Assembly: GCF_022760995.1 (NCBI RefSeq)
Contig: NZ_JAKWJO010000012.1
Location: 1 to 64,000, forward strand
Length of the DNA stretch: 64,000 nt
Source: Dyella sedimenti
Lineage (GTDB): Bacteria > Pseudomonadota > Gammaproteobacteria > Xanthomonadales > Rhodanobacteraceae
Direction of reading: 5' to 3'
Under the pieces are notes generated by a model that did not search any database, was not told the DNA's origin, and saw only the letters and a list, made by a program, of their open reading frames with translations. This document shows, piece by piece, positions 1 to 64,000 of this stretch (position 1 is the first letter of the stretch; each line of letters opens with the position of its first letter). Position numbers and translations under genes: made by a program.

Positions 1-108
1 CGGGCCATGCTGCAATTTTGCCACCCGCGAACCAGCCTTCAACCCGGTTTTGTTAGCGGCTCTAAGCGTTGAAGAGCTGACTCTTTCAAAGGCGTAGAGA
101 CGAGAGCA

Positions 109-732
109 TCACAAGGCATGGGGCGAAGGCGTGCTGGACTTGAGCTTCATGCCGTAGATTGTCCCCTGCATGTATGCGCCACGTGGCACATACAAGAAAA
201 TGATGGTGGATAGAAGCAGGTCGCCACCAGACGACATGGCGTTGAAAATCGACACCCATGGCATGTAACTCTCTTGCCCGAAGGGGTGAAAAATCAATTG
301 GATGACCAGGGGCATGCAGGTTAGCCAGACAAAAGGAGCTAGCATTGATGTCATGGCCCGATTCTTACTCAATACCCCCGCGTACCAGGCGTAGGGCGTC
401 AGAATTTTCGGCATGAAGCCGAAGCCTGCCTTTTTGTCTTTCCAGAAGCCCGGAAAGGAGGCGAAGTGAATCACCTCATGTGCAACGTTGGTACTGAGCA
501 TGATCAGTAATACGGGAAGTATAGAGAACGGATGACTTAGAAGCGAAAGGAAAGGCCGTAAGGGGTCGATCCCGCTTGCCAGCCAAAGTGCCGTAGCCGC
601 AACGAGCACCAAGAAAGAGATGATTGGCCCGTATCCATTGATTTTCTCGAAATTCGATGGGAATGCCGAAAAATCTTCAAGGAGGATGTCATCCTTAATC
701 AGGCGCGGGGTCTTTCCGTAAAAGAATCGCAT
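109..732 (-). CDS. Membrane zincin-like protein (DUF3267-type putative metalloprotease)
   Basis: This is a 207-residue membrane protein with several hydrophobic segments (roughly residues 35-55, 65-85, 125-150 and 160-185). An HEVIH motif near residue 85 fits the HExxH zinc site of zincin peptidases, and overall it resembles the DUF3267 group of small membrane metalloproteases. The start is well supported: GAGGAG lies just upstream of the ATG. It is downstream of, and on the same strand as, a double-glycine-leader peptide gene, with a 73-base gap that holds a hairpin. A role in processing, exporting or resisting that peptide is inference from position alone. The region is less GC-rich than the rest of the window, suggesting transfer. 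Confidence 0.7.
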   Translation of the reverse strand: MRFFYGKTPRLIKDDILLEDFSAFPSNFEKINGYGPIISFLVLVAATALWLASGIDPLRPFLSLLSHPFSILPVLLIMLSTNVAHEVIHFASFPGFWKDKKAGFGFMPKILTPYAWYAGVLSKNRAMTSMLAPFVWLTCMPLVIQLIFHPFGQESYMPWVSIFNAMSSGGDLLLSTIIFLYVPRGAYMQGTIYGMKLKSSTPSPHAL

Positions 733-759
733 GATTTTCTCCTCGGCCTATCCTTTGAA

Positions 760-783
760 AGAAGTCGCCTTGTGGCGACTTCT
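760..783 (-). terminator. Hairpin between the leader-peptide gene and the zincin gene
   Basis: Perfect 10-bp inverted repeat (760-769 with 774-783) around a four-base loop. On the minus strand it follows the small peptide gene and is followed by a short T-rich stretch (TTCTTTC). It could be a partial terminator that makes the peptide message more abundant than the downstream zincin message. The weak T tract keeps confidence moderate. Confidence 0.5.
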
Positions 784-805
784 GTTAAGAACGACTCCTG
801 ATCAA

Positions 806-970
806 TCAAGAAACCAGGTGGGTGCCGAAAGCACAGTCGATGCCGTAGTCAATTGCATAACCAAGTGCGATGTCTGCGCCCACGGCAAGGCCGAGCGTGC
901 CGCCCGCCAAAAAAGCCCCGAGGTAACCACCCGCGACTTGCTCCACTTCCAGTTCGTTGAGTTCGCGCAT
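806..970 (-). CDS. Small double-glycine-leader peptide, bacteriocin-like
   Basis: A 54-residue product. The first 15 residues, MRELNELEVEQVAGG, match the classic double-glycine leader of class II bacteriocins and related peptides: a charged amphipathic stretch with conserved Glu and Leu/Val, then Gly-Gly. Cleavage after GG would free a 39-residue Gly/Ala-rich hydrophobic peptide with one cysteine (CAFGTHLVS end) and GxxxG-like spacing typical of membrane-active peptides. The frame is open further upstream, but the ATG at 970 is preferred because AGAAGG lies about 9 bases before it and the leader begins exactly there. No PCAT-type ABC exporter is in the window, so any exporter would be encoded elsewhere. 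Function is inferred from the leader only. Confidence 0.65.
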   Translation of the reverse strand: MRELNELEVEQVAGGYLGAFLAGGTLGLAVGADIALGYAIDYGIDCAFGTHLVS

Positions 971-1234
971 GACACAATTTCCTTCTGTCATTGATGCAGC
1001 ATACCCTGCATCTTGATTTTTCCGGCTACCGGAAACTCCTGATACGCCGCCGATACAATTCAGGTTTTCTATGGCCAGGCGTTGGCCGCCGCGCCTTGCT
1101 CGGCCAGTGTCACCAAGCGAAGTGCATGGGTTGGTCATGAGGAAAGGGGCCAGACTCGACTGTGGCGATGCCGCCATCATTGAGTCGCCTATCAGGTAAC
1201 ACCATCAGCCATTTCCTCCACGTGATGACAGGAA

Positions 1235-1690
1235 ATGTCTCTGTACGCTGTTTCATACTGCGCAGTGCGCAGCTTGGCGTGTTACCGCTGTTCGGTGTGT
1301 TGCCACTCTACGGAGCAGATTCCCAAGAGCCCATTCAAAATCTTCCTGCTCTGCCCGAAACTAGGCGGATGTTGCCCGAGAGCTTTCCGAAATGGCGCAC
1401 GGTGCACGCGTACTTCCAGATCTGGAGCGAGGTGGACAAAGAGGAGGTGAGCCTGCCGGAGCGGGCGCTCAAAAATCAGGTTGGCGCGGCCCGCGAGAAA
1501 CAGGGGTGCAACGGCTGCAGCAGGTTCTTGATCGTGGACGCGCAGAGCGTGAAGAACAGTGATACGGCCGGTCAGAAGGGCTATGACGCGGGCAAGAAGG
1601 TGTCGGGGATCAGGCGACACATCGCGGTGGACACGCAAGGGTTGCCGCACGCCATCGCGGTGACCAACGGCGGAGGTGGCCGGGAGATCG
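1235..1690 (+). pseudogene. IS5-family transposase remnant
   Basis: From about 1369 one frame reads MLPESFPKWRTVHAYFQIW and then LIVDAQSVKNSDTAGQKGYD, AGKKVSGIRRHIAVDTQGLP and HAIAVT, a very familiar stretch of IS5-family (IS1031/IS427-like) DDE transposases containing the first catalytic Asp. The upstream part (about 1235-1330) is only recognisable in a different frame (SLYAV...), so the N-terminus is frameshifted. Homology stops near 1680, so the second half with the remaining catalytic residues is gone. The 3' break lies about 20 bases from the recJ stop. Nothing here could make an active enzyme. Terminal inverted repeats were not identified. Confidence 0.75.
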
Positions 1691-1701
1691 TGAACAAGCT
1701 C

Positions 1702-3417
1702 TCAGGGCGCCTGGATATGCCGCAACAGCAGGCGCGCGCGCTCGCGTCCCTGCCAATCGTTGATGACCAGTTCGTACACGGCACGGAAGGCCGTCGGCGG
1801 CGGCGTGCCATCGTAGGCGTTGAACATCACCGCCTCGTGCAGGCTGCCGTCGCGCGGATCGCGCAACTCCAGGCGCAGGTGCTTGCCGCCCATCACGCGC
1901 CAACTGGCACATTCGAACAGGTTCTCGAACACTGGCTCGGGAAACGCCTGTCCCCACGGGCCACCCTCGCGCAACTGCCTCGCCAGGACCAGCGTGGCGG
2001 CGCCGGGCGGCAGCTCTCCGTCGGTGTGCTGCACGGCCTGCAGTTGGTCCTCGTCCAGCCATTCCCGCGCGATGGCGTCGAAGGCATCGGCGAAGCGTGG
2101 ATAATCTTGCGTGCGCAGGCTCAGGCCCGCCGCCATGGCATGGCCGCCGAAGCGCGCGATCAGGCCCGGGTGACGGGCGTCGATCGCGACCAGCGCGTCG
2201 CGGATATGGAAGCCGGCGATCGAACGCGCCGAGCCGCGCAGTTCGTCGGGTGCATCCTCGCTGGCCGGTGCGAAGGCGATCACCGGGCGGTGCAGCCGTT
2301 CCTTCAGCTTGGAGGCCACCAGTCCCACCACGCCGGCATGCCAGCCCGGCTCGAACAGGGCCACGCCCACCGCATCGATGTGGGTGGCCTGCGCCACCAT
2401 CACTTCCGCATCGGCGACCATCGCCGCCTGCAGTTCGCGGCGCTCCTGGTTGATCGAACCGAGCAGCTCGGCATAGTGGCGGGCCAGTGCCACGTCATCG
2501 GTCAGCAGGCATTCCACGCCGATGCGCATGTCCTCCAGCCGGCCGGCCGCGTTGAGGCGCGGACCGATCGCATAGCCCAGGTCGCTGGCGCACAGCGAGG
2601 CCAGGCTGCGCTGGCTGGCCTCCACCAGGGCGGTTACCCCGGCGCAGCCACGGCCGCTGCGCAATCGGCGCAGGCCCGCTTCGACCAGCACGCGGTTGTT
2701 GAAATCCAGCGGCACCAGGTCGGCCACCGTGCCCACCGCCACCAGGTCTAGCAGCACCGACAGGTCGGGCTCGGCGCCGGTGGCGAACAGGCCTTGCTCG
2801 CGCATCGCGGCGCGCAGGGCCAGCAGCAGGTAGAACATCACGCCGACACCGGCCAGCGCCTTGCTGGGGAAGCCATCGCCCGCCAGGTTGGGATTGACCA
2901 TGGCGTCGGCGGCGGGCAGCTGTTCGCCCGGCAGGTGATGGTCGGTGACGATCACGCGGATGCCCAGCTTGTGCGCGGTCGCCACGCCGGCCACGCTGGC
3001 CACGCCGTTGTCCACGGTGACGATCAGTTGTGGCCGGGGCCGAAGCGATTCGACCAGCGCGGCGCTCAGGCCATAGCCATGGACGAAGCGGTTGGGCACC
3101 GCGTAGTTCACGTGGCGCGCGCCCAGCAGACGCAGGCCACGCACCGCCACCGCGGTACCGGTGGCGCCATCGCAGTCGTAGTCGCCGGCGATCAGGATGG
3201 ACCAGTCCTCGCCGATGGCGCGCACCAGCAGTTCGACCGCCTGTTCCACACCGCCCAGTTGCAGGGGCGGCAGCAGGTGAGCAAGGCGGTACTCGGCCTG
3301 CGCGGGACACAGCACGCCACGGGCGGCATAGACCCGTTGCAGCACGGGATGCACGGCATCGCCCCAGCCGCTGGGTTCGCCGAGCAGCGCGCGGCGACGC
3401 AGGCGTACCGGTCTCAT
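1702..3417 (-). CDS. recJ: Single-stranded-DNA-specific exonuclease RecJ
   Basis: A 571-residue protein, the usual RecJ length. RecJ digests single-stranded DNA 5' to 3' in RecF-pathway recombination, mismatch repair and base excision repair. The DHH-family metal motifs are visible: DYDCDGATG near residue 80, TVDNG, and VTDHHLPG near residue 160. A DHHA1-type region follows (GWHAGVVGLVASKLKERLHRP, then FGGHAMAAGLS). The start is placed at the ATG at 3417, which overlaps the stop of the upstream rpfE-like gene in an ATGA arrangement; longer in-frame extension runs inside that gene. An IS5 remnant abuts the 3' end, but the protein appears complete. Confidence 0.93.
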   Translation of the reverse strand: MRPVRLRRRALLGEPSGWGDAVHPVLQRVYAARGVLCPAQAEYRLAHLLPPLQLGGVEQAVELLVRAIGEDWSILIAGDYDCDGATGTAVAVRGLRLLGARHVNYAVPNRFVHGYGLSAALVESLRPRPQLIVTVDNGVASVAGVATAHKLGIRVIVTDHHLPGEQLPAADAMVNPNLAGDGFPSKALAGVGVMFYLLLALRAAMREQGLFATGAEPDLSVLLDLVAVGTVADLVPLDFNNRVLVEAGLRRLRSGRGCAGVTALVEASQRSLASLCASDLGYAIGPRLNAAGRLEDMRIGVECLLTDDVALARHYAELLGSINQERRELQAAMVADAEVMVAQATHIDAVGVALFEPGWHAGVVGLVASKLKERLHRPVIAFAPASEDAPDELRGSARSIAGFHIRDALVAIDARHPGLIARFGGHAMAAGLSLRTQDYPRFADAFDAIAREWLDEDQLQAVQHTDGELPPGAATLVLARQLREGGPWGQAFPEPVFENLFECASWRVMGGKHLRLELRDPRDGSLHEAVMFNAYDGTPPPTAFRAVYELVINDWQGRERARLLLRHIQAP

Positions 3418-4343
3418 CGGCCGCCTCCACGCCAGAAGCGCCAGCGGTGCCAGGGACGATGCAGCCAGCGCTCGCCGCTGGCGAAACTCAACTGCACCGA
3501 TTGCGTGCTCGCCCATGCCCGCATGCTGGGCCACCAGGCGGATGCGATCTCGTCCACCGGCAAGTCCTGCAGGTCGACCAGCCAGCCCACCGTCGCCGTG
3601 GCGACGCTCGCGCTTTCGCGCGCACGCGCATCGATGCCCGCGCGCCAGGCCAGCGCCCGCAGCAAGACGTCGTCGCCCACCACGCCTTGCAACGCGGTGG
3701 CCACCGTCGCGGGCAGGGAACCGCCACCCCACAGCCACAGGCTGTTGATCGGCGGCATGCCCCGCAGGCGCCGCTCCGCATTGAGCGGGTGCTGGTGCAG
3801 CAGCACCTGTACGTCGTTGAGCAACAGGCGCCAGCGCCGCCCTTCGCCACCTTGCGGCAGGTGTTCGTAGAGATCCTCGCCCAGCGCCTGCTCGGGCGCC
3901 GCGAAACGCGGCACGGCCGTGCCCGTCGGCAGGCGCAGGTGCCAGTGGTCGGGCGAGGACACTTCCAGCGACATGCCGGCTTCCTCGAACACGCTCTTCA
4001 ACGGCTCGGCCAGCGATTGCGCGGCGGCCAGGTCCAGTTGCATCTGACCGCAGGCCAGCAGGCGCGCGCCGGTGAGATCCGGCTGCACCCAGGCGGGATC
4101 GGCGCACAGCCAGGTGGCGTCGCCGGCATCGCCGGCCATCAGTTCTCGAGTCAGCGCCCCGGCCGGCAGCCCGCCATCGATGGCGAAGCGTCCGGCCAGT
4201 CCGCCGAGATAGCCCCGCGCGCCATCGGGCAGGCGGTCAGCCTTGCGCAACAGGCCGCGCACGGGATGATCGGACGCGAAGCGGGCCAGGTCCGGCAACC
4301 ATGCTTCCAACGGGCGCAATGCACTGTCCACAGGAGGGCTCAT
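3414..4343 (-). CDS. rpfE: RpfE-type regulatory protein (phosphoglycerate mutase-related)
   Basis: A 309-residue soluble protein related to the family known as RpfE in Xanthomonas and as COG4255 elsewhere, sometimes annotated as a cofactor-independent phosphoglycerate mutase relative. The signature LLNDVQVLLHQHPLNAERR followed by MPPINSLWLWGGGSLP lies around residues 180-215. In Xanthomonas and Xylella rpfE sits beside recJ within the region controlling pathogenicity factors; its molecular role is not settled. Both ends show 4-base ATGA overlaps, with yheS upstream and recJ downstream, so the three are probably one translationally coupled operon. The symbol is given by family resemblance and context. 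Confidence 0.75.
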   Translation of the reverse strand: MSPPVDSALRPLEAWLPDLARFASDHPVRGLLRKADRLPDGARGYLGGLAGRFAIDGGLPAGALTRELMAGDAGDATWLCADPAWVQPDLTGARLLACGQMQLDLAAAQSLAEPLKSVFEEAGMSLEVSSPDHWHLRLPTGTAVPRFAAPEQALGEDLYEHLPQGGEGRRWRLLLNDVQVLLHQHPLNAERRLRGMPPINSLWLWGGGSLPATVATALQGVVGDDVLLRALAWRAGIDARARESASVATATVGWLVDLQDLPVDEIASAWWPSMRAWASTQSVQLSFASGERWLHRPWHRWRFWRGGGR

Positions 4344-6241
4344 GCCTCGAGCCGCTCGTACAGTTCCAGCCATTCGGCTTCCAGCGTTTCCTTCTCCTGC
4401 CGCAGTTCGCCCTGGCGCTGGCCCAGGCGCATCATCTCCGCGGTGGGGCCATTGTAGGTTTCCGGGTCGGCCAGCCTGGCCTCCAGGGCGCCCAACTCGT
4501 TTTCGATGGTGGCCACGCGTGTTTCGATCTTCTTCACGCGCTGGCGGGCCGCCTTTTCGTTCTCGCGCTGCGCGGCCGTGCGGCGGCGGCGCTCCTCCGG
4601 CGATTCGGCGCGCGCGGCCGGTGCGGCGGCGGCCTCGTCCTTGGTCTTCTTCGCGGCGCCGCCGCGGCTGCGCAGCCAGCGCGCATAATCGTCCAGGTCG
4701 CCGTCGAAGCCTTCCACCGCGCCATCGGCCACGCGCCAGAAACTGTCGCATACCATGCCCAGCAGGTGTCGGTCGTGCGAGACCAGCACCAGCGCGCCGT
4801 CGAAGTCGGCCAGCGCGTCGGCCAGCGCTTCGCGCATGTCCAGGTCGAGATGGTTGGTCGGCTCGTCCAACAGCAGCAGGTTGGGCTTGTCCCAGGCGAT
4901 CAGCGCCAGCGCCAAGCGCGCGCGCTCGCCGCCGGAAAAACCATCGACTGGCTCGAACGCGCGGTCCCCGGCGAAATTCCAGCCGCCCAGGAAGTCACGC
5001 AGGACCTGCGCACTGACGCCCGGCGCCTTGTCCTGCAGGTGGTCGAACGGCGAGGCGCCTTCGCGCAGGCTTTCCACCGTGTGCTGGGCGAAGTAGCCGA
5101 TCTTCAGGTCCTTGTGCGCCTTGCGCTCGCCGGCCAGCGGCGCCAGCTCGCCCACCAGCGTCTTGACCAGGGTGGACTTGCCGGCGCCATTGGGGCCCAG
5201 CAGGCCGATGCGCTCGCCCGCCTCCAGGCGGAAGCGCACGTCGCGCAGGATCACCGCTTGGCCATCCGCGCCGGCATACCCCGCCTCGGCCTCTTCCAGT
5301 TGCAGCATCGAATCGGGCAGCCGGTCCGGCGCGGCGAACTGGAAGCGGAACGGCCGCTCGGCGCGCACGGCCTCGGTGCCGGCCAGCTTTTCCAGGCGCT
5401 TGACGCGCGACTGCGCCTGCTTGGCCTTGCTGGCCTTGGCCTTGAAGCGATCGACGAAGGATTGCAGGTGCGCGCGCTCGGCCTGCTCGCGCTCGTGTGC
5501 GATCTGCTGCTGGCGCAGTTGCTCGGCGCGCAGGCGCTCGAAGGCGCTGTAGTTGCCGGTATAGAGCTTCGCCCCGCCATCGTTGAGGTGCAGCGTATGG
5601 GTAATCACGCCGTCGAGGAACTCGCGGTCGTGCGAGATCACCAGCAAGGTGCCCTGGTAGCGGCGCAGCCATTCTTCCAGCCACAGCACGGCGTCGAGGT
5701 CGAGGTGGTTGGTGGGCTCGTCCAGCAACAGCAGTTCCGATGGCGCCATCAGCGCGCGCGCCAGGTTGAGGCGCACGCGCCAGCCGCCGGAAAACTCCCA
5801 CACTGGCGTCTCATGGGTTTCCGGCGCAAAGCCCAGGCCGTGCAGCAGGCGGCCGGCGCGGGCGCGCGCGTCGTAGCCGTGCAGTTCCTCGATGCGGTGG
5901 TGCGCCCTGGCCATGGCCTCGGTATCGCCGCGCGACTGGGCATCCAGCTCGTCGCGCAAGGCGGCGGCCAAGGCCTCGTCGCCGGCCATCACGTACTCGA
6001 TGGCGGGATCCGGCAATGCCGGCGTCTCCTGCGCCACCGAGGCCATGCGCAGCTTCGCCGGCAGGTCCAGGTCGCCGGCGTCCGGTTCCAGCCGGCCCTG
6101 CAGCGCCGCGAACAGGCTGGACTTGCCGCAGCCGTTGCGGCCCACCACGCCCAGCCGCCAGCCGCCCTGGATCACCAGGTCGATGTCGGAAAGCAGCAGC
6201 CGGCTGCCACGGCGCAGCGCGAAATGACGAAACGAGATCAT
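4340..6241 (-). CDS. yheS: ABC-F family ATPase, YheS type
   Basis: A 633-residue protein with two ABC ATPase domains and no membrane segments, as expected for ABC-F proteins that act on ribosomes rather than in transport. Domain 1 has Walker A GRNGCGKS near residue 35, a signature EFSGGWRVRLNLARAL and a Walker B ending LLLLDEPTNHLD. A charged linker (about residues 235-300) follows. Domain 2 has Walker A GPNGAGKS and again LLLLDEPTNHLD. The C-terminal tail (about 540-633) is a charged coiled coil. The N-terminus and overall layout match YheS more than Uup, EttA or YbiT. First gene of the run with rpfE and recJ; the next gene upstream is divergent. Confidence 0.9.
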   Translation of the reverse strand: MISFRHFALRRGSRLLLSDIDLVIQGGWRLGVVGRNGCGKSSLFAALQGRLEPDAGDLDLPAKLRMASVAQETPALPDPAIEYVMAGDEALAAALRDELDAQSRGDTEAMARAHHRIEELHGYDARARAGRLLHGLGFAPETHETPVWEFSGGWRVRLNLARALMAPSELLLLDEPTNHLDLDAVLWLEEWLRRYQGTLLVISHDREFLDGVITHTLHLNDGGAKLYTGNYSAFERLRAEQLRQQQIAHEREQAERAHLQSFVDRFKAKASKAKQAQSRVKRLEKLAGTEAVRAERPFRFQFAAPDRLPDSMLQLEEAEAGYAGADGQAVILRDVRFRLEAGERIGLLGPNGAGKSTLVKTLVGELAPLAGERKAHKDLKIGYFAQHTVESLREGASPFDHLQDKAPGVSAQVLRDFLGGWNFAGDRAFEPVDGFSGGERARLALALIAWDKPNLLLLDEPTNHLDLDMREALADALADFDGALVLVSHDRHLLGMVCDSFWRVADGAVEGFDGDLDDYARWLRSRGGAAKKTKDEAAAAPAARAESPEERRRRTAAQRENEKAARQRVKKIETRVATIENELGALEARLADPETYNGPTAEMMRLGQRQGELRQEKETLEAEWLELYERLEA

Positions 6242-6414
6242 GAAAGCCTATCCGGACCGGGCGTCCTGCCGCCCGCAGCCGTGCATGATAACGGCCCCGG
6301 CATCCGAATCGGCGCCATGAATGCCCACGGCGTCGCAATCGCCATAGGTGCGCATGGCGTACCCCTGGCAGTTCTGCTACAACGGCGCGGCAACGCCTGG
6401 TGCGGAGGGGAACC

Positions 6415-6750
6415 ATGAAAATCGGCAAGTTCGGCAGCAGCCTGTTCGTGATCGCGCTCGCGGCCGCCGCTGGCGTGCCCGCCCATGCGGACAGCCTGCT
6501 GGTCAATCGCGTGCAGCAGGAAAAGTCCATGGACCTGCCCACGCGCGGCATGAGCATGTCCGAGGTCGAGAAGAAATACGGCGAACCGCAGCGCAAGCTG
6601 TCCCCGCGCGGCGGCGACAGCGCCAAGCATCCGACCATCAACCGCTGGGAGTACGCGAACTTCATCGTGTACTTCGAGCACAGCCACGTGATCCACTCCG
6701 TGCTCAACACGCCGGCGGGCAACAACACCAACCCCGCCACCGCCCAGTAA
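6415..6750 (+). CDS. Small exported protein, SmpA/OmlA-like
   Basis: A 111-residue protein with a clear Sec signal peptide (hydrophobic core about residues 9-20, cleavage near AHA-DS). The mature part contains MSMSEVEKKYGEPQRK and later NRWEYANFIVYFEHSHVIHS, a pattern seen in small periplasmic domains of the SmpA/OmlA (BamE-like) fold. There is no lipobox cysteine, so it should be soluble in the periplasm. The ATG at 6415 is chosen over an in-frame GTG at 6400 because GGAGGGG lies just before it. It is divergent from yheS. No specific function can be assigned. Confidence 0.75.
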   Translation: MKIGKFGSSLFVIALAAAAGVPAHADSLLVNRVQQEKSMDLPTRGMSMSEVEKKYGEPQRKLSPRGGDSAKHPTINRWEYANFIVYFEHSHVIHSVLNTPAGNNTNPATAQ

Positions 6751-6881
6751 CCACTGGCCCGCCCCCGGCGGCGAACCGCGCCGCCGGGGAATCGCCCCGC
6801 GTGCTGATCCCGCTGGCGTTTCCTAGTAAAATGCGCGTCCCGTCGCCCGCCCCGCGACTTCCCCACGACGCGAGATTCCCC

Positions 6882-7916
6882 ATGACTGACGCCACCCTGC
6901 GCCTGCCGGCGGAATGGGAGCCGCAATCGGCCGTGCTGATCGCCTGGCCGCACGCCGGCACCGACTGGGCCGACCGCCTGGCCGAGGTCGAGACCACCTA
7001 CGTGGCGCTGGCCGCCGCCGTGACGCGCTTCCAGCCGCTGATCGTGGTGGTGGCCAGCCACGAGTTGCGCCTGCGCGTGCAGTCCCTGCTGGCCGGCGAA
7101 GGCGTGGACCTCTCCCAGTTGCGTTTCGTCGAGCTGCCCTACGACGACACCTGGCTACGCGATTCCGGCCCGATCACGTTGAAGGGAAGCGATGGCCGAT
7201 TCCAGCTCACCGACTTCCGTTTCACCGGCTGGGGCGGCAAGTTCGGCGCCGAGCAGGACGACGCGCTGATCGCCGGACTGGTGCAGGCCGGCGTGTTCGG
7301 CCATGCCGCGCACCAGCGCATCGACTGGGCGCTGGAAGGCGGCGGCATCGAGAGCGATGGCGACGGCACGGTGCTGACCACCTGGCGCTGCCTCGCCCAG
7401 CGCCATCCGGAGCAGTCGCGCGAAACCATGAGCGCCATCCTGGCCGACAGCCTGCACGCCAGCCGCGTGCTGTGGCTCGACCACGGCTACCTCGAAGGCG
7501 ACGATACCGACGCGCACATCGACACCCTGGCCCGCTTCGCGCCGGGCGAACGCATCGTCTACCAGGCCTGCGACGACGAAGCCGACCCGCACTACGGCGA
7601 ACTCAAGCGCATGGGCGAGGAACTGGCCGCGCTGCGCACGGCCGACGGCCGTCCGTACCGGCTCCATCCCCTGCCCTGGGCGCGCCCGATCATCGACGAA
7701 GGCCGCCGCCTCGCCGCCTCCTACGCCAATTACCTGGTCGTCAACGGCGCCGTGCTGGTGCCGGCCTATGGCGACGCGGCGGACGACGAGGCCGCGCGCA
7801 TCATCGGCGAGGCGCACCCGGGCCGCGAGGTCGTGCAGGTGCCGTGCCGCCCGCTGATCTGGCAGAACGGCAGCCTGCACTGCATCACCATGCAGCTGCC
7901 CGCTGGCATCGTCTGA
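6882..7916 (+). CDS. aguA: Agmatine deiminase
   Basis: A 344-residue guanidino-group-modifying enzyme (PAD_porph family) that converts agmatine to N-carbamoylputrescine and ammonia. Visible family features include the N-terminal PAEWEPQSAVLIAWP, DDTWLRDSGP near residue 90, WGGKF, EGGGIESDGDGT near residue 155, and the catalytic cysteine in NGSLHC at about residue 334. The ATG at 6882 begins MTDATLRLP; the frame is open further upstream, but that part has no family resemblance. The aguB gene follows in the same direction after 126 bases, so the two encode consecutive steps of the arginine decarboxylase route to putrescine. Confidence 0.92.
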   Translation: MTDATLRLPAEWEPQSAVLIAWPHAGTDWADRLAEVETTYVALAAAVTRFQPLIVVVASHELRLRVQSLLAGEGVDLSQLRFVELPYDDTWLRDSGPITLKGSDGRFQLTDFRFTGWGGKFGAEQDDALIAGLVQAGVFGHAAHQRIDWALEGGGIESDGDGTVLTTWRCLAQRHPEQSRETMSAILADSLHASRVLWLDHGYLEGDDTDAHIDTLARFAPGERIVYQACDDEADPHYGELKRMGEELAALRTADGRPYRLHPLPWARPIIDEGRRLAASYANYLVVNGAVLVPAYGDAADDEAARIIGEAHPGREVVQVPCRPLIWQNGSLHCITMQLPAGIV

Positions 7917-8042
7917 CCAGCGACGCTGGAAACCGGCGCGCAACGCCCCATATCGCCCGAAGCCGGCCCGCCACGGGCCGGCCATCCGTATCCGCTAGAC
8001 TTGGCGGCCCACCCACGCGGCAGCCCCACCGAGACGACGCCG

Positions 8043-8933
8043 ATGACCCGCAAGACCCTCAAAGTCGCCCTCCTGCAGGAAACCGACCGCGGCAGCCGCG
8101 ACGCCAACCTCGACGCCATCGAGGCCGGCCTGCGCGAAGCCGCGTCGCAAGGCGTGCAACTGGTGCTGCTGCAGGAATTGCATAACGGCCCGTATTTCTG
8201 CCAGCGCGAATCGGTGGACGAGTTCGACCTGGCCGAGCCCATTCCCGGCCCCAGCACCGAGCGCATCGGCAAGCTGGCCGAGGAACTGAAGCTGGTGGTG
8301 GTCGCCTCGCTGTTCGAGAAGCGCGCCACCGGGCTGTACCACAACACGGCGGTGGTGTTCGACCGCTCAGCCGCCATCGCGGGCAAGTACCGCAAGATGC
8401 ACATCCCGGACGATCCGGCGTTCTACGAGAAGTTCTACTTCACGCCGGGCGACCTGGGATTCGATCCTATCGATACCTCGGCGGGCCGTCTGGGCGTACT
8501 GGTGTGCTGGGACCAGTGGTATCCGGAAGCGGCGCGCCTGATGGCGCTGGCTGGCGCCGAGCTGCTGCTGTATCCCACCGCCATCGGCTGGGACCCGAAG
8601 GACGAGCAGGCCGAGAAGGATCGCCAGCGCGAGGCCTGGGTCACCGTGCAGCGCGGCCATGCGGTGGCCAATGGCCTGCCTCTGCTCGCCTGCAACCGCA
8701 CCGGCTTCGAGGCCGACAAGGCCGGCGTGACCAACGGCATCCAGTTCTGGGGCACCAGCTTCGTGGCCGGGCCGCAGGGCGAGTTCCTGGCCCAGGCGGG
8801 CACCGACAAGCGCGAGCTGCTGGTCGCCGAGATCGACATGGCGCGCAGCGAGCATGTGCGCCGCATCTGGCCGTTCCTGCGCGACCGCCGCATCGACGCC
8901 TACAGCGACCTGCTCAAGCGCTTCCGCGACTGA
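8043..8933 (+). CDS. aguB: N-carbamoylputrescine amidase
   Basis: A 296-residue nitrilase-superfamily enzyme that hydrolyses N-carbamoylputrescine to putrescine, CO2 and ammonia. The Glu-Lys-Cys catalytic triad is readable: Glu in LLQELHNGPYF, Lys in GKYRKMHIPDDP, and Cys in LGVLVCWDQWYPE. The length matches AguB. The start MTRKTLKVALLQ at 8043 is chosen over a longer reading because the family begins at this point. It lies directly downstream of aguA, forming the second half of a two-step putrescine pathway. Confidence 0.92.
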   Translation: MTRKTLKVALLQETDRGSRDANLDAIEAGLREAASQGVQLVLLQELHNGPYFCQRESVDEFDLAEPIPGPSTERIGKLAEELKLVVVASLFEKRATGLYHNTAVVFDRSAAIAGKYRKMHIPDDPAFYEKFYFTPGDLGFDPIDTSAGRLGVLVCWDQWYPEAARLMALAGAELLLYPTAIGWDPKDEQAEKDRQREAWVTVQRGHAVANGLPLLACNRTGFEADKAGVTNGIQFWGTSFVAGPQGEFLAQAGTDKRELLVAEIDMARSEHVRRIWPFLRDRRIDAYSDLLKRFRD

Positions 8934-9021
8934 ACCGCGCCTGCCTCCGCTGGCTGCCGCGACTTGCGTCGCCCCCCGGCCATCCCCACGCCGTGATTGA
9001 CCCGACTGACCGACGCCACGC

Positions 9022-10254
9022 ATGAGCCAGACCGACCTCGCCGATTCCCTGCCGACCGTGCTGCGCGGCCAGCCCATCGAGCGCGTCACGCGGGATGGCG
9101 TGGAATACGTGGTGCTGGGCACCGCGCACGTGTCGCGCACCAGCGTGGAAGCGGTGAACGCCCTGCTGGCGCACGAGTCTTTCGATGCCGTGGCGGTGGA
9201 GCTGTGCGACAGCCGCGCCCAGGGCATGCGCGATCCCGAAGCGTTCAAGCAGATGGACCTGTTCCAGGTGATTCGCCAGGGCAAGGTGGGCATGGTGGCC
9301 GCCAGCCTCGTGCTGTCCTCGTTCCAGAAGCGCCTTGCCGAGCAGTACGGCATCCAGCCCGGCGCCGAGATGAAGGCCGGCATGGATGGCGCCGACCAGC
9401 GCGGCCTGCCGGTGTGGCTGGTGGACCGCGAAGTTGGCATTACGCTGCGCCGCGCTTACAGCAGTGTAGGCTTTTGGCAACGCCTGGGCCTGGTGGGCGG
9501 CCTCGTTGCCAGCATATTCGAGCGCCAGGAGATCGCGGAAACCGAGATCGAGAAGCTCAAGCAAGGCGACATGCTGGAGAGCGCCTTCAGCGAGTTCGCG
9601 GCACAGTCGGCGCCGCTGTATCGCAGCCTGATCGCAGAGCGCGATGCCTACATGGCCGCCCGTCTACGCGAGCAGGCCACGCAATCCGGTTACGGCGAAG
9701 GCCGGCGCGTGCTGGTGGTGATTGGCGCAGGCCACCTGAAGGGCCTGTGCGAGCAGTTGCGTACGCAGCAGGGCAACCCGGCCATCGAAGCCGCCACGCT
9801 CGCTGCCGCGCCGCCGAAGGCGCGCTGGCCGAAGTGGGTGGCGATCGGCCTGGTGCTCGCGGTGTTCGCCGCGATCGGTTTTGCGTTTCACCGCAACACC
9901 TCGCTGGGCGCCGCCGCCCTGCGCGACTGGGTTCTCTATACCGGCGGCTTTTCGCTGCTGGGCGCGATCATCGCGGGCGCGCATCCGCTCAGCGCCCTGG
10001 CCGCCTTCGTTGCGGGACCGATCAAGCCATTTCGCCCCGGCATCCCGTCCGGCGGCATCAGCGCCATGACCGAAGCCTGGATACGGCGCCCGAGCGTGGC
10101 CGATTTCGACACCTTGAGGGACGACGTCGGGCAATGGCGCGGCTGGTGGCGCAACCGCGTGGCGCGTACGCTGCTCAACTTCGCCCTGGTGAGCTTCGGC
10201 ACCATCATCGGCGAATACACCGCCGGCATCCATATCTTCAAGAGCCTGCTCTAG
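9022..10254 (+). CDS. TraB/PrgY-family membrane protein
   Basis: A 410-residue protein. The N-terminal two thirds resemble the TraB/GumN fold: LGTAHVSRTSVEAV near residue 30, the conserved Glu in VAVELCDSRAQGM, and a later GAGHLKGL. The C-terminal third carries hydrophobic segments (about residues 275-290, 305-340 and 380-400). The family includes pheromone-shutdown TraB/PrgY proteins of enterococci and is found widely in bacteria and archaea with no agreed biochemical role. It follows aguB by 88 bases on the same strand, so cotranscription is possible. It converges with the GH18 gene, with an inverted repeat between them. Confidence 0.8.
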   Translation: MSQTDLADSLPTVLRGQPIERVTRDGVEYVVLGTAHVSRTSVEAVNALLAHESFDAVAVELCDSRAQGMRDPEAFKQMDLFQVIRQGKVGMVAASLVLSSFQKRLAEQYGIQPGAEMKAGMDGADQRGLPVWLVDREVGITLRRAYSSVGFWQRLGLVGGLVASIFERQEIAETEIEKLKQGDMLESAFSEFAAQSAPLYRSLIAERDAYMAARLREQATQSGYGEGRRVLVVIGAGHLKGLCEQLRTQQGNPAIEAATLAAAPPKARWPKWVAIGLVLAVFAAIGFAFHRNTSLGAAALRDWVLYTGGFSLLGAIIAGAHPLSALAAFVAGPIKPFRPGIPSGGISAMTEAWIRRPSVADFDTLRDDVGQWRGWWRNRVARTLLNFALVSFGTIIGEYTAGIHIFKSLL

Positions 10255-10276
10255 CCGTAGCTGCTGCGACGACCTC

Positions 10277-10316
10277 CCCACTCGTCATTCCGGCGCAGGC
10301 CGGAATGACGAGTGGG
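10277..10316. repeat. Perfect 17-bp inverted repeat between convergent genes
   Basis: Arms 10277-10293 and 10300-10316 are perfect reverse complements around a 6-base loop. It fills most of the 65-base gap between the convergent traB-like and GH18 genes. It lacks a T tract on either side, so it may be a bidirectional terminator of unusual form or a dispersed palindromic repeat. The core CGTCATTCCGG resembles palindromes often seen between proteobacterial genes. Confidence 0.7.
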
Positions 10317-10319
10317 AAG

Positions 10320-11462
10320 TCAGCGCGAGCGCAGCGACTGGTCCAGCACGTCCAGCAGTTCCTCGTGGTCGTCCAGGCTCTGCTCCCAGTACATCATGCC
10401 GCCCAGGCCCTTGGCCTTCACGAAGTCCGCCTTGGCGCGCAGCGACTGCGGGTCCTCGTAGGTGATGAACGTGCGCGTCGCCGCGTTCCACAGGTAGGGC
10501 GCCTGCGCCTGCGCATCCCAGTGGCGCACGTAGCCGTTCTTATCGATGAAGCCGGCCACCAGTTCCCGCCACGAGGGCGCGTCCACGTACTTGGCGTACT
10601 TCTGCTGCAGCCCGTCGTGCGCGGGATCGACGCCGGTGAATTCGCGGCCATAGAAAGCCACGCCGACATTGAGCTTCCCGGCCGGCACGCCGGCCGCCAG
10701 GAACTGCGCCACCGCCTTGTCGCCGGCGCGGTCGTCCGCTGGCGCCAGCGCCGACAGGTGCAAGCCGGCATGGTGCCCGGTGGTGGGCGTCAGGCTAGTG
10801 TGGAAGTCGTAGGTCATCAGGTTGAACCAGTCGAGCGAGCGCGACACGCGAGCCAGCTCGATGCCGGCGACGAACTCGCTGTCCGCGGCGGCGATGGTGA
10901 GCAGGTAGTGGCGGCCGCCGTGCGTGGCGCCCAGCGCATCGAGGCGACGTCGCAGGGTTTCCAGCAGCAAGCTGAAGTTGCGCTTGTCCTCGGGACGATG
11001 GCTGATGCCCGGCCCGGGCAGCGTGGGATATTCCCAGTCCAGGTCGATGCCGTCCACGTCGTATTTCTCGATCAGCGCCGCGGCGCTGTCGGCCATGTGC
11101 TGGCGCGTCGCGGCCGCCAGCGCCACGTCGGAAAAATGATCCGCGCCCCAACCGCCGATGGACACCACGATCTTCAATGCGGGATGCCGTTTGCGCAGGT
11201 CCACCAGGCGGTGCAGGGCACGATCGGCGTTCGGATTCGACAGCAGCACCTCGCCTCGCGGGTCCAGCAAGGCGAAGGCGTAGTTGACGACGTCGAGCTT
11301 GTCGGCGCTGATCGGCGCCGGTGGCCAGAAATCCGCCACGTAGCCCACGATGCGATAAGCCCGGGCCGGCGCCTGCGCGCCCGCGGGCACCGCGCACAGC
11401 ACCAAGGCCGACACCAGCGCGCGCACCATCCACGTTTTCCAACGACCGCCGCACTCCCTCAT
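10320..11462 (-). CDS. Secreted glycoside hydrolase family 18 protein (chitinase-like)
   Basis: A 380-residue exported protein with a signal peptide (about residues 11-30, ending AGAQA). The GH18 barrel is clear: SIGGWG near residue 101 and the catalytic DxxDxDxE motif in DGIDLDWEYP at about 137-146, with Glu144 as the likely acid/base. NLMTYDFHT and the C-terminal GGMMYWEQSLDD complete the usual strand motifs. No chitin-binding domain is seen, so it is a catalytic-domain-only enzyme. Likely substrates are chitin or other N-acetylglucosamine polymers, though GH18 also includes endo-N-acetylglucosaminidases. It stands alone, convergent with traB and divergent from the cytochrome pair. Confidence 0.85.
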   Translation of the reverse strand: MRECGGRWKTWMVRALVSALVLCAVPAGAQAPARAYRIVGYVADFWPPAPISADKLDVVNYAFALLDPRGEVLLSNPNADRALHRLVDLRKRHPALKIVVSIGGWGADHFSDVALAAATRQHMADSAAALIEKYDVDGIDLDWEYPTLPGPGISHRPEDKRNFSLLLETLRRRLDALGATHGGRHYLLTIAAADSEFVAGIELARVSRSLDWFNLMTYDFHTSLTPTTGHHAGLHLSALAPADDRAGDKAVAQFLAAGVPAGKLNVGVAFYGREFTGVDPAHDGLQQKYAKYVDAPSWRELVAGFIDKNGYVRHWDAQAQAPYLWNAATRTFITYEDPQSLRAKADFVKAKGLGGMMYWEQSLDDHEELLDVLDQSLRSR

Positions 11463-11580
11463 GCCGACCTGCCCCCTGTCCGTTCTCGCTTGCCCCCAAG
11501 GCAGGCCGATGTCGCCGCGCCTCTGTCAGGCCGCCTATTCTCAGGTCCTGCACTGATAAGAATCAGTGGCTTGCGACATG

Positions 11581-11610
11581 TTGTCCAGTCGTGAAGGCAA
11601 CGACTATACT
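11581..11610 (+). promoter_or_regulatory. Candidate sigma70 promoter for the cytochrome pair
   Basis: TTGTCC at 11581-11586 and TATACT at 11605-11610 are separated by 18 bases, about 45 bases before the first cytochrome ATG. Both hexamers match the consensus fairly well. Assigned by eye only. Confidence 0.4.
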
Positions 11611-11654
11611 TCCTCGACTTTCACCATGTACCAGCCGGAATCGTGGGGATCCTG

Positions 11655-11978
11655 ATGACTCGAGTGCAACTGCTTGGCCTGACCGTGGCCGCAGCTCTCT
11701 TCGCCACTGCCAGCGCGCACGCAGAGGGAGACAAGGCCGCTGGACGTAAGCTGATCTATACCTGCAATGGCTGTCACGGGGTTCCGGGCTACGCCAACGC
11801 CTATCCGAACTATCCGGTGCCGCGCATCGCCGGCCAGAACGAGCAATACATCGTCAACGCGCTGCACGAATACAAGAGCGGCGATCGCAAGCATCCGACG
11901 ATGATGGCGCAGGCGCAGAGCCTGTCCGACAAGGACATCGACGACGTCGCCGCCTATCTCTCCAGCCTCGCCAAGTAA
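11655..11978 (+). CDS. Small periplasmic cytochrome c (c553/c4-like)
   Basis: A 107-residue protein with a signal peptide (cleavage near AHA-EG) and one haem-binding CNGCH motif about 20 residues into the mature part. The likely distal methionine lies in HPTMMAQAQ. The C-terminal helix SDKDIDDVAAYLSSL is typical of class I cytochromes. It would carry electrons in the periplasm. The ATG at 11655 is preferred to an in-frame GTG at 11643. A second, similar cytochrome follows after 17 bases, and the two look like an old duplication (shared ALHEYKSG and DVAAY blocks). Confidence 0.88.
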   Translation: MTRVQLLGLTVAAALFATASAHAEGDKAAGRKLIYTCNGCHGVPGYANAYPNYPVPRIAGQNEQYIVNALHEYKSGDRKHPTMMAQAQSLSDKDIDDVAAYLSSLAK

Positions 11979-11995
11979 GCCAAGGATCCCATCGC

Positions 11996-12349
11996 ATGAA
12001 TCGTGCGCTCACCCTGCTTTCGTTCGGCGCCGTGCTGGCGTTCGCGTCCACCCAGTTGCTGGCGGCCGGCAACATCGAGAACGGCAAACAGAAGGCCGCC
12101 ACCTGCTTCGCCTGCCATGGCACCGATGGCAACGCGGTCGATCCGCAGTACCCGCGCCTGGCCGGCCAGTACAACCTGTACATCCAGCAGGCCCTGCACG
12201 AGTACAAGAGCGGCCAGCGCGACAACGCCATCATGAAGGGCTTCGTCGCCACGCTGTCCGACCAGGACATCGAGGACGTCGCCGCCTACTTCTCCAGCCT
12301 GCCGACCAAGCTCGACACGTTGAGCGGCCATATCCAGGGCGACAAGTAG
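11996..12349 (+). CDS. Small periplasmic cytochrome c (c553/c4-like), second copy
   Basis: A 117-residue protein with a signal peptide (cleavage near LLA-AGN), haem motif CFACH and a methionine in NAIMKGFVATLS as the likely distal ligand. It shares PRLAGQYNLYIQQALHEYKS with its neighbour in equivalent form, and the pair together resembles the two halves of a dihaem cytochrome c4 split into two genes. It ends with a short tail TLSGHIQGDK. An intrinsic terminator follows directly. Confidence 0.88.
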   Translation: MNRALTLLSFGAVLAFASTQLLAAGNIENGKQKAATCFACHGTDGNAVDPQYPRLAGQYNLYIQQALHEYKSGQRDNAIMKGFVATLSDQDIEDVAAYFSSLPTKLDTLSGHIQGDK

Positions 12350-12371
12350 GCTGGCCCGCCACGGCACGACG

Positions 12372-12399
12372 AAAAGGCCCGCCATGTCGCGGGCCTTTT
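12372..12399 (+). terminator. Intrinsic terminator after the cytochrome genes
   Basis: Arms 12372-12382 and 12389-12399 form an 11-bp stem that includes the flanking A and T runs, around a 6-base loop, with the T run on the plus strand. A-run/T-run symmetry may let it also serve the convergent nfuA gene. Confidence 0.88.
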
Positions 12400-12421
12400 T
12401 CTTGGCATGCGCGGCTAGCGT

Positions 12422-13030
12422 TCAGCCCAGCGCCGACTGCCCTTCCTTCTTGCGGTAGTACGGATTGTCGCCGCCGCTATGGTCGGTGGCGTCGCGCACC
12501 TGGGTGATCTCGGGCACGCGCTCGCGCAGGGTCTTCTCCACGCCGTGCTTGAGCGTCACGTCGACCATGCCGCAACCGTGGCAGCCGCCGCCGAACTGCA
12601 GCACCACCACGCCATTGGCATCCACTTCCAGCAGGCTGACGCGGCCGCCATGCGAGGCGATCTTGGGATTGACCTCGGCCTCCAGCACGTAGCGCACGCG
12701 CTCGATCAGGCCCGCCTCCTCGCCCGGGATATGCCCCTTGATGCGCGGCGCCCGGATATTGAGCTGGCCGCCGGTGGCGTTGGGCTCGAAATCGATGCTG
12801 GCGCCCTCCAGCCAGGGCGCGCTGTCGCCATCCACATGGAAATCGAAGCCATCGCAGACGATGGTCCATTCCTGGCCGGTCAGTTCGTCGGGTTCGGCGA
12901 ACTCCAGCTCGCAATTGGCCGCCGCCGTCCCGGGCGAGGTCACGCGCAGGCGGATGCCCAGCCCGTCGATGCCCTGCTGGGAGAGCAAGCGCAGGAAGTG
13001 CCGCTGTGCGCGTTCGGAAATCTCGATCAT
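12422..13030 (-). CDS. nfuA: Fe/S biogenesis protein NfuA
   Basis: A 202-residue protein with the two-domain NfuA plan. The N-terminal part (about residues 1-100) is the degenerate A-type scaffold domain. The C-terminal Nfu domain (about 110-185) carries the CxxC motif in GGGCHGCGMVDVTL, which binds a 4Fe-4S cluster at the dimer interface. NfuA delivers clusters to target enzymes, especially under oxidative or iron stress. The length equals that of the family. It is divergent from phhB. Confidence 0.93.
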   Translation of the reverse strand: MIEISERAQRHFLRLLSQQGIDGLGIRLRVTSPGTAAANCELEFAEPDELTGQEWTIVCDGFDFHVDGDSAPWLEGASIDFEPNATGGQLNIRAPRIKGHIPGEEAGLIERVRYVLEAEVNPKIASHGGRVSLLEVDANGVVVLQFGGGCHGCGMVDVTLKHGVEKTLRERVPEITQVRDATDHSGGDNPYYRKKEGQSALG

Positions 13031-13171
13031 GTCAACTCCAGCTCAAGTTCCGGCCTGGCCGGAAATACAGCACCATTTTAGTCCTAATTTACGCCGCTTG
13101 CCCGGCTTTGACTTTTGCGCGCCAAGCTTCGACGCTTCGCACCCTCGGGATTTCTTCAGGGAACGACAGCC

Positions 13172-13513
13172 ATGAGCCACAGCCAGCTCGCCAGCCAGCA
13201 CTGCATTCCGCGCAAGGGCAAGGAGCACGCGCTGGACACGTCCAGGGTCGCCGAATTGCTGGCCTCGCTGCCGGGCTGGCAACGCACCGACGACGGTAAG
13301 GCCATCGTCAAGGACTTCAAGTTCCCCGACTTCCACCACACGCTCGGCTTCATCAATGCGGTGGGCTTCATGGCCAACCAGGAAGACCACCATCCCGACC
13401 TGAAGGCGGGCTACGGCCATTGCCAGGTCCTGTGGTCCACCCACGACGTGGGTGGTCTTTCGCTCAACGACTTCATCTGCGCCGCGCGCGTGGAAGCCTT
13501 GCTGGAACGTTGA
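13172..13513 (+). CDS. phhB: Pterin-4a-carbinolamine dehydratase
   Basis: A 113-residue enzyme that dehydrates 4a-hydroxytetrahydrobiopterin, recycling the cofactor of phenylalanine hydroxylase. The family block EDHHPDLKAGYGHCQVLW, with its conserved His-His and later His, is visible around residues 72-90, followed by STHDVGGLSLNDF. The ATG at 13172 has AGGGA upstream and is chosen over a longer reading that would start at 13115. The stop overlaps a TTG start of the next gene. No phenylalanine hydroxylase gene is seen in the window. Confidence 0.9.
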   Translation: MSHSQLASQHCIPRKGKEHALDTSRVAELLASLPGWQRTDDGKAIVKDFKFPDFHHTLGFINAVGFMANQEDHHPDLKAGYGHCQVLWSTHDVGGLSLNDFICAARVEALLER

Positions 13514-15030
13514 ATCCCAGGCCCGCCAGGCTTCGGCTGGCCGCCGCCATCGGCTTCCTGGTGGCGGCCATCGTTCTGTTCTGGGGCCTGGGCCTGCTGT
13601 CGGCCTGGATCACGCGCGGGCAACTGATCCACGACGCTCGCGCAACCTTGACCGCGCTGCATGACGGCCAGCCCCTGTGGCAATGGCGCCTGCGGCAACC
13701 CGCCGACCTGGTCGCGGGGCGCGTTTTCGGCAACGCCACCATGGACGGCACCCCGGACGGCCTGCGCGTCACCAGCCAGGACGGTTCGCCCTTCGAGCTG
13801 GGCCTGCCGCTGGATCGCCCGGTGGATGCCCGGCACTGGCCGCTGCTCCGCCTGGACCTTCATGCCAGCGGCGAAGGCTCACTGGGCATGCGCTACCAGA
13901 CTGCCGAGGCCCATGCGGCCTGCACGGCGGCGGAAGCGGCCAGGCTCGGAGCCAACGATGGCCAGCTCACCGTCGACTTGCGGACGGCGGACTGGCGGAC
14001 GGCGGAAAACGCCCCCTGTCCGCCTCCCGGCGCCATCGCCTACCTGCTGCGTCTGCAGGCGCGCCTGCCGGCGGGCGCCTCGCTGACATTGCGTTCCGTC
14101 GCCCTTGCCAGCGCCTCGGCGACGGCCTGGCCGGCGGCGGTGCGCGCGGAAGCCACCGACCTAGCGCTCGGCCTGGGCAACGGTGCCGAATCCTCCCGCG
14201 CCGAAGGACTCGCGGCTCCCCTGCTGCGGCTTCCCGCCGGGGCGACCTCGGAAACTCTGCTGTCCCTGCGTGACCAGGCCAGGCAACACTGGCCGGCCGC
14301 CGTGATCCTGCCGCCCGGCCAAGCCCTGCGGGCCGGAACCGATCCGCCGATGCCCGCCTGGCTGGACATCGGCGTGTGCTCGGCCTACCTGGCCTGGCTG
14401 CTCTGGCTAGCCTGGCGGCAACGACCCGGCGTCATCCGTCCCTGGGCGGAGGTCGCCGCCATCGCTGCGGGTCCGTTCTGGCTGATCGCCGGCCTGCGCT
14501 GGGCACCGCATCCCTCCATTCCCGGGCTGGTCGCCTTCGTCGCCGCCCTGGCCTATGGCGGCCAGAGCGAATGGCGCCGCCGGCCGGTGGCCTGGTCATG
14601 GTGGAGCCGGGACTGGCGCGACTGGCTGTGGCCGCTGGTGCCCCTGCTGGTGGCGGGCCTGCTGACGCTAGCCGACGGCCACGGCCTGCTTCACCTGACG
14701 CCTGTCCATGTGCTGGGCTACCTGGCCTGGGCGCTGCTGCAACAGTGGGCCATGCTCGCGCTGGTGATGGGCAGGCTCCGGCATACCGGCCTGCCGGCAC
14801 CAGTGGTCATCCTGGTCACGGCCGCCCTGTTCGGCCTGCTGCATACCCCCAACGGCGCGCTGATGCAGTTGTGCCTGTCGGCCGAGCTGTGGTGGGCCTG
14901 GTGTTTCCTGCGCTCGCCATGCCTGATGCCGGTCGCGCTGGCGCATGCGGCCAGCGCCTTGCTGATGGAGAGCGGCCTGACCGGCCACCTGCTGCGCTCA
15001 CTCCAGGTGAGTACGCGCTTTTTCCTGTAG
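13510..15030 (+). CDS. CPBP-like membrane protein with large periplasmic insert
   Basis: A 506-residue protein. One N-terminal membrane segment (about residues 8-30) is followed by a soluble, probably periplasmic stretch to about residue 275, then a multi-pass C-terminal domain. That domain resembles CPBP/CAAX-type intramembrane proteases: FGLLHTPNG fits motif 2 (FxxxH), and VALAHAASAL fits motif 3. Motif 1, normally EExxxR, reads LLQQWAML, so the catalytic Glu pair is replaced by Gln. It may be a non-proteolytic relative. The TTG start at 13510 overlaps the phhB stop by 3 bases and is inferred from the absence of a better start; translation is probably coupled. The last 33 bases overlap convergent rluC. 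Confidence 0.6.
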   Translation: MNPRPARLRLAAAIGFLVAAIVLFWGLGLLSAWITRGQLIHDARATLTALHDGQPLWQWRLRQPADLVAGRVFGNATMDGTPDGLRVTSQDGSPFELGLPLDRPVDARHWPLLRLDLHASGEGSLGMRYQTAEAHAACTAAEAARLGANDGQLTVDLRTADWRTAENAPCPPPGAIAYLLRLQARLPAGASLTLRSVALASASATAWPAAVRAEATDLALGLGNGAESSRAEGLAAPLLRLPAGATSETLLSLRDQARQHWPAAVILPPGQALRAGTDPPMPAWLDIGVCSAYLAWLLWLAWRQRPGVIRPWAEVAAIAAGPFWLIAGLRWAPHPSIPGLVAFVAALAYGGQSEWRRRPVAWSWWSRDWRDWLWPLVPLLVAGLLTLADGHGLLHLTPVHVLGYLAWALLQQWAMLALVMGRLRHTGLPAPVVILVTAALFGLLHTPNGALMQLCLSAELWWAWCFLRSPCLMPVALAHAASALLMESGLTGHLLRSLQVSTRFFL

Positions 15031-15999
15031 CCGGCGGATCCGGTTGCCTTTGACGGCCAGAACGTCGAGGAATTGCTTGAGATCGTCGGGCAACGGGGCG
15101 GAAAAACCATACGACCGCCCATCCAGCTCGAAGCCCATGTGCGAGGCGTGCAAAAACAGCCGATCCAGGCCCAACTCCTTGAATGCCTTGTTCATGTCCT
15201 TGTCGCCGTATTTCGGATCGCCGGCCAGCGGATGGCCGATATGGGCGGCATGCACGCGGATCTGGTGGGTGCGGCCGGTGCCCAGGGTGGCCTGCATCAG
15301 GCGCGCGCCGGGGTATTGCTCCATCTCCTGGAAGAAGGTGAGCGAGGGCTTGCCGCCCTCGGACACCCGCACCATCCGCTCGCCGCCCTGCAGCACCGAC
15401 TTCTGCAGGGCGGCGTTCACGCTGAACTTGGCCTTGCGCGGATGGCCGACCATCAGGCACAGGTACTGCTTGGTCACCTGCCCCTCGCGGATCGCCGCCT
15501 GCAGGCCGGTCAGGCCGGCGCGGGTCTTGGCGAACACCAGCACGCCGCTGGTATCGCGGTCCAGGCGGTGCACCAGCTCCAGGTGCTCGTTCGGACGGGC
15601 CGCCCGCAGCAGTTCGATCGCCCCATGACTGATTCCGCTGCCGCCATGGCTGGCGATCCCCGCCGGCTTGTCGATGGCCAGGAAATGCTTGTCCTCGAAG
15701 AGGATCGCCTCGACGACCGCCGAGACGAGGCCGGCCGCCGGCCCCTTCGCCGGCTCCCTCTCGGCCATGCGCACCGGCGGAATACGCAGCGTATCGCCCG
15801 CCGCGAGACGCGTGTCGGGCTTGGCACGCTTGCCGTTCACCCGCACCTGGCCGGTGCGCAGGAGGCGGTAGATCATGCTCTTGGGCACCCCCTTGAGCAG
15901 GGTCACCAGCGCATTGTCGATGCGCTGCCCGTCCCGCTCCGGGCCGATCTCGACTTGACGCACACTGTGAGGTGCGTCCGGGGAAGTTGCCGTCTGCAT
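14998..15999 (-). CDS. rluC: 23S rRNA pseudouridine synthase RluC
   Basis: A 333-residue RluA-family enzyme that converts uridines 955, 2504 and 2580 of 23S rRNA to pseudouridine (E. coli numbering). An N-terminal S4 RNA-binding domain (about residues 20-75: IDNALVTLLKGVPKSMIYRL) precedes the catalytic domain. The HRLDRDTSGVLVFAK motif holds the catalytic Asp near residue 148, and GRTHQIRVHAAHIGHPLAGD is the second signature. It is divergent from rne, the same arrangement as in E. coli. The 3' end overlaps the convergent CPBP-like gene by 33 bases. Confidence 0.93.
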   Translation of the reverse strand: MQTATSPDAPHSVRQVEIGPERDGQRIDNALVTLLKGVPKSMIYRLLRTGQVRVNGKRAKPDTRLAAGDTLRIPPVRMAEREPAKGPAAGLVSAVVEAILFEDKHFLAIDKPAGIASHGGSGISHGAIELLRAARPNEHLELVHRLDRDTSGVLVFAKTRAGLTGLQAAIREGQVTKQYLCLMVGHPRKAKFSVNAALQKSVLQGGERMVRVSEGGKPSLTFFQEMEQYPGARLMQATLGTGRTHQIRVHAAHIGHPLAGDPKYGDKDMNKAFKELGLDRLFLHASHMGFELDGRSYGFSAPLPDDLKQFLDVLAVKGNRIRRLQEKARTHLE

Positions 16000-16341
16000 T
16001 GAAAAAAACCTGGCGAAATAGGATACTCGGCCGGCGCTTTGGTCCCGCTTCGCCGATGTTCGGCATGGAGTCGGGGCGCCCGCCCCGTGACGTCGGCGAG
16101 GATAGCGCCGGTCGCCTCTACGGCAGCCGGTCGCTGCTCCCTTTCATCGTAACGGTTCGGGTGGTCGTTGTCCGGTGCCGCTGGGTTCCGGGGCGACGGG
16201 CGCATTGCCACGAATCATCCCGGCACCGGAAACGATGCCGTCATGTTGCCGCTTAACCGCAGCGGCGCGATCCCCGGCAGGCCGCCGAAGCAGCGGCGCC
16301 ACCGCGGCACGCGACGCGCGGCAAGCCGAGGAAAAATTACA
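16000..16341 (+). promoter_or_regulatory. rluC-rne intergenic region and rne leader
   Basis: A 342-base stretch without a gene between divergent rluC and rne. It must contain both promoters and, by analogy with E. coli where the rne 5' leader is cut by RNase E to autoregulate it, probably a long structured rne leader. GC-rich potential stems are present (around 16260-16330), but I could not define specific elements. Confidence 0.4.
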
Positions 16342-19300
16342 ATGAAACGTATGTTGATCAACGCAACTCAGCGTGAAGAGTTGCGTGTGGCCATTGTCGA
16401 TGGCCAGACCCTTTACGATCTCGATATCGAAATCCCTTCCCGCGAACAGAAAAAGGCCAACATCTACAAGGGCCGCATCACTCGCGTCGAACCCTCCCTG
16501 GAAGCCTGCTTCGTCGACTACGGCGCCGAACGCCACGGCTTCCTGCCGCTGAAGGAAATCGCCCGCGAGTACTTCACGCCGGGCCTGGATCCCAACAAGG
16601 CCAACATCCGCGACCTCATCAAGGAAGGTCACGAGGTGGTCGTGCAGGTCGAGAAGGAGGAGCGCGGCAACAAGGGCGCCGCCCTCACCACCTTCATCAG
16701 CCTGGCCGGCCGCTACATGGTGCTGATGCCGAACAACCCGAAGGCGGGTGGCGTCTCGCGTCGCATCGAGGGCGAGGACCGCCAGGCCCTGAAGGAGGCC
16801 CTGGACCATCTCACCGTGCCCGACGACGTCGGCCTGATCGTGCGCACCGCCGGCCTTGGCCGCGACGCCGAGGAACTGCAATGGGACCTGGACTACCTGC
16901 TGCAGCTGTGGAAGGCCATCTCCGGCGCCGCCCAGGCCCAGAAGGCCCCGTTCCTGATCTACCAGGAATCGAAGCTGTTCATCCGCGCCCTGCGCGACTA
17001 CCTGCGCAGCGACATCGGCGAGATCCTGATCGACGAGGAGTCGCTCTACAACGATGCCCGCGAGTTCATGCAGCAGGTCATGCCCACGGCCCTGCGCAAG
17101 CTCAAGCTGTACAAGGACGACACCCCGCTGTTCTCGCGCTACCAGATCGAGACCCAGATCGAGAGCGCCTTTGACCGCCAGGTCCGCCTGCCCTCCGGCG
17201 GCTCGATCGTGATCGACCAGACCGAGGCGCTGACCGCCATCGACATCAACTCCTCGAAGGCCACCAAGGGCAGCGACATCGAGGAAACCGCGTTCAACAC
17301 CAATTGCGAGGCGGCGGTGGAGATCGCCCGCCAGCTGCGCATCCGCGATGCCGGCGGCCTGATCGTGATCGACTTCATCGACATGGACAGCCCCAAGCAC
17401 CAGCGCGAGGTGGAGGAACGCCTCAAGGACGCGCTCAAGCTGGACCGCGCCCGCGTGCAGATCGGCCGCATCAGCCGTTTCGGCCTGCTGGAGATGTCCC
17501 GCCAGCGCCTGCGCCCCAGCCTGGGCGAGGCCACCCAGATCGTCTGTCCGCGCTGCGAGGGCCACGGCCATATCCGCAGCGTGGAGTCGTTGTCTCTCTC
17601 GACGCTGCGACTGATCGAAGAGCACGCCATGAAGGACAACACCGGCCAGGTGCTGGTGCAAGCCCCGCCCAGCGTGGCCAACTTCATGCTCAACGAGAAG
17701 CGCGCCAGCGTGGTCGAGATCGAGCTGCGCAACAAGGTGCACGTCGTGATCGTGGCCGACGACAAGCTCGACACGCCGCATATCGAGATCCAGCGCATCC
17801 GCGAAGCGGACATGGGCGAGCACAGCAAGCCCAGCTACGAGCGCCTCACCGCCGTGGAGGACGCGCCGATCCCGAAGATGGGCCAGGCGCTGGGCAGCAG
17901 CGAGCAGCCCGCGGTCAGCGGCATCGTACCCGCCACCCCGGCACCGGTCCGCGAGGAAGCGGCCGCCGCGCCGGTGCCGCAACCCGCACCGACGCAGCCG
18001 CCGCGCCAGCCGCCTGCCGCCGCGCCCGCCCCCAGCGGCGGCAGCGTCCTTTCGCGCCTGTTCGGCTGGTTCCGCAGCAGCGCCGCGCCGGCGGCTCCAA
18101 CCCCGGCCGCCAAGGCCGAGCCAGCCCCGGCCCAGGCACGTGGCGGCGCCCGCCGCGATGAGCGCGGCAATCGCCAGCAGGGCCAGCCGCAGGGCGGGCG
18201 CCAGCGCCGCGAATCCGCCCAGCCGCAGGGCCAGAAAACCCAGCAGCCGCAGCCGGCCAAGGGCAATCGCCAGCGTGGCGGCAACGAGCAGGCCCAGCAG
18301 CGCCAGCCACAGGCCCAGGCCGCCAAGTCCCAGGAAACGCGCCAGCCGCAGCCGGCCAAGGCGGATGCCGCCGCCCAGCCCCAGGCGGAACGCAAGCCAC
18401 GCCAGGAACCGCGCCAGCCGCGGCCAGCCCAGGCGCCGCAGCAGCCGGCAGTTGTCGCACCGGCCAGCGAACCCGCGCAGCAGGCCGAGCGCCCGGTAAA
18501 TGCGCCAGTGGCCGAGGCCAAGGAGCCGTTGCCGGTCATTCCGGCTCCGGCCGAAGCCGTGGCGAACGCCGAAGGCGTACCCGCCGCGCAGGAAACCATC
18601 GCCGAGGGCACGCAGCAGTCCCGCCGTCGCCGCGGTCGCCGCGGCGGCCGTCGCCGTCGCCGCCATGAGGAAGCCTCCCTGGCCGGCAGCACCGAGGCCG
18701 AGGATATCGAGTCGTCGGACCTGGACGACGAGGACCGTGGCGAGGATGCCGGCACCCTCCCCGCAGAGCGGGCCAGCGTCGCCATCGCCGGCGAGGCCGC
18801 GCCTCCGGTGGCCGCCGCGCCCATCGCCGTGACGGCGGTGGCCGTCGCCGCGGCCGTCGAAACCGCCGGCACGGCGGCGAAACACATCGAGGCCCATGCC
18901 ACGACGCCCTCGCAGCCGGAGGATCAGCTCCCCGAGCAGGTGCTCAGCGCCGTGGCGCCGGCATCGTTCAACCTGCCGAGCCTACCGCCGATCCCCGAGC
19001 AAGGCGACGAGGTGGTCGAGGCAGCGGTGGTGACGATCGAAGCGGAGGTCGCCCCGCCCGTGGCCCTGGAACCGATCGCTCCCGTGCCAGTGGCCGCGGT
19101 GGACAACACGCCGGAAGCGCCCGCCCCGACGACCGTCGACGTGACGGCAAGCGCGATGCACGCGCCCGAAACACCGGTCGCCACGGCAGAGGTCACACCC
19201 GCTGTCGAAGCCAGCACGACCATCGATTTCCGTGCACACATCGACACCACTGCCCATGCGGAGCCAGTCGTGACGGAAGCGGTAACGGTTCCATCCGAAG

Positions 19301-19455
19301 CGCCCGCGTCGGCCGCGCCAGAGGCAACCCCGGCACCGGCCCAGGGCGATCTGCTCGCCCACGCCGCCCTTCCGCCACTGGCGACGCCGCCGGCCGATGA
19401 AGCCGTGGCCGAGGATCAGGCCGACACACTGAAGAAGGACGCCTCGCACGGCTGA
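16342..19455 (+). CDS. rne: Ribonuclease E
   Basis: A 1037-residue endoribonuclease, the core of the RNA degradosome and of rRNA/tRNA maturation. The N-terminal catalytic half is conserved: an S1 domain (about residues 37-120), the 5' sensor and DNase I-like regions, [10 protein letters not shown] with its catalytic Asp near 302, VIDFIDMD near 345, and the zinc-link CPRC at residues 402-405. From about residue 520 the sequence is low-complexity Pro/Ala/Gln-rich with an Arg cluster ([17 protein letters not shown]), the usual scaffold region for RNA and partner binding. The ATG at 16342 has GAGGAAAAA upstream; the frame is open further upstream but lacks homology. Confidence 0.95.
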
Positions 19456-19474
19456 CCGGCCGTACCGCATGGCG

Positions 19475-19507
19475 AAAAAAAGCCGGACCCTTGGTCCGGC
19501 TTTTTTT
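19475..19507. terminator. Bidirectional intrinsic terminator (rne / uvrY)
   Basis: Seven As, an 8-bp GC-rich stem (GCCGGACC), a 3-base loop, the complementary stem and seven Ts. The symmetric A and T runs allow termination of rne on the plus strand and of the convergent response-regulator gene on the minus strand. Confidence 0.92.
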
Positions 19508-19528
19508 ATGGCGCCATGCCCGTGGGCG

Positions 19529-20182
19529 TCAGTTGCCGACCTGGTTGTTGTGCGTGTCGAGCAGCCCATGAATGGTCATCAGGTGGGCCAGGCTGATTAC
19601 GTGGTCCACCTGCAGCTTTTCCATCAGCCGCTGCTTGTAGGTCGATACCGTCTTGGGACTGAGGTTGAGCTGCTCGCCGATCGTGGTGAGCGCCTTGCCG
19701 CGCACCAGCATCATCGCCACTTCCAGCTCGCGGCTGGACAGCGCATCGAACGGCGAGCCCTCGCCATCCAGCGTGGCCAGGACCATTTGCTGCGCTACCG
19801 CCGGGGCCAGATAGCGATGCCCGCGAGCCACCAGCCGCACGGCCTCGAGCAGTTCCCCGGCCGAACAACCCTTGGTGAGGTAGCCCAACGCCCCGGCGTC
19901 GAGCAGGCGCTTGGGAAAGCGCGCGTCGTCCACCACCGTCACGATGATGACGTGGGTTGGCAGCTTGGAACGGGATACGCGCTCGGTCAGCTCGATACCG
20001 CTCATGCCGGGCATGTGCACGTCGACCAGGGCGATATCGGGCGTCTTGGCACGGATGAGCCGGAGCCCCTCCTCGGCCGAGCCCGCTTCTCCGCTGATCT
20101 GCACGTCCGGCTGCTGCTGCAGGATCATCCTGAATCCCGTGCGCACCAGTTCGTGATCATCAATGAGTACGACCTTGATCAC
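19529..20182 (-). CDS. uvrY: Response regulator of the UvrY/GacA type
   Basis: A 217-residue regulator. The receiver domain (about 1-120) has the acidic pair Asp8/Asp9, phospho-acceptor Asp54 in ALVDVHMPG, and the conserved Lys in GYLTKGCSAG. The LuxR-type HTH (about 145-210) contains LSSRELEVAMMLVRG and LNLSPKTVSTYKQRL. Length and spacing match UvrY/GacA, which activate small RNAs that titrate CsrA/RsmA. The start is a GTG at 20182, supported by AAGGAGG seven bases away; an upstream in-frame ATG would add 24 unrelated residues. E. coli has uvrC directly after uvrY, but here rne converges with it instead. Confidence 0.88.
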   Translation of the reverse strand: MIKVVLIDDHELVRTGFRMILQQQPDVQISGEAGSAEEGLRLIRAKTPDIALVDVHMPGMSGIELTERVSRSKLPTHVIIVTVVDDARFPKRLLDAGALGYLTKGCSAGELLEAVRLVARGHRYLAPAVAQQMVLATLDGEGSPFDALSSRELEVAMMLVRGKALTTIGEQLNLSPKTVSTYKQRLMEKLQVDHVISLAHLMTIHGLLDTHNNQVGN

Positions 20183-20332
20183 CCGCCACCCTCCTTGGGC
20201 CAATAGCGTGAACATAGGCTGCGGTATGGCTTTATGCAAGCGCACCAAGTTCATTCCTGGCGCACCATCCGTGCATGCTTACTCAGCGTGAAGGCATTGC
20301 CCTACAACACCTACCGTCACACGCTTTCCCGT

Positions 20333-20575
20333 TTATTCCACGCCCGTGGACCAGTTCCGCAGGCCGGCGGCGTCGAGATCGAAATCCTCGACATGAACGG
20401 TCATCGCCCTGCGTCCATCGGTCCAAGTCTGCTCGCCGATGCGGCGCTGCACGCCTTGGATCGATACGCCATGGGACAGCGGGCAATCACCCACGCAGGT
20501 GCCCACGACATAGCCCTCGGGAAGTTCGGCCGCGACGCGGTTGTCGTAAGGCCCCAGGAATTCCACCACGCTCAT
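20333..20575 (-). CDS. Conserved-looking 80-residue protein of unknown function
   Basis: An 80-residue acidic soluble protein with no signal peptide or membrane segment. Codon use is normal for this genome, with strong G/C in third positions, so it is likely real. Two cysteines sit in GTCVGDCPLSHG (spacing CxxxC) with a nearby His, which might bind a metal. The ATG at 20575 has GGGAG upstream; the frame is open further upstream, but that would run through the tRNA-Leu gene. It starts 44 bases after tRNA-Leu on the same strand and could be cotranscribed with it. I do not recognise the family. Confidence 0.6.
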   Translation of the reverse strand: MSVVEFLGPYDNRVAAELPEGYVVGTCVGDCPLSHGVSIQGVQRRIGEQTWTDGRRAMTVHVEDFDLDAAGLRNWSTGVE

Positions 20576-20619
20576 GATCTCCCGCGACGTTCCACGTGCC
20601 CCCGAGAGCCTTTCCTTGA

Positions 20620-20706
20620 TGGTGCCCGGAGCGGGGATCGAACCCGCATAGCCTTGCGGCTGAGGGATTTTAAGTCCCTTGCGTCTACCAGTTTCGCCAT
20701 CCGGGC
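20620..20706 (-). tRNA. leuZ: tRNA-Leu (anticodon TAA)
   Basis: An 87-base class II tRNA. The acceptor stem GCCCGGA pairs with TCCGGGC, and the gene encodes its own CCA end. The anticodon loop CTTAAAA gives TAA; a long variable arm and TGCGGGTTCGATCCCCGC T arm are present. It is third in the Gly-Cys-Leu order, as in E. coli glyW-cysT-leuZ. Confidence 0.95.
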
Positions 20707-20771
20707 CGGACGCGTTCGATGCGCGCATCCTAGCATGCGGGCATCAGGCAGCCGCCGTGGTGCATGGGCGT

Positions 20772-20793
20772 AAAAAAACCCGCCGTGGGCGGG
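20772..20793 (-). terminator. Terminator after tRNA-Cys
   Basis: On the minus strand a 6-bp GC stem (20779-20784 with 20788-20793) is followed by seven Ts (20772-20778). It lies 19 bases after tRNA-Cys, so tRNA-Leu may depend on readthrough or on its own promoter. Confidence 0.8.
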
Positions 20794-20811
20794 CCGGTGG
20801 GTATTGCGCAA

Positions 20812-20885
20812 TGGAGGCCTGGGTCGGAATCGAACCGGCGTACACGGCTTTGCAGGCCGCTGCATGACCACTCTGCCACCAGGCC
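20812..20885 (-). tRNA. cysT: tRNA-Cys (anticodon GCA)
   Basis: A 74-base tRNA. The 5' GGCCTGG pairs with the 3' CCAGGCC, and CCA is encoded. The anticodon loop CTGCAAA gives GCA. The T arm has GGTTCGATTCC. It is middle of the Gly-Cys-Leu cluster. Confidence 0.95.
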
Positions 20886-20971
20886 ATTGCGCGCGAATCG
20901 TAACCCGAAAACGCGGGCCACCATTCGCCTAAAACGACAAAACCCCGGAAAGCCGAGGTTTCGCCAGGAAC

Positions 20972-21047
<76 letters not shown>

Positions 21048-21060
21048 ATCAGAGTCGGAA

Positions 21061-21088
21061 ATAGTAACAGAACCTTGGCATTTGTGAA
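21061..21088 (-). promoter_or_regulatory. Candidate promoter for the tRNA cluster
   Basis: On the minus strand, TTCACA (21083-21088) and TACTAT (21061-21066) are 16 bases apart and end 13 bases before the tRNA-Gly 5' end. Assigned by eye. Confidence 0.4.
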
Positions 21089-21293
21089 GAGCCCAGAACG
21101 ATTTTCTTGCCGGTCCCTGGCCGGCGTTCCGAGCGGTGCCCGTCATCATGCCGGCAGCCTTCACGGGAGGATCGCGGCCCGAGCGTAATCTCGCGCAGAT
21201 GCGTTTCGGCAACAGTCCGTTCTCCGGGAAACGACTGGTATCCGTGCGGCCCCGCCCTATCTTGGCGGGCAGCCAACGATTGAGGAGAGCAGC

Positions 21294-21995
21294 ATGATCG
21301 AACGTCGCCCCTTCGATGCCCTGGGCGGAGCCAACCATGGCTGGCTCGATGCCAAGCATCATTTTTCCTTCGCCAACTACTACGACGCCGCGCGCATGGG
21401 CTGGGGCGCGCTGCGCGTGTGGAACGACGACACCATCGCGCCGCAGACCGGCTTCCCGCCGCATCCCCATGGCGACATGGAGATCATCACCTATGTGCGC
21501 GAGGGCGCCATCACGCACCAGGACAGCCTGGGCAACAAGGGCCGCACGGTCGCCGGCGACGTGCAGGTGATGAGCGCGGGCACCGGCATCACCCATGCCG
21601 AGTACAACCTGGAGCCCGACACCACCCGCATCTTCCAGATCTGGATCATCCCCAACCAGCAGGGCAATCCGCCGTCGTGGGGCACCAAGCCGTTTCCGGT
21701 CGGCGATCGCTCGGGACGCTTCGTGGCGCTGGCCAGCGGCTACCCGGAGGATGGCGACGCGCTGCCGCTGCGTACCGACGCGCGCGTGCTCGGTGCCACG
21801 CTCAAGGCCGGGGAGGAAGCGAGCTACGAGCTCGATCCGCAGCGTTTTGCCTATCTGGTGCCGGCCAAGGGCAAGGTGGAGGTCAACGGCGTGACGCTTG
21901 ATGCGCGCGACGGCGCGGCCATCTGCGGCGAATCGAAGCTCACCGTTAAGGCGCTGGAATACGCCGAGCTGGTGCTGGTCGATACCTCGCCCTGA
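21294..21995 (+). CDS. Pirin family protein
   Basis: A 233-residue bicupin. The N-terminal cupin shows the pirin metal-binding pattern: His residues in FPPHPHGDMEIITYV (about residues 56-70), then ISH-like GITHAEYN with a further His and Glu. These bind iron or another divalent metal; some members (E. coli YhhW) have quercetin 2,3-dioxygenase activity, while others act as regulators. The C-terminal cupin lacks the metal residues, as usual. The ATG has GAGGAGAG upstream. It is followed by a metallo-beta-lactamase-fold gene after 81 bases. Confidence 0.88.
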   Translation: MIERRPFDALGGANHGWLDAKHHFSFANYYDAARMGWGALRVWNDDTIAPQTGFPPHPHGDMEIITYVREGAITHQDSLGNKGRTVAGDVQVMSAGTGITHAEYNLEPDTTRIFQIWIIPNQQGNPPSWGTKPFPVGDRSGRFVALASGYPEDGDALPLRTDARVLGATLKAGEEASYELDPQRFAYLVPAKGKVEVNGVTLDARDGAAICGESKLTVKALEYAELVLVDTSP

Positions 21996-22041
21996 CCGAC
22001 GCTCGACCAAGGTGGGAGTGATCCGCCGCCATGGGCTTGCT

Positions 22042-22072
22042 AACCTCGCCTGGTTCCGTTGCAGGCGAGGTT
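22042..22072 (+). promoter_or_regulatory. Hairpin covering the ribosome-binding site of the MBL gene
   Basis: A perfect 11-bp inverted repeat (22042-22052 with 22062-22072) with a 9-base loop. The right arm contains GGCGAGG, the only Shine-Dalgarno-like sequence for the ATG at 22077. Folding would hide the site, so translation may be damped or conditional. It could also end transcription weakly after pirin. Confidence 0.5.
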
Positions 22073-22076
22073 GGCG

Positions 22077-23024
22077 ATGAGCCACGGCATCCATACGATC
22101 GACACCGGTTTCGTGCGCCCGCATTTCGATGCGGCCTATCTCGTGGTGGAAAGCGGCCACGGCGCCTTCATCGACTGCGGCACCAACCATGCGGTACCGC
22201 GCATGCTCGATGCGCTGCGCCAACAGGCCATGGCGCCGGCTGACGTCGACTGGCTGATCCTTACCCACGTACATCTCGACCATGCCGGCGGCGCCGGCGA
22301 ACTGATGGCTCAACTGCCGAACGCACGGCTGCTGGTCCATCCGCGCGGCGCCCGCCACATGATCGATCCCTCGCAGTTGTGGGCCGGCGCCAGCGCCGTC
22401 TATGGCGAGTCGGTGATGGAAAAGACCTATGGACGGCTGCGCCCCGTCCCCGCCGAGCGCGTGGTGGAAGCACCGGATGGCCATACCGTCGAGCTTGCCG
22501 GCCGCCCGCTGCGCTGCCTCGATACGCCGGGGCATGCGCGCCATCACCTGAGCGTGCATGACGAACAGGCCGGCGCCTGCTTCACCGGGGATACCTTCGG
22601 GCTCTCCTACCGGGAATTCGATACGGACAAGGGGCCGTTCATCCTGCCGACGACGTCGCCGGTGCAGTTCGACCCTGTCGCCCTGCACCACTCCATCGAT
22701 CGGCTGGTCGCGCTCGAACCGCGCATCATGTACCTCACCCACTACGACGGCGTCAGCGACATCCATCGCCTTGCCGCGGACCTGCACGAGCAGATCGACG
22801 CGATGGTGGCGATCGCGCAGGCGGCCCAGCGCGATCACCAGGATGCCGCGGCACGCCACGAGGCGATGAAGTCCGCGCTGACCGACCTCTATGCCAGGCG
22901 CGCGCGGGCGCACGGATGGCAAGGCGGCCGGGACGACCTGCTAGCGCTGCTCGGCATGGACATCGAACTCAACGCGCAGGGGCTGGGCGTATGGCTGGAC
23001 CAGTTGCAGCGACGCGCGTCCTGA
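22077..23024 (+). CDS. Metallo-beta-lactamase-fold hydrolase
   Basis: A 315-residue protein. The zinc motif THVHLDHAGG (about residues 62-71) is the standard HxHxDH, followed by TPGHARHH (second His), CFTGDTFG (bridging Asp) and the final His in YLTHYDG. This is a glyoxalase II/RNase Z-like hydrolase of unassigned substrate. A helical C-terminal extension of about 90 residues follows. The ATG at 22077 (MSHGIHTID) is preferred to an in-frame TTG six codons earlier. It may be cotranscribed with pirin, though a hairpin intervenes. Confidence 0.82.
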   Translation: MSHGIHTIDTGFVRPHFDAAYLVVESGHGAFIDCGTNHAVPRMLDALRQQAMAPADVDWLILTHVHLDHAGGAGELMAQLPNARLLVHPRGARHMIDPSQLWAGASAVYGESVMEKTYGRLRPVPAERVVEAPDGHTVELAGRPLRCLDTPGHARHHLSVHDEQAGACFTGDTFGLSYREFDTDKGPFILPTTSPVQFDPVALHHSIDRLVALEPRIMYLTHYDGVSDIHRLAADLHEQIDAMVAIAQAAQRDHQDAAARHEAMKSALTDLYARRARAHGWQGGRDDLLALLGMDIELNAQGLGVWLDQLQRRAS

Positions 23025-23029
23025 GCGGT

Positions 23030-23635
23030 TCAGGCGATCGACGCCTCGATCAATTGCTCGGCCACCGCCACCAGCGAACGCGCCGGTCCCTGCCTGCCGA
23101 ACAACTGGCCCGACGCATACGTGCCTTCCAGCAATAGCAGCAGGCCATCGGCCAACACCTCCGGCGCCTTCGAGCCCATCGCCTCGCACAAGGCAACCAG
23201 GCGTGCGCGCAGCTTGCGCTTGTGCGCTTGCGCCACCTTGCGCGCGGGATGATCGTCGCCGGGATATTCCACCACGGCATTGGTCAACCCGCAGCCACGG
23301 TAGCCGGGCTGCGTGGCGCGCTGGGCGAGGCCTTCGAAGTAGGCCATCAGCTGGGCGCGCGCATCATGGGGATGGGTTTCCTTGCCTGCCTCGAACACCT
23401 TCCAGAAGGCCTGCTCGTAATCGCGCAGGTATTCGGCCGCCAGCTCGTCCTTGGACGCATAGCTGCGGTAGAGGCTGGGCTTGGTCACGCCCGCTTGCGT
23501 GACGATCTCTTCCACGCCGATGGCGCGGATACCCTGGCGATAGAAAAGCTCGCGCGCCGCGCGGCGGATGCGCTCGGCGGCCTTGGGCTTGGCCTCGGTC
23601 TGGACGGACATGGATTCGGGATTGCTGGCTGGCAT
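23030..23635 (-). CDS. TetR-family repressor
   Basis: A 201-residue regulator. The N-terminal HTH (about residues 20-65) has ARELFYRQGIRAIGVEEIVT followed by VTKPSLYRSYASKDEL, the typical TetR signature. The C-terminal ligand domain includes RGCGLTNAVVEYP, seen in many YxaF/LmrA-like members. The start at 23635 (MPASN) has no clear Shine-Dalgarno; another ATG at 23611 is possible. It is divergent from an MFS transporter, and two near-identical palindromes lie between them, so it most likely represses the transporter and itself. Confidence 0.85.
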   Translation of the reverse strand: MPASNPESMSVQTEAKPKAAERIRRAARELFYRQGIRAIGVEEIVTQAGVTKPSLYRSYASKDELAAEYLRDYEQAFWKVFEAGKETHPHDARAQLMAYFEGLAQRATQPGYRGCGLTNAVVEYPGDDHPARKVAQAHKRKLRARLVALCEAMGSKAPEVLADGLLLLLEGTYASGQLFGRQGPARSLVAVAEQLIEASIA

Positions 23636-23645
23636 GGCGGGCACG

Positions 23646-23702
23646 TTGACGATGTTACCGATCGGTACGTATGATCCGCGAACCACCCGTACCGATCGGT
23701 AA
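23646..23702 (+). promoter_or_regulatory. MFS promoter with two TetR operators
   Basis: TTGACG (23646-23651) and TATGAT (23670-23675) form a near-consensus promoter with an 18-base spacer. The palindrome GTTACCGATCGGTAC (23654-23668) fills that spacer. A second copy (GTACCGATCGGTAAC, 23688-23702) lies just past the expected start point and touches the MFS ATG. Both share the symmetric core TACCGATCGGTA. The layout is typical of autoregulated TetR/transporter pairs. Confidence 0.75.
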
Positions 23703-23703
23703 C

Positions 23704-24978
23704 ATGACTATACCCCGCACACGCCCCTTCGGCCAGAAGTACGCTTTCGTCGTCGCCGGCGTGGTGTTCCTCGCCCTGCTCGCCGCCGCAGGCGTGCGCG
23801 CGGCGCCAGGCGTGCTGATCGTGCCGCTGGAGCATGCCTTCGGCTGGAGCCGCGACACTATCTCCATGTCGGCGGCGGCGGGCATCTTCCTGTATGGCAT
23901 GGTCGGGCCGTTCGCGGCCGCGCTGATGCAGGCGGTGGGCATCCGCCGCACCCTGATCGGGGCGCTGGCGCTGATGGCCGCCTCGATCGCGGCCAGCGCC
24001 TGGATGACCCGCCCCTGGCACCTGCTGGCAAGCTGGGGCGTGCTCTCGGGCCTGGGTTCCGGCTGCGTGGCCATCGTGCTGGGCGCCACCGTGGTCAATC
24101 GCTGGTTCGTCGCCCATCGTGGCCTGATGATGGGCCTGCTGACCGCTAGCACCGCCACCGGCACCCTCGCCTTCCTGCCGGCGCTGGCGGCGATTGCCGA
24201 GCATGGCGGCTGGCGGCCGGTGGTATGGACGGTGGCCGGCGGCTGCGCCCTGCTGATTCCGCTGGCCTGGTGGTTGCTACCGGAGCACCCCGCCGACGTC
24301 GGCCTGCGCCCGTACGGCGCCACCGGCGAGGACGCGGCCGAACCGCCGCGACGCCATCTGCTCGCCATCGCGCTGGGCACGCTGGCGATGGCGGCCCGGC
24401 AGCGCACGTTCTGGTTCCTGTTCGCCACCTTCTTCATCTGCGGCTTCACCACCAATGGGCTGGTCGGCACGCATTTCATCGCGATGTGCGGCGACCATGG
24501 CATTCCCGAGGTGCGCGCGGCGGGCGTGCTGGCGATGATGGGTGCGTTCGACCTGGTCGGCACCACGATGTCGGGCTGGCTGACCGACCGCTACGACCCG
24601 CGCAAGCTCTTGTTCGTCTATTACGGGCTGCGTGGCCTGTCGCTGATCTGGCTGCCCTATTCCGATTTTTCGCTGACCAGCCTGTCGCTGTTCGGCGCCT
24701 TCTATGGGCTGGACTGGATCGCCACCGTGCCGCCCACGCTGCGCCTGGCGGCGGAAGCCTTCGGCGACCGCGACGCGCCGGTGGTGTTCGGCTGGGTGGC
24801 GGCCGGCCACCAGGTCGGCGCCGCCAGCGCCGCCTTCCTGGCCGGCGCGTTGCGCACGCAGGGCGGCAGTTACCTGGAGCCGTTCGTGATCGCCGGCGCC
24901 ACCGGGCTCATCGCTTCCGCGCTGGCGCTGATGATCCGCCGTCCCGCCATGCCGGCGCCGGTACTGATGCCCAGTTGA
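23704..24978 (+). CDS. Major facilitator superfamily transporter
   Basis: A 424-residue membrane protein with about 12 hydrophobic segments and a central charged loop near residues 200-225. It resembles the monocarboxylate/oxalate-formate-like MFS branch (N-terminal GVRAAPGVLIVPLEHAFGWS and GWLTDRYDPRK between helices 8 and 9). The substrate is not evident. The ATG at 23704 lies directly after an operator palindrome with no Shine-Dalgarno and a predicted leader of about 20 bases. The divergent TetR gene probably controls it. It ends one base before the convergent csaA stop. Confidence 0.85.
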   Translation: MTIPRTRPFGQKYAFVVAGVVFLALLAAAGVRAAPGVLIVPLEHAFGWSRDTISMSAAAGIFLYGMVGPFAAALMQAVGIRRTLIGALALMAASIAASAWMTRPWHLLASWGVLSGLGSGCVAIVLGATVVNRWFVAHRGLMMGLLTASTATGTLAFLPALAAIAEHGGWRPVVWTVAGGCALLIPLAWWLLPEHPADVGLRPYGATGEDAAEPPRRHLLAIALGTLAMAARQRTFWFLFATFFICGFTTNGLVGTHFIAMCGDHGIPEVRAAGVLAMMGAFDLVGTTMSGWLTDRYDPRKLLFVYYGLRGLSLIWLPYSDFSLTSLSLFGAFYGLDWIATVPPTLRLAAEAFGDRDAPVVFGWVAAGHQVGAASAAFLAGALRTQGGSYLEPFVIAGATGLIASALALMIRRPAMPAPVLMPS

Positions 24979-25320
24979 TTACGCCAGCCGCGTGCCGTTC
25001 GGTACCGGCCGCTCCACCGCAGTGAGCACCACGCCCTCGTCGGTGGGAAAGCCGGTGAGTAGGAATTGCGAGCGGAACGGGCCGATCTGCTTCTCGGGGA
25101 AATTGATCACGCCCACGACCTGCCGGCCGAGCAGGTCCTCTGCACGATACAGCGTGGCGACCTGCGCGCTGGTCTTTTTCTCGCCGTAGGGCCCGAAATC
25201 CACCCACACCTTCCAGGCCGGCTTGCGCGCCTCGGGGAAAGCCTCCACGCGCGTCACCGTCCCGGCGACGATCAACACCTTCTCGAAATCGGCCCAGCTG
25301 ATCTCGTTCCGCTCGCTCAT
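24979..25320 (-). CDS. csaA: CsaA-like tRNA-binding-domain protein
   Basis: A 113-residue protein made of a single EMAP/tRNA-binding OB domain. The family blocks [31 protein letters not shown] and [19 protein letters not shown] match CsaA, a small dimeric protein with export-related chaperone activity in Bacillus. The ATG at 25320 overlaps the upstream oxidoreductase stop (ATGA), so they are translationally coupled. Longer in-frame readings run through that gene and are ignored. Confidence 0.87.
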
Positions 25321-26606
25321 CCTTCCAGCCTCGTCTTGAACCAGTCCCTGCCCTGCTGCCACCAGTAACCGGCCTGCGCGCCGAGATAGCCGAACGGGCG
25401 ATAGGTGGGCATCAAGCCATAACCGGCGAACTGTTTCCAGCGATCGTCGCCCTCGGCCAGCGCCGCCGCCAGCAGATCGCCCGCCGCGCAGGTGGGCGCC
25501 AGCCCATGTCCGCCGAATGCCTGCGCCCACCACAGGCCATCGCCCGTACCGCCGATCTGCGGCATCTGGTGGCGCGCATAGCTCATCAGGCCCGACCAGG
25601 CGTAGTCGATGCGCACGCCCTTGAGCTGCGGGAACACGCGCAGCAGGTCCCGCGTCAGCAATCGCTGCACCGCGCGCGGCGAACGGTTGCGCACGGAGAT
25701 GCGGCCACCCCACAGCAACCGCGTGTCCGGCAGCGGCCGGTAGTAATCGAAGGCGAAGCGCGTGTCGTAGATGGCCGAACGGGTGCGCAGGCATTCGGCC
25801 AGTCGGTCGCCCAGCGGCTCGGTCACCATCACATAGGTGGCGATGGGCAGGATCGCTCGGTCCACCTGACGCTTGAGGCCGGCCAGGTAGCCACCGCAGG
25901 CCAGCACGACCTGATCGGCCGTCACCGCGCCCTGGGCGGTTTCTATGCGCCACTGGGTGCCGTCGCGGCGCAATTGCCAGGCATCGGTGTTCTCATGGAG
26001 ACGTACGCCCAGCGACGACGCGGCGCCGGCCAGCCCGATCGCCAGATTGAGCGGATGCAGGTGCAGCGCGTTGCGCTCGTACAGGCCATCGAAATAGCGC
26101 GTGGTATGGATGCGCTCGCGCAGCGCCTGCTGCGGCAGCCACTCCCATGACACGCCATAGTGCTCGGCCAGCAGCGCCTGGCGTTGCCGCAGCACGGCGG
26201 GGTCGCGGAACCAGTTCGCCCAGACCACGCCCTCGTCCACCATGTCGCAGGCGATGGCGTGGCGCGCCACGCGCAGCCGGATCCGTTCCACCGCCTCGGT
26301 GGTGTAGCCGAACAGGGTCCGCGCCATGTCCTGGCCGCGCTGGTCCAGCAGCGCTTGCTCACCCAGCGAGTAACCGGCGAACACGAAGCCGCCATTGCGG
26401 CCGGAGGCACCGAAGCCGATGTGCTCCTTCTCCAGCAGCACCACGTCGCGCATGCCGCGCTCGGCCAGGCCCAAGGCGGTATGCAGCCCGGCAAAGCCAC
26501 CGCCGACGATGGCCACGCGCGCGTGGATACGTTCCTGCAGGGGCGCATAAGGCGCATAGGGCGCCGCGGTGGCACGGTAGTAAGAGCTGTGATGGGGTGA
26601 ACGCAT
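25317..26606 (-). CDS. FAD-dependent oxidoreductase (DAO family, PuuB/OrdL-like)
   Basis: A 429-residue flavoenzyme. The dinucleotide-binding motif [19 protein letters not shown] (about residues 31-49) and the [12 protein letters not shown] motif near 68-80 are typical of DAO-type amine oxidases such as gamma-glutamylputrescine oxidase and related OrdL proteins. [19 protein letters not shown] and [17 protein letters not shown] near the C-terminus complete the FAD site. The exact amine substrate cannot be read from the sequence; puuA, puuC and puuD are not nearby. Its stop overlaps csaA. Confidence 0.83.
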
Positions 26607-26698
26607 GGTGCGACACGGGGTCCGTCACGGGAAACGCCGACCCACAACGCTAAGCCATTTCCCGGGCCGTGTCTGCTGCCGCCGGGCAGCCCCCTGCG

Positions 26699-29089
26699 CT
26701 AGTCGACCAGGCTGACGCCCAGGGGACGCAGGTCGCTGCGGCCATGGTCGTCCACCACGCGCACCTCGTAGTTGCCCGCGCTGGCCGGCTGCCAGAACAG
26801 CGATTCGCCGGGCGCCGTGCTTCCGACATAGGCATCGCCGACGAACCAGTACAGCTCGCGCACCGAGGCGTCCGCATTGGCGGTGAAGGCGATGCGGTTC
26901 TCCGCGGATGGCTTCAACCGCAGGGCATAGATGCTGCCGCGCAGGGGCGAGGTGATGGCCGGCGGATCGCCGCCGACGTCGCCGCTGCCGATGCAGTCCT
27001 CGTTGCGCGGCGGCGTGAGACGAGGAATGCCGGCCTGCGCGAACACGCGCTGCAATTCGGACGGCCAGAACTCGTAGACCTCGACATGGGTGCGCTTGCC
27101 GGCATAGGGCGGGCAAGCGGGACGCCCGGTGGCGTCGTCGATCACCACCGGCCGATGCACCTGGCTGACCCGGACCGGCGACTTGCCGGGAATGAACCAG
27201 GTCGTGCCCCGCTGGGGACACCACTGGTTAGGCAGGTCGCCGCTGGCCAGGCAGATTTCCACGCGACGCAGATGGGCCGGCATGCGGCGCACCGGCTCGG
27301 CCATCTGCGGCTGCGCCGCGCGCAGCGCATCGACCATCTGGAAGAACAGCGGCGCCGACGCTTCCACGCCCACGAAGGCGGGGTTGCCGCTGCTGTCGAA
27401 GTTGCCTATCCAGACCACCAGCACGTAAGGGCCGAAGCTGCCGGCGGTCCAGGCATCGCGGAACCCCCAGGACGTACCGGTTTTCCAGTACACCGGCAGG
27501 CGGCCGGGCTGCGCGCCGGTGGTTTCGTCGGGGCGCGGGTTCTGCCGCAGCATGTCCATCACCATGAAGCTCGCCTCGTCGCTGAGCAGTCGCGTGCCGC
27601 CGGATGGTTGATCGGAGGCCAGCAGCCGCAGCGGCCGCAGCTCGCCACGGTTGGCCAGCATCGCGTAGAGGCCGGCCAGCTCCTGCATGGTCACCTCGCC
27701 GCCGCCGAGCACCAGGGCCAGCCCGTAGTGCTTCTCGCTGGCCATGCGGCTGATGCCGGCCTCGCGCAGGAACTGGTAGAAGCTGGGCTGCTGCAATTGC
27801 GAGGCGACCCACACGGCCGGGATGTTGCGGCTGCGCACGAGCGCTTCGGTGGCTGTCACCGGCCCCAGGAAATGGCCGTCGAAATTCTCCGGCGCATAGG
27901 GCCCAAAAGCCGTCGGCACGTCGCGCAAGACGGTCTGCGGATGCAGCACGCCCTGGTCGAAACCCAGGCCATAGATGAAGGGCTTGAGCGTGGAGCCTGG
28001 CGAACGCTTGGCCAGCGTGCCGTTGACCTGGCCCTGGATGTCGGCGTCGCGGTAGTCGGCCGAGCCCACCAGGGCCTTCACGCCCATGTCGCGGGTATCG
28101 ACCAGGATGGCGGCAGCATTGCGGATGCCGCGGGACTGGTTGCGCTCGATGTAGCGGCCGACCTGGCGTTCCAGCACGTGTTGCAGGTCCAGGTCGAGCG
28201 TGGTGGCGAGCCGGCTGTCCTCCCCCGCCATGCCCAACCGCCGCGCCGCCAGCACCTGGTCCACCGCGTGTGGCGCCTCGAACGGCAGGCTCGGCAAGGG
28301 GCGCAGGCGCCATGGCAGGTCGAACAGCGGCTGCAGCGAGGCATCCTCGGGATGCCGCTTTTTCCAGCGGACGTAGAGCCGGTTGCGCGAAGCGGTCAGC
28401 GACGGACCGGCAAGCTCCGCGCCATGAGCCTGCAGGCGTCGGCTGGGATCCTGCGGGATCACCGCCAGCGTCAGCGCCTCCGGCAGGCTGAGCATGGCGG
28501 CGCTCTTGTCGAAATAGATCATGCTGGCGGCGCCCACGCCCTCCACGTTGCGGCCATAAGGCGCGAAGTTGAGATAGGCCTCGAGGATCTGGTCCTTGGA
28601 GTAATACAGCTCCAGCTGCACCGCGCGCGCGACCTGCCGCAGCTTGCCCAGTGGCGTGCGCGTATCGAGCCGCCAGAGCAGGCGGGCCAACTGCATGGTG
28701 AGGGTGGAGCCGCCCTGGCGATTGCCATGGCTCACATAGGTGACCCAGGCGCCACGCGCCAGCCCGTACGGGTTGAAGCCGGGATGCCAGCGGAACCAGC
28801 GGTCCTCGTGCAGCATCACGCCCTCGATCAGCGCGGGCGAGATGTCCTTGAGCGGCACCCACAGGCGATAGCGCTGGTCATCGGCCAGGGTCAGGCGCAG
28901 CAGGCGGCCCTGCGCATCGACCACCGCGGTGGACGAAGGCAACCATTCGCGCAAGGGACGATGCGGCCACAGGCGGCAGCCCAGCAGCACCGCCACCACC
29001 AGGGCCGCGCCCGCCAGCCAGTTCTGCCAGCGCCACAGCCATCGCAGCAGGGCCGTGGCGACGCGGGCGACAAGTGGCGGAGACTTCAT
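26699..29089 (-). CDS. pbpC: Penicillin-binding protein 1C
   Basis: A 796-residue bifunctional peptidoglycan synthase. An N-terminal membrane anchor (about 24-40) is followed by the GT51 glycosyltransferase domain, with catalytic Glu95 in HEDRWFRWHPG and RQGGSTLTMQLAR at 124-136. The transpeptidase domain shows SPGSTLKP (Ser366-Lys369), SRN (420-422) and KTGTS (536-540). A C-terminal BiPBP_C domain (about 690-790) is characteristic of PBP1C. It lies 49 bases downstream of the alpha-2-macroglobulin gene on the same strand, the widespread pairing of pbpC with yfhM. Confidence 0.94.
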   Translation of the reverse strand: MKSPPLVARVATALLRWLWRWQNWLAGAALVVAVLLGCRLWPHRPLREWLPSSTAVVDAQGRLLRLTLADDQRYRLWVPLKDISPALIEGVMLHEDRWFRWHPGFNPYGLARGAWVTYVSHGNRQGGSTLTMQLARLLWRLDTRTPLGKLRQVARAVQLELYYSKDQILEAYLNFAPYGRNVEGVGAASMIYFDKSAAMLSLPEALTLAVIPQDPSRRLQAHGAELAGPSLTASRNRLYVRWKKRHPEDASLQPLFDLPWRLRPLPSLPFEAPHAVDQVLAARRLGMAGEDSRLATTLDLDLQHVLERQVGRYIERNQSRGIRNAAAILVDTRDMGVKALVGSADYRDADIQGQVNGTLAKRSPGSTLKPFIYGLGFDQGVLHPQTVLRDVPTAFGPYAPENFDGHFLGPVTATEALVRSRNIPAVWVASQLQQPSFYQFLREAGISRMASEKHYGLALVLGGGEVTMQELAGLYAMLANRGELRPLRLLASDQPSGGTRLLSDEASFMVMDMLRQNPRPDETTGAQPGRLPVYWKTGTSWGFRDAWTAGSFGPYVLVVWIGNFDSSGNPAFVGVEASAPLFFQMVDALRAAQPQMAEPVRRMPAHLRRVEICLASGDLPNQWCPQRGTTWFIPGKSPVRVSQVHRPVVIDDATGRPACPPYAGKRTHVEVYEFWPSELQRVFAQAGIPRLTPPRNEDCIGSGDVGGDPPAITSPLRGSIYALRLKPSAENRIAFTANADASVRELYWFVGDAYVGSTAPGESLFWQPASAGNYEVRVVDDHGRSDLRPLGVSLVD

Positions 29090-29138
29090 GGGGCGGCATC
29101 ACCGGCGCGCCTTTCGTCCGAAAGGCGCGCCTCCTGGC

Positions 29139-32100
29139 TCAGGGTTGGCTGGTCACGGTGAGCGTCCTGCCGCCGGCCGTGCGCGCCTGGATACGGCGGT
29201 CGTACAGCGATTCGCCATAGGCGGGCGGCACGATGAACTTGCCGGCATTGGTCGCCTTGATGCGGTAGACGAACTCGCCCACGTCGGGCAGCGCCGTGCC
29301 ATACAGCACCACGCGGTCCTCGCGCACGTCGGCGTATTGGAGCCGCCAGCTGGCGCGGCCCACGCCGATGGGCGAGCGCCACGCACCAGCCTCCACCGTG
29401 CTGTCGCCGCCAGCATCCTCGGCCGCCGGCTCGTTCTGCTGGTGGTCGGTCACCACCGGCGGCGGCTGGATCACCGGCTCGAAACCGCCGGGCAGCAGGT
29501 CGACGATCGCCACGTTGCCGACGCCATCGTTGCCAATGGCGCGGATCTTCAGGTGCACGTCGATCTCCTGGCCGAGGCTTATCTGGTCGATGGTCTTGCC
29601 GTTCGCGTCGGTGTAGTCGCGGGTGATCTCCAGGCCCTCGCTGATCGCCTTGCCGGGCGCATCACGGTCGTAGCCGCCCTGGCTCACCACGCGCCAAGCC
29701 GGCAGCGTGCCGCCGTTGGTGAAGCGCAGGCGATTCACCGCCGCATCCCAGCTACCGGCCTGCAGCAGGTTGCCCTGCGGCGCGGCGATGGACTTCACAC
29801 TGCCGTCGGCATGCACCTCGTCGATGCGCAGCTTGTCCAGCCCGTCGCCTGCCTGCCCCGCATAGGCATCGAGCGCGAGCAACGTCATGGACGAGGACAG
29901 CGTGTTGTACCAGCCATGCGCCAGCGGCCACGCCAGGTTCTCCATCACGCGCGGCGAGAGGGCCCTGGCGCGCTCGGGGAAGTGCTTGCCGAGCAGGTAC
30001 AGGGTGCTGGCGTCGCGGATCAGCGGGTCGTAGTAGTAGCCGTAGTGGTAGTCCTTGTCCTCGGCGCTGCGCTCGAGCAGCTTCTGCGGCCCGGCGATCA
30101 GCTGCGCCGCCTGCTTGTCCTGCTTGAGCAACTGGTACGAGGCGGCCAGCCAGGCCGCGGCGAGGTCGTTCTTCCATTGCTCGGGATAGGCCTCCTCCAG
30201 GCGCTTCTGCACGGCGGCGAGGTCGTTGGTGGTGACGTTGCCCTGGCGGGTCAGCAGGTACACCGCATAGGCGCGCTGGCGCAGCAGGTCCAGTCCATCG
30301 AGGCTGTCGTCCGCCGCCAGTTGCCGCAGGTAGCCGTTGCCGGCATCGAACATGTCGCGCGGCACGCTGACGCCGCGATCGCGCGCCTCGAGCAGGAAGT
30401 GCATCGCATAGGTCGACACGAACGGATCGGCATCCGGCGTGGCCGCCCACAGGCCGAAGCCGCCGCGTCCGTTCTGGCGCGAATGCAGCACGTCGAGGAA
30501 CTGCGCCAACGCCTCGTCGTTGCTGAGCTGCCTGCCTTCCAGCTTCGGCTGCAGCGCCTCGGCGAACACCTTCACCTGCGGCCACTTGGCCAACACCAGC
30601 CGCGGCATCGCCGAGCTGAGGATCTGCTCGCTGCAGTAATGCTGGAAGTTGACCAGGTAGTCGGTGAGTCCGCTGGCGAGCACCACCGGCACGCTGGAGA
30701 TGGCCGCGTCGCGCGAGGCGTACGGGCCATACATGCGGCGCAGGCCCGGCTGGTCGACCTTGCTGTTGGAATCGACCCGGCCGACATCCACCTGGGTGCG
30801 GTAGGCCGATGCCGGGCGCACCGACAGGTCCACGCCCTGGCGCGCCGACTTGTCGCCGTAGCTGGCCGTGAAGTCCAGGTGACCCGAACCCAGCTGGTCG
30901 GTGGCCTTGACCCGGAAGGTAGCCACGCCTTCGCGCAGCTCGCCCAGGCTCAGGCTCCGGCTGGGCGCGCCCATCACTTGCAATTGCGGCCCGGTCTTGA
31001 GCGATACCGCCACCGGCACCGCCTTGCCACCCAGGCCGGTCAGGTTGTTGGCCACGCCTACGCTGACCTCGGCCTCGTCGCCCGGCGCCAGCGTGGTGGG
31101 CACGTTGGGCGACAGCACGAAGTCACCACGCACGGTGGTGGTGCCCTCGAAGGTACCGACGCGATCCGGCGACACGGCCACCGCCATCACGCGTAGCCGG
31201 CCGTTGAAGTAGTCGGGCACCTGGTAGCGCAGCTCGGTCTCGCCGTTGACCTCGACGATGCCCGACCAGTAAGCCACCGGCTTGTCGCGCTTGCGCTTGA
31301 AGGGATTGAGCTGGCGGCCGATCGCGGCATCCTCGTCGCCGCCGGGCGCCGCCATCGCCATCAGCTTCTCGAAGTCGGGCAGGATCAGGTCGAGGATCTG
31401 CGCGGTGCCGACCTCCAGCATGCGCTTGCGGAAGAAGAACTTCAGCGGATCGCCCAGCTTGTAGCGGGCCACCTGCAGGATGCCCTCGTCCACCGCGAAC
31501 ACCACGGCGCGGGTCGGCTGCGGCGCGCTGAGCTTGAAGGTGACCGTGTCACCGGGCTTCACCAGCGCGGGCGATTCCACCTTGATGGCATTGCGCCGCG
31601 CATCGAGGTTCACCGAGAACGGCACTACGCCATAACTCAGCGGACTCATGAAGATCTCGTCCGACGACGGATCGCGGATGTACTGCACGTTGATGTAGCC
31701 GTTGCCCTCGAAGTCGGCCGGCACCGTGATGTGCTGCACCGAGCTGGTGGTGTCGGCATGGAACCAGGCGTGGGCGTAAACCTTGTCGCGCTCGATGGTG
31801 ATCAGGCCGCTGCCGGCGTACGGCGCGCGGATGGCCACGTCCACCGTCTCGCCCGGCGCGTAGTCCTGCTTGCTCAGGTTGAGCTGCAGTTCGGCGTTGC
31901 GGTCCAGCGAGCGCGACACGTTGGCGGCGCCAGCCACTGAATACGCCACCCGGTTCACTTCCACGCCATCGCTGGCGCGCAGCAACACCAGCGCGTAGCT
32001 GCCCGGCTCGTCGGTCGGCAAGGCGTAGTCGTTGCCGTCGGCAGAAAGCTCCAGCGCCTGCTCCTTGAGCGTGGTTTCCTTGAGCTTGGACTGGTACTTG

Positions 32101-35100
32101 TAGACGCCCGAATCCTGCCGGGTCAGCACCGAGACGTAACGCAACTGGACCAGGCGCGCCTTCAGCGCCTTCAGCGCGATGGCCTTGGCGGTGTGGTCGA
32201 TCGCCACCAGGCGCACGCTGCGCGGCGTACCGCGGCTGACGTAGTCGAGGTCGTCCACCGCCTTGTAGCCGACCAGCCAGTCGTTGCTGGACACCAGGGT
32301 CTGGGCCGCCGCGGCCACGCTGCGGCCGCCTTCGGGCTCGTACGCCTTGGCCAGGAAGTACAGCTGGTAGGTGGCGTCGGCGTACTTCTTCAGGTCCAGG
32401 TCGAATTCGGCATGGCCCTTGTCGTCGGTCTTGCCGTCCTGCAAGGTGTCCTCGTAGCCCTCCTTGGCACGCCGTGCATCGTAGAAATGGTAGTCGGGCC
32501 AGCTGCGGAAGGCCGGCCAGGCCGGGCGCAAGGTCAGCGAGGCCTCCACGCGGCGGTTGGTAGCCGGCGTGCCGAACAGGTTCATCGCATCGACGATGCC
32601 CTTCACCTCGTCCGGCTTCACCCAGCCCTCGGGCACTTGCCCGGCAAGCCTGGCCTCCACCTTCATGCGGTCGGGCAGGAATTCCTTCACCTGCACGGTG
32701 GTGCTGCCGATCTGCGCGCCGGCCTTGCCGTCCTTGACGATATAGAGATTGACCGTCCAGGTGCCGGTCGGCGCGGTTTCGGCGGGCGCGTAGGCCAGTT
32801 CGCCGAAACCCGAGCCATCCATTGCCATCGGCAATTGCTTCACCGTCATGCCGCGCGGGTCGACGATCTCGACCTGCAGCGGAATGCCCGCCACGCTGTG
32901 CGTCCAGCTGGCCGCGCGCACGATCAGGCCCACATGGAAGGTATCGCCCGGCCGGTAGATGCCGCGATCGGAGAACAGGTAGGCCGACAGCTGGCCCGCG
33001 TTCTGCGCGTTGCGCTCGCCGCCCACGTCGAAGCGCGAGAAATCCAGCCGGCGGTCATAGCTTCCGATGGGCAGGAACGACAGGTCGTCGGCCTTCTTCA
33101 CCATATAGAGCGTGGGCTGCTTTTCGCGCTCCAGCCCCTTGAAGCTGGGGAAATGCACCATACCGTCGGCCGAGGTGGTGTCGTCGAACAGGGTCTGGCC
33201 ATTGACGGCCAGTACCGAAACGCTGGCGCCCGCCACCGGCTGGCCGGTGCGGATGGATTGCACGAACACGTCCTGGCTGCCATCCAGCGCGCGCTTGACC
33301 AGCATGCCGAGGTCCGTGACCACGATCAGGCGTGTGTCGGTGGGCAGGGAGCCGTCGCCGCTGTCCTCGCCGGACATGCCGTCGCCTTCGGCATCCTCCT
33401 CGTCCGGGTAAGCTTCGTTGGCGTTGCGCGGCGCGGCCTGGGGCTGGTTCTCGGCGGCCTTGCGCGCCTCCTCGCGTTTCTTCTCGGCCGCGGCGTCGTA
33501 GCTGGAAAGATGCAGCAGGAATACGCCGCGCTTGCCGTCCTTCAGGTATTGGCCCAGGTCCACGCCCTCGTAATGGGCCTTGGCGGGATCGCCCTTGGGA
33601 AAGCTGCGCTTCTGCTCGAAGCGCTCCACGATGTGGTCCTCGCTGAAGGCGTAGCCGAGCTCGGGCCGCGCATAGCTGCCCTGGTTGAAGCTGACCAGGT
33701 GCTGCAACTGGTCGGGCAGCACGCGGCCGATTTCCACGCGCATGCCAGGCAGGTTGCGCGAAACCACGGAAAGGCGCTTGCTGCCGGAGATGGACAACAG
33801 GGAGCCGTCGGCCATGAAGCGCAGCAGCTTGGGATAGTCGGGCACCGTCACCACGGCGGCGTAGGGCTTGCCTAGGACATAACCGCCGAACGATTTCAGG
33901 CCCTTGTCCACCCGCACGTAGATGCGCTGGCCGGGCGCGGCGTGGAACTTGAAGCTCTGCGTCGCCTCGTAGTCGTTCTCCGTCGGCACCCGTTCCAGCG
34001 GCAAGGGCTGTGCCAGGCGCAGTGTATCCTCGCCCACCTGGGAAGCGTTCCAGGCATAGGGTGGCTCGTCCTCGCCCTGCTCCACACCGGGCCTGCGCGC
34101 GGGCAGCACCCATGCCTTGACCAGGCCGGCCAGTTCGCTGTCGCGCACGCTGCCGCCAACGTTGAACAGCAGCACCTGCTCGGGCTCGTACTTCTCGTTG
34201 TCGACCAGGGTGGGCGCGATGCTGTTGATCGACAGGCTGTAGAGACCCGGCACGCGCACATGCGCCTTGAGTTCCTTCGCGGTGCCATCGCCGCCGCGCG
34301 CGCTGCGCACGCCCTTGTCGATCACATAGCGCACGCTGCCCTCGTCGCGCGGCAAGGCCAGCGGCTGCGAGTGGATCCAGGCATGCAACCGGGTCTGGTC
34401 GTAGGTAACGGTATATTTCAGCGCGGTATCGCCGCTACCCCGCTGGGCCAGGCCGACGGCGATGCGCTTTTCGAAATCGGCCGCGTCGACCGGGTAATTG
34501 AAGTTCACCGGCAGGATGGTCTTCTTGGCGGTCGCGTCCTGGGGATCCTGGTAGAACTCGCCGCGCTGCACCTTGGCCTCGAACGGCGCGATATCGAAAC
34601 CGAAATGATCCTCGGCCACCCGCACATGGGGCGCGAAGGCCTTGGCAGGATCGAAACGCACCTCGTAATGGCGGCCGACCGGCCAATCCTCGGCGGGCAC
34701 GAAGCGCAGGGTGCGGTCGTCGGTCCAGCTCCACTGCCCCTTGGCGGCCGGCTGCATGACGATGCCCTCGGTCACCGGCTTGCCGACCCGTTCGATCGGC
34801 GCGGCCGAGCCGGAGAAACTCACCGTCAACGGATGGATGACGATAGGTTGCTGCACATAGTCGGTAATGGCCGGGGCATCGACCTTCAGGGTGATATGGG
34901 AGGGCTCCGCCGGCTTGGGCCGGTTCCGGTACCACTGCCAGCCGAACCAGCCGCCGGCGCCCAGCACCATCGCCGCAACCAGCAGGCCAGCCGCCTGTAC
35001 CGGCCGGCGCCGGATCCACCCTCCGGTGGCGGTCAGCCAACCGGGCGCGGTCCAGCTGACCTGCCCCAACAGGGGACGCAACACCCATCCCAGGCCGGCG

Positions 35101-35156
35101 AACAGGCCGCGCAGCAAGCGCAGCGGCAGCAACAGCAGAAATCGCAGCAGATCCAT
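29139..35156 (-). CDS. Bacterial alpha-2-macroglobulin family protein (YfhM-like)
   Basis: A 2005-residue periplasmic protease trap. A hydrophobic segment near residues 55-72 anchors it to the inner membrane; no lipobox cysteine is seen, unlike E. coli YfhM. MG-type beta-sandwich domains follow, then a bait region. The thioester motif CxEQ is present as YCSEQ with Cys1508, inside an alpha-helical TED domain (about 1460-1780). Such proteins covalently trap proteases that breach the outer membrane, while the neighbouring PBP1C repairs peptidoglycan. An acidic low-complexity insertion (EDAEGDGMSGEDSGDGS) lies near residue 600. Confidence 0.92.
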   Translation of the reverse strand: MDLLRFLLLLPLRLLRGLFAGLGWVLRPLLGQVSWTAPGWLTATGGWIRRRPVQAAGLLVAAMVLGAGGWFGWQWYRNRPKPAEPSHITLKVDAPAITDYVQQPIVIHPLTVSFSGSAAPIERVGKPVTEGIVMQPAAKGQWSWTDDRTLRFVPAEDWPVGRHYEVRFDPAKAFAPHVRVAEDHFGFDIAPFEAKVQRGEFYQDPQDATAKKTILPVNFNYPVDAADFEKRIAVGLAQRGSGDTALKYTVTYDQTRLHAWIHSQPLALPRDEGSVRYVIDKGVRSARGGDGTAKELKAHVRVPGLYSLSINSIAPTLVDNEKYEPEQVLLFNVGGSVRDSELAGLVKAWVLPARRPGVEQGEDEPPYAWNASQVGEDTLRLAQPLPLERVPTENDYEATQSFKFHAAPGQRIYVRVDKGLKSFGGYVLGKPYAAVVTVPDYPKLLRFMADGSLLSISGSKRLSVVSRNLPGMRVEIGRVLPDQLQHLVSFNQGSYARPELGYAFSEDHIVERFEQKRSFPKGDPAKAHYEGVDLGQYLKDGKRGVFLLHLSSYDAAAEKKREEARKAAENQPQAAPRNANEAYPDEEDAEGDGMSGEDSGDGSLPTDTRLIVVTDLGMLVKRALDGSQDVFVQSIRTGQPVAGASVSVLAVNGQTLFDDTTSADGMVHFPSFKGLEREKQPTLYMVKKADDLSFLPIGSYDRRLDFSRFDVGGERNAQNAGQLSAYLFSDRGIYRPGDTFHVGLIVRAASWTHSVAGIPLQVEIVDPRGMTVKQLPMAMDGSGFGELAYAPAETAPTGTWTVNLYIVKDGKAGAQIGSTTVQVKEFLPDRMKVEARLAGQVPEGWVKPDEVKGIVDAMNLFGTPATNRRVEASLTLRPAWPAFRSWPDYHFYDARRAKEGYEDTLQDGKTDDKGHAEFDLDLKKYADATYQLYFLAKAYEPEGGRSVAAAAQTLVSSNDWLVGYKAVDDLDYVSRGTPRSVRLVAIDHTAKAIALKALKARLVQLRYVSVLTRQDSGVYKYQSKLKETTLKEQALELSADGNDYALPTDEPGSYALVLLRASDGVEVNRVAYSVAGAANVSRSLDRNAELQLNLSKQDYAPGETVDVAIRAPYAGSGLITIERDKVYAHAWFHADTTSSVQHITVPADFEGNGYINVQYIRDPSSDEIFMSPLSYGVVPFSVNLDARRNAIKVESPALVKPGDTVTFKLSAPQPTRAVVFAVDEGILQVARYKLGDPLKFFFRKRMLEVGTAQILDLILPDFEKLMAMAAPGGDEDAAIGRQLNPFKRKRDKPVAYWSGIVEVNGETELRYQVPDYFNGRLRVMAVAVSPDRVGTFEGTTTVRGDFVLSPNVPTTLAPGDEAEVSVGVANNLTGLGGKAVPVAVSLKTGPQLQVMGAPSRSLSLGELREGVATFRVKATDQLGSGHLDFTASYGDKSARQGVDLSVRPASAYRTQVDVGRVDSNSKVDQPGLRRMYGPYASRDAAISSVPVVLASGLTDYLVNFQHYCSEQILSSAMPRLVLAKWPQVKVFAEALQPKLEGRQLSNDEALAQFLDVLHSRQNGRGGFGLWAATPDADPFVSTYAMHFLLEARDRGVSVPRDMFDAGNGYLRQLAADDSLDGLDLLRQRAYAVYLLTRQGNVTTNDLAAVQKRLEEAYPEQWKNDLAAAWLAASYQLLKQDKQAAQLIAGPQKLLERSAEDKDYHYGYYYDPLIRDASTLYLLGKHFPERARALSPRVMENLAWPLAHGWYNTLSSSMTLLALDAYAGQAGDGLDKLRIDEVHADGSVKSIAAPQGNLLQAGSWDAAVNRLRFTNGGTLPAWRVVSQGGYDRDAPGKAISEGLEITRDYTDANGKTIDQISLGQEIDVHLKIRAIGNDGVGNVAIVDLLPGGFEPVIQPPPVVTDHQQNEPAAEDAGGDSTVEAGAWRSPIGVGRASWRLQYADVREDRVVLYGTALPDVGEFVYRIKATNAGKFIVPPAYGESLYDRRIQARTAGGRTLTVTSQP

Positions 35157-35370
35157 GATGCTTCCTCAGGTGTCATCCGATGAACACGAAAACGGCATGC
35201 CGCCGGCCCTGGGCCGATGCCCAATATGCGACAGCGCCCGCCTCTTGCGAAGCGGGCGCAACGATCACGGTACCCCAGGGATTAATCTGCGCGCCGAACA
35301 TGGCGGAACGCGGGAAGGATTCTGGCATGCGCCCGTCCATGGCGCATTCGGATCAGTCTGATTTCTGTCG

Positions 35371-35397
35371 CCGCCCTCTGCCTTGCGCAGAGGGCGG
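35371..35397 (-). terminator. Hairpin after galU
   Basis: A perfect 11-bp stem (35371-35381 with 35387-35397) and 5-base loop, located 18 bases after the galU stop on the minus strand. The trailing T tract is weak, so it is a probable rather than certain intrinsic terminator of the long lapA-galU run. Confidence 0.55.
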
Positions 35398-35414
35398 TAG
35401 TACCGACCGTAGGA

Positions 35415-36293
35415 TTACTTCACCAGCTCGGCGGCCAACTCGCGCACCACCGGGGCGAGCTTGGGGTCCTGCAAGGCCATGTGCATGGTGGCCCGCACCA
35501 GGCCGGCCTTGTTGCCGCAGTCGAAGCGGGTGCCCTCGAAGCGATAGGCCAGCACCTTGCCCTGCTCCTTCAGTAGCGCGTCGATGGCGTCGGTCAGCTG
35601 GATCTCGCCACCGGCGCCGGGCGTGGTCTGCTCCAGCAGTTGGAAGATGCGGCCCGGCAGCACGTAGCGGCCGACCACCGCGAGGTTGGAGGGCGCATCG
35701 GCCGGCTTGGGCTTCTCCACCATGTGGCGGATCTGCGCGCTGCGCTCGTCGATGGGCGTGGCGTCGACGATGCCGTACTTGTCGGTCTCGTTGTGCGGTA
35801 CTTCCTCCACGGCGATGACCGCGGCGTGCTGCGCCTCGGCCAGTTCAGCCATCTGGCGCAACGCGCCCTTGCCCTTATTCCAGATCAGGTCGTCCGGCAG
35901 GATCACGCCGAACGGCTCGTCGCCCACCACCGGCTTGGCGCACAGCACCGCATGGCCCAGGCCCAGCGCCTCGGGCTGGGTGACGAAGATGGCGCGCACA
36001 TGCCTGGGCAACGTGCCCTGCACCAGCGCGAGCAATTCGTCCTTGCCCTTCTCCTGCAGCTTGGCTTCCAGCTCGTAGGCCTTGTCGAAATAATCCGCGA
36101 TGGCGTGCTTGTAGCGGTTGGTGACGAACACCAGGGTATCGGCGCCCGCATCGACCGCTTCGTCGACGGCGTACTGGATCAACGGACGGTCCAGCACCGG
36201 CAGCATTTCCTTGGCGACCACCTTGGTGGCGGGCAGGAAACGCGTGCCCAGGCCGGCCACGGGGAACACTACCTTGCGCAACGGTTTGCTCAC
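35415..36293 (-). CDS. galU: UTP-glucose-1-phosphate uridylyltransferase
   Basis: A 292-residue enzyme making UDP-glucose from UTP and glucose-1-phosphate for lipopolysaccharide core, exopolysaccharide and periplasmic glucans. The N-terminal VVFPVAGLGTRFLPATKVVAKEMLP is the nucleotide-binding signature. LVFVTNRYKHAIADYFD, VILPDDLIW (metal-binding Asp) and EKPKPADAPSNLAVVGRYVL follow the family. The length matches GalU. It begins one base after the upstream dehydratase stop, so it is the last gene of an envelope polysaccharide operon. Confidence 0.95.
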   Translation of the reverse strand: MSKPLRKVVFPVAGLGTRFLPATKVVAKEMLPVLDRPLIQYAVDEAVDAGADTLVFVTNRYKHAIADYFDKAYELEAKLQEKGKDELLALVQGTLPRHVRAIFVTQPEALGLGHAVLCAKPVVGDEPFGVILPDDLIWNKGKGALRQMAELAEAQHAAVIAVEEVPHNETDKYGIVDATPIDERSAQIRHMVEKPKPADAPSNLAVVGRYVLPGRIFQLLEQTTPGAGGEIQLTDAIDALLKEQGKVLAYRFEGTRFDCGNKAGLVRATMHMALQDPKLAPVVRELAAELVK

Positions 36294-38189
36294 TCACTTC
36301 TCTCCTGATTCACTGCGGCGCAGCGCCACCACGTTATCCGGCTGCGACGTCTCGCTCCAGCGGAACGACGGCAGCAGGTTCGACACGCATTGGCGCAATA
36401 CATCCTCGTCATAGGCCACCACGGCATCCGCGGCCTTGGCCAGATGCACGTTCAACGGCTCCCACTTCACCGGACGATACTGCGCAAGAAAGATCTTGGC
36501 GTGCGTCGTCTCGATGTAGTTCTCGAGGGGATGGAACAACTCCTCGAACAGCTTTTCGCCCGGGCGCAGGCCGGTATAGACGATCGGGATCTCCGTGCCG
36601 GGCTTGCGGCCGGCCAGGCGGATCATCTGCTCGGCCAGGTCGCGGATCTTCACCGGCTCGCCCATGTCCAGCGCGAAGATCTCGCCGCCCTTGCCGATGC
36701 TGGCCGCCTGCAGGATCAGCTGGCAGGCCTCGGGAATGGTCATGAAGTAGCGCGAGATTTCCGGATGCGTGATGGTGACCGGGCCACCGTTGCGGATCTG
36801 CTGGCGGAACAGCGGCACCACGGAACCGGCCGAATCGAGCACGTTGCCGAAACGCACGGTGATGAAGTGCGTGTTGGAATGCTCGTTGAGGTTCTGGCAC
36901 CAGATCTCGGCCACGCGCTTGCATGCGCCCATCACGCTGGTGGGATTGACCGCCTTGTCGGTGGAGATCAGCACGAAGCATTCCACGCCGTGGCGATCGG
37001 CCAGGTCCGCCACATTGCGGGTGGCCAGCACGTTGTTGCGGAAGGCGGCGCGCAGTTGGCCCTGCAGCAGCGGCACGTGCTTGTAGGCCGCGGCATGGAA
37101 CACCACCTGCGGCTTGTATTCGCCGAACAGCTTGCGCATCGCCGCCGGGTCGCCGCAGTCGGCCAGGACGGCCTCGTAGACCAGCTCGGGATATTCCGCG
37201 CGCAGTTCCTGCGAAATCCGGTAGAGGTTGTATTCGCTGTTGTCGACCACGCACAGCGACTGCGCGCCCAGGCGGGCGACCTGCCGGCACAGTTCCGAGC
37301 CAATCGAGCCGCCGCCGCCCGTCACCAGCACGCGACGGCCGGTGAGCGTGACGCGGATGGCCGTCCAGTCCAGCTCGACCGTGTCGCGGCCCAGCAGGTC
37401 CTCGATGGCCACTTCCTTGATCTCGTTGAAGTGCGCCCGGCCGGACACCACGTCTTCCAACTTGGGCACGGTGCGATACGGCAAGCCGCTCTGGTCGCAC
37501 AGTTCCACCACCCGGCGCATTTCCTGGGTGGAGGCGCCCGGCATGGCGATCAGCAGCATCTGCGCCGCGACCTCGCGGGCCAGCTCGGGAATCTGGTCGA
37601 TGCGGCCCAGCACGGGGCGGCCGTTGATGCTGGCGCCGCGCAGGCTTTCCCTGTCGTCGACGAAGCCGACCACGGTATAGCCGTTGTCGCGATGCAGGTC
37701 GCGCGACAACGCCTCGCCGGCGCGGTCGGCCCCCACGATCAGCACGCGCTGGGTGGGCTTGGACTGGAACAGGTCCAGCCGGCTGTCTTTCCAGAAGCGA
37801 TAGGCCAGGCGCGGCGTGCCCAGCAGCACGGCCAGCACCACCGGATACAGCAGCAGCACCGAGCGCGGCACGTCGTCCAGGCGGTTGTAGAGCATCAGGG
37901 CGGCGGCAATCGCCAGCGCGCCCAGTACCGCCGCGCGCAGGATGTTCCAGAGATCCGGCAGGCTGGCGAAGCGCCAGACGCCCTTGTACAGGCCGGTCCA
38001 GCTCAGCACCGCCCCCTGCACCAGCAGCACCAGGGGAAATTCCAGCATGTGGAAGCCGATGGCCGCGTTGTCGACCAGCGCATAGCGCAAGGCCTTGGCC
38101 ACCCACCAGGCCAACGCCGCCATCGCCAGGTCGTGGAGCACCACGGCCGTACGCGGATGGATAACGCCGATCAGTTTACGAAGCGACAT
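36294..38189 (-). CDS. Membrane-bound nucleotide-sugar 4,6-dehydratase/epimerase (CapD/WbpM type)
   Basis: A 631-residue protein with four N-terminal membrane helices (about residues 15-115), a CoA-binding-like Rossmann domain (RVLIVGADRAGEALSRDL near 150) and a C-terminal SDR domain. The SDR part has VLVTGGGGSIGSEL near 287 and LISTDKAVNPTSVMGACKR near 415. Members such as WbpM and CapD make UDP-4-keto-6-deoxy sugars, for example from UDP-GlcNAc, for O-antigen or capsule. It overlaps the glycosyl-1-phosphate transferase gene by 14 bases and is followed immediately by galU, pointing to O-antigen or exopolysaccharide precursor synthesis. Confidence 0.9.
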   Translation of the reverse strand: MSLRKLIGVIHPRTAVVLHDLAMAALAWWVAKALRYALVDNAAIGFHMLEFPLVLLVQGAVLSWTGLYKGVWRFASLPDLWNILRAAVLGALAIAAALMLYNRLDDVPRSVLLLYPVVLAVLLGTPRLAYRFWKDSRLDLFQSKPTQRVLIVGADRAGEALSRDLHRDNGYTVVGFVDDRESLRGASINGRPVLGRIDQIPELAREVAAQMLLIAMPGASTQEMRRVVELCDQSGLPYRTVPKLEDVVSGRAHFNEIKEVAIEDLLGRDTVELDWTAIRVTLTGRRVLVTGGGGSIGSELCRQVARLGAQSLCVVDNSEYNLYRISQELRAEYPELVYEAVLADCGDPAAMRKLFGEYKPQVVFHAAAYKHVPLLQGQLRAAFRNNVLATRNVADLADRHGVECFVLISTDKAVNPTSVMGACKRVAEIWCQNLNEHSNTHFITVRFGNVLDSAGSVVPLFRQQIRNGGPVTITHPEISRYFMTIPEACQLILQAASIGKGGEIFALDMGEPVKIRDLAEQMIRLAGRKPGTEIPIVYTGLRPGEKLFEELFHPLENYIETTHAKIFLAQYRPVKWEPLNVHLAKAADAVVAYDEDVLRQCVSNLLPSFRWSETSQPDNVVALRRSESGEK

Positions 38190-39207
38190 GACGACCCTTG
38201 TGCGAAACGCGCCGCAGGCATCGGCGCTTCATGACCATCCATACGGCGGTCGCTACCACGTAAGTGCCGGCGAACGCCGGAATGGATGCAACCGGCCAGA
38301 CCCACGCCAGCGCGGCCAAGGGCGCCGCCACCAGCAGATTCCAGGCCAGATAGCACATCCCCCCCGAGGCATGCGTGAACCCGCTGCGAACCATCCACTG
38401 ATATAGATGCTCCCGGTGGGCAGTGTACCAACGGCGGCCACTTGCCATACGACCCAAGAGGGTAAGGCTTGCGTCTGCTACGAAAGATGAACTGAGGATC
38501 AGGGCCGGCCACAGCAGACGCCCGTCGGCCCGCCACAGCAGGGCGGTCAGGGCATACAGCAGCAGCCCCATGGTGCCGCTGCCCACGTCCCCCATGAAGA
38601 TGCGGGCCCGCGGCCGGTTGTAGAACCAGAAGCCCAAGGATGCGGCCATCAGGCAGGCCGCCGCCCCTGCCAGCGCGCTCTGGCCGGCGGCCCAGGCCAG
38701 CAAGGCCAGGCCGGCCCCGACGAACATCACCTGCTGGGCCAGCAGGCCGTCGATGCCGTCCATGAAATTATGCAGGTTGATGCTCCAGGTGCCCGCCAGG
38801 ACTAGCACGGGCAGCCACCACCAGGCCATGCCGGCCACCGACAGGGCCACGGCGACCAGGGTCGCCGACAGCAGTTGTACGCCGAGCCGGGGAAGCACCG
38901 GCAGGGAACGATGGTCGTCCCACCAGCCCACCGCGGCCACCAGCACCATGGCCACCGCCAGCGCCACCGCCGTGGCCGCCGGCCATGGCCGGGGCAGCCA
39001 TGCGAGACTGGCGGGCATGGTCAGCAACGCGGCGGCCACGATGCCTATGCCGCCGCCGCGCGCGGTGGGTACGGTATGGGAACGGCGCTGCCCGGGCATA
39101 TCCATCATGCCGCGGCGATGCGCATAGGCGATCGCGCCGCGCACGACGGCCAGGGAAATCACCAACGAGGCCAGCACCATCCCTATCGCCAGCGAACTCG
39201 GACTCAT
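38176..39207 (-). CDS. Glycosyl-1-phosphate transferase (GT4/MraY-WecA family)
   Basis: A 343-residue multi-pass membrane enzyme that transfers a sugar-1-phosphate to undecaprenyl phosphate, starting lipid-linked O-antigen or polysaccharide assembly. Visible family motifs are RRSHTVPTARGGGIGIV (about 41-57), WWDDHRSLP, NLHNFMDGIDGL near 150 and IFMGDVGSGTMG near 205. It resembles WecA/WbpL enzymes. The start is the ATG at 39207 just after lapB; longer in-frame readings run through lapB. Its neighbour encodes a WbpM-type dehydratase, a pairing seen in O-antigen clusters. Confidence 0.88.
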   Translation of the reverse strand: MSPSSLAIGMVLASLVISLAVVRGAIAYAHRRGMMDMPGQRRSHTVPTARGGGIGIVAAALLTMPASLAWLPRPWPAATAVALAVAMVLVAAVGWWDDHRSLPVLPRLGVQLLSATLVAVALSVAGMAWWWLPVLVLAGTWSINLHNFMDGIDGLLAQQVMFVGAGLALLAWAAGQSALAGAAACLMAASLGFWFYNRPRARIFMGDVGSGTMGLLLYALTALLWRADGRLLWPALILSSSFVADASLTLLGRMASGRRWYTAHREHLYQWMVRSGFTHASGGMCYLAWNLLVAAPLAALAWVWPVASIPAFAGTYVVATAVWMVMKRRCLRRVSHKGRHVAS

Positions 39208-39214
39208 CCGCGCC

Positions 39215-40390
39215 TCATTCGTTGGCGACGCCATGGATCGGGCGGATCGTGCTCCAGCTCTTGCAGCTGGGGCACTGCCAGTGATGCGCCTTGGCGCCGA
39301 AGCCACAGCGGCTGCAGCGATACATCGCCTGCCCTTCCAGCAGCTTCCTGGTGAGGTCGCGCAGGATCAGGAAGTTTTCCCGCGCTTCGCCTTCGATCTT
39401 GTCCATGGTGGCGTCGATCAACGCCATCAGGCCGCGCACCGAGGGACGCTGGCGCAGTTGCGAGGTAAGGAACTCGATCGCCGTGCGCTCGCCATCGCGC
39501 TGCTGGTAGAGCCGCGTCAGCGCCAGCACCGGCGAGATGCCGTGATAGCGCTCGAGGATGTCGCGCAGGAAGTGCTCGGCATGTTCCATCTGCTGCGAAC
39601 GCGCGTAGCTATTGAGCAGCGGCGGGAGGATCTCCGGCACGAAGGCGATGTCCGCGTCCACCGCCTGTTCATAGGCCCTGGCCGCCTCGGCATGCTGCCC
39701 TTCCTCGGCATGCAGGCGTCCGGTCAGCATGAAGGCGCGCACGCAGTCGGCCTGGCAGGCGAAGGCCTGGCGCAGGTACTCGCGCGCTTCCTGGCGGGCG
39801 CCATGCTGGCGCGACTGCTCGGCCAGTTCGCAGTAAAACTGGGCGATCATGCCCGACTCGTCCTCGCCGGTCATCGCCTCCAGCCGGCGCGCGTGCTCGA
39901 TCGCCTTGTGCCAGTCGCGCTCGTGCTGGTAGATCGCGATCAGGTGCCGCAGCGCCGAGGGCGCATGCGCATCCATCGCCACCAGGTCGGAGAACAGCGT
40001 CTCGGCGCGGTCCAGCAGGCCCGCGCGCATATAGTCCTCGCCCAGTTCCAGCAGGGCCACGGTCTTCATCGCGTCGGACAGGCCGGGCCGCGAGACCAGG
40101 TGCTGGTGCAGCCGGATCGCCCGGTCCACCTCGCCGCGGCGGCGGAACAGGTTGCCCAGCGCCAGATGGGTTTCCACCGTGTCGCGGTTGTACTCGGCCA
40201 GCTTGAGGAACACCTCGATGGCCTTGTCCTGCTCCTCGTTGAGCAGGTAATTGAGGCCACGGAAATAGTCCGAGGACAGCTCGCTGACCTGCGCGCCCGA
40301 ACGCCGCGCCCCCGCCTTGCGGGCCGTCCACCAGCCACTGGCGAATGCTGCGGGTACCAGCAGGAGGAGTACGTACAGGAGCGCGCTCAT
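39215..40390 (-). CDS. lapB: Lipopolysaccharide assembly protein LapB
   Basis: A 391-residue protein with an N-terminal membrane anchor (about residues 3-20), tetratricopeptide repeats across about 40-340, and a C-terminal rubredoxin-like zinc site formed by CSRCGFGAKAHHWQCPSC (near 360-377). LapB (YciM) is essential in E. coli and promotes FtsH-mediated turnover of LpxC, setting the rate of lipid A synthesis. The start ATG overlaps the lapA stop as ATGA. The following gene is a polysaccharide initiating transferase, linking LPS-level control to O-antigen genes. Confidence 0.93.
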   Translation of the reverse strand: MSALLYVLLLLVPAAFASGWWTARKAGARRSGAQVSELSSDYFRGLNYLLNEEQDKAIEVFLKLAEYNRDTVETHLALGNLFRRRGEVDRAIRLHQHLVSRPGLSDAMKTVALLELGEDYMRAGLLDRAETLFSDLVAMDAHAPSALRHLIAIYQHERDWHKAIEHARRLEAMTGEDESGMIAQFYCELAEQSRQHGARQEAREYLRQAFACQADCVRAFMLTGRLHAEEGQHAEAARAYEQAVDADIAFVPEILPPLLNSYARSQQMEHAEHFLRDILERYHGISPVLALTRLYQQRDGERTAIEFLTSQLRQRPSVRGLMALIDATMDKIEGEARENFLILRDLTRKLLEGQAMYRCSRCGFGAKAHHWQCPSCKSWSTIRPIHGVANE

Positions 40391-40653
40391 GCACCAGCCG
40401 GGTTGGTATGGGCCTTGCCATCGGCGGCGGCCGCCTGGCGCCGTTGCCGGCGATGCCGCGAACTGACGCCGAGCCAGGCGGTGAGACCGCCCAGCAGCCA
40501 GCCGATCACCAATGCCAGCAGCAGCGCCGCTCCCTTGGGCAGCGGCAGCCGTACGAATCCCAGGTCGTAGCTCACCAGGTCGGCGTTGAGCGCCCCCAGC
40601 ACGATGCCGGCGGCGACGAACAGCAGGAGGATCAGCGTCACAATCAGTCGCAT
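40387..40653 (-). CDS. lapA: Lipopolysaccharide assembly protein LapA
   Basis: An 88-residue DUF1049 protein with two membrane segments (about residues 3-22 and 42-64) and a basic C-terminal tail HRRQRRQ. LapA is cotranscribed with lapB in E. coli and related bacteria and works with it in lipopolysaccharide assembly. The stop overlaps the lapB start. A terminator separates it from ihfB upstream, so it should have its own promoter. Confidence 0.9.
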   Translation of the reverse strand: MRLIVTLILLLFVAAGIVLGALNADLVSYDLGFVRLPLPKGAALLLALVIGWLLGGLTAWLGVSSRHRRQRRQAAAADGKAHTNPAGA

Positions 40654-40757
40654 GCGGCGACTTTACCCGATTGCCCGTGAGCGTCACAGGCGTGCATGGG
40701 GGAGGCCTTCAGAAATCGCATAGCGCGCCGGATTCGAAGGCCCGCCCCAGGGATTCC

Positions 40758-40799
40758 AAAAAAGAAGGCAGGCCCGGCCCGAGAGGCCCGCCTGCCTTC
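40758..40799 (-). terminator. Intrinsic terminator after ihfB
   Basis: On the minus strand a 10-bp perfect stem (40764-40773 with 40790-40799) with further inner GC pairing is followed by six Ts (40758-40763). It closes the cmk-rpsA-ihfB transcript. Confidence 0.88.
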
Positions 40800-40833
40800 G
40801 ACCTGTCCGGAGACACCGCCCATGGAGGCGGCA

Positions 40834-41121
40834 TCACTCCAGATTCATATTGACGCGCTCGCGCAATTCCTTGCCTGGCTTGAAGTGCGGGACATGCTTG
40901 CCCGGCAGTGCCACGGCCTCACCCGTCTTGGGGTTGCGGCCCATGCGCGGCGGACGGTAGTGCAGCGCGAAGCTGCCGAAACCGCGGACCTCGATGCGCT
41001 CGCCGTTGGAAAGCGCGTGGCTCATCTGCTCGATCACGCTCTTGACCGCCAGTTCCACATCCGCGAACGCGAGATGGGTCTGGCGCCGTGCCAGCGCCTC
41101 GATCAATTCGGATTTGGTCAT
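40834..41121 (-). CDS. ihfB: Integration host factor subunit beta
   Basis: A 95-residue HU/IHF family DNA-bending protein. The start [14 protein letters not shown] and the signature [20 protein letters not shown] (DNA-contacting arm with the intercalating Pro) identify IhfB. It pairs with IhfA (not in the window). The start at 41121 is chosen over an upstream reading because the family begins there. It lies 70 bases after rpsA on the same strand, the standard gammaproteobacterial order cmk-rpsA-ihfB. Confidence 0.96.
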
Positions 41122-41191
41122 GGGTCCCCAATGTCCGTGACGTGAAACCACGGGGCGGCCATAAGCCGCCCCGCATTCCTGCAACTACTGC

Positions 41192-42865
41192 TTAGTCGGC
41201 CTTGTTGAGCTGCTCCTTGAGCAGCGCACCGAGCTTGGTCGTGCCACCGGAGGTGTTCGAGTACTCGGCCATGGCGTCGTGCAGTTCTTCTTCGTCCTTC
41301 GCGCGGATCGACAGCTGCAGCTGGCGGCCCTTGCGGTCCATGCCGGTGAACTTGGCTTCGACCTTGTCGCCCACCTTCAGGTGCTGGGTCGCATCGTCGA
41401 TGCGCTCCTTGGCGATGTCGTTGGCGCGCAGGTAACCCTCCACGCCTTCGCCCAGGTCGATCACGGCACCCTTGGCGTCCACTTCCTTCACGGTGCCATT
41501 GACGATGGTGCCGCGCGGGTTGGTGGCCATGAACTGGCCGAACGGATCCTGCTCCATCTGCTTGATGCCGAGGGAGATGCGCTCGCGCTCCGGATCCACG
41601 GCCAGCACCACGGCCTCGATCTCGTCGCCCTTCTTGAAGTTGCGCACGAGGTCTTCGCCGGAAGCCTGCCAGGAGATGTCGGACAGGTGGACCAGGCCGT
41701 CGATGCCGCCGTCCAGGCCGATGAAGATGCCGAAGTCGGTGATCGACTTGATCTGGCCGGACACCTTGTCGCCCTTCTTGTGCATGGCGGCGAAGGCTTC
41801 CCACGGGTTCGAGCGGGTCTGCTTGATGCCCAGCGAGATGCGGCGACGCTCTTCATCCACGTCCAGCACCATCACTTCGGTCTCGTCGCCGACCTGCACG
41901 ACCTTGGCCGGGTTGACGTTCTTGTTGGTCCAGTCCATCTCGGACACGTGGACCAGGCCTTCCACGCCCGGCTCGATCTCGACGAAGCAGCCGTAATCGG
42001 TGACGTTGGAGACCTTGCCGAACAGGCGGCTGCCGACCGGGTAGCGGCGGGCGATGGCGACCCACGGATCGTCACCCAGCTGCTTGAGGCCCAGCGACAC
42101 GCGGTTGCGCTCGCGGTCGTACTTCAGCACGCGGACGTCCAGCTCGTCGCCGACGTTGACGACTTCGGACGGATGACGCACGCGCTTCCACGCCATGTCG
42201 GTGATGTGCAGCAGGCCGTCGATGCCGCCCAGGTCCACGAACGCGCCGTAGTCGGTGAGGTTCTTGACCGTGCCCTTGACCACCGCGCCCTCGGTCAGGC
42301 GCTCCAGCAGCTTCTCGCGCTCCTCGGAGAACTCGGTCTCGACGACGGCGCGGCGGCTGACCACCACGTTGTTGCGCTTGCGGTCGAGCTTGATGATCTT
42401 GAACTCGAGGTCCTTGCCTTCCAGGTAGACCGGATCGCGGACCGGACGTACGTCGACCAGCGAGCCCGGCAGGAACGCGCGGACGTCCTTGATGTCGACG
42501 GTGAAGCCGCCCTTGACCTTGCCGGAGATCTTGCCGGTGATGGTCTCTTCCTTGTCGAAGGCCTGCTCGAGGTCGTCCCACACCATGGAACGCTTGGCCT
42601 TCTCGCGGGAGAGCTTGGTCTCGCCGAAGCCGTCTTCGAGGGCGTCGAGGGCAACCTTCACCTCGTCGCCGACCTGCACTTCCAGCTCTCCGTTCTCGTC
42701 CTTGAACTGCTCGATCGGGACGATGCCTTCGCTCTTGAGGCCAGCGTTGATCACGACGACATCGTTGCGGATTTCCACAACGATACCGGTGACGATCGCG
42801 CCCGGCTTCAGCTTGGAGATGGCCTGTTGGCTCTGTTCAAACAGCTCGGCAAAACTTTCAGTCAT
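41192..42865 (-). CDS. rpsA: 30S ribosomal protein S1
   Basis: A 557-residue protein with six S1 (OB-fold) repeats; the first two bind the ribosome and the others bind mRNA. It begins [14 protein letters not shown], typical of gammaproteobacterial S1. The repeats are easy to follow through the recurring [38 protein letters not shown] and [20 protein letters not shown] blocks. The start is the ATG at 42865; a longer reading has no homology. The 170 bases upstream, between cmk and rpsA, probably hold an autoregulated leader. Confidence 0.97.
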
Positions 42866-43036
42866 GTTGATTCCAGAAATGAGAAAAGGCCTTAGGTCCT
42901 GTGCTTGCCGTGTGGCATGGCGCACGGACGGTCGGCCCACCGGTTATGGGTGCTCGGGATCGCTCCCTTGGCACCGTTGACCATGTACCCCGACTTTCGG
43001 GCCGGGGCGCCAAAAGCCGCCGGCAGTCCCTTCACG

Positions 43037-43717
43037 TCAGGACTGCACGACAGCCAATACTTTCGCGACGACGTCGTCGATGCCCATGCCGGTGGTGTCG
43101 ATGAAAACCGCATCCGCGGCCGGCTTGAGCGGCGCGACCGTCCGCGAGGCATCGCGGGCGTCGCGCGCTTCGATCTCGCGCTTGAGGGTGCCAAGTGTAA
43201 CGCTGAGACCCTTTTCCTTCAACTGCTTATAGCGCCTTTGGGCACGCTCGGCGGCGCTGGCCGTCAGGAATACCTTGTAAGGGGCGTCAGGGAAGATCAC
43301 CGTGCCCATGTCACGGCCGTCGGCGACCAGTCCCGGAGCCTTGCGGAAGGCCAGCTGCATGTCCACAAGTGCCTGACGCACCGAAGGAATCGAGGCGATC
43401 GCCGAGGCTGCCGCGCCGGCCGTCTCGGTACGCAGTTCGTCGGTGGCGTCATGGCCGTTGACCAGCACCCGGGTGTCGCTGCCGTCCGCCACCGCCTGGA
43501 AGCGGATCCGGGTTTCCCGGGCGCAGCGGGTGACCGCCTCGGTGTCGGACAGGTCCAGCCCCTCGGCCCCGGCCGCGTAGCCCACCGCCCGGTACAGCGC
43601 CCCGGAATCCAGCAGGCGCCAGCCGAGCCGCTCCGCCACCAAGCGGCTGACCGTGCCCTTGCCCGACCCCGAGGGGCCGTCGATGGTCAGCACGGGAACG
43701 GACGGGGACGGACTCAT
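43037..43717 (-). CDS. cmk: Cytidylate kinase
   Basis: A 226-residue enzyme phosphorylating CMP and dCMP. The P-loop [20 protein letters not shown] (about residues 13-32), [15 protein letters not shown] and [20 protein letters not shown] match the family. It is first in the minus-strand run cmk-rpsA-ihfB, the conserved order in gammaproteobacteria. It is divergent from the acyl-CoA-binding protein gene. Confidence 0.95.
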
Positions 43718-43834
43718 GGGGACTCCTGACGGCGACGAAGGAAAACGCCTATGCTATCGCGTTGGTCCTCGCACGGAACGCGGGATGCACCGTTGCCCCC
43801 TCCCAGTCCGTACGAAACCATGCAAGTCCACACC

Positions 43835-44092
43835 ATGACCGATCTGCGTCGCGAATTCGAACAGGCCGCCGAAGACATCCAGCGCCTGGCGCAGCGACCG
43901 GACAACGACACCCTCCTCCGGCTCTACGCCCTCTACAAGCAGGGCTCGGAGGGCGACGTGCACGGCGAGCAGCCGGGCTTCTTCGACTTCGTGGGCACCG
44001 CCAAGTACGAGGCCTGGGGCCAGTTGCGCGGCACGCCGGAGGATGAGGCCATGCAGCGCTACATCGACCTGGTGCGCGAGCTGCTGGGTTAG
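43835..44092 (+). CDS. Acyl-CoA-binding protein
   Basis: An 85-residue four-helix protein that binds medium and long acyl-CoA esters. The signature LLRLYALYKQGSEGDVHGEQ (about 27-46) followed by PGFFDFVGTAKYEAW is characteristic. ACBP is common in eukaryotes and found in scattered bacteria, including Lysobacterales. The ATG at 43835 gives the standard ACBP start (MTDLRREFEQ); another ATG at 43820 is five codons earlier. It is followed by fadH, another acyl-CoA gene, after 192 bases. Confidence 0.85.
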   Translation: MTDLRREFEQAAEDIQRLAQRPDNDTLLRLYALYKQGSEGDVHGEQPGFFDFVGTAKYEAWGQLRGTPEDEAMQRYIDLVRELLG

Positions 44093-44094
44093 GC

Positions 44095-44216
44095 GATGGG
44101 GGGAATGGGGGGCGGGGACGCCAAGATCCACCTCCTCAAGCCCGCAGCAGGGAATTTTGCTGACACGCCATGGGGCGCCACAGTTTTTGCGCCCCCACTA
44201 CCCATCCCCCATCTCC
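44095..44216. repeat. G-run/C-run intergenic repeat (copy 1)
   Basis: A G-rich stretch (about 44095-44116, ATGGGGGG-like units) is followed about 70 bases later by a C-rich stretch (44189-44216). The right part begins with GCGCCCCCACTACCC, repeated exactly at 62574-62588. The arms are roughly complementary and could form a long imperfect hairpin. It lies between the acyl-CoA-binding protein gene and fadH. Confidence 0.5.
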
Positions 44217-44266
44217 CGCTCTTGCTTTCAAACGTCCTTCCCAGGCACATTCATACGATCGTTTGA

Positions 44267-46303
<2,037 letters not shown>

Positions 46304-46340
46304 GCGCGTCCCCAGTGTGCGGCCAGTTCCTGCCGAGGTG

Positions 46341-46366
46341 GGTCGCGCACAGGGTGCGCTCCCACA
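46341..46366. repeat. REP-like element, copy A (single)
   Basis: GGTCGCGCACAGGGTGCGCT followed by CCCACA, an imperfect palindrome around GCGCAC/GTGCGC. Near-identical units occur at 47862-47943 and 53777-53837. It lies 37 bases after the fadH stop. Confidence 0.65.
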
Positions 46367-46387
46367 AAAAAGCGGACGGCAGAAACG

Positions 46388-46417
46388 ACGACGCCCGGCT
46401 CCAAGGCCGGGCGTCGT
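46388..46417 (+). terminator. Hairpin after fadH
   Basis: A perfect 12-bp GC-rich stem (46388-46399 with 46406-46417) with a 6-base loop, in the 332-base gap between fadH and the LysR gene. There is no T tract, so it is a terminator only tentatively. The rest of the gap holds the REP-like copy and an AT-rich stretch at about 46563-46620 that probably contains the LysR promoter. Confidence 0.45.
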
Positions 46418-46635
46418 GCTGGAAAGGAAAGCGCCCCGCTGGGCGACGCGTCGATATGGGTCAGGGGGGAGGAAGACCAGATATCGCGGGGATAGCGTCG
46501 CAGCGGGGCGAGGGTCGCCGCCACCAGGGGGGAGGGGACGGTGGCGGGACAGGGAGAATCTTATGATCGACCTGTTATAGAAACAAATATATATTTAAGG
46601 CCGCACTTATATGTAAATCCTATTAAAGACCCCCT

Positions 46636-47532
46636 ATGTTCGACTTCCGTCAGCTTCGTTACTTTGTAACTGTCGCGGAGGAGCTGAGCTTCACCCGCGC
46701 GGCCCAACGCCTCTACATTTCCCAGCCTCCACTTTCCCAGCAGATTCAGTCGCTTGAAGACGACCTTGGGGTGCGGCTGCTGGAACGGAACAAGCGCAAC
46801 GTCTCCCTGACCGAACCCGGCAAGCTATTCCTGGAACAGGCGCGCCAGATCCTGGCCAAGGCCGAGGAAGCACGCGAACAGATGGCCGATGCGGCCACCG
46901 GCTTCAGCGGCAAGCTGCGGCTGGCCTATACGGTGTCGGTCACCTTCCACCCGGCACTGCCCCAGACCCTGCTGCGCTACCGCCGCTTCGCCCCCCAGGT
47001 ACGGCTGATCCTCAGCGAGATGTATACCGAGCAACAGTACGCCGCCCTGCTGGCGGGCGAGCTGGACGTGGGCTTCGTGCGCGACCAGCCCTCGCACGAA
47101 GGTATCGCGCGAGGGCTGCGGCTGGACGTGATCGACCACGAGCCGCTGCTGCTCGCCCTGCCCTCCGATCATCCCCTGGCCGTGCGAAAAAGCATCTGGC
47201 TGCGCGAGGCGGCGATGGAGGCCTTCGTGGTGCAACCGCGCGAACTGGCCGCCACGCTGTACGACCGCCTGACCCAGATCGCCGCCAAGGCCAACTTCCA
47301 TCCGCAGATCAGCCAGCACGCCCAGCAGATCAACGGCCTGCTGGTGCTGGTCGCCGCCGGCATGGGGCTGGCGCTGGTTCCCGCCTCGATGGGAACGGTG
47401 ACCCTGCCCGGCGTCAGCTACCTGCGCCTGGAGGACCCCGACGCCTATATGCTGCTGGCCCTGGCCAGCCGCGCCGACGACCCTTCGCCCGTCGTGCGAC
47501 GCTTCCTCAGCGCCATGACCGAGCCCGAATAG
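46636..47532 (+). CDS. LysR-family transcriptional regulator
   Basis: A 298-residue regulator. The N-terminal winged HTH reads MFDFRQLRYFVTVAEELSFT, then AAQRLYISQPPLSQQIQSLE, a textbook LysR signature. The effector domain (about 90-295) includes LLILSEMYTEQQ-like and LDVGFVRDQP elements resembling the BenM/CatM/TsaR branch that often senses aromatic acids. No divergent target gene is adjacent (fadH is upstream in the same direction), so its targets are unknown. The upstream region is strikingly AT-rich. Confidence 0.9.
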   Translation: MFDFRQLRYFVTVAEELSFTRAAQRLYISQPPLSQQIQSLEDDLGVRLLERNKRNVSLTEPGKLFLEQARQILAKAEEAREQMADAATGFSGKLRLAYTVSVTFHPALPQTLLRYRRFAPQVRLILSEMYTEQQYAALLAGELDVGFVRDQPSHEGIARGLRLDVIDHEPLLLALPSDHPLAVRKSIWLREAAMEAFVVQPRELAATLYDRLTQIAAKANFHPQISQHAQQINGLLVLVAAGMGLALVPASMGTVTLPGVSYLRLEDPDAYMLLALASRADDPSPVVRRFLSAMTEPE

Positions 47533-47587
47533 TCCGGCGCCAGGCACGGTTACCGTGCGCCTGGATTTTGCTCACCTCCCCAAGGAC

Positions 47588-47616
47588 TTGCGCAGATTCA
47601 TCCAATTGTTTACTAT
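47588..47616 (+). promoter_or_regulatory. Candidate promoter of rpmJ
   Basis: TTGCGC (47588-47593) and TACTAT (47611-47616) with a 17-base spacer, 43 bases before the rpmJ start codon. Assigned by eye. Confidence 0.45.
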
Positions 47617-47659
47617 TTCGTTCTTGTGTTTCCTCTATCGTTAGTTTCAGGAGCTGGCC

Positions 47660-47785
47660 GTGAAGGTGCTTTCCTCTTTGAAGTCCGCCAAGCAGCGGCA
47701 CCGTGACTGCAAGGTTGTGCGCCGTCGCGGCAAGGTGTTCGTGATCTGCAAGAGCAACCCGCGTTTCAAGGCTCGCCAGCGCTGA
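47660..47785 (+). CDS. rpmJ: 50S ribosomal protein L36 (YkgO/C-minus type)
   Basis: A 41-residue basic protein, starting at a GTG with AGGAG eight bases upstream. The translation begins [18 protein letters not shown] and ends [14 protein letters not shown], the standard sequence of the L36 form resembling E. coli YkgO. It has two of the four zinc ligands (Cys17 and Cys30), so it is the zinc-independent C-minus type. In Lysobacterales this form is usually the main L36. An intrinsic terminator follows 23 bases after the stop. Confidence 0.95.
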
Positions 47786-47808
47786 TCTTCAGCTGCGACG
47801 AGTGACGG

Positions 47809-47834
47809 AAAAGGCCGCGCGAGCGGCCTTTTTT
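47809..47834 (+). terminator. Intrinsic terminator after rpmJ
   Basis: Stem AAAAGGCCGC (47809-47818) with GCGGCCTTTT (47823-47832), 4-base loop, and T run to 47834. Confidence 0.92.
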
Positions 47835-47861
47835 GTTGCCTCTCATCCGTCCCCGTCTCCT

Positions 47862-47943
47862 TGCAGGAGCGCACCCGGGCGCGAACACCACGCGGTTTGG
47901 TAACGGCAAAGCTCTGCGGTCGCGCACTGGGTGCGCCCCTATA
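47862..47943. repeat. REP-like inverted pair, copy B
   Basis: TGCAGGAGCGCACCCGGGCG at 47862-47881 and, in opposite orientation, GGTCGCGCACTGGGTGCGCC at 47919-47938, separated by about 40 bases. The unit matches those at 46341 and 53777. It lies between convergent rpmJ and greA. Confidence 0.65.
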
Positions 47944-47958
47944 TCTGTCCAGCCGAAT

Positions 47959-47988
47959 CAACAAGGGCCGCTTGCGCGGCCCTTGTTG
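47959..47988 (-). terminator. Terminator-like hairpin after greA
   Basis: A perfect 13-bp stem (47959-47971 with 47976-47988) and 4-base loop, 37 bases beyond the greA stop on the minus strand. The T tract is absent on either side. Confidence 0.6.
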
Positions 47989-48025
47989 TCACTCCGTCTT
48001 TTTCCGTGGGGCAGGAACGGGGGCA

Positions 48026-48501
48026 CTACTCCCCGTAGCGCACGCCGGTGATCTCGTAGCGCTTCACGCCGTTCGGCGCCTTGAACTCAAAGCTGTCGCC
48101 CTCGCTCTTGCCGATCAGGGCGCGGGCGATCGGCGAGGAGACGGCGATCAGGCGCTGCTTGATGTCGGCCTCCAGGTCGCCCACGATCTGGTAGGTCACG
48201 GCTTCGCCGCTTTCCTCGTCCTCCAGGTCCACGGTAGCGCCGAACACCACGCGCGTGCCGGCGGCCAGGCGGCTGACGTCGATCACTTCCGCGGTGGACA
48301 GCGCCGCTTCCAGCTCGGCGATGCGGCCTTCGATGAAGCTCTGCTGCTCGCGCGCGGCATGGTACTCGGCGTTTTCCTTCAGGTCGCCGTGCGCGCGGGC
48401 TTCGGCGATGGCCGCGATGATACGCGGCCGGTCGACGGACTTGAGTTTCTCCAGTTCGCCGCGAAGACGCTCGGAACCCGTCTTGGTGATGGGAGCGCGA
48501 C

Positions 48502-48505
<4 letters not shown>
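48026..48505 (-). CDS. greA: Transcription elongation factor GreA
   Basis: A 159-residue protein that rescues backtracked RNA polymerase by stimulating transcript cleavage. The N-terminal coiled coil reads [18 protein letters not shown] and [20 protein letters not shown], with the acidic tip (Asp and Glu) that enters the secondary channel. The C-terminal FKBP-like domain (about 80-158) ends [18 protein letters not shown]. The start overlaps the carB stop as ATGA, so it belongs to the carA-carB-greA operon. Confidence 0.95.
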
Positions 48506-51721
<3,216 letters not shown>

Positions 51722-51729
<8 letters not shown>

Positions 51730-52858
51730 TCGTGCGGGCCTCCTGCATCAGTGCGGCAAAACGATCAAACAGGTAGCCGATGTCATGCGGACCCGGGCTC
51801 GCTTCCGGATGGCCCTGGAAGCAGAACGCCGGACGATCGGTGAGCGCGAAGCCCTGCAGCGAACCATCGAACAACGAGGTGTGAGTGACGCGCACGTTCG
51901 CCGGCAGCGTGGCCGGATCGACGGCGAAGCCGTGGTTCTGCGAGGTAATCAGCACGCTGCCGTCATCGAGATCCTTCACCGGATGGTTCGCACCGTGGTG
52001 GCCGAACTTCATCTTCAGCGTCTTGGCGCCGACGGCCAGGCCCATGATCTGGTGGCCCAGGCAGATGCCGAACAGCGGGATCTTCGCATCCAGGAACTGG
52101 CGCGTGGCTTCCACGGCGTAGTCGCAGGCCGCCGGGTCGCCGGGGCCGTTGGAGAGGAACACGCCATCGGGCTTCATCGCCAGCACGTTGGCGGCCGGCG
52201 TCTGCGCGGGCACCACGGTGATGTCGCAGCCCTGCTCGGCCAGCAGGCGCAGGATGTTGTACTTCACGCCGTAGTCGTAGGCCACGACCTTGAAACGTTT
52301 GGACGGCTGATTGAAGCGCGTGCGGTCGAGGTCGTAGATGCCCTCGTTCCACGGGTAGGACTCACCGACGCTGACCACCTTGGCCAGGTCCATGCCGTTC
52401 AGGCCCGGGAAGGCGCGCGCCTTGGCCAGCGCGACCTCGGCGTCGACCGTCTCGCCAGCCACGATGCAGCCGTTGAGCGCGCCCTTGTCGCGCAGGATGC
52501 GGGTCAGGCGACGCGTGTCGATGCCGGCGATGGCGACGATGTTATGGCGCTTGAGGTAATCGGGCAGGCTTTCGGCGCTGCGCCAGTTGCTCGCGCGACG
52601 CGGCACGTCGCGAACGATCAGGCCGGCGGCGTGCACCGTATCGGACTCGGCGTCCTCGACATTCACGCCGGTATTGCCGATATGCGGATAGGTCAGGGTG
52701 ACGATCTGTCGGCTGTACGAGGGATCGGTGAGGATCTCCTGGTAGCCGGTCATGGCGGTGTTGAAAACCACCTCGCCGACGGTTTCGCCAGTCGCGCCCA
52801 CGGCGTGGCCGTGGAACACGCTGCCGTCTTCGAGGGCAAGCAGAGCAGGAATAGGCAT
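51722..52858 (-). CDS. carA: Carbamoyl-phosphate synthase small chain
   Basis: A 378-residue glutaminase subunit that feeds ammonia to CarB. The N-terminal domain begins [19 protein letters not shown]. The class I amidotransferase triad is present: Cys in [13 protein letters not shown] near 268, and His-Pro-Glu in [11 protein letters not shown] near 352. The start at 52858 is chosen because the family begins there; upstream in-frame sequence has no homology. The leader upstream contains a long hairpin. Confidence 0.96.
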
Positions 52859-52885
52859 GAGAGGGCCGCCTTTAGGTGCAGCAAA

Positions 52886-52918
52886 GTCCGCAAGCCGCTG
52901 CGAAAGCAGCTTGTGGAC
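52886..52918 (-). promoter_or_regulatory. Hairpin in the carA leader
   Basis: On the minus strand, GTCCACAAGCTGC (52906-52918) pairs with GCGGCTTGCGGAC (52886-52898), with one mismatch and one GU pair, 28 bases before the carA ATG. It may stabilise or regulate the carAB message. The remaining 150 bases up to the divergent oxygenase gene presumably hold both promoters. Confidence 0.35.
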
Positions 52919-53071
52919 CTTGGTCGAGGAACGTTTCAGGGCGGGTGGAAATGATAGGTGGAAGCGCCTCCCGTGTCCATCGGAAACAGCTGAACACAAG
53001 GCGGGGGAAAGCCCTATGGACAGCTGACCGTGGCGCTACACTAGCGCGGCCCCGTCCACGACCCGATCTCC

Positions 53072-53767
53072 ATGAACTCAGCCGCGTTGCTCGATCCTTC
53101 CCGTCTTGACCGACCGGACACGGACATACGGCTGGAACCCTTTCCCTTCCTGATCGCCCATGGGCAACTGCCGGACGAGGCGCGCGCCGAGCTGGAACGG
53201 GATTTCCCCCTCTATGCCAGTGCCGGCTTCTTTCCCTACGACCCGGAAGACTGCGGCCCTTCGGTCAATGCCCTGGTGCAGCGGCTGAGTTCGGCCGAGT
53301 TCGCCAGCGCGATCGGCTCCCGGCTCGGCATTCCCGGCCTCGGGCAGTACCCCACCCTGATTACCCTGTGCCGTTCGTTGAACAAGCGCCACGGCACCAT
53401 CCATACGGACAGCCGGTCCAAGGTGGCCACCGCCCTGCTCTACCTCAACAACCAGTGGCCGGACACCAGCGACGGTTGCCTGCGCTTCCTGGGCAGCATC
53501 GACAACATCGACGATATGATCGCGCCCGAACTCAAGCCGCTGTACGGCGAGTTCGCGGTGTTCAAGCGCTGCGACAACTCCTTCCACGGCCACCTGCCCT
53601 TCGAGGGCGAGCGCCGCGTCATCCAGGTGGCCTGGCTGACCAGCGAGGAGGAAAAGCTGCGCAAGACCAAGCGTGGCAAGTTCGCGCGCGCCTTCAAGAA
53701 GCTGGCCGGCGCGCTGGATCGCAAGTTCGGCGCCGGGCGCGATCGCAACGCGGCGCATAGAGACTGA
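53072..53767 (+). CDS. 2-oxoglutarate/Fe(II)-dependent oxygenase family protein
   Basis: A 231-residue soluble protein of the prolyl-hydroxylase-like group. The iron triad is readable: His and Asp in TIHTDSRSKVATALLYLNN (near residue 110) and the distal His in DNSFHGHLPFEGERRVIQVA (near 172), with the following Arg as the probable 2-oxoglutarate ligand. The C-terminal 35 residues are basic (KLRKTKRGKFARAFKK). The substrate is unknown. It is divergent from carA and convergent with the cation exchanger, with a REP-like pair filling the gap between them. Confidence 0.75.
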   Translation: MNSAALLDPSRLDRPDTDIRLEPFPFLIAHGQLPDEARAELERDFPLYASAGFFPYDPEDCGPSVNALVQRLSSAEFASAIGSRLGIPGLGQYPTLITLCRSLNKRHGTIHTDSRSKVATALLYLNNQWPDTSDGCLRFLGSIDNIDDMIAPELKPLYGEFAVFKRCDNSFHGHLPFEGERRVIQVAWLTSEEEKLRKTKRGKFARAFKKLAGALDRKFGAGRDRNAAHRD

Positions 53768-53776
53768 GGCGAGGCC

Positions 53777-53837
53777 GGGTCGCGCACAGGGTGCGCTCCT
53801 ACAGAAGCCTTGTAGGAGCGCACCCAGTGCGTGATCC
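53777..53837. repeat. REP-like inverted pair, copy C
   Basis: GGGTCGCGCACAGGGTGCGC with TCCTACA (53777-53803) and its inverted partner TGTAGGAGCGCACCCAGTGC with GTGATCC (53811-53837), 7 bases apart, form one long imperfect hairpin of about 27 bases per arm. It fills nearly all of the 78-base gap between two convergent genes and could also end both transcripts. Confidence 0.75.
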
Positions 53838-53845
53838 AACCCTCC

Positions 53846-54847
53846 TCAACGGGCGAAATACCAGGCGATATAGGCGGCAAACACGCCGTACAGCAGCCCG
53901 ACCGGCACCAGCCAGCGCGCATCCACGCGCCCGCGGCGGAACTGCCACCACAGGAAAACCACCGCCACGGCGGTCAGCACGCCGGCCACCATCAGCGGTG
54001 CATCGAACAGCCAAGGCGTGGCGAACAGCGCCAGCGAACTGGGAATGGTGGCCTGGATCATCATGGCGCCGGAGATATTGGCCAGCGCCAGCCGCTCCTT
54101 GCCCTGGCGCACCCAGATCAGCGCATTCATGGTTTCCGGCAGCTCGGTGGCCACCGGGCTAAGCACCAGCGCCACGAGGTGCGGCGAGAGCTGCAAGGCC
54201 AGGCCGATCGCCTCGATCTGCCGCACGAAGGTGTGCGAGGCCACGGCGATCACCGCCAGCGCCGCCAGCGTCTGCACTGTCACCCACCACATCGAGGGAT
54301 CGGCCGCCCCGGGCCGGCACTTGAGCGGCTCCAGCGCCTCGTCTTCCGGCGCCGCGTCGTCGCTCTTCAGCTCGCGCCAGACATACAGCGCGTAGGCGGC
54401 CAGGAACAGCACGCCCAGCCAGGGCTTGAGGGCGAAGGTCACCAGGCCCGCGGCGCACTTGGCGATGAAGATCACCAGGAACCAGGACTGGTCGCGCGCC
54501 AGGCGCCGGTGCGCCACCCGCACCAGGTTGTCGGCACGCTGCAAGCGGCGGCGATTGGCCCACAAGGCCATGCCGACCACGGCGTAGGCGATGGTCGCCA
54601 GCACCAGCGGGCCGCCCAGCGCCGCGCCCACGCCGATGTCGCGCTGTTCCGGCGTGCGGCCCAGGATCACCGCGACGAAGGTGACGGCGCTCTCCGGCAG
54701 CGCCGTGCCGAACGCGGCGAGGATCGTGCCGGTCGCCGTGGCGCCCAGCCGGAGCTTGTGGCCGAACCATTCCACGCCATTGACGAAGTACTCGCAGGCG
54801 AGATAGATCGCGCCGGCGGAGAGCAGGAACAACAACAGGGTGAGCAT
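53846..54847 (-). CDS. CaCA-family cation exchanger, probable manganese-linked exporter
   Basis: A 333-residue membrane protein with 10 or so hydrophobic segments in two homologous halves. The two alpha-repeats that form the ion site are visible as TILAAFGTALPESAVTFVAV (about 42-61) and LSPVATELPETMNALIWVRQ (near 240), each with the key Pro-Glu. This is the calcium/cation antiporter superfamily (YrbG-like). The start at 54847 follows GGAAAAAG; the frame is open further upstream, but that is leader sequence. A yybP-ykoY riboswitch precedes it, which points to manganese efflux rather than purely calcium exchange. Confidence 0.85.
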   Translation of the reverse strand: MLTLLLFLLSAGAIYLACEYFVNGVEWFGHKLRLGATATGTILAAFGTALPESAVTFVAVILGRTPEQRDIGVGAALGGPLVLATIAYAVVGMALWANRRRLQRADNLVRVAHRRLARDQSWFLVIFIAKCAAGLVTFALKPWLGVLFLAAYALYVWRELKSDDAAPEDEALEPLKCRPGAADPSMWWVTVQTLAALAVIAVASHTFVRQIEAIGLALQLSPHLVALVLSPVATELPETMNALIWVRQGKERLALANISGAMMIQATIPSSLALFATPWLFDAPLMVAGVLTAVAVVFLWWQFRRGRVDARWLVPVGLLYGVFAAYIAWYFAR

Positions 54848-54859
54848 GCTTTTTCCAGG

Positions 54860-54906
54860 GCCGGGCGAGCGGAAACCATTGGCTCGACGACGCGAGCTCG
54901 CCCGGC
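54860..54906 (-). promoter_or_regulatory. Expression-platform hairpin of the manganese riboswitch
   Basis: A perfect 11-bp GC-rich stem (54860-54870 with 54896-54906) with a 25-base loop lies between the aptamer and the ribosome-binding site of the exchanger. It ends about 12 bases from the start codon. It could compete with the aptamer or control access to the start region. Confidence 0.5.
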
Positions 54907-54924
54907 GAAGGTGAGCGCGTCGCG

Positions 54925-55075
54925 GCCAAAGGTCTCGCCGGGCTAACGGCACCGCAGGTGCCGTGGGCCATCCACGCCATGAAGCCTTCGCTTCAAGTCT
55001 GTTGACGCGGATTCCTCGGATTCGCCGGCCGGAACGGCGGGCGGATGGGGTGAGGATGGCTACTCCCCAATGACA
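54925..55075 (-). ncRNA. yybP-ykoY (manganese) riboswitch
   Basis: On the minus strand three hallmark blocks of the yybP-ykoY aptamer occur in the right order and spacing: TTGGGGAGTAGCC (about 55059-55070), GCGTCAACAGACTTG, and GGCGAGACCTTT (about 54928-54939). These correspond to the two conserved internal loops that together bind Mn2+ and the GAGACC closing block. The aptamer is about 150 bases long and starts about 230 bases before the exchanger ATG. In known cases Mn2+ binding turns on exporter expression. Confidence 0.85.
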
Positions 55076-55132
55076 ACGGGCGGCATGGTACCGGCTAGGT
55101 TGGCTTGCCGACAAGCCAGCGCCTTCGCCGGC

Positions 55133-56041
55133 TCACGCAGGCACCGCGACGAAACGCCTCGCCTCCACCTGGCGCGAGGCAGGCGCCGCCACCGTGATAT
55201 CCAGTTCCTCGTGCTGCGCGGCGAGCGTCGCCTCCAGTGCCGCATGCACGCCGGCCACCGCCCGTTCCAGGGCACGGGGCATCGGTTCGCCACCGAGCAG
55301 GCTGGCCAACAGCAGTGCCGTCAGCACGTCGCCGGTACCGGCCACGTCGATTGGCAGCTCCGGCGAGGCCACCTTCCATGCCTCGCCCTGGCTCACCGCC
55401 AGGGTCACCAGTTCGCCGGCGGCATTGCGCACGCTGTGCGTGACCACCCAGGCCGGTCCACGCGCGAGCAGGGCGCGGGCGGCCGCCAACCCTTCCGCTT
55501 CGGTCGCAGCGGCCAGGCCGCTCAGGCGCTCCAGCTCGAAGGCGTTGGGGCTGACCAGCCAGGCGCGCGGCAGCAGGCGCTCGCGGAACACGGCTTCCAG
55601 GCCCGGCTCCACGTAGGGGCCGGTATGCGTATCGCCGATCACCGGGTCGAGGCAGAAACGCAATCCAGGCGCTTCGTCCAGGACCTGCTCCACCCAGTCG
55701 GCGAACGCATGGCCGTTGTCGACACTGCCCAGGTAGCCGGACAGCAGCGCCCGGGCGCGACGATGCAGGCCACGCTCGCGCACGCCCAGCAGCAGGTCGC
55801 CGAACCAGTCGGACGGCAGCACCCGGCCGCGCAGCGTGGGATAGAAAGGTGTATTGCTCAGCAGCGTGGTGGGCACCTCGGCCACGCGCAGGCCCAGCTG
55901 GCGCAAGGGCGGCACCGCCGCGCTGTTGCCCGCATGGCCGTACACCAGCTGCGACTGCACCGAGATGATGTCCACCGGCGCGGGACCGTCCGGGCGCTGG
56001 CGGCGGCCGTGGACGAGATGGTCTTCGAGGGATCGGGTCAT
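55133..56041 (-). CDS. pdxY: Pyridoxal kinase (PdxY type)
   Basis: A 302-residue ribokinase-superfamily enzyme phosphorylating pyridoxal in vitamin B6 salvage. Family features: IISVQSQLVYGHAGNSAAVP (about 25-44), FCLDPVIGDTHTG near 125 and the anion-hole/catalytic motif VAGTGDVLTALLLASLL near 235. The length is that of PdxY plus a short N-terminal extension of about 20 residues; a start nearer residue 20 is possible. It lies 63 bases downstream of dapB on the same strand. Confidence 0.88.
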   Translation of the reverse strand: MTRSLEDHLVHGRRQRPDGPAPVDIISVQSQLVYGHAGNSAAVPPLRQLGLRVAEVPTTLLSNTPFYPTLRGRVLPSDWFGDLLLGVRERGLHRRARALLSGYLGSVDNGHAFADWVEQVLDEAPGLRFCLDPVIGDTHTGPYVEPGLEAVFRERLLPRAWLVSPNAFELERLSGLAAATEAEGLAAARALLARGPAWVVTHSVRNAAGELVTLAVSQGEAWKVASPELPIDVAGTGDVLTALLLASLLGGEPMPRALERAVAGVHAALEATLAAQHEELDITVAAPASRQVEARRFVAVPA

Positions 56042-56104
56042 GGCGAGGCTTCGTCGATGGGGAAGATCCGCGTCACCTTGGCGTCGGCACCTTTCGCCCC
56101 GCCG

Positions 56105-56917
56105 TCACGCTTCCGGATGCAGTGCGCGCCCGGCCAGCATCGCATCGAGGTCGTATTCGCCCACCGGCCGGCCGCTGAGCCAATGCGCCGCCTCCAGCGC
56201 GCCCCGCGCGAAGATGGAGCGGTCGGTGGCCCGGTGCACCAGTTCCAGCCGCTCGCCCTGCCCCATCAGCCAGGCTTCGTGCTCGCCCACGATGTCGCCG
56301 CCGCGCACCACCGAGAAGCCGATGGTGCCGTGCTCGCGCGGTCCGGTGCGGCCCTCGCGCGCATAGACGGCGCTTTCCCGCAACGACGTGCCGCGCGCCT
56401 GCGCCGCACCCTCGCCCAGCGCCAGGGCGGTACCGGACGGTGCGTCTTCCTTGCGGTTGTGGTGGGCTTCGAAGATATCCAGGTCCCAGTCCGGCAGCGC
56501 CGCGGCGGCCTGGCGCAATAGGGAGGTCAGCACGGCCACGCCCAGGCTGAAATTGGCGGCGCGCAGCAAGGCGATGCGCTGCGACGAGGCGGCCAGCCGC
56601 TGGGCGAAGGTGGCGTCCAGTCCGGTCGTGCCGGTCACCAGGGCGACGCCATGCGCCTCGCAATAGGTCAGCGCCTCGGCAAGTCCCGCCGGGCCGCTGA
56701 AATCCACCACGACGTCGATGGCGTCCGCCTCCGGCCAATGGCGCGAGTAGCGCAAACCGTCCTCGCCGGGATAAGCGGGCTGGTCCAGCCGACTCGAACC
56801 GGCCGAGGTGATCGCCGCCACCACCACAAAGCGTGGATCCTTCTTCACCAGCGCCAGCAATGCCTGTCCCATGCGGCCGGTGGCGCCATTGATGGCGAGG
56901 CGAACGGGATGGCTCAT
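56105..56917 (-). CDS. dapB: 4-hydroxy-tetrahydrodipicolinate reductase
   Basis: A 270-residue enzyme of the lysine/diaminopimelate pathway. The N-terminal NAD(P) motif is LAINGATGRMGQALLALV (about 7-24). The catalytic and substrate-binding block EAHHNRKEDAPSGTAL (His-His and Lys) lies near 155-170. It starts at the ATG at 56917. It follows dnaJ by 166 bases with a terminator between, and precedes pdxY. Confidence 0.95.
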   Translation of the reverse strand: MSHPVRLAINGATGRMGQALLALVKKDPRFVVVAAITSAGSSRLDQPAYPGEDGLRYSRHWPEADAIDVVVDFSGPAGLAEALTYCEAHGVALVTGTTGLDATFAQRLAASSQRIALLRAANFSLGVAVLTSLLRQAAAALPDWDLDIFEAHHNRKEDAPSGTALALGEGAAQARGTSLRESAVYAREGRTGPREHGTIGFSVVRGGDIVGEHEAWLMGQGERLELVHRATDRSIFARGALEAAHWLSGRPVGEYDLDAMLAGRALHPEA

Positions 56918-57024
56918 GCGGGGCTCCTTCCGGGGAACACTGGGCTGACGGGAAAGAAGCGATGCTAGCGGTAGCCAGCCGGGACGTACACTGGACGGCC
57001 GGCAGGGGCGTCGCCGCGACCACG

Positions 57025-57054
57025 AAAAAGGCCGCCCTGGTTACCAGGACGGCC
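57025..57054 (-). terminator. Intrinsic terminator after dnaJ
   Basis: On the minus strand an 11-bp stem (57030-57040 with 57044-57054, one GU pair) is followed by five Ts (57025-57029). It lies 30 bases after the dnaJ stop. Confidence 0.85.
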
Positions 57055-57083
57055 CCTCTGGCCAGCCAGCCGGGAACGGGCGC

Positions 57084-58211
57084 TCAAGACGTGACGCGCG
57101 ACCAGAACTGTTTGACGCCATCGACCCAGCTCTTGGCGCGCGGCGTGTGCTTGTCGGCCTCGTCGTCGGCAAAGGTCGCCTCCAGCTGCTCGAACAGTTC
57201 GCGCTGCCGCCTGGTCAGGCGTACCGGCGTTTCCACCACCACGCGGCAGATCAGGTCGCCGGTACGGCTGCTGCGCACCGACTTCACGCCGCGGCCGCGC
57301 AGGCGGAACATCTGTCCGGTCTGTGTTTCGGGCGGGATGTTGATGGCGACTTCGCCATCGAGCGTGGGCACCTTGAGCTCCGCGCCCAACGCCGCCTGCG
57401 AGAAGCGGATGGGCAGCTCGCAATGCAGGTCGTTGCCGTCGCGCTGGAAGATGGCGTGCTCGCGCACGCGCACCTCCACGTACAGGTCGCCCGCCTCCGC
57501 GCCGCCGGGACCGGCCTCGCCCTGGCCCGCCAGGCGGATGCGGTCGCCGTTGTCCACGCCTGCCGGGATATTGACCGACAGTGCGCGCGTCTCCTGCAGC
57601 AATCCCTCGCCATCGCACTGCTTGCAGGGCTTTTCGATGGCCTGGCCGCTGCCGCCGCAATGCGGGCAGGTCTGCTGGATGGAGAAGATGCCGTTCTGCA
57701 TGCGCACGCGGCCATGGCCGGCGCAGGTCTTGCAGGTCGCCGTCTTGCCGTCGGCCGAACCGGTGCCGTTGCAATGGTGGCAGTTCACCTGGGTGGGAAT
57801 CTCGATCTTCTTCTCGGCGCCGAACACGGCCTCCTCGAGATCCAGCTCCATGATGTAGCGGAGATCCGAGCCGCGGCGCGGACGGCCGCCCCGACTGCCG
57901 CCCATGCCGAAGATGTCGCCAAAGATATCGCCGAAGATGTCGCCCATGTCGCCGAAGCCGGCGCCGCCGCGACCGCCCATGCCATGCTCGAAGGCGGCAT
58001 GGCCGTGCTGGTCGTACAACGCGCGCTTCTGCGCGTCGGACAGCACCTCGTAGGCCTCCTTGGCCTCCTTGAACTTCTCCTGCGCGTGCGGATCGTCCGG
58101 GCAACGGTCGGGATGGTATTTCATCGCCAGCCGGCGGAAGGACTTCTTCAGCTCGACCTCGGTGGCGGTGCGCTCGACACCCAGGACTTCGTAGTAATCG
58201 CGCTTGCTCAT
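57084..58211 (-). CDS. dnaJ: Chaperone protein DnaJ
   Basis: A 375-residue type I Hsp40 that delivers substrates to DnaK and stimulates its ATPase. The J domain (about 1-70) has the HPD triad in [12 protein letters not shown] Gly/Phe-rich stretch (about 75-120) follows. The zinc domain has four CxxCxGxG repeats: [24 protein letters not shown] and CKQCDGEG (about 140-215). The C-terminal substrate-binding domains complete it. It is separated from dnaK by 500 bases that contain a broken S23-type gene. Confidence 0.96.
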
Positions 58212-58290
58212 GGTCAGCGAAGTCGGCCTTCGGCCTGGAAAGCCGGCGGCTTCGCCGCCTGTGAACAGTCAAGGGAGAAATTGCGGCGGG

Positions 58291-58641
58291 TCATGACTCA
58301 ATACGCATTCGTTGAACTTTGATAAGGGAACCAAGTGTGATCCGGAGATCTTCCATATCGTCCAGAAGCGGTCCGGCATCCTGAAGGAATCGCAGGTTCT
58401 CGGCAATGCGCAGCTGAGTGTCGAGTTCAGCCAGCGATCCCCGGGCAACCAGCAAGAATCGGACAAATTCCCTGGCGCTTCCACGGCCGGCTCCTTCCGC
58501 GATGTCCGAGGGACGCTGACGGCAGCCCTGCGAATCTGCGAGACCAACCCAGACCGCTCAGCCGGAAGTCACCTGGTAAAGGCACACCACCAACTGCATG
58601 GCATCCTGCCAAACGCGTAAACCATGATGCGGCCGCGACAT
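58291..58641 (-). pseudogene. Broken S23/four-helix-bundle (23S rRNA intervening-sequence) protein gene
   Basis: Reading the minus strand from an ATG at 58641 gives MSRPHHGLRVWQDAMQLVVC then LYQVTSG and a stop. A shift of frame then gives AERSGLVSQIRRAAVSVP, and a second one-base loss gives SDIAEGAGRGSAREFVRFLL, VARGSLAELDTQLRIAENLR and FLQDAGPLLDDMEDLR to a stop at 58291. Joined, these match the four-helix-bundle family (S23 ORFs within 23S rRNA intervening sequences, also found free in genomes), about 116 residues. At least two frameshifts make it non-functional. It sits between dnaK and dnaJ. Confidence 0.75.
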
Positions 58642-58712
58642 GCTCTTCCCTGTTCACCATTTACTGTTTACAGCGCAAGGGGCCTATTGGCCCCTTGCGC
58701 GACTTCACCCGC

Positions 58713-60635
<1,923 letters not shown>

Positions 60636-60794
60636 GTTGTCTACTCCCGAATCTTTAAGCGACCCCTCGGCCGCGACTGGTTTCCAGATGGGGTTTCGCG
60701 CCTGGCATCTCAATGCCGGCAAGATCCCCGATGCCTTGCCGCCATGCCCCGCGGGGGACGCCGTTCAGGCGCCCGCGACCGCCGGCATCGGCGG

Positions 60795-61328
60795 TTACTC
60801 CTTGGCGACCGCCACCAACGCGGGGCGCAACAGCCGGTCGTTCAGCACGTAGCCTTTCTGCAGCACGCTGACGACTGTATTGGGGGCCGCGCCCGGGGCC
60901 TCCACCATGCTCACGGCGTGGTGCTTCTCCGGATCCAGCGGCTGGCCCACCGGATCGATCTGCACCAGGCCATTGTTCTCGGCGACCTTGAGCAGCGACT
61001 TGAGCGTGAGCGCGATGCCCTCGCGCACGCTGGCGACGTCGCCGCCTTCCACCTGCAGGCCGCGCTCCAGGCCGTCGTACACCGGCAACAGCTCGTTGAG
61101 CAGCTTCTCGTTGGCGAAGCGGCGGGCCTGCTCCACGTCGCGATGCAGGCGGCGGCGCTGGTTCTCGATCTCGGCCTTCTCGCGCAACACGGTGTCGCGC
61201 AGCTCCGTGTTGCTGGCCTCCAGTTCCGCGATGCGCGCCTTCAGCGCCTCCACTTCGGCGTTGGGCGCCTCGCCCGGCCCGCCCTGGCCCTGCGCCGTGC
61301 CGGGCGCCGTTGGATCGTTGTTCTGCAT
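60795..61328 (-). CDS. grpE: Nucleotide exchange factor GrpE
   Basis: A 177-residue protein that releases ADP from DnaK. After a low-complexity N-terminus comes a long coiled coil (about 30-90, ELRDTVLREKAEIENQRRRL and LLNELLPVYDGLERG). The beta domain ends GQPLDPEKHHAVSMVE and VVSVLQKGYVLNDRLLRPAL. The ATG at 61328 with GGAG upstream is preferred to an in-frame TTG at 61340. It lies between hrcA and dnaK in the heat-shock run. Confidence 0.93.
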   Translation of the reverse strand: MQNNDPTAPGTAQGQGGPGEAPNAEVEALKARIAELEASNTELRDTVLREKAEIENQRRRLHRDVEQARRFANEKLLNELLPVYDGLERGLQVEGGDVASVREGIALTLKSLLKVAENNGLVQIDPVGQPLDPEKHHAVSMVEAPGAAPNTVVSVLQKGYVLNDRLLRPALVAVAKE

Positions 61329-61411
61329 GAATGACTCCAAGCCTTATCCGTGGCCGGTGCCCCAGGCACCAACCGTCTAAAACCTGCGGGTAACCCCGCC
61401 TCCCGGGCGCG

Positions 61412-62464
61412 TTATAAGGTCGTCGCGACGCGATTCAAGGCATCGCTGAGCAATCCGGCCGTGGCCTGCACCACCGGAATCACCCGTTCGTAGGCCATGC
61501 GGGTCGGCCCGATCACCCCGATCGCCCCCAGCACGCGCCCCTGGGCGCCGTAGCTTGCGGTGACCACGCTGCAGCCGTCCAGCGCCGCGAACCCCGATTC
61601 CTCGCCGATGAACAGCCGCACGCCGGGGGCCTTGGCGCAGACCTCCATCAGCTGCAGCAGCTCGTTCTTCTTCTGGAAGGCCTCGAACAGCTCGCGCAGG
61701 CGCTCCAGGTCGGCCAGTTCCGAATAGCCCATGAGATTGGTCTGGCCGCTGACCAGCACGTCATCGCTCTCGGCTTGCGGGGCGAACGAGGCGGCCGCCA
61801 GTTCCACCGCGCTAGTCAGCAGCCGGCGTAGCTCGCTGCCCGCCTCGCGCAGTTCGCGCAGCAGGTGGGCGCGGATGTCGTCCAGGCGCAAGCCGGCGAA
61901 ATGGCTGTTGAGGTAATTGGCCGCCTGTTCCAGCTCGCGGCCGTCCAGCGGCTTGGCCAACTGCACGATGCGGTTCTGCACCTGATTGTCCGAGAACACG
62001 AGGATCACCAGCACGCGGGCGTCGGGCAGCGAGACGAAGTCGATGTGACGCAAGGGAAAGTCCGCCTGGCGCGGCACCGTGACGACACCGGCGAAGCGGG
62101 TCATCGCCGACAGCAGGGTCGAGACGTTGCCCAGCAGGTCGCGGGTGGTGGTCGGCCCGGGCGGCAGCTCGCGGCGCAGGCGGGCCATCTCGTCCCGCGG
62201 CAGGGGCTGCAGCTCGATCAGGCTGTCCACGAACAGGCGCAGCCCCCGCGGCGTCGGCACGCGGCCGGCCGAGGTATGCGGCGAGGCGACCAGGCCGGCG
62301 TCTTCCAGGTCGGCCATGATGTTGCGGATGGTGGCCGGGCTGACGTCCAGGCCGGAGGAGCGCGACAGCGTGCGCGACCCCACCGGCTCGCCATCGGCGA
62401 GGTATTGGGCAATCAATGTGCGCAACAGGCGGCGTGCGCGGGCATCGAGATCGGCGGCGGGCAT
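61412..62464 (-). CDS. hrcA: Heat-inducible transcription repressor HrcA
   Basis: A 350-residue repressor. An N-terminal winged-helix (about 1-85: ARRLLRTLIAQYLADGEPVG and SATIRNIMADLEDAGLVASP) is followed by GAF-like and inserted dimerisation domains ending VIGPTRMAYERVIPVVQ. HrcA binds CIRCE elements, typically at groESL. No CIRCE sequence was found near hrcA, grpE or dnaK here. The start at 62464 matches the family; longer reading lacks homology. It is first gene of the run and divergent from recN. Confidence 0.94.
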   Translation of the reverse strand: MPAADLDARARRLLRTLIAQYLADGEPVGSRTLSRSSGLDVSPATIRNIMADLEDAGLVASPHTSAGRVPTPRGLRLFVDSLIELQPLPRDEMARLRRELPPGPTTTRDLLGNVSTLLSAMTRFAGVVTVPRQADFPLRHIDFVSLPDARVLVILVFSDNQVQNRIVQLAKPLDGRELEQAANYLNSHFAGLRLDDIRAHLLRELREAGSELRRLLTSAVELAAASFAPQAESDDVLVSGQTNLMGYSELADLERLRELFEAFQKKNELLQLMEVCAKAPGVRLFIGEESGFAALDGCSVVTASYGAQGRVLGAIGVIGPTRMAYERVIPVVQATAGLLSDALNRVATTL

Positions 62465-62490
62465 GCTGTAGCAATCCGTGAGACACAAAA

Positions 62491-62520
62491 GAAATAAGGT
62501 CTTGCGTGAAAGTTTGCAAG
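62491..62520 (-). promoter_or_regulatory. Candidate heat-shock (sigma32-type) promoter of hrcA
   Basis: On the minus strand CTTGCAA (62514-62520) is followed after 14 bases by CCTTATTT, resembling the sigma32 elements CTTGAA and CCCATTT, about 27 bases before the hrcA ATG. The match is partial. Confidence 0.35.
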
Positions 62521-62526
62521 AAACCA

Positions 62527-62600
62527 GGGGATGGGGGGCGGACACCAGCTTTCCAGGGCGGCGACCGGTTGTCGCGCCCCCACTACCCGTCCCCCACCCC
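62527..62600. repeat. G-run/C-run intergenic repeat (copy 2)
   Basis: A G-rich stretch (62527-62541) and a C-rich stretch (62574-62600) flank a 30-base spacer. It shares GCGCCCCCACTACCC exactly with 44189-44203 and continues with the same CCCCCA pattern. It lies in the hrcA-recN intergenic region. Confidence 0.5.
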
Positions 62601-62640
62601 CAGCCGCATACAATCGACCGACTTCACCACACCGCATCCC

Positions 62641-64000
62641 ATGCTCACCTCGCTCTACGTCCGCCATTTCGCCGTCGTCGAAGAAGCCGAGATCGCCTTC
62701 GGCCCGGGCCTCACCGTGGTCAGCGGCGAGACCGGCGCCGGCAAGTCCTTGCTGGTGGATGCGCTGATGCTGCTGGCTGGCGCCCGCGCCGACAGCGGCA
62801 TGGTGCGCACCGGCAGCGACCGGGCCGAGCTTACCGCCGAATTCGACCTCTCCGGGCTTCCCGAGGCGCGCGAGTGGCTGCGCCAGCAGGAGCTGGACGA
62901 GGACGACGGCTGCCAGCTGCGCCGGGTGATCCGCGCCGAGGGCAGTTCCCGCGCCTGGATCAACGGCCGCCCGGCCAGCGCCAGCCAGTTGGGCGAACTG
63001 GCCACCCTGCTGGTGGAGATCCATGGCCAGCACGAGCACCAGGCCCTGCTCTCGCGCGCCCACCAGATGGAGCTGCTCGACGCCTATGCCGGCAACGAAG
63101 CCCTGGTCGTCCAGGTGCGCGAGCTGGCCACCCAGTGGCGCGAGCTAGGCCAGCGCATCCGTAAGCTCAGCGGCGGCGACGACCGCGAGCAGCGCATCGA
63201 GCTGCTGCGCCACGAGCTGGAAGAACTGGAGAAATGGGCGCTGCCGCCTGCCGAACTGGCCGAGCTGGAGGCCAGCCACAAGCGCCTGGCCAACGCCGGC
63301 CGGCTGGCCGAGGGCGCGGGCGGCGTGGTCGAGTTGCTCGATGGCGACAGCGAATTCGCGCTGCGCCGCGCGCTGGGCCGCGCGCAGCTGGAAATGAGCA
63401 AGCTGGCCGCGCTGGACGACAAGCTCGCCCCGCTGCTGGAACTGCTGGACAACGCCTCGATCCAGCTCAGCGAGGCAGTCGACGGCCTGGGCCGCTACGC
63501 GCTCGACGTCGACCTCGACCCCGCGCGCTATGCCGAGGTGGATACCCATCTCACCCGCCTGCACGAACTCTCGCGCCGCCATCGGGTGGGCACGGCGGAA
63601 CTGCACGACAAGGCCCGCGCCCTGCGCGACGAACTCGGCGACCTGGAAGGCGCCGGCGACGCCCTGGAGCAACTCGCCTTGCAGCGCCAGCGGTTGCAGC
63701 AGCAGTACGACGAGGCGGCGGACCGGCTCAGCCATGCCCGTGAGACCGCCGGCCAGCGCCTGGGCGAGGAGGTCAGCGCTCTGATGGCCGAGCTGGGCAT
63801 GGGGGGCGGCCGCCTGGTGGTCGAGCTGGAAGCCACCGGCGAGGCAGAACCGGACGCCCAGGGTCGCGAGCGCTGCGAGCTGCTGGTCAGCGCCAACCCC
63901 GGCCAACTGCCGCGCCCACTGCGCAAGGTGGCCTCGGGCGGCGAGCTGGCCCGCATCAGCCTGGCCATCGAGGTGGCCACACTGGGCAAGGATACGATCG
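62641..64000 (+). CDS. recN: DNA repair protein RecN (partial, cut by window end)
   Basis: The first 453 residues of an SMC-like ATPase that aids double-strand break repair. Walker A is GETGAGKS at 29-36. AWINGRPASASQLGELATLL and EIHGQHEHQALLSR follow near 105-140. A long coiled coil occupies about 155-370. The ABC-type signature begins at VASGGELARISLAIEV, near the window edge. The C-terminal 100 or so residues with Walker B lie beyond position 64000. It is divergent from hrcA, the usual arrangement in many gammaproteobacteria. Confidence 0.95.
   Translation, partial: MLTSLYVRHFAVVEEAEIAFGPGLTVVSGETGAGKSLLVDALMLLAGARADSGMVRTGSDRAELTAEFDLSGLPEAREWLRQQELDEDDGCQLRRVIRAEGSSRAWINGRPASASQLGELATLLVEIHGQHEHQALLSRAHQMELLDAYAGNEALVVQVRELATQWRELGQRIRKLSGGDDREQRIELLRHELEELEKWALPPAELAELEASHKRLANAGRLAEGAGGVVELLDGDSEFALRRALGRAQLEMSKLAALDDKLAPLLELLDNASIQLSEAVDGLGRYALDVDLDPARYAEVDTHLTRLHELSRRHRVGTAELHDKARALRDELGDLEGAGDALEQLALQRQRLQQQYDEAADRLSHARETAGQRLGEEVSALMAELGMGGGRLVVELEATGEAEPDAQGRERCELLVSANPGQLPRPLRKVASGGELARISLAIEVATLGKDTI

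Follow-up and report, generated by a model that had tools for sequence, protein, structure and literature searches.

Does a calcium/cation antiporter gene that lies behind a manganese riboswitch encode a manganese exporter? The question is raised by a locus in Dyella sedimenti (assembly GCF_022760995.1, contig NZ_JAKWJO010000012.1), within the 64,000-nucleotide stretch of DNA that we analyzed and refer to as the window. A first-pass annotation had placed all three signature blocks of the yybP-ykoY aptamer ahead of a 'YrbG-like exchanger' gene and had assigned a manganese-efflux role to the product. A cmscan search of both window strands against all 4227 families found the RF00080 (Manganese, yybP-ykoY) aptamer at 55080-54924 on the minus strand with a score of 65.1 bits, above the gathering score of 45 (E = 8.6e-15). 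The match is full-length, from position 1 to 177 of the 177 in the model. All three blocks were located (Table 1); the third is CATGGCG, and GAGACCTTTGGC comes next. GGGGAGTAG is also a conserved block of this aptamer. The interval initially annotated, 53846-55075, is correct, and the aptamer match reaches 5 nt further. It is the single RF00080 match in the 4.3-Mb genome at E 0.001 or better. Our reading is that a Mn2+-sensing riboswitch turns on a CaCA-fold antiporter at high cell Mn2+ and that the antiporter exports Mn2+; we give it a probability of roughly 85%.

The aptamer match and the exchanger ATG are separated by 76 nt. The open frame as such opens at TTG 55114. Since this longer frame would cross the aptamer, ATG 54847 was chosen as the start. 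A putative -10 element, TACCAT, lies at a site that, as judged by eye, is occupied by TAAAAT in many Dyella leaders and by TACAAT in those of Bordetella. It is a weak candidate because a consensus scan found no promoter at this site. At its other end the exchanger gene converges with a 2OG-Fe(II) oxygenase-like gene, and an inverted repeat (GGGTGCGCTCCTACA ... TGTAGGAGCGCACCC, 53789-53825) lies between the two, possibly a REP-like element or a two-way terminator.

Table 1. Features of the exchanger locus in the window, listed from the promoter side to the end of the gene.
Feature	Coordinates	Strand	Evidence or remark
TACCAT, putative -10 element immediately upstream of the aptamer	55085..55090	-	by-eye position match; weak
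yybP-ykoY (RF00080) Mn2+ riboswitch aptamer	54924..55080	-	cmscan 65.1 bits, cut-off 45
Aptamer signature block GTCATTGGGGAGTAGCC	from 55074	-	read in aptamer
5' strand of switch helix P1.1 (GTCATTGG)	55067..55074	-	pairs with strand A
Aptamer signature block CGCGTCAACA	55009-55000	-	read in aptamer
Strand A (ACCTTTGGC), common to P1.1 and the downstream hairpin	54925..54933	-	near-invariant or invariant in 46 leaders
Strand C (CGACGCG), forming the 5' side of hairpin C:C'	54916..54922	-	compensatory changes in 7/7 pairs
Strand B (GCCGGGCGAGC), between C and C'	54896..54906	-	B:B' pairing and covariation
Strand C' (CGCGTCG)	54888..54894	-	C:C' pairing and covariation
Strand A' (GCCAATGGT), partner of A, like the aptamer 5' strand	54875..54883	-	A:A' pairing
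Strand B' (GCTCGCCCGGC), 12 nt from its end to the start codon	54860..54870	-	B:B' pairing and covariation
Gene for a CaCA-family antiporter of 333 aa, a predicted Mn2+ exporter (start ATG 54847; stop codon ends at 53846)	53846..54847	-	PF01699 103 bits; AlphaFold model; tree group

The gene product belongs to the CaCA family. The Pfam model Na_Ca_ex (PF01699) matches it in two stretches with 103 bits (cut-off 24.9), so that both alpha-repeats were found. An AlphaFold model based on a 97-row alignment has a mean pLDDT of 90.7. A Foldseek search with this model returned CAX, VCX1, NCLX and NCX structures (best E 2.6e-8). The model aligns with 26 CaCA structure rows at Z scores of 33.1 to 20.2, and the next rows drop to 7.0, which identifies the CaCA fold. 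It superimposes on NCLX (9ps6_A) with a Z score of 33.1 and 2.9 Å over 311 residues, on CAX (4kpp_A) with 30.6 and 3.1 Å over 317, and on NCX_Mj (3v5u) with 22.2 and 4.6 Å over 285. The fold is thus common to the window exchanger and CAX, VCX1, NCLX and NCX_Mj, whereas the identity to the 26 rows is 12-20% and the site residues are altered.

The alterations are best described relative to NCX_Mj. Ser51, Ser77, Ser210 and Ser236 of NCX_Mj, which we take to be the Na+-site serines of the alpha-repeats, lie opposite Ala49, Gly79, Glu235 and Ala261 in the window protein, so none of the four is kept. Both glutamates are retained, Glu54 and Glu213 lying opposite Glu52 and Glu238. Asn81 and Asp240, presumably also site residues, lie opposite Thr85 and Thr267 if the alignment has gaps, or Leu83 and Gln265 if it does not, and neither placement retains an Asn or Asp there. 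Because these partners depend on gap placement, the position of Gln265 in the site is unsure. Glu52, Glu235, Glu238, Asn257, Met262 and Gln265 are identical in 97 of 97 rows, including eight distant ones. A CaCA protein of Pseudomonas brassicacearum on a contig without an aptamer has GSNIFN, STSLPE and GSSLFN instead. The invariant methionine is, to our mind, reminiscent of the Nramp metal site. We infer that the exchanger group prefers Mn2+ and is coupled to protons.

The label 'YrbG-like exchanger' needs a correction, since strict YrbG identity had to be rejected. The YrbG equivalog model (NF008005 / PRK10734) gives the window exchanger 32.6 bits against a cut-off of 432, and TIGR00367 gives 74.5 bits against 179.65; one Bordetella and one distant relative likewise score far under both cut-offs. 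The exchanger is part of a CaCA group of its own, whose site is altered; the nearest curated models name its relatives calcium/sodium antiporters. These scores, the replacement of the four presumed Na+-site serines and the retention of the riboswitch in most named orthologs over several phyla make it very improbable that the protein is a Na+-coupled YrbG-type Ca2+/Na+ antiporter that gained its riboswitch by chance. What speaks for such a protein is that NCX_Mj is the nearest PDB sequence match, and that a 2023 review lists BP3410, an antiporter of Bordetella pertussis discussed below, under 'Ca2+:cation exchanger, YRBG' (PMC9936198).

The linkage between riboswitch and exchanger extends well beyond the window. 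An RF00080 match at E 0.001 or better is present in 42 of 61 related genomes and exceeds the cut-off in 38. The 45 matches in total precede the exchanger (29), GDT1 (9) and MntP (5); the remaining two, at loci L048 (30.6 bits) and L049 (22.4 bits), are both below the cut-off and were assigned to no gene. Thirty of the 61 genomes contain the exchanger. All belong to the family of the window (Rhodanobacteraceae), and they include 20 of 20 genomes of its genus. In genome G035 (locus L160) it directly follows the end of a dapB-like gene; there is no leader, and the genome has no RF00080 match.

The first-pass annotation had called for a survey of CaCA genes preceded by RF00080. Our ortholog scan confirmed at least 574 relatives, and the best 80, which lean to close relatives, were kept as named orthologs. 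Among these best 80 of at least 574, 46 have RF00080 at or above the cut-off directly upstream, and the survey bears the pairing out. In successive batches of 20 the counts are 19, 16, 9 and 2. A relaxed three-block motif lies upstream of 62 of the 80, comprising 43 of the 46 RF00080-positive orthologs and 19 of the other 34. The motif is absent from all 1678 control windows taken from the same loci; this, together with the score of 65.1 bits (cut-off 45) at the window aptamer, rules out a chance likeness. Either rule holds for 65 of the 80 and neither for 15; L140, one of the 15, has an aptamer by eye. Thirteen of the 19 orthologs with only the motif are actinobacterial (L129, L132, L141, L142, L146, L148, L150-L152, L154-L156 and L159). 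Their yybP-ykoY-like leaders read GGGAGTAG ... TCGACA ... GAGACC, and in L129 and L132 CGAAGG faces CCTTCG. All 13 are below the RF00080 cut-off and are therefore missed by surveys that use it.

In a wider sample of the phylum, 50 of 299 genomes have a homolog at 1e-10, and 19 of the 30 loci kept were searched for RF00080. A match precedes the gene in six of the 19, over the cut-off at L069, L056 and L075 and below it at L055, L052 and L068. The other 13 of the 19 loci, including 10/13 distant ones (~30% identity), gave no match at E 0.1. In the genomes of four Bordetella species, Acinetobacter seifertii, Ralstonia pickettii and Pseudomonas brassicacearum, each of which has a named ortholog, RF00080 precedes the exchanger in 7/7 cases, the match in B. 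ansorpii (42.7 bits) being below the cut-off. The four other CaCA proteins there (G354, G356, G359 and G360) are on contigs without an RF00080 match, as is a ChaA-like CaCA protein in the genome of the window. Translations read behind the second aptamer show MntP in each of three Bordetella species, and GDT1 in Acinetobacter, Ralstonia and Pseudomonas; the other match of B. ansorpii, its second, and a weak third one in Ralstonia were left out of this reading. Two ortholog loci carry other riboswitches as well. A guanidine-II aptamer (41.7 bits, cut-off 32) lies downstream of the exchanger gene at L056 (1005-1059), and an M-box (Mg2+) riboswitch (137.2 bits) lies on the opposite strand at L121 (1759-1933), beside the Mn riboswitch of a Pseudomonas ortholog.

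In a maximum-likelihood tree with a midpoint root, the window protein and four Bordetella proteins fall into one fully supported group of 89 rows. The riboswitch label, which omits L052 and L055 (matches below the cut-off), needs 18 changes, and 8 of 500 shuffles were as low. The label is therefore clustered only moderately.

The Bordetella proteins connect the window exchanger to published experiments. BP3410 of B. pertussis is a CaCA antiporter under yybP-ykoY control (Capek et al., 2021, PMC8546581); its gene follows the aptamer directly, as at the window locus. That study reports that Mn2+ induces BP3410 through the riboswitch, and that induction is lost when two conserved aptamer G residues or the -10 sequence TACAAT, named there as plausible, are mutated. 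Calcium was without effect on expression (data not shown in that paper), and cells without a functional copy of BP3410 contained ~5-fold more Mn (PMC8546581). The gene carries an inactivating duplication in most B. pertussis strains (PMC8546581). The window protein has no similar insertion in our alignment A1. Four other Bordetella proteins stand in for BP3410 in the alignment and the tree; they are 63-66% identical to the window protein and share its 89-row group, although Bordetella belongs to another family than Dyella. Bordetella leaders carry TACAAT ahead of the aptamer, at the place that matches the BP3410 -10 sequence, and two Bordetella species have a single CaCA protein each, adjoining RF00080. 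With a riboswitch directly upstream and a tree group in common with the Bordetella proteins, the window exchanger is a probable member of the BP3410-type Mn exporters. The two settings differ in that the exchanger lies behind the sole RF00080 match in the genome of the window, whereas in three Bordetella species MntP lies behind a second one.

Further evidence comes from genomes in which the exchanger is absent. In the family of the window, 30 of 37 genomes have the exchanger and 7 do not. GDT1 or MntP scores over the cut-off in all 7 of the latter (GDT1 in 6, MntP in 1) versus 1 of the 30 with the exchanger (G003, whose MntP has its own aptamer); an MntP match of 20.5 bits in G033 is below the cut-off and was not counted. 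In each of the 7, an RF00080 match precedes GDT1 or MntP, over the cut-off in 6 and below it in G027 (36.2 bits). Grouped by genus, 11 of 18 genera have the exchanger and 7 have GDT1 or MntP (Fisher p = 3.1e-5; counting Dyella as MntP-bearing too gives 2.5e-4; genera are not fully independent). The alternative exporters covered by this survey were GDT1 and MntP. MntP and GDT1 (UPF0016) are under the same yybP-ykoY aptamer as the window exchanger but belong to other Pfam families (PF02659 and PF01169), and in this family they occur where the exchanger is absent.

The manganese-efflux role proposed at first pass is thus supported by the RF00080 match, the ortholog linkage, the replacement by GDT1 or MntP and the BP3410 tests. 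The assignment was essentially correct, though not new, having been published for the counterpart BP3410 (PMC8546581); the pairing of this riboswitch with a CaCA antiporter is published in another genus. Because of the BP3410 results and the presence of the Bordetella proteins in the same tree group, Mn2+ efflux is the best reading for the window exchanger and is well supported. Would the protein instead export mainly Ca2+, or both Ca2+ and Mn2+, with the riboswitch linking the two ions, as it does in the case of MgtA, a pneumococcal P-type ATPase? The CaCA fold is compatible with this, the best matches among solved structures are Ca2+ exchangers, and a yybP-ykoY riboswitch before mgtA is tied to Ca2+ efflux in a review (PMC9495176). 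Since aptamers of this class can also govern a Ca2+/Mn2+ pump, Ca2+ transport retains some probability. We nevertheless consider it unlikely that Ca2+ is the main or a joint substrate: the site differs from that of NCX_Mj at several positions, with key residues invariant in 97 sequences, MntP or GDT1 replaces the exchanger in sister genera, and in B. pertussis calcium left BP3410 expression unaffected while a functional copy lowered cell Mn (PMC8546581).

How might the aptamer control the gene? The region between aptamer and start codon contains several conserved helices. Strand A pairs with the aptamer 5' strand to form P1.1, the known switch helix of yybP-ykoY (PMC11087558). In 51 aptamers, 313 cells of P1.1 are paired, against a shuffle mean of 301.5, and 0 of 2000 shuffles were as high; 6 of the 8 positions pair in the window, which therefore possesses P1.1. 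Strand A can also pair with A' downstream. In an alignment of 46 leaders (A3), 80.7% of the A:A' cells are paired, two central U positions being mostly unpaired. In the same leaders, 90.2% of the C:C' cells are paired, with compensatory changes in 7 of 7 pairs, and 98.6% of the 506 B:B' cells, with compensatory changes in 6 of 11 pairs. The observed values for B:B' and C:C' were reached by 0 of 500 shuffles, save for 3 of 500 on one C:C' measure. When the strands are slid against each other, paired cells drop to 28-46% for B:B' and 9-60% for C:C', a comparison that favours the structure as it was read from the same sequences. RNAalifold, unaided, also selects B:B'.

Alignment A3 comprises 46 of 90 exchanger tails. 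Near-copies, far starts and other platforms account for 35 of those omitted, and L115, L119-L123, L126, L127 and L147 for the others, of which eight (all but L123) diverge. Adding these nine gives 55 leaders (A4); the 35 omitted tails and 13 GDT1/MntP tails are outside both alignments. In A4, B:B' is 96.9% paired (compensatory changes in 8 of 11 pairs), C:C' 86.9% (7 of 7) and A:A' 80.0%. All five whole-structure measures exceed 500 of 500 shuffles, with the caveat that related sequences can beat shuffles without structure. When single leaders are tested against versions with a mononucleotide-shuffled 3' part, B:B' reaches p ≤ 0.05 in 78 of 103 tails, comprising 74 of 90 before the exchanger and 4 of 13 before GDT1 or MntP, where it is visible by eye in more. 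L053, L054 and L094, in which no anchor was found, were omitted from this test. Some failures reflect a wrong choice of A' (e.g. L100); those in Firmicutes and Actinobacteria look real. A platform of this kind is best supported before the exchanger and seems to recur in some leaders of GDT1 and MntP. L094 (2208-2498) has a degraded aptamer core that lacks the GGGAGTA block, with the end of a tRNA gene just before it; its exchanger is still preceded by strands resembling A, B, A' and B'. Seven leaders (L056, L069, L075, L113, L118, L131 and L139; chosen start far downstream) have an ATG or GTG 4-18 nt after the best B', which suggests a short upstream reading frame.

Strand B sits inside the C:C' hairpin and B' beyond it, so the helices B:B' and C:C' cross. 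Judged by the pairing pattern, they may form an H-type pseudoknot or two alternative states. As a pseudoknot the layout would have loops of 7-11, 0-1 and 16-21 nt, and the distance from the end of B' to the start codon is 8-14 nt in the 46 leaders. The best nested fold of the window tail is a long hairpin with B' free (-42.3 kcal/mol, versus -24.4 for B:B' alone), as calculated by a program unable to score pseudoknots. Such a fold is at odds with a simple scheme in which B:B' is the Mn-free OFF state. Another pairing, D:B (GCTCACC with the end of B), is preferred by the nested single-sequence fold and has 77.9% of its cells paired; it was rejected since 81 of 500 shuffles reached its covariation score. 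B:B' as an antiterminator was also set aside, because B' is transcribed later than the hairpin whose formation it would need to prevent. Our limited literature search found no description of crossing helices in such leaders, which is weak support for novelty; in the portions of PMC11087558 and PMC7838592 consulted, the sole mention of a pseudoknot in each concerns the preQ1 riboswitch. In the E. coli mntP and alx leaders, a GGGGAGTA block is followed by a GAGACC strand as in the window leader, but strands like B and B' are not visible by eye.

We suggest the following sequence of events. Transcription probably starts at or just upstream of the aptamer. Binding of Mn2+ would stabilize P1.1, which holds strand A. 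Without Mn2+, strand A would pair with A' and give an extended long hairpin (A:A' and C:C') with lower expression. B:B' probably gates ribosome entry, its 3' arm being 12 nt from the start codon, and could act in either direction. The controlled step may be termination (intrinsic or Rho) or translation. Control at the level of translation and through Rho are both plausible for the window leader, because E. coli mntP is controlled in both ways (PMC11647493). The antiporter made in response would move Mn2+ and be coupled to protons, not sodium.

It is also quite possible, at somewhat less than even odds, that the leader works mainly by Rho-dependent termination, the hairpin and B:B' serving RNA stability or the tuning of translation; this would be compatible with Ca2+ export as well as with Mn2+ export. 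A consensus scan of the window leader found no intrinsic terminator, the E. coli mntP riboswitch works with Rho (PMC11647493), and in B. pertussis without Mn transcription stops within the riboswitch region (PMC8546581). A role for the hairpin in switching is instead indicated by strand A, which is common to P1.1 and A:A', and by the Clostridium and Pelosinus orthologs (L138, L140 and L143), where A:A' has by eye turned into an apparent intrinsic terminator with a T run.

The conserved layer of crossing helices between aptamer and start codon is the new point that emerges from these alignments; also unexpected is the set of residues that do not vary within the exchanger group. Taken jointly, they would describe proteobacterial leaders with an undescribed H-type pseudoknot platform (C:C' and B:B', 0-1 nt between B and C', the last strand 8-14 nt from the start codon, tied to the aptamer via strand A) in front of a Mn2+/H+ antiporter family marked by Met262 and the extra Glu235. 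We put this combined description forward tentatively and regard it, as a whole, as less likely than not.

For the family, three different exporters are exchanged behind one aptamer, which makes the assignment checkable from genomes. The linkage of riboswitch and exchanger over several phyla and the BP3410 experiments argue for naming the close relatives Mn exporters. The crossing helices near the start codon offer a concrete, mutable hypothesis for how the leader may reach the ribosome.
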